Positions 1-33,587 of a stretch of DNA of 33,587 bases are shown piece after piece. The translations under genes and the position numbers were made by a program. How positions within the stretch are numbered: the stretch's first letter is position 1; the number at the start of each line of letters is the position of its first letter. The notes under the pieces are model-generated. The model saw only the letters and a program-made list of their open reading frames with translations. It was not told where the DNA came from and did no database searches. This DNA comes from Gammaproteobacteria bacterium (lineage in GTDB: Bacteria > Pseudomonadota > Gammaproteobacteria > Steroidobacterales > GCA-2729495): the NCBI GenBank assembly GCA_027293165.1, contig JAPUGB010000003.1, forward strand, positions 1 through 33,587, given 5' to 3'.

Positions 1-141
1 CAGCTACCGTCAGGCTGCCGCTTTGCCGATCGCTGTGGTCGGGCCGGCGCTATTTGCATAGAGTCGCGACCGCAGTTGAACGATGGCGCTGGCGGTCAGA
101 CGGCTGTCGCTTGTTTCAATCCGATTGACGTCCAGCAGTGA
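1..141 (+). CDS. OppD/DppD-type peptide ABC transporter ATP-binding protein, C-terminal end (partial)
   Basis: Only the last 46 codons are present; the gene enters from outside the window in frame 1 and ends at TGA 139-141. The visible tail has the cysteine-containing signature of the oligopeptide/dipeptide transporter C-terminal domain (PSGCRFADRC, then a later Cys, a Pro and a terminal ACF-x-P segment). In characterised OppD/DppD proteins this tail follows the nucleotide-binding domain. The stop overlaps the GTG start of the next gene by four bases (GTGA), the tight coupling expected of an OppD-OppF pair. The two ATPases would energise a peptide or nickel-type importer whose permeases lie upstream, outside the window. 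The substrate cannot be inferred from this tail. Confidence 0.85.
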   Translation, partial: QLPSGCRFADRCGRAGAICIESRPQLNDGAGGQTAVACFNPIDVQQ

Positions 142-1160
142 ACATCGCAGCGGAATCTAAACGTACGCGCGACAGCAATTCGCTGTTGCAGGTCGAACAT
201 TTGAAAAAGTATTTTCCGGTGCGAGCAGGCCTGCTTCGTCGTGTCGTCAGTCAGGTTCGGGCGGTGGATGGGATTAGCCTGCAAATAGCGGCGGGCAAGA
301 CCGTAGGGTTGGTTGGTGAATCCGGCTGTGGTAAGTCGACGCTGGGACGCGCGATTCTGCAACTACAGAAGCCGACCGCCGGCAAGGTGTTTCTTGCGGG
401 CCAGGAAATTACCGGCATGTCGCACGCTGAACTGAAGGAATATCGCCGGGACATGCAGATCATTTTTCAGGACCCGTACGCGTCGTTGAGTCCCAGGCGC
501 ACCGTCGCCCAGATTATTCGCGAGCCCCTTGATGTCCACCGCATCGGTAGCCCATCGGAACGACGCCGCAGAGTCTCAGAATTGCTCGAGGTCGTTGGGT
601 TGCGACCACAGATATTGAATCGCTATCCGCACGAATTTTCCGGCGGTCAACGGCAGCGCATCGGAATTGCGAGGGCGCTCGCGCCGCAACCGAAATTCAT
701 CGTTGCTGACGAGCCCGTGTCGGCGCTCGACGTTTCGGTGCAATCACAGGTGCTGAATCTGATTGCAGAATTGAAGCGGGATCTTGGTATTGCATTTCTG
801 TTTATCTCCCATGATCTTGCGGTGATTCAACACGTCAGCGACACGGTTGCTGTTATGTATTTGGGGCGGCTCGTTGAGGAAGCGAGTGCCGAGGATATTT
901 ATCGATTCCCAAAGCACCCATATACCGAAGCACTGCTGTCCGCGATACCCGTGCCGGACCCAAAGCGGAAATCGAGCCGGATAATTCTCGGCGGCGATGT
1001 GCCCTCACCGACGCACCCACCTTCGGGTTGCCCCTTTCATCCACGCTGTCCCGCTGCGATGGGCATTTGTTCCGATGTACCGCCGCCACGAACCGATCAG
1101 GGTGGCCCAGGCCGTCCGCACTACGTGAGCTGCCATTTGTACAACGGGATTGAGTCTTAG
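138..1160 (+). CDS. OppF/DppF-type peptide ABC transporter ATP-binding protein
   Basis: A 340-residue ABC ATPase, the second nucleotide-binding subunit of a peptide importer acting at the inner face of the cytoplasmic membrane. Visible motifs: Walker A GESGCGKST at residues 60-68, Q-loop Q111, ABC signature SGGQR at 168-172, Walker B ending in D191-E192, and H-loop H225. The C-terminal Cys-rich oligopeptide/dipeptide domain (CPFHPRC, then two further Cys) is the OppF/DppF hallmark. The GTG start at 138 is chosen because it overlaps the stop of the upstream OppD-type gene. The gene ends convergently with dctM: the four bases 1157-1160 (TTAG) contain both stop codons. Peptide specificity is not determined by this subunit, so the Opp, Dpp, Nik or Gsi type stays open. 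Confidence 0.93.
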   Translation: MNIAAESKRTRDSNSLLQVEHLKKYFPVRAGLLRRVVSQVRAVDGISLQIAAGKTVGLVGESGCGKSTLGRAILQLQKPTAGKVFLAGQEITGMSHAELKEYRRDMQIIFQDPYASLSPRRTVAQIIREPLDVHRIGSPSERRRRVSELLEVVGLRPQILNRYPHEFSGGQRQRIGIARALAPQPKFIVADEPVSALDVSVQSQVLNLIAELKRDLGIAFLFISHDLAVIQHVSDTVAVMYLGRLVEEASAEDIYRFPKHPYTEALLSAIPVPDPKRKSSRIILGGDVPSPTHPPSGCPFHPRCPAAMGICSDVPPPRTDQGGPGRPHYVSCHLYNGIES

Positions 1161-2545
1161 CGTCCGTAGATCAACTCCGGCAGCCACGTAGCCAGTTGCG
1201 GCCAGCCGGCCAGCAGCATCAAGGTGAGAAGCTGGATCAATACAAACGGGATGACTCCTCTGTACATTGCGGCCGTTGACACCTCTGGCGGCGCAACTCC
1301 ACGCAGATAGAACAGAGCAAAACCAAACGGCGGCGTTAGAAAAGAGGTTTGGAGATTTATCGCGATCATGACGCCCAGCCACACGGGGTCGATGCCCATG
1401 CTTAGCAGTGCCGGTCCAACGATCGGCACGACCACGAAAGTTATCTCGATAAAATCCAGCACGAATCCCAGCAGGAACATGACAACCATGACGGTCAATA
1501 CCGCGGATACGGTCCCGCCCGGGATCGCTGTAAGAAACTCCCGCACGGCGTCGTCACCACTGTAGCCACGGAACACCAGGGAAAAGAAAGAAGCTCCAAC
1601 CAGTATCAAAAACACCATGCTGGTGAAACGTGTGGTGTTCCGCATGATCTCTCTGAGTCTTTGCAGGTTGAGTTGGCGACGCAGCAGGGCCAGCAGCAGG
1701 GCGCCGGCGGCCCCTACAGCTGCTGCTTCGGTCGGGGTTGCCAGGCCACCAATGATCGATCCCAGTACCGCGAGAATCAGCAACATCGGCGGTATCAGGA
1801 CCAGCACCACGCGGACCAACAATGGTCGGTCGTCGACGGGGCCGCTTATGTCTGACTCGTCGTGTGCCGGCATCAACTGTGGCCGGACTGCCCCGAGAAT
1901 GATCAACCAGAGGATGTACATTCCGACCAACAATAAGCCCGGAATCAAAGCGCCGACGAACAGGTCCCCGACAGACACGGTCTGGGGCGAAAAAATTCCC
2001 CGATCGATTTGCGATTGTTGATAAGCCGAAGAGATCACGTCCCCGAGCAAAACCAGGACAATCGATGGCGGAATGATCTGGCCGAGGGTGCCCGAAGCGG
2101 TGATGGTGCCGGCCGCGACCGCAGGATCATAGCCTCGCTTCAGCATGATTGGCAGTGACAGCAGGCCCATCGTCACCACGGTGGCGCCAACGATACCGGT
2201 GCTCGCTGCCAGCAGCATGCCGACGATGGTCACCGCGATGCCTAATCCGCCGCGCAGGCGCCCGAACAGCTTGCTCAGCTTGTCGAGCAGATCTTCGGCG
2301 ATTCGGGCGCGCTCGAGCGTTACGCCCATGTAAATAAATAACGGTACCGCTATTAGAATCTGATTGCTCATGATGCCAAAAATGCGGTTCGGCATCGCGG
2401 TCAGGAAAGCCGGGTCGAATACGCCCGCCAAGACGCCGCCCAGTGCGAACAACAGTGCCGTGCCAGCCAGAGTAAGCGCAACCGGGTAACCGGCGAGCAA
2501 GATAGCCACGATCGCAAAAAACATTAGAAAGGCGATGCTCGGCAT
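1157..2545 (-). CDS. dctM: TRAP transporter large permease, DctM type
   Basis: The large membrane subunit of a tripartite ATP-independent periplasmic transporter, which imports organic acids or similar solutes with a sodium or proton gradient. The protein (462 residues from ATG 2545; 467 if TTG 2560 is used) is almost wholly hydrophobic, with the family features GYPVALTLAG near the N terminus, a GMLLAASTGIVGATVVTMG helix, the ASGTLGQIIPPSI segment and a C-terminal LQTSFLTPPFGFALFYLRG segment. Two hydrophilic insertions, around residues 175-195 and 225-240, make it longer than a minimal DctM. It lies about 70 bp downstream of dctQ on the same strand. I chose ATG because it begins directly at the first transmembrane helix; no clear ribosome binding site precedes either start. 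No DctP binding protein is encoded nearby, so the substrate is unknown. Confidence 0.9.
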   Translation of the reverse strand: MPSIAFLMFFAIVAILLAGYPVALTLAGTALLFALGGVLAGVFDPAFLTAMPNRIFGIMSNQILIAVPLFIYMGVTLERARIAEDLLDKLSKLFGRLRGGLGIAVTIVGMLLAASTGIVGATVVTMGLLSLPIMLKRGYDPAVAAGTITASGTLGQIIPPSIVLVLLGDVISSAYQQSQIDRGIFSPQTVSVGDLFVGALIPGLLLVGMYILWLIILGAVRPQLMPAHDESDISGPVDDRPLLVRVVLVLIPPMLLILAVLGSIIGGLATPTEAAAVGAAGALLLALLRRQLNLQRLREIMRNTTRFTSMVFLILVGASFFSLVFRGYSGDDAVREFLTAIPGGTVSAVLTVMVVMFLLGFVLDFIEITFVVVPIVGPALLSMGIDPVWLGVMIAINLQTSFLTPPFGFALFYLRGVAPPEVSTAAMYRGVIPFVLIQLLTLMLLAGWPQLATWLPELIYGR

Positions 2546-2615
2546 TGGGCGCAGATTCAATCAGTGTCCGCGGAACGGGCTAGCCGCCCGGCGCGGCGCG
2601 TCCGGATAAGGATGT

Positions 2616-3152
2616 TCACAGCCGCTCCGGACCTTGATCAGAACGTCTCGCGACGAGTATGGCGATGTCGCGGGCTTCCATTGCGATTCCCTGCAGCAGC
2701 AGCAGGAATGCGGTTGCGGGGATGAAGGATTTCATTATCGATGGAAACGGGAATACCATGCCGCCGGCCTCACGCGAGGTTTCGTGAATCTCCCACGAGA
2801 CGCCGACGTAGTCCCAGCTGGTCCAGATCATGAAAACGGTCAGAGGCAAAAGAAACAAGGCGGTACCGAGGGCATTCACCAGGGCGCGGCCATGTTCGCT
2901 CATGTCCCGGTAGAAGATATCGACGCGCACGTGCTGGTCATCGGCCAGCGTGTATGCAGCTGCGAGCATGAAAACGGCAGCGTGCATCCACGTTACGCTT
3001 TCCTGCAGCCAGATCCAGCCGCTGTCGAACAGATACCGAAGCACAACCACGCAGAAGGTGACCAATACCATTGCCAGCGTCAGCCAGGCAGTGATACGCC
3101 CAATCGACCGGTTCAGCTTGTCGATCGCGGTGGCTACACCTGCAAAAGTCAT
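2616..3152 (-). CDS. dctQ: TRAP transporter small permease, DctQ type
   Basis: A 178-residue protein with four hydrophobic segments (about residues 20-42, 55-72, 93-113 and 135-155), the topology of the TRAP small subunit, which pairs with DctM in the membrane. The segment RYLFDSGWIWLQESVTW matches the DctQ pattern in which a Trp/Glu-rich amphipathic stretch follows the first helix, and ADDQHVRVDIFY matches the typical D-x-H-V-R-V-D loop. It starts 18 bp after trkH ends and precedes dctM, so it sits at the end of an apparent trkA-trkH-dctQ-dctM run. The family assignment is firm; the solute is unknown because no DctP gene is present in the window. Confidence 0.9.
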   Translation of the reverse strand: MTFAGVATAIDKLNRSIGRITAWLTLAMVLVTFCVVVLRYLFDSGWIWLQESVTWMHAAVFMLAAAYTLADDQHVRVDIFYRDMSEHGRALVNALGTALFLLPLTVFMIWTSWDYVGVSWEIHETSREAGGMVFPFPSIMKSFIPATAFLLLLQGIAMEARDIAILVARRSDQGPERL

Positions 3153-3170
3153 GGTAGCGGACGCGGTGGC

Positions 3171-4622
3171 CTAGCGTTCCCAGAAGCTGCGGGAGACCAG
3201 TACCAGCAGCGTGAATATCTCGAGCCGTCCTAGCACCATCGCGGTAACGCATACCCACTTTGCAAGATTGCTGAGAGAACTATATCCATCGGCGACATCA
3301 CCGAGCCCCGGCCCAAGGTTATTCAGCGACGCTGCTATCGCAGAGAACGCGGTCACCTGGTCAACACCATCCGCTAGCAGTATCAGCATCATCAGTACGA
3401 ACAGGACAACGTATACTGCAAAAAATCCCCACACAGATTCCACGACCCGTGACGGCACCACCATGTTGCCCAATTTGACTGGAATTTCGGCATTGGGATG
3501 GACGAGCCGCTTGATTTCACGTACGCCCTGCCGGTAGAGCAGCAAAACACGAATGACTTTCATGCCGCCTCCGGTTGACCCTGCACATCCGCCGACAAAA
3601 CTCATGAAAATTAGCAACACTGGCAACGCACCTGGCCACAATGCGAAAGGCGTGGTCGTGTAGCCGGTAGTCGTGCCAATCGAAATAACCTGAAACAATC
3701 CGTTCCATACCGTGTCGCTGACGTTGCCGTAGACACCGGCGATATATAGATAGAATATGACCACTACCGCGAGTGCTATCAGCCCGTTGACGTAGGCGCG
3801 GAATTCCGGATCCGCAATGTAATTGCGCAGTCCGCGGCTGCGCCAGGCCAGGAAATGCAGTGAAAAATTTACCCCTGCCGCAACCATGAACACCATTGCC
3901 GTTAAATCGATCAGGAAGCTATCGTAATAGCCAATACTCAGATCGTGAGTCGAAAAACCGCCGATTGCGACTGTGGAGAAGCTGTGGCAGATGGCGTCGA
4001 ATACTTCCATGCCGGCAACCCAGTACGTGAATCCACAGGCCACGGTCAAGCTAAGGTAGATGTACCAAAGCGCTTTAGCGGTCTCGGTGATCCGGGGCGT
4101 CAGTTTGGTGTCTTTTACCGGTCCCGGCGTCTCGGCGCGATACAGTTGCATGCCGCCCATGCCCAACATCGGCAGGATCGCCACGGCCAACACGATAATA
4201 CCCATGCCACCGAGCCACTGCAGCTGCTGCCGATAAAACAACAGCGAGCGCGGTAGCGCGTCGAGCCCGGATAGCACGGTTGCGCCGGTGGTCGTCAGAC
4301 CTGATACCGACTCGAAAACGGCGTCCGTTAGCGACATCATTGGCACCTCGGACAACAGCAGCGGGGTCGCTCCCACAGTGCCGAGGCCAAGCCAGAAAGC
4401 TGCGACGATTAAAAACCCGTCACGGAGGCGTAATTCATCACGAGCGTTGCGTACGGGTAACCAGAGTAGGATTCCGGTAGCCAGAACGATGACGAAGGCG
4501 TATAGAAACGGCCGCGCCGAAGCTTCGTCATAAATCAATGACACCACTGCGGGTGGCAGCATACTGATGCTGAACATCATCAGCAGGAGACCGAGGATGC
4601 GCTGTACTACTTTGAGATGCAT
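3171..4622 (-). CDS. trkH: Trk system potassium uptake protein TrkH
   Basis: A 483-residue potassium-translocating subunit of the Trk system, in the cytoplasmic membrane, gated by TrkA. The four selectivity-filter-like pore loops of the TrkH/KtrB superfamily are visible in order: SGLTTTGATVLSG, TVAIGGFSTHD, GTTTGYTTTPF and SLNNLGPGLGD. The CAGSTGGGMK segment after the third filter is also conserved. Length is the usual one for TrkH (about 480 residues). The ATG at 4622 lies 33 bp after trkA ends, so the two subunits are probably cotranscribed. It is followed after 18 bp by dctQ, an unusual neighbour. Homologues with the same pore architecture include TrkG, and the two cannot be separated on sequence alone. 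Confidence 0.96.
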   Translation of the reverse strand: MHLKVVQRILGLLLMMFSISMLPPAVVSLIYDEASARPFLYAFVIVLATGILLWLPVRNARDELRLRDGFLIVAAFWLGLGTVGATPLLLSEVPMMSLTDAVFESVSGLTTTGATVLSGLDALPRSLLFYRQQLQWLGGMGIIVLAVAILPMLGMGGMQLYRAETPGPVKDTKLTPRITETAKALWYIYLSLTVACGFTYWVAGMEVFDAICHSFSTVAIGGFSTHDLSIGYYDSFLIDLTAMVFMVAAGVNFSLHFLAWRSRGLRNYIADPEFRAYVNGLIALAVVVIFYLYIAGVYGNVSDTVWNGLFQVISIGTTTGYTTTPFALWPGALPVLLIFMSFVGGCAGSTGGGMKVIRVLLLYRQGVREIKRLVHPNAEIPVKLGNMVVPSRVVESVWGFFAVYVVLFVLMMLILLADGVDQVTAFSAIAASLNNLGPGLGDVADGYSSLSNLAKWVCVTAMVLGRLEIFTLLVLVSRSFWER

Positions 4623-4655
4623 AGTCGGTCAGGCGGAAGGGCTTGCCTGGTCCAC

Positions 4656-6032
4656 CTAGCGCCATTCGCTGCCAGCCTGGAACAGCCGTTCGACTTCATC
4701 GATTTGGCGGCGGTCCGTCAGGAACAGAATCACATGATCGTCTGCTTCGACGACTGTGTCATGATGAGCTGGCACGACCGTGTCGCCGCGCACGATCACG
4801 GTGATGGTAGTGCCTGCAGGCAAAGCGATATCCTCGATCGACTTTCCCACGACCTTTGATTTGCCGACTTCCCCGTGCGCGATAGCCTCGATGGCCTCCG
4901 CTCGGCCTCTTCGCAGTGCGTGCACGCGCACCACATCGCCTCGGCGAACGTGTGCGAGGAGCGAACCGATCGTTACCTGTTGCGGCGATATCGCGACATC
5001 TATGCTGCCGCCCTCGAGCAGTTCCGCATAAGCGGGGCGGTTGATCAAGGCCATAACTTTTTTGCATCCTAAGCGCTTTGCGAGCATGGCCGACAGAATG
5101 TTTGCTTCTTCCGCGTTGGTTACAGAGCAGAAGACATCGGCGCTGTCTATATTCTCTTCCAGCAGCAGACCCTCGTCGGCTGCGTCCCCGCAAAGCACTA
5201 TGGCTTTGGCAAGTCGTTCTGAAAGTTCCCGCGCACGAACCTTCGAGCGTTCGATGATTTTGACCTGGTTGGTGTGCTCCAGGGCCGCGGCAAGCCGGTA
5301 TCCGATGTTCCCTCCACCGGCAATCACAACCCGTCGAACCGGATCCTCGAGTTTCCGCATCTCGCTCATTACGACACGAATGTCTTTTCGGGCAGCTATA
5401 AAAAAGACTTCATCATTTTCCTGAATCAGGGTGTCCCCCTCCGGGGGAATACTCTCGCCGTTGCGGTAAACCGCTGCGATACGAGTTTCGATCCCAGGGA
5501 TGTGTTGCTGCAGGGCTTTGATTTCCTGGCCGACCAACGAACCGTCGCGATGCGCTCGGACCCCGACCAACCGTACCTTCCCATCGGCGAAATCCAGGAC
5601 CTGGAAGGCACCGGGATAGTGGATCAGGTGCTCGATATAGTCGGTGACCAGCTGTTCTGGGCTGAGCCACACATCCACAGGAATAGCTTCCGGTCCGAAC
5701 AACCCGGGGGTATTGAAGTATTCGGCGGCTCGAATTCGAGCAATTTTTGTATCGGTGTTGAATTTCGTATGCGCGATCTGACAAGCCACCATGTTGACCT
5801 CGTCGCTGTGTGTCAGCGCTATGATCATATCGGCGTCGGCGGCGCCCGCCCTCTGGAGCACATCCGGGTAGCTTGCGTGGCCGACAACCGTGCGGACGTC
5901 GAGGCGATCCTGGAGATCCCGGAGCGTACCGGGGTCAGTATCGACGATGGTGACCTCGTTTCCCTCTTCGCGCGCAAGTTGATGGGCAACGCTCGAGCCG
6001 ACTTGCCCGGCTCCGAGGATCAGTATATTCAT
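4656..6032 (-). CDS. trkA: Trk system potassium uptake regulatory protein TrkA
   Basis: A 458-residue cytoplasmic regulator binding NAD(H)/ATP and controlling TrkH. It has the duplicated RCK organisation: a first Rossmann fold begins at once with GAGQVG (residues 7-12) and acidic D31/D33 after the second strand, and a second Rossmann fold has GGGNIG at 239-244. Each is followed by a TrkA-C domain (about 145-215 and 375-455). This double RCK form is the gammaproteobacterial type. The gene lies 33 bp upstream of trkH and 36 bp downstream of uvrD on the same strand. In E. coli trkA instead neighbours the fmt/rsmB cluster, so this location is lineage-specific. The ATG at 6032 puts the first beta strand at the very N terminus, as in the family. 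Confidence 0.97.
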   Translation of the reverse strand: MNILILGAGQVGSSVAHQLAREEGNEVTIVDTDPGTLRDLQDRLDVRTVVGHASYPDVLQRAGAADADMIIALTHSDEVNMVACQIAHTKFNTDTKIARIRAAEYFNTPGLFGPEAIPVDVWLSPEQLVTDYIEHLIHYPGAFQVLDFADGKVRLVGVRAHRDGSLVGQEIKALQQHIPGIETRIAAVYRNGESIPPEGDTLIQENDEVFFIAARKDIRVVMSEMRKLEDPVRRVVIAGGGNIGYRLAAALEHTNQVKIIERSKVRARELSERLAKAIVLCGDAADEGLLLEENIDSADVFCSVTNAEEANILSAMLAKRLGCKKVMALINRPAYAELLEGGSIDVAISPQQVTIGSLLAHVRRGDVVRVHALRRGRAEAIEAIAHGEVGKSKVVGKSIEDIALPAGTTITVIVRGDTVVPAHHDTVVEADDHVILFLTDRRQIDEVERLFQAGSEWR

Positions 6033-6068
6033 GTGGTGGGATACCGCGTGCCTCAGGCGCTGCGTAGT

Positions 6069-8225
6069 TTACATCAGTTCTAGGTTCGCATAAGACATGA
6101 CCAGCCACTTTGTGCCTTCGGATTCGAAGTTCACCTGGACCCGCGCGTGAGCACCGGAGCCCTCGCAATTGAGCACTACCCCTTCGCCAAACCTCTTATG
6201 CTTTACACGTTGGCCCAGGCGCAAGGCCGCCGCTGGTTCGTCAATAACGCTGCCTGCACGCCGGAATGCCGGCTGACTGACGCGGAGCTGCGGCCGGATT
6301 TCTTCGATGAGTTCGGCCGGAATCTCCGTCAGGAACCGCGAAGCCTGTGCGTAACTATCCACCCCGTACAGACGCCGCTGCTCCGCGTAACTGAGGTACA
6401 GCTGGGACATGGCACGTGTGGCTCCCACGTAACATAGCCGGCGCTCTTCTTCGAGCCCCCCCGGATCGGAAACCGATCTCCGATGCGGAAACAGGCCCTC
6501 CTCCATGCCGGCGATGAACACCAAGGGGAACTCCAGTCCCTTCGCGGAATGCAATGTCATCAACTGCACGCAATCCTCCCATGCGTCTGCTTGCTCGTCA
6601 CCCGATTCCAGCGCCGCGTGCGAAAGAAATGCCACCAGTGGCGGTAGATCATTGTCTTCTTCCTCCACATCGAACGCCGCAGCGGCGCTGACGAATTCCT
6701 GGAGGTTTTCTATCCTGGCCTCTGCAACCTCGCCGCGCTCCTTTTTATAGTGTGCCAGTAATCCGCTCACCTGGATAACGTGATCGACCTGCTCGTGAAG
6801 CGGTAGCGAGCGCGTGTCGCGGTCCAGGGACTCGATCAGATTCATAAACCCGCTGACCGCCCTGGTTGCTCTGTCAGAGAGTTGATCTCCGGCATACACG
6901 GTCGCCGACTGCCACATCGAGAGGCTGTTGGCGCGGGCATACTCGCGGATCCGGGACAGGGTACGGGCACCGATGCCCCTTGATGGCAGGTTGACCACGC
7001 GTTCGAAGGAAGCGTCGTCGTCGCGATTCGCGGTCAGGCGCAGGTAGGCCAACGCATCCTTGATTTCGGCGCGTTCAAAGAATCGCAGCCCACCGTACAC
7101 ACGGTACGGAACGTTCGCCTGCAGCATGGCTTCTTCGAACACCCTGGATTGGGCGTTGGAACGGTAGAGAACTGCGACCTCGCTGCGGGTGTTTCCATGC
7201 TTGACCCAGTCCTGGATCCTGGCGACGACAAATTCGGCTTCGTCTCTTTCGTTATACGCGCTATAGACCCGGATCGGGTCACCCTCATTCCCATCCGTCC
7301 ACAGGTTCTTGCCGAGTCGTTCATTGTTGCGCGCAATGATCGCGTTGGCCGCATTCAAAATATTCGCGGTTGACCGGTAGTTCTGCTCCAGCTTAATGAC
7401 TCGTATGTTCTCGAAGTCCTTCTGCAGCCGCTGCATGTTTTCGACGCGCGCGCCCCGCCAGCGATAGATGGACTGATCGTCGTCGCCAACTGCGAAAGGA
7501 ATGCCGGTATCCCCGGCCAGTACCCGCAGCCACGCATACTGAACCGCGTTCGTGTCCTGAAATTCATCGATCAGCAGATGGCTAAAACGGCGCTGGTACT
7601 GTGCGAGCAAGTCGGGGTTCTTCAGCCACAGTTCGTGGGCCCGCAGCAGCAGTTCGGCGAAGTCGACCAAGCCGGATCGCTCACAGATCTCCTGGTACAT
7701 ATGATAGAAGTGAATGAATTGCCGGCGATTGTGATCGCTTCGATCGTCCAGATGCTCCGGCCGCAGCCCCTCATCCTTCTGTTGATTGATGAACCACTGA
7801 ATCTCCCGCGGCACCCAGGTAGACTCATCGAGTTCCATGTTTTTCAGCATGCGCCGGATCAGCCGCTGCTGGTCCTCTGAATCGAGAATCTGAAACGACT
7901 GAGGCAGTCCGGCCTCCTGCCAGTGGCGCCGCAGCAGCCGGTGCGCGAGGCCGTGAAAGGTTCCCACCCAAAGGTTTGCGACCGGCATATCCAGCAATGC
8001 TTCGCTGCGCGAGCGCATCTGCGTCGCCGCTTTATTGGTGAACGTCACCGCCAATATACCCGTCGGAGAAACCGACTCGACTTCGATCAGCCAGGCAATA
8101 CGGTGCACCAGCACGCGAGTTTTGCCACTTCCGGCACCGGCAACGACCAATACGGGTTCGGCGGCCGCAGTAACTGCTTCCCGCTGCGCGTCGTTTAATG
8201 GGGCGAGGATCGGTGTGACATCCAT
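6069..8225 (-). CDS. uvrD: DNA helicase II, UvrD
   Basis: A 718-residue superfamily 1A 3'-5' helicase of nucleotide excision and mismatch repair. Motifs in order: Q motif (LNDAQREAV), Walker A AGSGKT at residues 31-36, TxGx-type motif Ia (VTFTNKAATQM), Walker B/II (LIDEFQDTN), motif III GDDDQSIYRWRGA, motif IV around YRS, motif V (TLHSAKGLEF) and motif VI (RRLCYVGATRA). The C-terminal extension ends in a Tudor-like fold (KRFGEGVV to the terminus), which in UvrD/PcrA contacts RNA polymerase. Length matches E. coli UvrD (720). Motif III and the C terminus favour UvrD over Rep. It is in the same orientation as the hypothetical gene upstream (65 bp) and trkA downstream (36 bp). Confidence 0.97.
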   Translation of the reverse strand: MDVTPILAPLNDAQREAVTAAAEPVLVVAGAGSGKTRVLVHRIAWLIEVESVSPTGILAVTFTNKAATQMRSRSEALLDMPVANLWVGTFHGLAHRLLRRHWQEAGLPQSFQILDSEDQQRLIRRMLKNMELDESTWVPREIQWFINQQKDEGLRPEHLDDRSDHNRRQFIHFYHMYQEICERSGLVDFAELLLRAHELWLKNPDLLAQYQRRFSHLLIDEFQDTNAVQYAWLRVLAGDTGIPFAVGDDDQSIYRWRGARVENMQRLQKDFENIRVIKLEQNYRSTANILNAANAIIARNNERLGKNLWTDGNEGDPIRVYSAYNERDEAEFVVARIQDWVKHGNTRSEVAVLYRSNAQSRVFEEAMLQANVPYRVYGGLRFFERAEIKDALAYLRLTANRDDDASFERVVNLPSRGIGARTLSRIREYARANSLSMWQSATVYAGDQLSDRATRAVSGFMNLIESLDRDTRSLPLHEQVDHVIQVSGLLAHYKKERGEVAEARIENLQEFVSAAAAFDVEEEDNDLPPLVAFLSHAALESGDEQADAWEDCVQLMTLHSAKGLEFPLVFIAGMEEGLFPHRRSVSDPGGLEEERRLCYVGATRAMSQLYLSYAEQRRLYGVDSYAQASRFLTEIPAELIEEIRPQLRVSQPAFRRAGSVIDEPAAALRLGQRVKHKRFGEGVVLNCEGSGAHARVQVNFESEGTKWLVMSYANLELM

Positions 8226-8290
8226 GGTGAAAGTCTACCGTTAAGCTGCACCGCTAACACAATCGATTGCCCCCAAGTCTGCGATAGCGT

Positions 8291-9340
8291 TTACGGATCC
8301 AGGCAAATCCACAGCGTTGTCGGCCAATCCGGTCTAGGCATCACTGGCTGCGCAGCGCAGGAACTGGTATCGACGATTGGTGCAATCTGCTCCTGGCAAG
8401 GCAGGAGCTCGTTTAGATTCAGCTCACCAATAAAAACCGGAGGCGGTTCCTGCGTGAAGATGACCTGGCCCCGTGTTCTTCGTTCCCCCGCAAGTTTCAG
8501 CATCAGTTTCGCCGACTGCTGGCAGGCGGTTTCTATAACTTCGGCACCGACACCGGGCACTTGGCTCTGAAGTAAGTCAATGACGTTGCGGCCTCTCAGT
8601 ACTGGCAAGCCGCCAATCCTTGCCGCAGCGACGATCCACGTCAGCCCAAGTTCCTCGGCGTCGGCGATGGGCTCGAGCAGCGCCTCGACTTTGTCGCGAT
8701 AGCCTGGGTCAGATCCAAACCGCTGGGCAGACGGGTTCCACCGAGTTAGCAACAATCCGATGTTGATCATCGCGGCAACAGACCCGTTTGATGCGGCCTG
8801 TCGGTACCAACGGTATGCTTCGGCTGGGTCGGACTCCACGCTTTCTTCGGCTAGAGCGTGAAGTGCACCCAAATCCCCAGGACCTGCCAGTGCCAGCAAT
8901 GTAGCATCGTCGAAGTCTTCGTAGAGCTGCGCCGGTGACGACTCGGCGTTGCGGCCATACAGTTCAGTTGGGCCAAGGAAACCGCGCTGGTCGAACCACG
9001 CCTGCGACTTGCGGATCGCAACAGTTGCATCCAAACCCAGCCCGTCCAAAAACGCGGTTAGATCGGCTGCCGATTGCATGCGCGGACGCCCGTTAGCGGG
9101 CCGGACAGGCGTCACGACAGCAGTGACGGTTTCGACCAGCGCCGTTTCACTATCACGGCGCTCGTTCTCCGGCCTGCCTACGTTCGGTTGCGGTGGATCA
9201 GTGTCGGGTGTGCCGGTAATCGGCGTGATGCCGCGAACCTTTTCCATCAACATATATTCGCCGACGATGCCGTCTATCATCCAGAGCAATACGCCGAGTA
9301 GTCCTGTAGCAAGCAGTATGGACAGGTTGGTTCGGGACAC
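8291..9340 (-). CDS. Hypothetical membrane-anchored protein with a Sel1-like repeat segment
   Basis: I do not recognise this 349-residue protein as a named gene. A hydrophobic segment at about residues 7-25 follows a short basic start and is probably a signal anchor. Residues 40-90 are a Pro/Asp/Glu-rich linker without predicted structure. Around 155-197 the pattern GDLGALHALAEES followed by AEAYRWYRQAASNGSVAAM is that of a Sel1-like (TPR-related) repeat, a protein-protein interaction motif. Several Cys occur in the C-terminal 120 residues, compatible with a periplasmic location. The GTG at 9340 is chosen because it lies 11 bp after the ctaA stop; the open frame extends further upstream only by overlapping ctaA. 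No clear ribosome binding site is seen, so translation may be coupled to ctaA. Function unknown. Confidence 0.72.
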   Translation of the reverse strand: MSRTNLSILLATGLLGVLLWMIDGIVGEYMLMEKVRGITPITGTPDTDPPQPNVGRPENERRDSETALVETVTAVVTPVRPANGRPRMQSAADLTAFLDGLGLDATVAIRKSQAWFDQRGFLGPTELYGRNAESSPAQLYEDFDDATLLALAGPGDLGALHALAEESVESDPAEAYRWYRQAASNGSVAAMINIGLLLTRWNPSAQRFGSDPGYRDKVEALLEPIADAEELGLTWIVAAARIGGLPVLRGRNVIDLLQSQVPGVGAEVIETACQQSAKLMLKLAGERRTRGQVIFTQEPPPVFIGELNLNELLPCQEQIAPIVDTSSCAAQPVMPRPDWPTTLWICLDP

Positions 9341-9351
9341 GGAGTTGGTTT

Positions 9352-10356
9352 CTAGTTCACAAGGCGAATTGTCGCGTGATTGAGGTTGATTACAGCCAGC
9401 AATAGCAAAGCGGCAACGCCATTGTGAGCGGCAGCCAGCACAATTGGCAGACCAAACCAGACCACGCTGATGCCGAGGCTGACCTGAACCAGCAGCAGGA
9501 GCACGACGGCCAGGCAGGCATTGCGCGTTACCGTTGACGAAGTGGAACGCCAGGTTGTCACTGCAACGCCGAGCAGGATCAGAGCGGTAACGAGCGCGCC
9601 CAGTCGATGAGTAAAATGGATCGCGACACGCGATGGAGCATCCAGTATGCCTCCCTCGTAATCGACACCCAGGCCTCGCCACATGACAAAGCCTTCAGCG
9701 AAGTCGATCTCGTCTGGCCACCACTGTCCCTGGCAAGTTGGCAGGTCCGGGCAGGCCAGCGCCGCATAATTCGCGCTGGTCCAACCACCGAGGCCAATTT
9801 GCATCACCAGCACCACCAGCCCGATCAGCGCCAGCCGGTGCAGCGGGCCACCGGTGCCTGACGCGGTCTGCTTTGTCCGCCGCAGGCTGTCGAGGAGCAG
9901 CCAGAACAACAGCCCGGTTGTCGCCAGGCCGCCGAGCAGGTGCGCTATCACGATAACCGGCTTTAGCAACAGCGTGACCGTCCACATCCCCAGCAAACCC
10001 TGGAACATGACAAGGCCCAGCAATATCAACGGTACCGCCACCGGCTGGCCGGGCTGTTTGCGGTTTAAGCAAGCGAGTGCTGCAATCAGCACAATCGCAA
10101 AGCCCAGAGTTGCTGCAATATAGCGATGAATCATCTCCCGCCATGCCTTAGCGGATTCCAACGGGCGATCCGGGAATTCGGCTTTGGCTTCTACGCGCGC
10201 CTTTGCCGAGTCTTCGACGATCAGGGACCCGTAGCATCCAGGCCAGTCGGGGCAGCCCAGTCCCGCATCCGTCAGGCGTACCCATGCGCCGAGGACAACG
10301 ACACACAACGCGAGCAAGGTCGCAAAGGCCAGCAACCTGGCGTACCAACGATACAT
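9352..10356 (-). CDS. ctaA: Heme A synthase, CtaA/COX15 family
   Basis: A 334-residue polytopic membrane protein with about eight helices that oxidises heme O to heme A for aa3-type cytochrome c oxidase. The signature after helix 1 is clear: VLGAWVRLTDAGLGCPDWPGC, containing Cys35 and Cys41. Heme-ligand histidine candidates are seen in HRYIAATLGF (H77), AHLLGGLATTG, HFTHRLGAL and AHNGVAALLL. The long form without a truncated first half is the COX15-like type usual in proteobacteria. The rest of the cox cluster (ctaB, surf1, coxABC) is absent from the window, so the gene is displaced here. It lies 131 bp downstream of bioC and 11 bp upstream of the Sel1-like hypothetical. Its presence implies that the organism makes heme A and respires with an aa3 oxidase. 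Confidence 0.95.
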   Translation of the reverse strand: MYRWYARLLAFATLLALCVVVLGAWVRLTDAGLGCPDWPGCYGSLIVEDSAKARVEAKAEFPDRPLESAKAWREMIHRYIAATLGFAIVLIAALACLNRKQPGQPVAVPLILLGLVMFQGLLGMWTVTLLLKPVIVIAHLLGGLATTGLLFWLLLDSLRRTKQTASGTGGPLHRLALIGLVVLVMQIGLGGWTSANYAALACPDLPTCQGQWWPDEIDFAEGFVMWRGLGVDYEGGILDAPSRVAIHFTHRLGALVTALILLGVAVTTWRSTSSTVTRNACLAVVLLLLVQVSLGISVVWFGLPIVLAAAHNGVAALLLLAVINLNHATIRLVN

Positions 10357-10487
10357 GTTATCTAGCTTTCTCTGATTCCATGAAAATCAGCGCAACGTAA
10401 TGGATAACAGCCAGCCTGGCAACGGCAGATCATTCGAAAATTCCGCTCGCCTGTGGTCAGTATCGGTCCGGGTGGGAACGATGACCA

Positions 10488-11342
10488 TTATTTTGATCGG
10501 CGCCTAAGGCGGGAGAGTGGAAACCGCGCTTCTCCGCCGCTGATCGCCACCCCGGGATTCGGTTCGCCGGCCCAGGCATGGCCATAAACAACTTCCATGG
10601 TCACAGGATAACGACCGGCAGGATCTCGATAAGCATCGTAGGCTGTCAGCATGCGGCGCCACGCATTCGGGCCCGTCAGGCCCGGGTTGCGATCGCAACT
10701 GCTGTTGGTGCTGCCGACGCTGCGCAAGTCATCGGCCAGCTGGGCAGGATCGGCATAGGTCACGCTGACCGTTTCCATCTCCATGACCGGATCACGCAGT
10801 CCGGCCGCGATCAATGCGTCGCCAACATTGTGCATATCCACAAAATCGTGAACATGCGCGTACCTATCAACCGCAGCCCACGCTGAACGGAGTTCGCTGA
10901 GCGACGCCGGACCGAGCGTGGTGAACATGAAAAGTCCGGGTCTGCGAAGTACGCGAGTGATTTCCCTGAATGCGAGATCTGCGTTGTCGAACCACTGCAC
11001 CGCGAGATTCGAGAATGTCAGGTCAACGCTATTGTCAGGCAGTGGCAGATTGTGACTGTCCGCGCAAACGGTGAATCGACAATCAGCGCCGGCCTGTTGC
11101 AACATCGCTGGCGAAGTATCGATACCGATGACGCTGGCGCCGTCGAAACGTTGCTTGAGCGCGCTGATTCCACCGCCGGTTCTCGTCCCGAGGTCAACGA
11201 TGTGTTGCGGTGCAATCCGAAACAACTCGAGCCGCTCAAGCAGGCGGCTACGGATTTCCGCGTGAAAAAAATCAGCCTCGTTGAATGTCGTGGCGGCACG
11301 TTCGAATGCTCGGCGCACGCGCTTTTGGTCGAGTTTTGTCAT
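10488..11342 (-). CDS. bioC: Malonyl-ACP O-methyltransferase BioC
   Basis: A 284-residue class I SAM-dependent methyltransferase that methylates malonyl-ACP so that fatty acid synthesis can build the pimeloyl moiety of biotin. Family features: the N-terminal VRRAFERAATTFNEADFFHAEI segment (BioC-type, with Ala-Ala-x-x-Phe), SAM motif I at about residue 51, the acidic D74 of motif II in GIDTSPAML, and the C-terminal GPNAWRRML, then VTMEVVYGHAWAG stretch characteristic of BioC. Motif I reads DLGTRTGGG rather than the commoner DLGCGTG type; the glycines needed for SAM are partly retained. It lies 55 bp downstream of bioB. bioF, bioH, bioA and bioD are not in the window. A generic methyltransferase is the alternative, made unlikely by bioB next door and the C terminus. 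Confidence 0.93.
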   Translation of the reverse strand: MTKLDQKRVRRAFERAATTFNEADFFHAEIRSRLLERLELFRIAPQHIVDLGTRTGGGISALKQRFDGASVIGIDTSPAMLQQAGADCRFTVCADSHNLPLPDNSVDLTFSNLAVQWFDNADLAFREITRVLRRPGLFMFTTLGPASLSELRSAWAAVDRYAHVHDFVDMHNVGDALIAAGLRDPVMEMETVSVTYADPAQLADDLRSVGSTNSSCDRNPGLTGPNAWRRMLTAYDAYRDPAGRYPVTMEVVYGHAWAGEPNPGVAISGGEARFPLSRLRRRSK

Positions 11343-11397
11343 CGTGAAATCTTAAGCTGTGCCGTAGCACAACGCGTGACGCCCGGTTCGGCGGCTC

Positions 11398-12402
11398 CTA
11401 TAGCCGTGATTTGCCGTCGTTGGCCATCTTGGCAGCCTCAGGCCGCATGCCCAGACGGGCGAGCAACGCTTGGTCCCGGCTAACGTCGGGGTTGTCCGTT
11501 GTTAGCAGTTTGTCGCCGTAAAAGATCGAATTGGCGCCGGCGAAAAAGCATAGTGCCTGCATTTCGTCGCTCATCTCGGTGCGCCCCGCTGACAGCCGGA
11601 CATGCGAACGTGGCATCAATATTCGCGCCACAGCGATGGTTCTTACGAATTCAATCGGATCAAGCGGTTCCGTGCCATGCAGTGGCGTTCCCTCTATTTG
11701 CACCAGTTGGTTGATAGGGACGCTGCCCGGGTGCTCCGGCATTGTCGCCAGTGTATGCAGCAACTCAGACCGGTCGTGGGCGGTTTCTCCCATACCAATG
11801 ATGCCCCCGCAGCAGACCCTGAGCCCTGCATCGCGAACCGCCTTAAGCGTATCGAGCCGATCCTGGAAACGGCGAGTCGTAATAATTTTCCGGTAGTAGC
11901 TTTCCGAGCTGTCCAGATTATGGTTGTAGTAATCCAGACCGGCTTGTTTTAGACGCTCCGCCTGCTCGATGCTCAGCATCCCCAGCGTTGCGCAGGTTTC
12001 CATGCCCAGATCTCTGACAGCGGCGATCATCGCGGCGATTTGTTCCAACTGTTTGTTCTTTGGGCTGCGGTAGGCGGCCCCCATACAGAATCGCGTTGCG
12101 CCCTTTTCCCTGGCGGCGCGAGCGTGCTTGACGACTTCGTCGATGTGCATCAACGGTTCGTCTTCGAGCCCGGTGTTATAACGGATGCTCTGCGGACAAT
12201 AGGCGCAGTCTTCCGGGCAGGCGCCGGTCTTGATACTCAAAAGGGTGCTGATTTGAACCTCTGTGGGGTCAAACCAGCAGCGATGCAATCCGTGTGCGCG
12301 ATACAATAGATTGCTGAAAGCTTCCGCGAACAGCGCCTGCACCTCGTCCAGGGTCCAATCCGTTCTGATTGCCGCGCGTTCCGATCCGACAGTCGCGTCC
12401 AT
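11398..12402 (-). CDS. bioB: Biotin synthase BioB
   Basis: A 334-residue radical SAM enzyme that inserts sulfur into dethiobiotin. The radical SAM cluster motif C-x3-C-x2-C is at C62, C66 and C69, in the family context [13 protein letters not shown]. Other BioB hallmarks include [11 protein letters not shown] (ligands of the second cluster and substrate contacts), [26 protein letters not shown] and LSAGRTEM. Length agrees with the family (about 345). The ATG at 12402 follows a strong purine-rich ribosome binding site (GAGGTGAGG). The gene is divergent from comF across 91 bp, an arrangement known in other gammaproteobacteria, and it heads the leftward run with bioC next. I see no BirA-type bio operator in the divergent interval. 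Confidence 0.98.
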
Positions 12403-12430
12403 TACCTCACCTCTTCTCCAGTTCCAGCGG

Positions 12431-12458
12431 TTGCACTGTATCGCCGCTGGCTTATACA
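12431..12458 (+). promoter_or_regulatory. Possible promoter of comF
   Basis: A -35-like TTGCAC (12431-12436) is separated by 16 bp from a -10-like TATACA (12453-12458), within the 91-bp divergent bioB-comF gap. The predicted start is near 12465, about 30 bp before the comF GTG. The -35 matches only half of the consensus, so this is a tentative call from pattern alone. Confidence 0.3.
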
Positions 12459-12493
12459 GGCAGTATCAAAATCCGCCGGAGTGCTGTCAACCT

Positions 12494-13210
12494 GTGAACG
12501 TTCGTATAGTTGACAGGGTGCTGGACCGCCTATGGGGCTTCCGCTGCATCCTGTGCGGTGGGCCGGGTCGGGACCAGGATCTCTGCGTAGCCTGCGCGCG
12601 GGATTTGCCGTGGTTGGGCAATGCTTGCCTTGGTTGCGGTTTGCCGCGACCCGCCAAGGCGGTGGGTGATCGATGCCCTAGTTGTCTGGCAAAACCGCCA
12701 CCGTTTGCGGTTTGTTTGGTCGCACTGGGTTACGAATACCCGGTGGATCGGCTGATCACGGCGCTTAAGTATCGCCAGCAGCTGACCTATGCGCGGGTAT
12801 TGGGCGAGCTCCTCGCCGTTTTCGTGGCGCGAAAAATGTGCGCCATCGGAGTCACGCCGCCGGATCTGATCGTTCCGGTGCCCCTAAATCGAAGACGGCT
12901 CGCGCGCCGTGGTTTCAATCAAGCTGCCGAAATCGGTCGCTTCGTGGCTGCAGCGCTCAACGTGAAACAGGATCTGCGTATATGCGAACGACTGCGGGAC
13001 ACTCCACCGCAGACGGGGTTAGCCGCTGGACAGCGTCGGCGAAATCTGCGCGGCGCGTTTGGGGTTCGAACATCGCTAAAAGGGCGGCGCGTGGCGTTGC
13101 TGGACGATGTGATTACGACCGGCACGACGGTGCATGTGATCACTGCCGCGCTGCGTCGGGCCGGCGCAGCGCAGGTTCAGGTTTGGTCGGTCGCCAGGTC
13201 GTTGCTGTGA
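12494..13210 (+). CDS. comF: ComF family amidophosphoribosyltransferase-like protein
   Basis: A 238-residue ComF/GntX-family protein. The N-terminal region is a double zinc-finger-like domain with paired cysteines C18/C21, C31/C34, C45/C48 and C61/C64. The C-terminal half is a type I phosphoribosyltransferase fold with the PRPP-binding loop LLDDVITTGTT near residue 204, and VPLNRRRLARRGFNQA, the typical ComF stretch before it. Family members take part in DNA uptake for natural transformation (ComFC of Firmicutes, ComF of Haemophilus); in many bacteria the role is unproven. GTG 12494 is chosen because it has GGAG 12 bp upstream and gives the usual length; GTG 12518 is an alternative, and the longer open frame upstream lies inside bioB antisense. 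Its stop is 3 bp from the convergent ubiA stop. Confidence 0.93.
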   Translation: MNVRIVDRVLDRLWGFRCILCGGPGRDQDLCVACARDLPWLGNACLGCGLPRPAKAVGDRCPSCLAKPPPFAVCLVALGYEYPVDRLITALKYRQQLTYARVLGELLAVFVARKMCAIGVTPPDLIVPVPLNRRRLARRGFNQAAEIGRFVAAALNVKQDLRICERLRDTPPQTGLAAGQRRRNLRGAFGVRTSLKGRRVALLDDVITTGTTVHVITAALRRAGAAQVQVWSVARSLL

Positions 13211-13213
13211 GCT

Positions 13214-14122
13214 TTAAACACCGCTAAACGTATAGTCGAGAACGATGCCGGCAAAGATTACTCCGCCGAAATAGTTGTTGTTTAGAAACGCACGAAAACA
13301 TTTTTCCGGGTCACGTTGTCGAATCAGCATGTGCTGATATAGCATCAGCACTGCACCAAATCCGAGGCCGATCAAGTACCACAATCCCAATCCGGCCGTC
13401 TGTCCAACCAGCAGCAGCGCCATAAACAACAGCAGTTGCAGCAGCGTAACCAAGAATACGTCTGCTTGCCCGAACAGAATTGCCGTTGATTTGATACCTA
13501 TGCGGAGGTCGTCTTCGCGGTCGACCATCGCATAGATGGTGTCATAAGCGACGATCCAGACCAAAGCCGTGAGCCACAGCAGCCAGGCCAGGCGCGGAAC
13601 TGCGCCGGTCTGCGCCGCGAATGCCATCGGAATGCCCCAGCCGAACGCCACGCCAAGCACCAGTTGCGGTATGTGTATATAGCGTTTACCAAACGGGTAA
13701 ATGACCGTTATCAGCGCGCCAATTACCGCAAGCAGCTGGGTAAGGCGGTTCATCGTCAGCACCAGGCCAACGGCAACGGTCGACAATGCGACGAACAGCA
13801 CGATTGCCTCGACCGGACTGACTTTGCCGCTTACCAACGGCCGGTCCTGGGTTCGGCGCACGCTCGAATCAAAACGACGATCCGCAAAATCGTTGAATAC
13901 GCATCCGGCGGAGCGCATCACGATTACGCCGAGTACGAACACCGAGAACACTCCAGGGTCGGGGTGCCCTTCCCCGGCGATCCAAAGCCCCCATAAGGTT
14001 GGCCACAGCAGCAGCCACGTCCCGATCGGCCGGTCCAGTCGCATCAAGCGCCCGTATTGCCAAGCTTGATTGAGCAACTCGGCGCCAAGCGTATTTTTGC
14101 GGCGGGATTTCAGCGCGGGCAT
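13214..14122 (-). CDS. ubiA: 4-hydroxybenzoate octaprenyltransferase UbiA
   Basis: A 302-residue integral membrane prenyltransferase that joins the polyprenyl chain to 4-hydroxybenzoate, the first membrane step of ubiquinone synthesis. The two Asp-rich motifs that bind Mg-diphosphate are present: NDFADRRFD at residues 77-85 and YDTIYAMVDREDD in the second half. About eight or nine hydrophobic helices surround them, and the KSTAILFG segment after the second motif is typical of bacterial UbiA. The ATG start lies 39 bp downstream of ubiC on the same strand, so UbiC would make the aromatic substrate and UbiA consume it, as in the E. coli ubiCA operon. The gene is convergent with comF with no room for an independent terminator. 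Confidence 0.97.
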   Translation of the reverse strand: MPALKSRRKNTLGAELLNQAWQYGRLMRLDRPIGTWLLLWPTLWGLWIAGEGHPDPGVFSVFVLGVIVMRSAGCVFNDFADRRFDSSVRRTQDRPLVSGKVSPVEAIVLFVALSTVAVGLVLTMNRLTQLLAVIGALITVIYPFGKRYIHIPQLVLGVAFGWGIPMAFAAQTGAVPRLAWLLWLTALVWIVAYDTIYAMVDREDDLRIGIKSTAILFGQADVFLVTLLQLLLFMALLLVGQTAGLGLWYLIGLGFGAVLMLYQHMLIRQRDPEKCFRAFLNNNYFGGVIFAGIVLDYTFSGV

Positions 14123-14161
14123 CTGCTGTCGGTCAAGTCGAGCGAATTCTACTGCGCACTG

Positions 14162-14749
14162 TTATTGTTCACGCCCCGAATAGCGCTTTTCACAGGCAAC
14201 CAGCCCCGGCAGGAATACTTCGATCACGGTTAACTCGTCACTCTGAATCGCGAACCTGGACCGGCGTGCCCACAGTTCACCTGTGACCGACGCGTTCCCC
14301 AAGGAGTGAACCGCGGCGTCGCCTGCCTGCACACAGGTGAATTCGAAATCGCTGCGCGTTACATCAGCAAGGGATTGTAGCCGCTCCCCCAGGGGCTCTG
14401 TTCCCAAGGTCCGCAACCACGGGTGCATTGATGCGGTGGATTCCGATACGCTGGTATTCGCATAAATGCAGGGTTTGTCATCGCACCACATGACAACCTC
14501 GCGTCTGAACCCGTTTGTTGTGGTCGGTGAATCTGTCGGAGCCAGTGAATCCCAGCCGATAGAGGGTCCGTGTAATACTTCCAGGCGGAAATGCGCTCCA
14601 CACAGGCCGCGCAATCGTTCGGTCAGGAGCCCTTTTTCCAGCAACCACGACTGCATTAGCGAGTCGATTTGCGCTTCCCGAACGCTCTGGTGGGTCAGCC
14701 ACGTTGTCTCCCGGGGAATTTCGAATGAACGGTGCTGATTGGGAATCAT
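14162..14749 (-). CDS. ubiC: Chorismate pyruvate-lyase UbiC
   Basis: A 195-residue soluble enzyme converting chorismate to 4-hydroxybenzoate and pyruvate. It is a divergent family with few motifs, but the visible ones are diagnostic: an N-terminal WLLEKGLLTERLR segment, REVVMWCDDKPCIYANT (E. coli has a comparable REILLCADGEPWLAGRT), LGTEPLGERL and the C-terminal ELWARRSRF followed by LTVIEVFLPGL. The Arg and Glu residues in these blocks match the known active-site positions of E. coli UbiC. It is about 30 residues longer than the E. coli protein. The AAGG just before the ATG is very close to it, so the start is not certain. It is upstream of ubiA by 39 bp and downstream of recG by 113 bp. Confidence 0.93.
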   Translation of the reverse strand: MIPNQHRSFEIPRETTWLTHQSVREAQIDSLMQSWLLEKGLLTERLRGLCGAHFRLEVLHGPSIGWDSLAPTDSPTTTNGFRREVVMWCDDKPCIYANTSVSESTASMHPWLRTLGTEPLGERLQSLADVTRSDFEFTCVQAGDAAVHSLGNASVTGELWARRSRFAIQSDELTVIEVFLPGLVACEKRYSGREQ

Positions 14750-14862
14750 GCCTTGCCTGACTATTCCTTTTCGCTAGAGTCTAACTGATTCAATTTGGTC
14801 CGGCCGCGCTGGGTGGGGCCAATATCGACTGTCTTGTGATCTTCGTCAGGAACACCGGCCGT

Positions 14863-16995
14863 TTAGACATTTCCGTAACGATTATCAGGCCCGATCCAGC
14901 GTTGCACTATCGGTTCAACAGCCGCGGGTTTGTTCTCCAATAGATGCCGGGCGAGTTTCTGCACCATGGGAAGCAGGGCCGCGTCGCGTACGAGGTCGGC
15001 CACGCGAAGTTGCATCAGTCCGGTCTGCTTTTTGCCCAGTACTTCGCCTGGGCCGCGCAACTCGAGGTCATGCTGGGCGACCTCAAACCCGTCATTGGTC
15101 TTACGCAACACGGCCAGCCGCTGCTTCGCGACTGCCGACAGCGGACTCTTGTACAACAGGACGCAGCTGCTTTGGTGGGAGCCTCGACCAACGCGTCCAC
15201 GCAGCTGATGCAGTTGGGATAATCCCATGCGTTCGGAGTTCTCGATGATCATCAGGCTCGCAGCAGGCACATCGACCCCGACCTCGATCACGGTCGTGGC
15301 CACCAGCACCCCCAGCTTGCCCGCAGCGAATTTTTTCATTACCCGGTTTTTCTCCTCGGCACGCATTCGTCCGTGAATTAATCCGACGCCGATTTCCGGT
15401 ACGCTTTCGGCGAGCATCGCGTAAGTCGATTCGGCAGCCTGATAATCCAATGCATCCGAGTCCTCGATCAGCGGACACACCCAGTATGCACGTTGCCCCT
15501 GCTGACAGGCTTCGCGTACCCGTGTCACCAGGCTCCCGCGCCGGTCTTCGGGCAATGCGACGGTCTGCACCGGGCGCCGTCCAGGCGGCATTTCCCGGAT
15601 CGAAGAAACATCGAGGTCTGCAAACATGGTCATTGCCAGCGTTCTCGGGATCGGGGTTGCCGTCATGACGAGTTGGTGCGGCCGCATGCTGCCGGTCACG
15701 CCTTTTTCCATCAGTGTAAGGCGCTGGTGCACACCAAAACGATGCTGTTCATCGACGATAACCAGCGCCAGGCTGTGATATAAAACGGCCTCCTGAAACA
15801 GCGCGTGCGTGCCGACAACGAGTTGTGCACCGCCGCTTGCAATTGCGGCATAGGTTTCGGTCCGCGCTTTTCCAACAAGACTTCCAGACAACCAGGCAAT
15901 GTTAATGCCTAGCGGTTCGAGCCAGCGCCGAAAATTGTCATAGAGTTGCTCGGCAAGCAGTTCGGTCGGAGCCATGATGGCGGCCTGGTGACCAGCAGCC
16001 ACGGCGCGAAGCGCCGCCGCGCCCGCCAACACGGTCTTGCCACAACCGACATCGCCCTGCAGCAGGCGCATCATCGGGTGGGGCCGTGCGAGATCCACCT
16101 CGATATCCTCCAGCGCGCTTTGCTGATCACCGGTTAGCGCAAAACCGAGCTGCTCCAGGAAGCGGCTGCGCAGTCCCGTGTCCATGGCAAGCGGGATTGC
16201 AGCTTGGTGCTGGCTGCGGTCCTTGATGCGTCGAAGGCTCAGGTGGTGAGCCAGAATTTCTTCGAGCGCAAGGCGGCGCTGTGCCGGATGGCGACCCGCT
16301 TCGAGCATGGCAAGATCGGCGTTGCGACGTGGTCGATGCAGGTCGGTGATCGATTCCTGCAGCGTGGGTAGTGATAGTTCAGCGAGCATTTTCTTTGGCA
16401 GCCAATCGGTTACTGCCGGCAGATACTGATTCATTACCTGGTCGATCAGTTTTCGCAGGCGGAATTGCTGCAGCCCTTCGGTGGTCGGGTAAATGGGAGT
16501 CAGATGCTGCTCCAAAGGCGGATTCTTGTCTGCCGGGAGCAGCTGGTACTCCGGGTGGATCATTTCGAGTCCGGCTCGCGCGAGCCGGACTTCCCCATAG
16601 CAACGGAGGTTCGTGCCGCGCGCCAGGCCGTTGAGCTGGGCCTGCGAAAAATGGAAAAATCGGAGCGTTAGCTGGCCAGTGCCGTCCGATATCCGACACA
16701 GTAGGCTGCGGCGTCGGCGATACACAATTTCCGAAATTTCGATCTGAGCCTGAATGACGGCACGCTGACCAACCTGCAACGCACCAATGCGCGTGACCTG
16801 GGTACGGTCTTCGTACCGTTGTGGAAGAACGAAGAGCAGGTCTTCGGGCCGTTGCACATTCAGTTTCTGCAACCGAGCGGCTACGGCTGGGCCGACGCCA
16901 CGCAGAACAGTCAGCGCGGCGGGAAACTCGCCTGTAGCGTTCTGGTTTCGTTCACCGGGTAACGGTGTCTCGGCTGCGTGGGTTGAAGAATTCAC
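14863..16995 (-). CDS. recG: ATP-dependent DNA helicase RecG
   Basis: A 710-residue superfamily 2 branch-migration helicase that reverses stalled forks and processes Holliday junctions. It has an N-terminal wedge/OB domain (about residues 30-165, including [12 protein letters not shown] and PQRYEDRT), then Walker A GDVGCGKT at 314-321, motif II as DEQH at 415-418, motif [14 protein letters not shown], motif [15 protein letters not shown] and QLRGRVGRG, and the C-terminal TRG-type [14 protein letters not shown] region. The GTG start overlaps the ridA stop as GTGA, so translation is probably coupled. The neighbourhood gmk-rpoZ-spoT-ridA-recG is conserved among gammaproteobacteria; E. coli has trmH where ridA lies here. 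Confidence 0.97.
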
Positions 16996-17372
16996 ACTGA
17001 AAGTATTGCTTCGGCTTCGATCTCTGCATTACGCGGAAGAGAAGCGACGCCCACCGCTGCCCGGGCCGGATACGGTTCGGAGAAATATTCCGTCATAATT
17101 TCATTGACGGTCGAAAAATTACCCAGGTCGGTCAGGTAAACGGTCAACTTGACCGCATCATCCAGACAACCGCCGGCCGCCTCGGCAACGGCTGTCAGAT
17201 TGTCGAATACCCGTCGAATCTGAACGGCAATATCGCCGGTGACCAGTTCACCGCGGTCAGGATCAAGAGGGATCTGCCCCGATAGATAGACCGTGTTGCC
17301 AGCACGAACCGCTTGGGAGTAGGTTCCGATTGCAGCAGGTGCGCGATCCGTTTTGATAACAGTTCTTGGCAT
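16992..17372 (-). CDS. ridA: RidA family protein (reactive enamine/imine deaminase)
   Basis: A 126-residue member of the RidA/YjgF/YER057c family. RidA hydrolyses reactive 2-aminoacrylate-type enamines and imines released by PLP enzymes, protecting other PLP enzymes. Family signs: the N-terminal [28 protein letters not shown]-like block, the central [20 protein letters not shown], and the conserved catalytic Arg in [23 protein letters not shown] near the end, which marks the RidA subfamily over the Arg-less Rid groups. Length is typical. It lies 21 bp after spoT and overlaps recG by four bases. Confidence 0.95.
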
Positions 17373-17393
17373 TGATGAAGTAGCCCGCGTTGC

Positions 17394-19559
17394 TCAGGCG
17401 CAAGGCCGGATCACGCGTTTGACGCCGGGTAGCGTACGAATCTGGCGAATGACCCTGGCCAAAGCTGCCCGGTCCGCTACCAATATCGTGAACATCAAAT
17501 CCGCGCCCTGACCGCCGTCCTCCTCGTCGCCTTCATTGAGGGAGACCTGCTCTATGTTGGAACCCGCATCGGCGATGCGGGTGGCCACCTCCGCAAGCAT
17601 TCCCGGCTTGTGGCTGACTTCGACACGAATCTCGGCGGAAAAATCAGTTTTTATATCGGGCTCCCATTCGACTGAAATCCACTTATTCGGTTGTTTACTG
17701 AATTCGACCAGGTTACCGCAGGTGTTGCGGTGAATAACGACGCCGCGCCCGCTACTCATATATCCCATGATGTCGTCACCCGGTATTGGGAGGCAGCAGC
17801 GCCCGTATCTGACCACCATACCTTCGGTACCGGCGATAGTGATCGCCGACTGCTTCGCCGAAACGTCGGGACCGATACCAGAGCTCTGGACCAGCACCTG
17901 GGCGACCAGTGGGGCCAGACGCTCGCCGAGACCGATTTGCTCGTAAAGCTCCACCGTCTTTCCCAGTGCAAACTCCTCGAGCAGCGATTTCAGGCGCTTT
18001 CTACTGATTTTCCGAATCGTCGTGCCGTAATCCCGCAGTGCTTGATTGAGTAATTTGCGCCCGAGCTCGATCGCCTCATCCCGACGCAGATTTTTGAGGT
18101 ACTGACGAATATGGTATCGAGCCTTTGCGGTTGCCACGAAATTGACCCAATTCGCGTTAGGGTGTGCACGCTTGGAGGTCACGATTTCAACGGTTTGACC
18201 GTTCTTTATTACAGTGCGAAGCGGCGCCAGGCGGCGGTTGATCTTGGCCGCTACACAACGGTTGCCGACATCGGTGTGGACCGCGTAGGCAAAATCTACG
18301 CAGGTGGCCCCGCGTGGTAGACGAAGAATGTCACCGCGTGGCGTGAACACGTATACCTTGTCGGGGAACAGATCGACCTTGACGTGTTCCATGAACTCCT
18401 CGGAATCGGTTGCGGTCTGTATTTCACTGATCGAAGCGAGCCATTCACGGGCGCGCGCCTGAGGAGAAACCACGGTGCCGTCGGCAGCCTTGTACTGCCA
18501 GTGTGAAGCAATGCCGCCTTCTGCAACCCTATCCATCTCTCGTGTGCGAATCTGGACCTCTATCGGGATGCCGTTGGGGCCGAATAAAGTTGTATGCAGT
18601 GACTGGTAACCGTTGACCCGTGGAATCGCGATATAGTCCTTAAAACGGCCCGGCATCGGTTTATACAGTTGATGCACGAGTCCAAGTGTTCGATAACATG
18701 TATCGACGTCATCGACGATTAGGCGGAAACCGAATACATCGACGACTTCGCTGAGCGCCCGTTTCTTGCGGAACATTTTCTTGTATATGCTGTACAGGTG
18801 TTTTTTCCTTCCCTGCACGGTTACGTTTATCCCTGCATTACGGAGGGCACGCCTCAGGCGGTCAGATAGGCGCTTTACGATCTGTCGCTGATTTCCCTGG
18901 GCCTTTTGGAGTGTCTTCTCGATGACTCGCGATCTAAACGGGTAGGCATACCGGAAACCCAGTTCTTCCAGTTCTGTCTTAAGCCAATTGATACCTAGCC
19001 GGTTCGATATCGGTGCGTAAATTTCCAACGTTTCTTTGGCGATGCGGCGGCGCTTTTCCGGCGGCAGAGCATCAAGGGTCTGCATGTTGTGTAGTCGGTC
19101 GGCCAGTTTCACCAGTATGACGCGGATGTCTTCCACCATCGCGAGCATCATCTTGCGAAAGCTCTCAACCTGGGCTTCGGTACGGTTGTTAAAACTGAGC
19201 TGGTCGAGTTTACTAACGCCGTCAACAAGGGTGGCAATCTCGGTGCCGAACTCCTCCTCGATCGTCGGCATGTCGGTGCTCGTGTCTTCAAGAACGTCGT
19301 GCAGAATTGCTGCGGCGATGCTTTCGGAGTCCAGATGTAAGTCGGCGAGTATCGAAGCGACGGCGACCGGGTGGGATATATAAGGCTCGCCCGACATGCG
19401 TCGCTGGCCCGCGTGCGCTTTGGCGCCGAATTCGTAGGCCTCGACGATGACGTCGCGCTGGGAGTCCGGAAGGTAGTCGAGCTTCGTCAGCAGTTGCTTG
19501 AATCCGGTCGACTTTCGCACACCGGGCAAACGCTCTCGAATTGATGCAGCATAATCCAT
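17394..19559 (-). CDS. spoT: Bifunctional (p)ppGpp synthetase/hydrolase SpoT
   Basis: A 721-residue long RSH protein controlling the stringent response alarmone. Domains in order: HD hydrolase (about 40-190) with intact metal/active-site residues H49, H63 and H87-D88 plus the LADRLHNMQTL segment; synthetase (about 230-350) with RFKDYIAIPR and NGYQSLHTT; TGS (about 400-460, VYVFTPRGDILRLPRGAT); a helical/zinc-finger-like region with CCLPIPGD; and a C-terminal ACT domain (about 645-721). The RxKD form in the synthetase loop and the preserved HD residues indicate the bifunctional SpoT/Rel type rather than RelA. It follows rpoZ by 200 bp and precedes ridA by 21 bp. The 200-bp gap shows no convincing promoter or terminator. 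Confidence 0.97.
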   Translation of the reverse strand: MDYAASIRERLPGVRKSTGFKQLLTKLDYLPDSQRDVIVEAYEFGAKAHAGQRRMSGEPYISHPVAVASILADLHLDSESIAAAILHDVLEDTSTDMPTIEEEFGTEIATLVDGVSKLDQLSFNNRTEAQVESFRKMMLAMVEDIRVILVKLADRLHNMQTLDALPPEKRRRIAKETLEIYAPISNRLGINWLKTELEELGFRYAYPFRSRVIEKTLQKAQGNQRQIVKRLSDRLRRALRNAGINVTVQGRKKHLYSIYKKMFRKKRALSEVVDVFGFRLIVDDVDTCYRTLGLVHQLYKPMPGRFKDYIAIPRVNGYQSLHTTLFGPNGIPIEVQIRTREMDRVAEGGIASHWQYKAADGTVVSPQARAREWLASISEIQTATDSEEFMEHVKVDLFPDKVYVFTPRGDILRLPRGATCVDFAYAVHTDVGNRCVAAKINRRLAPLRTVIKNGQTVEIVTSKRAHPNANWVNFVATAKARYHIRQYLKNLRRDEAIELGRKLLNQALRDYGTTIRKISRKRLKSLLEEFALGKTVELYEQIGLGERLAPLVAQVLVQSSGIGPDVSAKQSAITIAGTEGMVVRYGRCCLPIPGDDIMGYMSSGRGVVIHRNTCGNLVEFSKQPNKWISVEWEPDIKTDFSAEIRVEVSHKPGMLAEVATRIADAGSNIEQVSLNEGDEEDGGQGADLMFTILVADRAALARVIRQIRTLPGVKRVIRPCA

Positions 19560-19759
19560 GACTCGATCTCTCAGCCCACCGGCATCCTCGCTGTCGGTGA
19601 ATCGATCTCAGTATAAATGAATGGCAGCTCCAGGCATCGATACGGGCGCCACTGCCCAATCAGGCTCTGCTTCTCCTGACTTCCGGGGCGCTGGGGTGGC
19701 GTCGTGTAGGCGCCAACTGGGGGTGCGCAGTTCGGTCGGCGCGGGGATCGTGCCGAAGC

Positions 19760-20047
19760 TCAGCCGGGTCGGTCGAGCATCGGCATCGGTGTGCTTGCCA
19801 GTAGTTCTTCAGCTTCCTCGCTGCTGAGAAGATCGTCCTCTGGTTCGCTGATCGCTTGCAGAATCTCTTCATTGATCAGACCGGCTGCAATTTCCCGCAG
19901 GGCGATTACGGTAGGCTTGTCATTCTCGCGTTCCACCAGCGGCTCGGCACCGTTGGCCAGACGACGGGCGCGCTTGGCGGCGATCAGCACCATATCGAAA
20001 AGGTTATCGATATTTTTTACACAATCTTCGACGGTGATTCTGGCCAT
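19760..20047 (-). CDS. rpoZ: RNA polymerase omega subunit RpoZ
   Basis: A 95-residue small subunit that helps assemble the beta-prime subunit and, in E. coli, forms part of a ppGpp binding site. The N terminus [20 protein letters not shown], followed by LAAKRAR-like, [13 protein letters not shown] and the acidic C-terminal tail, is the standard omega pattern. The ATG at 20047 is chosen over the longer open frame because it gives this conserved N terminus and has GGAG six bases upstream. It sits between gmk (109 bp upstream) and spoT (200 bp downstream). A weak promoter-like pair, TTGCAC and TATCCT with a 17-bp spacer (20080-20108 on this strand), lies before it. Confidence 0.97.
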
Positions 20048-20156
20048 CGATATCTCCATTTGCGCGGGCGTAACCGGTAAGGATACAGCCTGGGCTGGCA
20101 CTGTGCAATGCTTTGCTTTCCGAGCCATGGGCCGCAGCATTCTGCCGGCCGCCCGA

Positions 20157-20804
20157 CTATGCCTCTAAAATCGCGTTCAGCCGAGCGCCGATGTCCGCAG
20201 CCGTCGCAAGGTTGTCAATGTTGCGGCCCGCGATGATTGCCTGCATCGTCTTGACCGCGGCATTGAGATCGTCATTGATCACCACGTAATCGAATTCCGG
20301 CCAGTGCGCCATATCCGAGCGCGCGTCGCGAAGCCGCCTTTGTATGACCGCCTCCGGGTCGGTGCTGCGCCCGCGCAAGCGTGCCTCCAATTGTGCGAGG
20401 GATGGAGGCAAAATGAAAATGGTGCAGGCTTCTGGCATGTTTGCACGCACCTGCTGCGCTCCCTGCCAATCAATCTCCAGCATCACGTGATTTCCGCCGC
20501 GCAGCAGCTCGTCGACCTGGCTGCGCGATGTGGCATAGCGATGATCGAATACCACCGCGTGTTCGAGAAATTCTCCGGCGGCGGCCATGCGCTGGAAAAT
20601 GTCAGCCTCAACGAAGTGATAGTCACGGCCGTTAACCTCTCCGCGCCGCTTGGCTCGCGTCGTGTATGACACCGAAAAACGCAACGCGGGATCTGTGTCC
20701 ATCAGCCTGTGCACCAGCGTCGTTTTTCCTGCTCCGGAAGGAGCAGCTATGACGAACAGACGGCTTTGGGCCGCCGCGCCGGCTTCTGATGTCTTTTCAT
20801 TCAT
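20157..20804 (-). CDS. gmk: Guanylate kinase Gmk
   Basis: A 215-residue enzyme phosphorylating GMP to GDP with ATP. The P-loop is [10 protein letters not shown] at residues 21-30. The GMP-binding region is visible as [22 protein letters not shown] and the [15 protein letters not shown] block; the lid and adenine contacts follow in [17 protein letters not shown], with the typical [14 protein letters not shown] toward the C terminus. A 15-residue unstructured N-terminal extension is slightly longer than in E. coli. The context is yicC upstream (103 bp) and rpoZ/spoT downstream, the usual gammaproteobacterial order linking guanine nucleotide supply with ppGpp metabolism. Confidence 0.97.
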
Positions 20805-20907
20805 AGAACTTCATATCGAGATATCGTTCGTCGGCATTGAGCATGTGCATTGGGGCGGTTATCTCTGGAACGGCATATCCATGCCAGCGCATGCACGCGG
20901 ATCGGAA

Positions 20908-21774
20908 CTATTCAACGTTCTGAATCTGTTCGCGCATCTGCTCGATCAGTACTTTGAGGTCCACGGCCTGGCGTGTCGTTTCCGCATCCGCCGCCTTTGA
21001 CGCGAGCGTGTTGGCTTCGCGGTTGAGCTCCTGCATAAGGAAGTCCAGACGCCTACCGGCCGGTGAACCTGCCGCCATCGCGTCAGTAATTTCTGCCACG
21101 TGAGCATCCAGTCGGTCCAGTTCCTCATCGATGTCTGACTTTTGGGCGAGCAGCAGCATTTCCTGTTCCAGTCGTTCCGGTTCCAGCCGGACTTCCAGCG
21201 ATTGTGCGCGCTCCTGCATACGGCTTCTGATCTGCTGCAGAATTTCGGGCATTCTTGCGCGCATTGCCACAACCAGCGACGTGATCTGGGTTAGCCGCTG
21301 TTCGAGGCCAATGCAAATGCGCTTGCCCTCTCTTCCACGGGTTTCGCACAAGTCGTCAATCGCGTCCGTCAGCAGTGGCGCAGCCGACTCGACTATGGTG
21401 TCGGAATCGATCGCGAGTTCCCGAAGAACGCCGGGCCAACCGAGCACATCTAACGGGCTAACAGCGGCTGGCTTTAACATGTGCTCGGCGATGTTCTTGC
21501 TGTGGCCGATGAGTTGGCGAGCCAGGTCCAGGTTAAGCTGTAGGGCTTGCGGAGCGTTGGTGGCCAGGCGAAAACTGAGGGTGCCGTCCACTTTGCCGCG
21601 TGCGAGGCGTTGCCCGACGATCTCCCGAAATTTTGGCTCCAGCGACCGCCATCCCTCGGGCAGCCGAAGCTGAACCTCCAGGTAACGGTGATTAATCGAG
21701 CGAAGCTCCCATGACAGGACGCCCTCGGCGAGTTGTTGTTCGGCCTGAGCGAAGCCTGTCATGCTGTGGAGCAT
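20908..21774 (-). CDS. yicC: YicC/YloC family endoribonuclease
   Basis: A 288-residue protein of the YicC/YloC family; E. coli YicC (287 residues) has been described as an endoribonuclease. The N terminus MLHSMTGFAQAEQQ and the ELRSINHRYLEVQLRLPEGWRSLEP block are family signatures, as is the C-terminal RLDFLMQELNREANTLASKA stretch. The ATG at 21774 is chosen by comparison with E. coli, whose protein starts MIRSMTAYA; the open frame continues upstream without homology. A long heptad-like helical section (about 165-260) is probably coiled coil. It heads the leftward gmk-rpoZ-spoT-ridA-recG-ubiCA run and is divergent from the phosphatase/rph genes. Confidence 0.95.
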   Translation of the reverse strand: MLHSMTGFAQAEQQLAEGVLSWELRSINHRYLEVQLRLPEGWRSLEPKFREIVGQRLARGKVDGTLSFRLATNAPQALQLNLDLARQLIGHSKNIAEHMLKPAAVSPLDVLGWPGVLRELAIDSDTIVESAAPLLTDAIDDLCETRGREGKRICIGLEQRLTQITSLVVAMRARMPEILQQIRSRMQERAQSLEVRLEPERLEQEMLLLAQKSDIDEELDRLDAHVAEITDAMAAGSPAGRRLDFLMQELNREANTLASKAADAETTRQAVDLKVLIEQMREQIQNVE

Positions 21775-21913
21775 CTGATTATTCCGGAATTGAGCTGTCC
21801 AGCCTCCTTCGGCGCCGAGGTAGATCACGCCCATCGTATGCCTCTCGGTTGGCCAACGGCAACAATCAGGATGCACCGGAGACAACGGGGCTATACACTG
21901 CAGGCGGACATCG

Positions 21914-21947
21914 GCAGAAATTTTAGATGACAGGGCCTGATTTCTGC
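21914..21947. repeat. Inverted repeat in the yicC/phosphatase divergent region
   Basis: Perfect 8-bp arms GCAGAAAT (21914-21921) and ATTTCTGC (21940-21947) enclose 18 bp, ending 13 bp before the GTG of the PP2C gene. It could be an operator or a leader hairpin; the sequence does not say which. Confidence 0.4.
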
Positions 21948-21960
21948 GCCGGAGCCCTGG

Positions 21961-22734
21961 GTGGTGCAGGAGCCCGCGAGGGGGGAGACAGGGTTGCAGT
22001 TTGAAAGCGCAGAGTTAAGTCTGCTAGGTAATCGCGAGGAAAACCAGGATCGGGTGGTGGTTGCGACCAGCGATGACGCGACACTGATCCTGGCTGTCGA
22101 TGGTATGGGCGGGCACTTGGATGGTGCGCGTGCCGCAGAGCTGACCAGCGAAATTGTCCGAAAGGAATTCGACGCAGCGAGCCACCCAATCTTCGACCCT
22201 CAAGGATTTCTGCACCTGGCTATAGGCAAGGCGCACGATGCCCTGATCAAACTGGGCGAGGATCTTTCTATCGAGGCAAGACCGCGCGCAACCTGCGCGG
22301 CGTGCCTGATTCAGGACGGCGCGGCTTACTGGGGTCACGTTGGCGACAGCCGCATTTATCACTTGCGTGGCCAGCAGATACAGGAACGCAGTAGGGATCA
22401 CAGCCACGTCGAGACCCTGTTGCAGGAAGGGCTCATTGACGAGTCGGAAATCGCGGACCATCCGATGCGCAATTTCGTTGACAGTTGTCTCGGAGGCGAT
22501 CCCGCATTGCCGCAAATGACCATTACCAGTAACAAAACACTGGAATTGGGTGACGTGATGCTGGTGTGTACGGATGGATTCTGGTCGGGACTGGACGATG
22601 AACAGATCGCCGGGCTCGGTGCGGACGACGCGAACTTGGCCGACGATCTTCAGGCGCTGAGTGAAGTCGCAGTCAAGGCGAGCGCACCTCACAGCGATAA
22701 CACGTCAGCGGCAGCACTTCGCTGGATTCGATGA
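21961..22734 (+). CDS. PP2C-type Ser/Thr protein phosphatase
   Basis: A 257-residue metal-dependent phosphatase of the PP2C/PPM family in its short bacterial form, without sensor domains. Metal-binding and motif residues are visible: ENQDR (D30), the AVDGMGGH block with D47, GHVGDSRIYHL with D129, CTDGFW with D205, and SDN with D246. It should dephosphorylate Ser/Thr-phosphoproteins in the cytoplasm. Two starts are possible: GTG 21961, with GGAG six bases upstream, or TTG 21994, with a GGGGGAG site six bases upstream; the latter begins MQFESAEL, closer to the conserved core. No Hanks-type kinase gene is in the window. It is divergent from yicC and lies 31 bp before rph. Confidence 0.92.
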   Translation: MVQEPARGETGLQFESAELSLLGNREENQDRVVVATSDDATLILAVDGMGGHLDGARAAELTSEIVRKEFDAASHPIFDPQGFLHLAIGKAHDALIKLGEDLSIEARPRATCAACLIQDGAAYWGHVGDSRIYHLRGQQIQERSRDHSHVETLLQEGLIDESEIADHPMRNFVDSCLGGDPALPQMTITSNKTLELGDVMLVCTDGFWSGLDDEQIAGLGADDANLADDLQALSEVAVKASAPHSDNTSAAALRWIR

Positions 22735-22765
22735 TCCTGGCTCCGATCGACACCGAAGCAGTTAA

Positions 22766-23503
22766 ATGTCAGGCAGACCCAGCGAAAGGCAACTGACCGA
22801 ATTGCGGAAGGTCCGGTTCTCCGCCGGGTTTACGCAGCACGCAGAGGGATCCGTGCTGGTCGAATTCGGTGCGACCCGAGTGCTATGCACCGCGAGCGTT
22901 GATAAAACCGTACCGGCCTTTCTGAAGGGTTCCGGGAGCGGTTGGATAACTGGCGAATACGGCATGTTGCCGCGCGCCACTCACACTCGATCCCGACGCG
23001 AGGCTACGCGCGGACAACAGGGCGGGCGGACGCTGGAAATTCAGCGCTTGATTGGCCGCTCGCTGAGAGCTGCCGCCGATTTGCAGGCGTTGGGTCCACG
23101 CACCGTGACGCTCGACTGCGATGTTCTGCAAGCGGACGGTGGCACCCGCACGGCGTCGATCTCCGGCGCATACGTGGCACTGCGGATTGCCATCGATGCA
23201 CTGCTGGCGTCAGGCGAACTAGGCCGCAACCCGTTACACGGGCAAATTGCCGCAGTGTCGGTGGGAATATGCGGGGGAGTTCCGGTGCTGGACCTTGACT
23301 ATGCTGAGGACGCGACCGCCGAAACCGACATGAACGTGGTGATGAACGACGCCGGTGCCATTGTCGAAATTCAGGGCACGGCCGAGGGCCACGCTTTTCG
23401 ACGCGACGAACTGGACCAGTTGCTTGACCTAGCCGAAGCGGGTATTCGCACCATCATGGAAGAGCAAAATCGGTCACTTGATGACTGGCGTTCTGCGTCC
23501 TGA
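22766..23503 (+). CDS. rph: Ribonuclease PH
   Basis: A 245-residue phosphorolytic 3' exoribonuclease that trims tRNA precursors and rRNA ends and forms a hexameric ring. Family blocks: [13 protein letters not shown] at the N terminus, [18 protein letters not shown], the phosphate-binding/ring-contact segment [54 protein letters not shown], and [18 protein letters not shown] near the active site. The catalytic Asp in the last block is present. Length matches the family, and the reading frame is intact, unlike the frameshifted rph of common E. coli K-12 strains. It is 15 bp upstream of rdgB, as in many proteobacteria. Confidence 0.98.
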
Positions 23504-23518
23504 CTACCGATCCGACCC

Positions 23519-24124
23519 ATGGGCGCGTTGAAACAGGTTGTCCTGGCGACCGGTAATCCGGGAAAAGCAAGAGAAATGGAGTCGATGCTGGGCGAGGCGT
23601 TCGAAGCGCTGACCCAGGCCGACTTCGAAGTGGTCAGCCCGGCTGAGACCGGCGCCAGTTTTCTGGAAAATGCACTGCTCAAAGCACGGCATGCGGCTGC
23701 GCTGAGCGGCCTGCCGGCAATCGGCGACGATTCCGGACTTGAGGTCGACGCCCTTGACGGCGCTCCCGGCATTTACTCGGCCCGTTACGCGGGGATCAAC
23801 GCAAACGATGAGCTGAATGTCGCCAGGCTGCTGAGGCAGCTGCGAGACGTGCCGGAGGAACGCCGCCAGGCACGTTTTCGCTGCGTGGCAGTGTATGTCC
23901 GCAGCGCCGACGATCCATCGCCGATTATTGTCGAGGGCGCCTGGGAGGGCTCGATTGCGCTCGCGCCAAGGGGTCAGGGCGGCTTTGGCTATGATCCCGT
24001 GTTTATCGATCCTGACAGTGGCCGCACCGCCGCGGAACTGGACGCTGCGGCCAAAAATGCCCGCAGTCATCGTGGCCAAGCCATGCAATCGCTGAAGGAA
24101 AGGCTAGCGGGGCTGCCTGAATGA
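23519..24124 (+). CDS. rdgB: XTP/dITP diphosphatase (RdgB/HAM1)
   Basis: A 201-residue house-cleaning pyrophosphatase that hydrolyses dITP, XTP and dHAPTP-like purine nucleotides. Family motifs: VLATGNPGKAREM at the N terminus, GASFLENALLKARHAA, the metal-binding DDSGLEVDALDGAPGIYSARYAG block, and GGFGYDPVFIDPDSGRTAAEL with SHRGQAM near the end. Length is the usual one. The ATG at 23519 lies 15 bp after the rph stop, so the two are likely cotranscribed. In many gammaproteobacteria hemW follows; here rdgB is followed by a 464-bp noncoding gap. Confidence 0.98.
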   Translation: MGALKQVVLATGNPGKAREMESMLGEAFEALTQADFEVVSPAETGASFLENALLKARHAAALSGLPAIGDDSGLEVDALDGAPGIYSARYAGINANDELNVARLLRQLRDVPEERRQARFRCVAVYVRSADDPSPIIVEGAWEGSIALAPRGQGGFGYDPVFIDPDSGRTAAELDAAAKNARSHRGQAMQSLKERLAGLPE

Positions 24125-24214
24125 ACGCCGGTGCTGCGTCCGCGCCTCGATGCCGCCAGCTGTCGTGGGAGCCGGGCAGCCGCAGGCGAACTCGGTCTGC
24201 ACTGTCTCGACGAC

Positions 24215-24235
24215 CCGCGGCGGAGTTTGCCGCGG
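24215..24235. repeat. GC-rich hairpin downstream of rdgB
   Basis: Perfect 7-bp arms CCGCGGC (24215-24221) and GCCGCGG (24229-24235) with a 7-base loop, 90 bp after the rdgB stop. There is no T tract after it, so it is not a standard intrinsic terminator; it might stabilise the 3' end of the rph-rdgB message. Confidence 0.35.
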
Positions 24236-24475
24236 CTTAAGTCCCGGCAATCTGATCAATCGCCTGGTGCGGCTTGGGACGAGGTTATGCACAGTTGCGT
24301 CAGTTTCCAAAAATTTCATACAGATACGCGACGACTTGTCAGGCGTGTTGCATCAAATATCATGTAAGTGACTGATAAATATAAACGTTCTAATACTGCT
24401 CATTTCTTGATCAATTTGTTCCATTTCATTGATCGGCGGCTGTTCGGGGCCGTCAAACCTCGGGAAATCCACAGA

Positions 24476-24500
24476 GTTATCCACAGATTCTGTGGATAAC
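24476..24500. promoter_or_regulatory. 25-bp palindrome made of two consensus DnaA boxes
   Basis: Arms GTTATCCACAGA (24476-24487) and TCTGTGGATAAC (24489-24500) are exact inverted copies around a single T. Each arm contains the E. coli consensus DnaA box TTATCCACA (24477-24485 forward, 24491-24499 reverse). A further partial copy, sharing ATCCACAGA, starts 12 bp earlier at 24467. The palindrome ends 10 bp before the -35 of the rpmE promoter. Binding by DnaA is inferred from the consensus match. Confidence 0.7.
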
Positions 24501-24510
24501 AGGCCGCCTC

Positions 24511-24539
24511 TTGTCAGCGGAGGCGGCAGCCGGTATGCT
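24511..24539 (+). promoter_or_regulatory. Sigma-70-type promoter of rpmE
   Basis: The -35 TTGTCA (24511-24516, five of six consensus bases) is 17 bp from the -10 TATGCT (24534-24539). The start would be near 24546, leaving a leader of about 43 bases. The DnaA-box palindrome lies immediately upstream, where an activator or repressor could act. Confidence 0.55.
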
Positions 24540-24588
24540 TCCGCGCCCGATTCAGCACAGTCCGACAGAACAGGGATCCGGCCCAGCC

Positions 24589-24792
24589 ATGAAACCCGAT
24601 ATCCATCCTGAATACCGCGAAATCACGGTCACCTGCAGTTGTGGGCATGAGTTCACAACCAAATCGACGCTGAAAGAAGACCTGCATATCGAGGTCTGTT
24701 CGGCCTGTCACCCGTTCTATACCGGCAAACAGAAGATCGTCGACACCGCTGGTCGGGTTGAGAAATTCCGTCGCAAATACGGCATGAGTTGA
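24589..24792 (+). CDS. rpmE: 50S ribosomal protein L31 (zinc-binding type)
   Basis: A 67-residue ribosomal protein of the large subunit. The N terminus [19 protein letters not shown] and the later [15 protein letters not shown] and [10 protein letters not shown] blocks match bacterial L31 closely. C16, C18 and the Cys pair of CSAC form the zinc site, so this is the C+ form rather than the zinc-independent paralogue RpmE2/YkgM. The ATG at 24589 is chosen by homology; the open frame runs further upstream into the promoter. It stands alone, after a 464-bp gap and 228 bp before gltA. Confidence 0.97.
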
Positions 24793-24868
24793 TCCTCGAG
24801 CCGGCTTGCGGGTCCGTAACAGCGCTGCGTTCTGGCGCTTCATCCGTGCACCGGGCTGCTGCCTACCC

Positions 24869-24874
24869 TATAAT
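24869..24874 (+). promoter_or_regulatory. Possible -10 element of a gltA promoter
   Basis: A perfect TATAAT lies in the 228-bp rpmE-gltA gap. No good -35 is found at 16-18 bp upstream, so the promoter may need an activator, or the match may be chance. Transcription would start near 24881, giving a leader of about 140 bases. Confidence 0.35.
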
Positions 24875-25020
24875 TCGCTGTCCGTTCGCCAGTTTTGCGT
24901 CGGTGGCGCACTCTGGCAGAGCCTACTCGTCCCGCCTAGATCCGAGTTATCTGGTCGGATCATTCCGAGCACCTTCGGTCCGGACAGGCACGGGCGGAGG
25001 TTGCCCCGAGGCTCGTTTGT

Positions 25021-26334
25021 GTGCCGGACAACACCAACATGACCAGCAGAAAATTTTCTTTGCAGGACAACAGCACCGGAGCGCAAATCGAACTCGACGT
25101 GAGATCGGGAACCATTGGTCCCGACGTCATTGAAATTGGCTCGCTTTACCCGGAAAAGGGCGTATTCACGTACGATCCGGGGTTTGCATCTACCGCGAGT
25201 TGCTCAAGCACGATCACCTACATTGATGGGGAACAGGGCGTATTGCTGTATCGCGGTTACCCGATCGAGCAACTGGCGGAAAAGAGCAGCTTTCTGGAGG
25301 TTTCTTATTTGTTGCTGCACGGCGAGTTACCCAGCCAGACTCAGCTGGATGCGTTCACCCACTCGATCAGCACCCACACCATGATGAACGAAACGCTGTT
25401 GAGGTTATTCAACGGTTTTCACACCAACGCGCATCCTATGGCCATGGTAGCTGGCGTGGTCGGTTCGATGGCGGCTTTCTATCACGACACGATGGATATT
25501 TACGATGCGCGTCAACGGGAAATATTTTCCCACCGCATTATCGCCAAGCTGCCTACGATTGCGGCGGCCGCTTACAAACACACACTGGGCCAGCCATTCA
25601 TGTATCCACGCAACAGCTTGGATTACACCAGCAATTTGCTCAGGATGTTTTTTGCTGTGCCGGCGGCGCGTTACGAGGTAGATCCGATTGCAGCTGAGGC
25701 GCTGGATCTACTGTTCATTTTGCACGCTGACCACGAGCAAAACTGTTCGACTTCAACGGTACGGCTGGCGGGAAGTTCAGGGACCAATCCGTATTCGGCA
25801 ATCGCATCGGGCATTGCCGCGCTGTGGGGGTCGGCTCATGGTGGCGCAAACGAAGCGGTACTGGCCATGCTGGAGGAAATCGGTTCAGCGAAGAACATTG
25901 CCACCTTCGTTGAGCGGGCGAAGGATAAGGCCGATCCATTCCGTTTAATGGGTTTCGGGCACCGTGTCTACAAGAACTTTGACCCGCGCGCCACCATTAT
26001 TCGGGAGATGTGCCACAGGGTGTTGAATCAAATAGGGCAGACCGATACCCCGGTGTTCGACCTGGCCCTGAAATTAGAAGAAATCGCACTGGAGGACGAT
26101 TACTTTCTGGAAAAGAAGCTGTACCCGAATGTCGATTTTTATTCAGGCGTCATTTACCGGGCCCTCGGTATACCGCCATCGATGTACACGGTAATGTTTG
26201 CTATTGCGCGGTCCGTAGGCTGGGTCGCGCATTGGCAGGAGATGATCGTTGACCCCGAAACCCGGATTGGACGCCCGCGACAGTTGTATATCGGCTCCCC
26301 ACAGCGAGATTACACCCCGATCAAAAAACGATAG
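25021..26334 (+). CDS. gltA: Citrate synthase GltA (type II)
   Basis: A 437-residue enzyme condensing acetyl-CoA and oxaloacetate to citrate, the entry step of the TCA cycle. It aligns along its length with the E. coli protein by eye: [31 protein letters not shown]-type N-terminal block, [44 protein letters not shown], the catalytic-His segment [27 protein letters not shown], and the catalytic-Asp segment [11 protein letters not shown]. These indicate the large hexameric NADH-sensitive gammaproteobacterial type rather than methylcitrate synthase. GTG 25021 has GAGG nine bases upstream; ATG 25039 would give 431 residues and an N terminus closer to the family, so the start is uncertain by six codons. 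It is not next to sdh genes. Confidence 0.97.
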
Positions 26335-26376
26335 GCCGGTTGAATCGCGAGCCTACTGCCCGTCCGGAATGGTGCC

Positions 26377-26988
26377 TCAACAGTTTTTCAATAGCCGTTC
26401 GATTTGGCCAAGCGTCGCTCGTCGCATGGGCCTGCCATCAACGGGGCTCAGTGGCGCATGACCCTGGCGGCGTTCTGGAAACACCGTCGCGGAAATCCTG
26501 ATCCCGGAAAAGCAGAACCGGTAGCCCGGGAAGAACATGAGCGAATTGCGCCGGAGCCGATACCGGCGTTGCATCGGCTGATGCGCGATATCCTGGGAAC
26601 AGAGGTATTCGCCGACCGACTCTGCGGCGTCACTGAAAAGGTGCAGATCGACCGGCGAATGTTCGGTAGCGTGACCGCTCAACACCGCACCGACCAGGCG
26701 CGGCTGGAATTCCTGCAGCCGTCGCATGACTGTTGCCGCGGTTTCCCGAAAACGCAACAGCATTAGGGAATGTTGATCACTCCGGAAAATCCGTTGCCGT
26801 TCCGCCAGAGCAAGCTCGATTTCCCGGTTGGTCGGCAGCGAACGCCGACTACGGGCGCCAAGGCGCTCCACCGCTTTGTCTTTCGCCGCACGGAAATCTT
26901 CGAGGCCATGATCTTGGATCAGCCGAGCCGCTTCCTGCGCGACAATGCTCCGAAGATTTTCGGACTGTGAGTTTCGCTGTTTGCTCAC
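26377..26988 (-). CDS. Conserved proteobacterial protein of unknown function, nucleotidyltransferase-like motif
   Basis: A 203-residue protein that I recognise only as resembling a widespread uncharacterised gamma/betaproteobacterial family. Visible parts: an N-terminal helical segment with AARLIQDHGLEDFRAAKDKAVERLG (about 19-43) and LPTNREIELAL; a middle RLVGAVLSGHATEHSPVDLHLF block (about 97-118) that resembles a minimal nucleotidyltransferase active site (Gly-Ser, then Asp-x-Asp), except that the second acid is His (D114, H116); and a C-terminal PLSPVDGRPMRRA motif. GTG 26988 is chosen as the only plausible start after the ponA stop at 27032; no good ribosome binding site is visible. It is 43 bp downstream of ponA and convergent with gltA. 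No function is assigned. Confidence 0.75.
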   Translation of the reverse strand: MSKQRNSQSENLRSIVAQEAARLIQDHGLEDFRAAKDKAVERLGARSRRSLPTNREIELALAERQRIFRSDQHSLMLLRFRETAATVMRRLQEFQPRLVGAVLSGHATEHSPVDLHLFSDAAESVGEYLCSQDIAHQPMQRRYRLRRNSLMFFPGYRFCFSGIRISATVFPERRQGHAPLSPVDGRPMRRATLGQIERLLKNC

Positions 26989-27031
26989 CTTGAATCTGGA
27001 AAAGGTTTTGCCTGTTTGATCCGGATCGGGA

Positions 27032-29839
27032 TCAGAAAAGATCTTGGTCGTCGTCGTATATGGTACTGCCGAAACCGGCGCTGCTGGTATCTTCTGCCTG
27101 GAGTTCCGGTACATGTCCATCGCGGAAAATCTCGAATATAGCATCAGCATCTGCCGCCGATGTGACTAATCCAGTCTCAGGTGAAATCCGCACCGTGACG
27201 ATATCTGGAGGTTGCGGCAGCGGCACTTCTGGCACATCTTCCAACGCTTTAGCCATGAAATATTTCCAGACCGGCAAAGCAGTGCGACTGCCCTCTTCGC
27301 CGGCGCCGAGCGAGCGTTCGACATCAAAGCCGACCCAAGCCACTGCTACCAGCTCGCGATTGAAGCCACTGAACCAGGCGTCACGACGATCGTTGGAGGT
27401 TCCGGTCTTGCCCGCCAGGTCTCTTCTCCCGAGTTCCCGTGCGCGCCGTCCGGTTCCCCGACGAATTACGTCGCGCATCATGTCGTAAACGATGTATGCA
27501 TTCTGGGGCGTGACGATGCGCACGGCCTGATTGCGGCCGCTGAAAAACTCCGTTGTTTCGGCTGCAACCGGGCGCCAGTCCGTTGCGTGGTCCATCATTG
27601 CTACCGCGTCTGTGTAGGCGGGTATCTCCAGGCCGAGTGGCGGCAGAGGCGCGGGTTGCGCCTCACCCATGAGCTCAGCCAATTCCTCGTCCGCAATTGG
27701 CGGTGCGTTAACTCGCTGCGGTAGCAGATCAGCTAGCGCTGAAACATTCGGGGGCGCTTGTTCTCGCGAGTCAAACCACTCGGGCGGACATTCGTCGCAC
27801 ACGTAGCGGGGATCTCGCTGGAAAAAAATCCGCCCGTTCGGGCCCTCGATGCGTTCGATAAGGTAATGGTCGATGCGATGACCACCGCTGGCGAAAGCCG
27901 CGAATCCTGCCGCCATGTCCAATGGCGATGCGCCACCGCTGCCCAGGGCAAGCGACGGGTCGCGCGGCAGTGCGCTGTCGGGGAAGCCGAAGGGTTTGAT
28001 GTGCTGGAGTGCATTGCCGATCCCGGTTCTAAGTAGCACGCGTACTGAAACCAAGTTCATGGATCGGACCAGGCCTTCCCTCAGGCGTGTTGGCCCATAG
28101 AAGCGCCCCGAATAATTCTTCGGCTTCCAGATTTCTTCCAGCGTAGGATCGTCAAACACCACCGGCGCGTCGTTGACGATCGTCGCCGGAGTAAACCCGT
28201 TTTCCAGGGCCGCCGAATAGATAAACGGTTTGAACGAAGACCCCGGTTGGCGCTTTGACTGCGCGGCCCGATTAAATTTGCTGACATAGAAGTCGAAACC
28301 GCCGGTCAGCGCAACGGTGGCGCCGTCCTGCGGATCCAGTGCAACCAAAGCGCCCTGCACCTCGGGCATCTGGGCCAGCAGCCAGCCCTCGTCGGCGGTA
28401 TTCAGCAGGTGAACGATGTCGCCCGGACTCAGCACTTCATGGACCGACAACGGCGGCCCGGATATGATGTTGTCGTTGACATATCGGGGCCACGCCAGTC
28501 CTGTCCATGGCACCTGCACGCGGCCGATATTCCTTATATAAATGAGTGCCGAGGCGTTAGACCATTCGTCCTCGATTGAGGCTTCGGCAGCTTTTGCCGG
28601 GGGTTCGTCCAAAGTGTTTTCCGTCAGCTCAATAACGAATCCCAGATGCAAATCCCGGTAATCCGGATACCCGTCAAGATAGGTCTGCAGCGCTTGGTCC
28701 GGATCAACTGGTCCGGACGCGCCTGGCGCCGGTTCCAGCGTTGCTTTCGCCAGCAGGTCGCCGCCGGCTTCAAACGTTTCCGTCGGCTCATCGTTGCCAG
28801 CATCGAGACCGTCGGCATCGGGTGCGGCACTTGGGTTCAGAATCTCATCGATTGATGCACTGGCGACCGGGCCGCGATAGCCGTGGCGCCGGTCGTACTC
28901 GAGCAGCGCCACGCGCAGCGCCATCTGGGCGTCGGCCTGCAGTCGGCTATCGATAGTCGTCACTACCTTGTAGCCTTTGGTATATGCGCTGGGGCCATAA
29001 CGCAGGATCATCTCGCGACGGACCATTTCGGCGACGTAGGGAGCCTGCAGGTCAAGCTTTGGCCCATGCAAACGAGATTCCATCGGCGTTGCCATCGCAA
29101 TTTCGAACTCAATTCGATCGATGAAATCCAACTCAAACATCCGGCGTAGCACATAAGCGCGGCGTTCCCGGGCCAACGCCGGGTTGGAAACCGGGTTCAA
29201 CCTTGACGGCGCCGCAGGCAGGCCAGCAATGGTTGCCGCCTGCGCCATGCTGAGTTCGTCCAGCGATTCGCCAAAATAGACTTCTGCCGCTGCTGCGACG
29301 CCGTAGGCCCGCTGGCCCAGGAAGATCTTGTTTAGGTATAGCGCGAGAATTTCCTGCTTGCTGAATTCGCTTTCGATCTGGATAGCAAGGATCAATTCCT
29401 TGGCTTTACGCACGAAGGTGCGATCGCGGGTCAGGAAGTACTCGCGGGCCAGCTGCTGCGTGATGGTGCTGCCGCCCTGACTGCGGGAACCGGTGAGCAG
29501 CAGGTTAATGCCGGCACGGACGATGCCCTGGTAGTCGAATCCGGGGTGCTCAAAAAATCGGTCATCCTCGGCCGCCAGAAAAGCGTTAACGACGACCTCG
29601 GGAATATCATCGAATTGAATCGGCGTGCGGCGTTTTTCGCCCAGTTGCGCGATTAACCGCCCATCGCGGGAATAGACTCGCAGGGGAATCTGCAGCTCCA
29701 CGTCCCGAATCGTATCTGCGGACGGCAGCCCAGGCTGCAGGTAATAGTAGGCGGCTAATCCGGTTGCCACGGTCCCAATAGCGAGCGTCGCCAGAGCCCC
29801 CGCCAGTATTGGAAATAGCCAAATTAGAAACTTCCTCAT
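27032..29839 (-). CDS. mrcA: Penicillin-binding protein 1A (bifunctional class A PBP)
   Basis: A 935-residue peptidoglycan glycosyltransferase/transpeptidase anchored by one N-terminal transmembrane helix (about residues 8-33), also called ponA. Glycosyltransferase domain: AAEDDRFFEHPGFDYQGI with catalytic E91, and GGSTITQQLAREYFL (122-136). Transpeptidase: SxxK at S534-K537 (PGSSFKPF), an SMN motif about 55 residues later, and KTG at K811. Between the domains, about residues 320-500, lies an extended insertion with a Pro/Asp/Glu-rich section and an OB-like part, making the protein longer than E. coli PBP1A (850). It is divergent from the pilMNOPQ operon, the arrangement known from Pseudomonas. 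Confidence 0.97.
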   Translation of the reverse strand: MRKFLIWLFPILAGALATLAIGTVATGLAAYYYLQPGLPSADTIRDVELQIPLRVYSRDGRLIAQLGEKRRTPIQFDDIPEVVVNAFLAAEDDRFFEHPGFDYQGIVRAGINLLLTGSRSQGGSTITQQLAREYFLTRDRTFVRKAKELILAIQIESEFSKQEILALYLNKIFLGQRAYGVAAAAEVYFGESLDELSMAQAATIAGLPAAPSRLNPVSNPALARERRAYVLRRMFELDFIDRIEFEIAMATPMESRLHGPKLDLQAPYVAEMVRREMILRYGPSAYTKGYKVVTTIDSRLQADAQMALRVALLEYDRRHGYRGPVASASIDEILNPSAAPDADGLDAGNDEPTETFEAGGDLLAKATLEPAPGASGPVDPDQALQTYLDGYPDYRDLHLGFVIELTENTLDEPPAKAAEASIEDEWSNASALIYIRNIGRVQVPWTGLAWPRYVNDNIISGPPLSVHEVLSPGDIVHLLNTADEGWLLAQMPEVQGALVALDPQDGATVALTGGFDFYVSKFNRAAQSKRQPGSSFKPFIYSAALENGFTPATIVNDAPVVFDDPTLEEIWKPKNYSGRFYGPTRLREGLVRSMNLVSVRVLLRTGIGNALQHIKPFGFPDSALPRDPSLALGSGGASPLDMAAGFAAFASGGHRIDHYLIERIEGPNGRIFFQRDPRYVCDECPPEWFDSREQAPPNVSALADLLPQRVNAPPIADEELAELMGEAQPAPLPPLGLEIPAYTDAVAMMDHATDWRPVAAETTEFFSGRNQAVRIVTPQNAYIVYDMMRDVIRRGTGRRARELGRRDLAGKTGTSNDRRDAWFSGFNRELVAVAWVGFDVERSLGAGEEGSRTALPVWKYFMAKALEDVPEVPLPQPPDIVTVRISPETGLVTSAADADAIFEIFRDGHVPELQAEDTSSAGFGSTIYDDDQDLF

Positions 29840-29857
29840 TAAACCTGATCCAGTCCC

Positions 29858-29886
29858 TTGCCTTGCGCGGGTCGATTATGCATATT
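29858..29886 (+). promoter_or_regulatory. Likely promoter of the riboswitch transcript upstream of pilM
   Basis: A -35-like TTGCCT (29858-29863) is 17 bp from a -10-like CATATT (29881-29886); each matches four of six consensus bases. The predicted start, about 29893, would place the riboswitch aptamer at the very 5' end of the RNA, as is usual for riboswitches. The assignment rests on spacing and position more than on sequence quality. Confidence 0.45.
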
Positions 29887-29898
29887 ACGCGGGATTTT

Positions 29899-30016
29899 TA
29901 GGCAAACCCACCGAAAGGTGGGGACGCAAAGCCACCGGTCTAAGGGGCACTCAGCGGTCTACGGCAATCACAGGATGATTGTCACCGCCAGTACAACCCA
30001 GGACAGCGGGGCTGCC
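29899..30016 (+). promoter_or_regulatory. Cyclic di-GMP-I riboswitch aptamer (GEMM-I)
   Basis: The conserved GEMM-I core is present in order: GGCAAACC at 29901-29908, a P2 stem CCCACC (29907-29912) and GGTGGG (29917-29922) capped by a GAAA tetraloop, then GGGACGCAAAGCC (29921-29933), then CCGG and CTAA of the tetraloop-receptor strand (29935-29943). The 3' strand is AGCGGGGCTGCC (30005-30016), equivalent to the AGC-GGG-GUU-RCC end of the Vibrio Vc2 aptamer. CCG 29935-29937 pairs with CGG 30007-30009 to close P3. P3 is extended by about 50 bases and contains GCGGT/ACCGC and CAATCA/TGATTG stems. P1 is not obvious. The expected ligand is c-di-GMP, and the first gene downstream is pilM, about 280 bp away. 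Confidence 0.9.
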
Positions 30017-30088
30017 AGGCCACGGGTGGAACCTTTCACGCCATGGACTGCACCCCTTCTGGGACTGTATCTCCGCCCCTTAGCGGTA

Positions 30089-30122
30089 TCCGGACGCCGT
30101 TCGGCTGTTGCCGTCCGCCGGA
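30089..30122 (+). repeat. Stable hairpin downstream of the riboswitch
   Basis: TCCGGACG (30089-30096) can pair with CGTCCG (30112-30117) and the following CCGGA, leaving a two-base bulge and a 15-base loop. It lies 73 bases after the aptamer and could be part of the expression platform, but no U tract follows, so it is not a typical intrinsic terminator. Confidence 0.4.
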
Positions 30123-30167
30123 ACCGCGTCTGGCTGGCTACGCACTGCCAAAGTAAACGATTAGTCT

Positions 30168-30189
30168 AAGCGTGATCGAAATCACATTT
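30168..30189. promoter_or_regulatory. CRP/Vfr-type operator upstream of pilM
   Basis: CGTGA at 30171-30175 and TCACA at 30182-30186, separated by six bases, match the CRP consensus TGTGA-N6-TCACA in nine of ten positions; the flanking TTT also agrees. The centre is 30178.5. A CRP-family factor (CRP, Vfr or Clp) is the expected ligand. Which one exists in this organism cannot be seen here. Confidence 0.65.
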
Positions 30190-30204
30190 GAATCAGATAT
30201 TTGA

Positions 30205-30213
30205 TGCTATTTT
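30205..30213 (+). promoter_or_regulatory. Extended -10 element of a second pilM promoter
   Basis: TGC (30205-30207) followed by TATTTT (30208-30213) forms an extended -10. Transcription would begin near 30220, which puts the CRP-type site at -41.5, the class II activator position. There is no good -35, as expected for such promoters. The resulting leader to pilM is about 75 bases and would exclude the riboswitch. Confidence 0.45.
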
Positions 30214-30228
30214 CGATCATATATAGTT

Positions 30229-30276
30229 AAATTGGCTGCCTCACGTCGAGCCAATTTGTGCGCGCAAGCGCTCGAC
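30229..30276 (+). repeat. Two competing hairpins in the pilM leader
   Basis: Hairpin A pairs AAATTGGCT (30229-30237) with AGCCAATTT (30249-30257) around an 11-base loop. Hairpin B pairs GTCGAGC (30245-30251) with GCTCGAC (30270-30276). Both use bases 30249-30251, so they exclude one another. B ends four bases before the AAGGGA ribosome binding site (30281-30286) of pilM. Confidence 0.45.
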
Positions 30277-30294
30277 TGAAAAGGGAATTACGGG

Positions 30295-31353
30295 ATGTTT
30301 TGGTCGCGGGCCAGGTCTGTTATCGGACTTGACATAACAACGTCGTCGATCAAGTTGATCGAATTGACGCAAAGTGGCAGGAGTTATCGGGTCGAGTGTT
30401 ACTCGGCAGAGCCCTCTCCGCCGAATTCGATCAATGAAAAAACCATCGTCGATGCGGAAGCCGTCGGCGAAGCGGTGCGCCGTGCAATCAAACGAGCGGC
30501 TACCAACACCGAGGATGTGGCGATCGCAATCAACGGCGACGCGGCAATCACCAAAGTTATTCAGATGCCTAGCAATCTCGGAGATAACGAACTGGAATCG
30601 CAGGTCGAGATTCAGGCAGACCAGTACATTCCTTTTCCAATGGAAGAGGTGAGCTACGACTTCCAGGTCATGGGTGAAAACGCGAACGATCCGGACATGA
30701 TGGACGTGCTGCTGGTCGCGACCCGCACCGAGAACGTTGACCAGCGACGCGCCGCTGTTGAAGCTGCCGGCCTGAAGGCACGTGTCGTAGACGTCGAAGC
30801 CTTCGCACTAGAAAACGCTTGTAACCTGATGACCCACCAGATGCCGGAAAGCGGTATGGACCATCTGGTTGCGGTGGTCGATTTCGGCGCCAGCAGCACC
30901 ACGTTCAGCGTGTTGCAGGACCTGCGTGTTATCTACACGCGGGATTTCAATTTTGGCGGACAGCAGTTGACCGAAGAGATCATGCGTGTCTACGGCCTGA
31001 GCCTGGAGGACGCGGGTCGCGCCAAGAAAGAAGGGGGCCTGCCCAGCAACTATCAGCCCGAGGTCCTGGATCCGTTCGTCGATGACATGACCCAACAGGT
31101 TAGCCGATCGCTGCAGTTTTTCCTGGCGTCGGGCGGTGGCCGTGAGCAGCCGGATCAGATTCTGGTATGCGGTGGTTGCGCCAATATTCCCGGTGTGGCT
31201 GATCTGATTTCCAGCAAGGTTGGCATTCCGACCGAGGTTGGCGATCCCCTCGGCCAGATGAAGATTTCATCCAAGGCCAAGTCGCAGGGCGTCACCCACG
31301 ATTCAACCGCATTACTGACCGCCTGTGGTCTCGCGTTACGGAGCTTTGATTGA
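30295..31353 (+). CDS. pilM: Type IV pilus assembly protein PilM
   Basis: A 352-residue cytoplasmic actin-like (FtsA/HSP70 superfamily) ATPase-fold protein that binds the N terminus of PilN and links the pilus inner-membrane ring to the motor. Signs: the first phosphate loop GLDITTSSIKLIEL at about residues 11-24, QADQYIPFPMEEVSYDFQ, the second phosphate loop VVDFGASSTTFSVL, and the adenosine motif VCGGCANIPGVADLI near the C terminus. Length matches Pseudomonas PilM (354). The ATG at 30295 follows AAGGGA with an eight-base spacer. It is the first gene of pilMNOPQ and is divergent from ponA across a 455-bp regulatory interval. Confidence 0.97.
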   Translation: MFWSRARSVIGLDITTSSIKLIELTQSGRSYRVECYSAEPSPPNSINEKTIVDAEAVGEAVRRAIKRAATNTEDVAIAINGDAAITKVIQMPSNLGDNELESQVEIQADQYIPFPMEEVSYDFQVMGENANDPDMMDVLLVATRTENVDQRRAAVEAAGLKARVVDVEAFALENACNLMTHQMPESGMDHLVAVVDFGASSTTFSVLQDLRVIYTRDFNFGGQQLTEEIMRVYGLSLEDAGRAKKEGGLPSNYQPEVLDPFVDDMTQQVSRSLQFFLASGGGREQPDQILVCGGCANIPGVADLISSKVGIPTEVGDPLGQMKISSKAKSQGVTHDSTALLTACGLALRSFD

Positions 31354-31354
31354 T

Positions 31355-31924
31355 ATGCCACGCATCAATCTATTACCGTGGAGAGACGAACAGCGGGCGC
31401 AGATCCGCAATCAGTTCTATATTTCAGCGGGGGTCGCGTTTGGCATCGCCGCATTGTTCACGTTTTTGGGTTCGTTCACGATGAGCACCATCATCGATGC
31501 CCAATACGCAAGGAACAACCTGCTCGAGATCGAGATCAAAACGCTGGACCAGCGAATTGCTGAAATTCTCGATCTGGAGAAAGAAAAGGACCGGCTCGTG
31601 GCGAGGATGAAGATCATTGAGCAACTGCAGCAGAGTCGGCCGGAAATCGTGCATGTATTCGATGAACTCGTGCGCGCGTTACCCGATGGCGTCTATCTGA
31701 TTTCTGTGAAACAGAGCGGCCGGCGTCTGGAGATCAAAGGCATGGCCGAGTCGAATACCCGTGTGTCAGCATTCATGCGGAACCTGGATAAATCGGAATG
31801 GTTTTTGAACCCCGACCTTGAAGTGGTGGAGGTCAAAGACGACCGCAGCGGTTCAAATAAGAACGCCAGCGAATTTACCGTTACCGCCCTCCAGGTTGTT
31901 ACAAATTCGGAGATGGACTCATGA
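31355..31924 (+). CDS. pilN: Type IV pilus assembly protein PilN
   Basis: A 189-residue inner-membrane protein of the pilus alignment subcomplex. The N terminus MPRINLLPWR is the conserved cytoplasmic INLLPWR motif that docks into PilM. One transmembrane helix follows (about 22-44), then a periplasmic coiled coil (about 48-100, rich in Glu/Lys/Leu) and a small ferredoxin-like domain. The ATG at 31355 lies one base after the pilM stop and is chosen because it gives the PilM-binding motif at the N terminus; the open frame extends further upstream inside pilM. Its stop overlaps the pilO start (ATGA). Confidence 0.97.
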   Translation: MPRINLLPWRDEQRAQIRNQFYISAGVAFGIAALFTFLGSFTMSTIIDAQYARNNLLEIEIKTLDQRIAEILDLEKEKDRLVARMKIIEQLQQSRPEIVHVFDELVRALPDGVYLISVKQSGRRLEIKGMAESNTRVSAFMRNLDKSEWFLNPDLEVVEVKDDRSGSNKNASEFTVTALQVVTNSEMDS

Positions 31925-32556
31925 ACGCGAATATCATCGAAGAAATTCGCAACCTGGATCTCAATGACATCGGACGTTGGCCGTTACTCTTCCGCGCCGC
32001 GTTCGTTGCTCTGGTGTTTATCGCGGCGACTGGCGTTGGTTACTACTACTTCGTCTACGAACTCAAAATGCCCGTGCTGGAACGTGCCGAGGCGCAGGAG
32101 CTTGAGCTCAGAATGTCGTTTGAAGCGAAGCAGCGCAAAGCAGCCAACTTTGATGCGTACCAGCAACAGTTAGCCGAAATCGAGAGGTCATTCGGCACCA
32201 TGTTGCGCCAGCTGCCCGGCAAGACCGAGATTCCGAACCTGCTGGTTGACATCTCACAAACCGGGCTTGGGGCCGGACTGGAAGAAAAACTATTTCAGCC
32301 CATGGATGAGATTCAAAAGGATTTCTACGCCGAGAAGCCGATTAAGATCCGGTTGGACGGCAGCTACCATGAATTTGGGGACTTTGTCAGCGAAATCGCG
32401 GCGCTGCCGCGTATCGTGACGTTGCACGATATCCAAATTACCTCTGAAACGGGCGCGGAGATGGATTTTGACAATCTGGTCCTTGACGTTATCGCCAAGA
32501 CGTACCGATACATGGACGATGCCGATCAGGATCAGCCGCCGGCGGGACGCACCTGA
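31921..32556 (+). CDS. pilO: Type IV pilus assembly protein PilO
   Basis: A 211-residue partner of PilN. A short cytoplasmic stretch with LNDIGRWPLLFRAA precedes one transmembrane helix (about 25-45), then a coiled coil (about 52-100, alternating Glu/Gln/Ala/Leu) and a periplasmic core domain with LFQPMDEIQKDFYAEKPIKI and GSYHEFGDFVSEIA, typical of PilO. PilN and PilO form heterodimers that connect PilM in the cytoplasm with PilP at the outer membrane side. The start overlaps the pilN stop by four bases, and the final base of its stop is the first base of pilP. Confidence 0.97.
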   Translation: MNANIIEEIRNLDLNDIGRWPLLFRAAFVALVFIAATGVGYYYFVYELKMPVLERAEAQELELRMSFEAKQRKAANFDAYQQQLAEIERSFGTMLRQLPGKTEIPNLLVDISQTGLGAGLEEKLFQPMDEIQKDFYAEKPIKIRLDGSYHEFGDFVSEIAALPRIVTLHDIQITSETGAEMDFDNLVLDVIAKTYRYMDDADQDQPPAGRT

Positions 32557-33074
32557 TGGAAAAGCTCTGCCAATGTTTTAGGTGTCTACTACTGGGTATT
32601 GCGGCGCTCGGCGTTGCGGCATGTGCTGGCGGATCGGCGGATTTGCTGGAGTATATCGATGACGTAAAAGCTCGCCCGGGCGGGCGCATTGAGCCGTTGC
32701 CGCAGATCAAACCCTACGACACCTTTGCCTATCAGGCGGGCGATCTGCGCTCGCCGTTTATGCCGGATCAGCCGAATGCGCCGGGCAACATTGCCGGACC
32801 TCAGCCGGTCGAAAATCGCAACAAGGAATACCTCGAGCAGTTTCCGTTGGACACGCTGGACATGGTGGGCACCCTCGATAGATCCGGCAAAACCTTCGCG
32901 TTGGTGCAGACCCTGGATGGATTGGTGCACCGCGTAATTGCCGGCAACTACCTGGGCCAGAACGACGGCCGCGTCATAGCCATCAGTGATGCAGAGATCA
33001 GTTTAGAGGAGCTGGTTTCCGATGGGATCGGGGGCTTTTTCAAACGCTCCGCCGCGATCGGGCTGAGTGACTGA
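32556..33074 (+). CDS. pilP: Type IV pilus assembly lipoprotein PilP
   Basis: A 172-residue inner-membrane lipoprotein that bridges the PilNO complex to the secretin PilQ. The signal peptide (residues 1-22) ends in a lipobox VAAC with C23 as the lipidated residue. A Pro-rich disordered linker with RIEPLPQIKPYDTFAYQ and RSPFMPD follows; in homologues this linker binds PilNO. The C-terminal beta-rich HR domain (about 95-165) has MVGTLDRSGKTFALVQ, GLVHRVIAGNYLGQNDGRV and the final EISLEELV, as in the family. Its ATG overlaps the pilO stop by one base. Confidence 0.96.
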   Translation: MEKLCQCFRCLLLGIAALGVAACAGGSADLLEYIDDVKARPGGRIEPLPQIKPYDTFAYQAGDLRSPFMPDQPNAPGNIAGPQPVENRNKEYLEQFPLDTLDMVGTLDRSGKTFALVQTLDGLVHRVIAGNYLGQNDGRVIAISDAEISLEELVSDGIGGFFKRSAAIGLSD

Positions 33075-33108
33075 CTCGCCTTCAGAGTCTTTGGGAGTAA
33101 TTTCAGAC

Positions 33109-33587
33109 ATGAACACATCTAGGCCGAAACAGGGAAAAGTGTCCGGTCCCGGAACGTTTAGGGGGGCATGGATGGCGCTGGTCCAGATCCTGGTTATTTC
33201 GACCTGGAGTCTGGGAACCGCGATTGCTCAGGAACCGAGCAACAGTTTGATTGATATAGAGGTTCAGGCGTTGCCGGGCAACGAGATCCAGTTGCGGCTG
33301 GTGCTGTCGAAACCGGCTCCCAAGCCGCTGACTTTTACGATCGACAAACCGGCGCGAATTGCCCTGGACCTGGCCGATACCGGCCTGGCACTGGGCAGCC
33401 GGCGAAGGGATGTCAACATCGGCGCCCTGGACACGGTGCTGGTAGCCGAAGCCGGCGGCCGCACCCGCGTGGTTTTGAATCTCGACAAAATGGTTCCTTA
33501 TCGAACACGGGTTCAGGGTAACTCGGTCTATGTCATCCTCAGCGCTGGCAGCGGAGCCGCTATCACTCAATTCGCAGCGGCTGCCGC
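33109..33587 (+). CDS. pilQ: Type IV pilus secretin PilQ, N-terminal part (partial)
   Basis: The first 159 codons of the outer-membrane secretin through which the pilus emerges; the gene runs out of the window. A signal peptide is visible: a basic N terminus, a hydrophobic core around residues 21-39, and a likely cleavage after AIA before QEPS. After it comes an AMIN domain, which binds peptidoglycan in PilQ, with a VQALPGNEIQLRLVLSKPAP block and FTIDKPARIALDLADTGLAL. Secretin and N-domains lie beyond the window. The start ATG is 34 bp after the pilP stop and is preceded by TTGGGAG, a reasonable though distant ribosome binding site. The order pilMNOPQ is the canonical one. Confidence 0.94.
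   Translation, partial: MNTSRPKQGKVSGPGTFRGAWMALVQILVISTWSLGTAIAQEPSNSLIDIEVQALPGNEIQLRLVLSKPAPKPLTFTIDKPARIALDLADTGLALGSRRRDVNIGALDTVLVAEAGGRTRVVLNLDKMVPYRTRVQGNSVYVILSAGSGAAITQFAAAA

Follow-up and report, generated by a model that had tools for sequence, protein, structure and literature searches.

The pilMNOPQ operon in the window, by which we mean the whole 33,587-nucleotide stretch of DNA analysed here, is preceded by a c-di-GMP-I (GEMM-I) riboswitch aptamer and, closer to pilM, by a conserved CRP-type promoter. This is a known riboswitch class at a location for which no earlier report was found, as our literature search, which left most subscription journals outside its reach, returned no description of a gammaproteobacterial pilM riboswitch; its mechanism is less direct than the initial annotation had supposed. 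The best explanation of the sequence data, which we hold with moderate confidence, would be a c-di-GMP-sensing long leader layered on the conserved CRP-type promoter of pilM. The features of the region are as follows.

27032 to 29839, minus strand: mrcA/ponA (PBP1A), the divergent neighbour (NF008643, 689 bits; TIGR02074, 566 bits, cut-off 508.75)
29858 to 29886, no strand assigned: promoter-like TTGCCT-N17-CATATT, within CCTTGC...GATTATGCATATT, conserved in the alignment
29891 to 30019, plus strand: c-di-GMP-I (GEMM-I) aptamer with an enlarged P3 tip (RF01051, alignment, pair counts)
29902 to 29927 and 29930 to 30013: aptamer helices P2 and P3, respectively
29928 to 29930: stretch that holds the A47-equivalent, by our own mapping
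30020 to 30167, plus strand: spacer of 148 nt from the aptamer to the CRP-type site, poorly conserved, where an expression platform would be expected
30168 to 30189, no strand assigned: CRP/Vfr-type site AAGCGTGATCGAAATCACATTT (GTGA-N6-TCAC; consensus match, conservation)
30222 to 30232, plus strand: -10-like block TATAGTTAAAT, belonging to the conserved promoter of pilM (conservation)
30279 to 30285, plus strand: Shine-Dalgarno-like AAAAGGG 5' of pilM (from sequence; a GAAGGG-type block is conserved in the alignment)
30295 to 31353, plus strand: pilM (TIGR01175, 385.4 bits, cut-off 133)
31325 to 31924, plus strand: pilN, start codon uncertain (PF05137, E 2.2e-25)
31921 to 32556, plus strand: pilO (PF04350, E 7.2e-52)
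32556 to 33074, plus strand: pilP (PF04351, E 1.4e-45)
33067 to 33587, plus strand: 5' part of an open reading frame truncated by the window end, start codon uncertain, with a signal-peptide-like start, assigned to pilQ from gene order

When the whole window was compared with all Rfam families using cmscan, the only match above a gathering threshold was RF01051, at 29891-30019 on the plus strand, which covers the full model (1-87) with 69.5 bits (E 8e-12; gathering threshold 35 bits) and has a P3 tip about 50 nt larger than that of the model. The initial annotation had recognised a GEMM-I core at 29899-30016, and this covariance match bears it out: the element is the same, its proposed limits fall a few bases short, and the motifs that it listed are all present at the places given, namely GGCAAACCC (29901-29909), the GAAA loop (29913-29916), GACGCAAAGCC (29923-29933), CCGGTCTAA and AGCGGGGCTGCC (30005-30016). 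In a MAFFT alignment of 26 pilM-linked homologues, made by sequence and not fitted to structure, the GAAA and CTAA columns and those of the ligand pocket are invariant, and 99.2% of cells pair under the Rfam structure, compared with 36-50% for control structures shifted by one to three columns. Furthermore, six pairs show two-sided changes, a number reached by 2 of 500 shuffles, and the covariation score of the alignment was reached by none of 500. All these alignment data indicate that the window aptamer is a real element under selection as RNA. An open reading frame that overlaps it (29858-30169, 103 aa, TTG start) was discarded as a chance frame.

GEMM-I aptamers include c-di-GMP and cGAMP members, and a G20A change in a class I switch permits cGAMP binding (PMC6274999). 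Using our own mapping of Vc2 numbering onto window positions, derived from the junction description in that paper, the G20-equivalent is G 29902 and the equivalent of C92, which pairs with the ligand, is C 30015, both invariant in the 26 homologues. These two bases argue for a predicted ligand of the c-di-GMP type, in line with the ligand class named by the initial annotation; the cGAMP (GEMM-Ib) class was rejected because it needs an A at the position-20 equivalent. The genome also encodes 12 GGDEF proteins above the Pfam cut-off.

The assignment of the aptamer to pilM had been argued from pilM being the next gene on the strand, which alone is weak; the association is supported because it is conserved in relatives. 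Among same-family relatives with an examinable pilM and upstream region, 26 of 34 have the aptamer 5' of pilM and in the same orientation. It also precedes pilM in representatives of three further families within the order (f3, f4 and f10), and chance placement there is expected at about 7e-4 per genome. In two small lineages, at L077, L078, L079 and L082, a visibly degenerate aptamer sequence occupies the same place, and the remnants in L082 and L077 score below the Rfam threshold (28.1 and 23.5 bits). These remnants look like decay or loss of an ancestral aptamer, and several of these relatives have small genomes. Two other relatives, G042 and G056, contain 21 and 11 c-di-GMP-I aptamers, none of them upstream of pilM. 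Rfam asponA (antisense to ponA) gave sub-threshold matches, pointing toward pilM, in L071 (2928-3147), L078 and L082; conservation of the ponA coding sequence may be all that they reflect.

Other c-di-GMP-I aptamers were also surveyed. The genome holds seven, and two of the others precede minor-pilin operons (GspH/FimT-type, PilV-like and PilW); in relatives, aptamers are also found 5' of M23 peptidases and of Ig/fibronectin-type surface proteins. In the same genome, an 83-aa C-terminal GGDEF fragment (L173:1753-2004; PF00990, profile 100-160) is located between another c-di-GMP-I aptamer and a minor-pilin operon. Two near-identical copies of an aptamer with an FAD-binding oxidase gene (L170 and L171, on G000 contigs C53 and C183; PF01565/PF04030 in L171) represent either a recent duplication or an assembly artefact, and one more aptamer (L172:1569-1653) precedes a 191-aa open frame without a Pfam match.

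The initial annotation had held that nothing intervenes between the aptamer and pilM. This does not stand, since a CRP-type site and a -10-like block occupy 30168-30232 and are conserved also at loci without the aptamer. At 30168-30189, 18 of 22 positions agree with the E. coli CRP consensus, and none of 1000 shuffles was as good. An alignment of 23 leaders places the GTGA-N6-TCAC palindrome about 110-122 nt 5' of the pilM start, followed by GATATAT(A/G)GTTAAAT; the exact palindrome is present at 12/22 aptamer-bearing and 44/53 aptamer-less pilM loci (0.35% of shuffles), and TATRGTTAA at 20/22 and 49/53, respectively. The distance from the CRP centre to the -10 block is 30-31 nt in 51 of the 53 loci having both elements, near class II geometry, and 43 nt in the window genus, where the 12 nt added, about one helical turn, depart from class II geometry. 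The roughly 12 extra nucleotides lie within 30186-30221 of the window and, in the set examined, occur elsewhere only in the same-genus locus L068. The genome encodes a class III cyclase domain and a CRP/Vfr orthologue. The orthologue has P. aeruginosa Vfr as its best match (4.6e-75) and retains both its recognition helix and RSAWVR, the motif of the cAMP pocket. Taken together, these findings make it very probable that pilM is served by a CRP-type promoter of its own, 3' of the riboswitch, which would predate the riboswitch or at least be more widely distributed. Because this promoter lies between the aptamer and pilM, only transcripts initiated 5' of the riboswitch can be subject to riboswitch control.

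A candidate origin for such transcripts is the CCTTGC...GATTATGCATATT block directly 5' of the aptamer, conserved in 19/22 aptamer-bearing loci; its promoter-like core at 29858-29886 fell below the cut-off of a consensus promoter scanner. The block is also retained where the aptamer has decayed, and could therefore belong to mrcA or be bidirectional. It may mark where the riboswitch transcript begins, act as the promoter of the divergent mrcA gene, or do both, and the start of the riboswitch transcript is therefore one that we infer.

In the layered arrangement that we favour, the distal input would be the c-di-GMP-I aptamer. Transcription beginning 5' of about 29891 and proceeding toward pilM would place it in a long leader, and ligand binding would alter the share of this long transcript that reaches pilM or is translated. 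The proximal input would be the CRP/Vfr-type promoter (30168-30189, with the -10 at about 30222), giving pilM transcripts without the riboswitch, so that c-di-GMP would modulate only part of pilM expression, as in V. cholerae tfoY. Ligand binding, a transcription start 5' of the aptamer, CRP occupancy and read-through into pilM are all steps that we infer. More tentatively, we suggest that the alignment/secretin operon of type IV pili in the window's family might join c-di-GMP, through RNA, and cAMP, through CRP/Vfr, at one leader, where the riboswitch transcript would cross a CRP-dependent promoter and the two inputs could interfere or add.

The poor conservation of the spacer, together with an intact promoter-like region between aptamer and pilM that is conserved without the aptamer, would also suit a different arrangement. 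In it, the aptamer would form the 5' part of a short RNA of its own, either a small RNA under c-di-GMP control or a decoy, which would stop within the 148-nt spacer, and pilM would be transcribed from the CRP-type promoter only. Vc2 of V. cholerae is reported, in the title of a paper cited by PMC7371385, to affect a putative small RNA. However, the window leader has no terminator that would end such an RNA, and the conserved linkage to pilM, together with the genome's other aptamers in front of minor-pilin operons, favours control of pilus genes in cis, so we consider the separate RNA unlikely.

We rate as improbable a classical transcription-terminating riboswitch like that of G. metallireducens pilM, in which the ligand would hold the aptamer 3' strand out of a terminator. 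An intrinsic terminator, that is, a hairpin followed by a T-run, was absent from the window leader, and only scattered weak ones were found among 22 homologous leaders. In addition, the aptamer 3' strand paired with sequence further downstream no better than in shuffles or swaps, by either duplex energy or contiguous-helix score (genus mean z -0.6 and -0.5; Fisher p 0.41 for all leaders and 0.73 for genus medians). What speaks for termination comes from two groups of relatives: in three g6 leaders (L080, L087 and L088) the aptamer 3' strand can pair with a downstream GGCAG strand that is followed by a T/C-rich tract, and genus-wise alignment folding was suggestive, post hoc, in g8 only, where two pairs of an alternative helix show two-sided changes in a set of six sequences (a post hoc hand count that does not bear directly on the window). 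Rho-dependent termination was considered and set aside, since C barely exceeds G in the window spacer (0.33 and 0.28), which gives it no real support. As for the direction of control, we lean to an ON effect solely on the model of other switches for type IV pili and claim no sign, the sign of c-di-GMP riboswitch control not being transferable between species (PMC6366702). Lastly, the decayed copies in related small genomes might suggest that the aptamer survives at this locus only as a recognisable remnant that has ceased to regulate pilM; this is very improbable given that the window copy retains all invariant positions and that 99% of cells pair across the homologues.

In gammaproteobacteria, the control that c-di-GMP exerts on type IV pili has usually been described at the level of proteins, such as MshE in V. 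cholerae (PMC7096442), and a conserved riboswitch before pilMNOPQ would extend it to RNA for the core of the pilus machine. The aptamers at pilM and at minor-pilin operons together suggest that type IV pili of this uncultured gammaproteobacterial lineage may be served by a c-di-GMP regulon acting through RNA, and with its conserved CRP-type promoter the leader offers a testable example of two second messengers converging on a single operon.

Several known systems can be compared with this leader. G. metallireducens also has a GEMM-I-family aptamer before pilM, but that switch, which belongs to the Geobacter examples that the initial annotation had offered as a c-di-GMP precedent, senses cGAMP and works as an ON switch at the level of transcription, using a defined terminator (PMC9262584), whereas the window aptamer has G as its specificity base, no terminator was found in its leader and a CRP-type promoter follows. 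Cdi-2-4 of Clostridioides difficile likewise places type IV pilus genes, the pilA1 operon, under a c-di-GMP riboswitch, although through a class II aptamer acting as a read-through ON switch in a Gram-positive host (PMC6366702). The proximal promoter resembles CRP/Vfr class II promoters in having GTGA-N6-TCAC 5' of the -10, with its centre in relatives about 41.5-43.5 from the inferred start, and differs in the window genus, where the site is displaced upstream by about one helical turn. By analogy, the closest architecture to the window leader is that of V. cholerae tfoY, which has four promoters, with riboswitch-containing mRNA arising from P1 and P2 only (PMC7371385). Vc2 represses translation, whereas no expression platform was found in the window leader. 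In V. cholerae the switch governs tfoY and the activator, VpsR, itself binds c-di-GMP; here the target would be pilMNOPQ and the proximal site is of the CRP/Vfr type. The two systems share a c-di-GMP-I aptamer carried on some transcripts only, with promoters driven by transcription factors within or downstream of the riboswitch that yield, or in the window would yield, riboswitch-free mRNA (PMC7371385).
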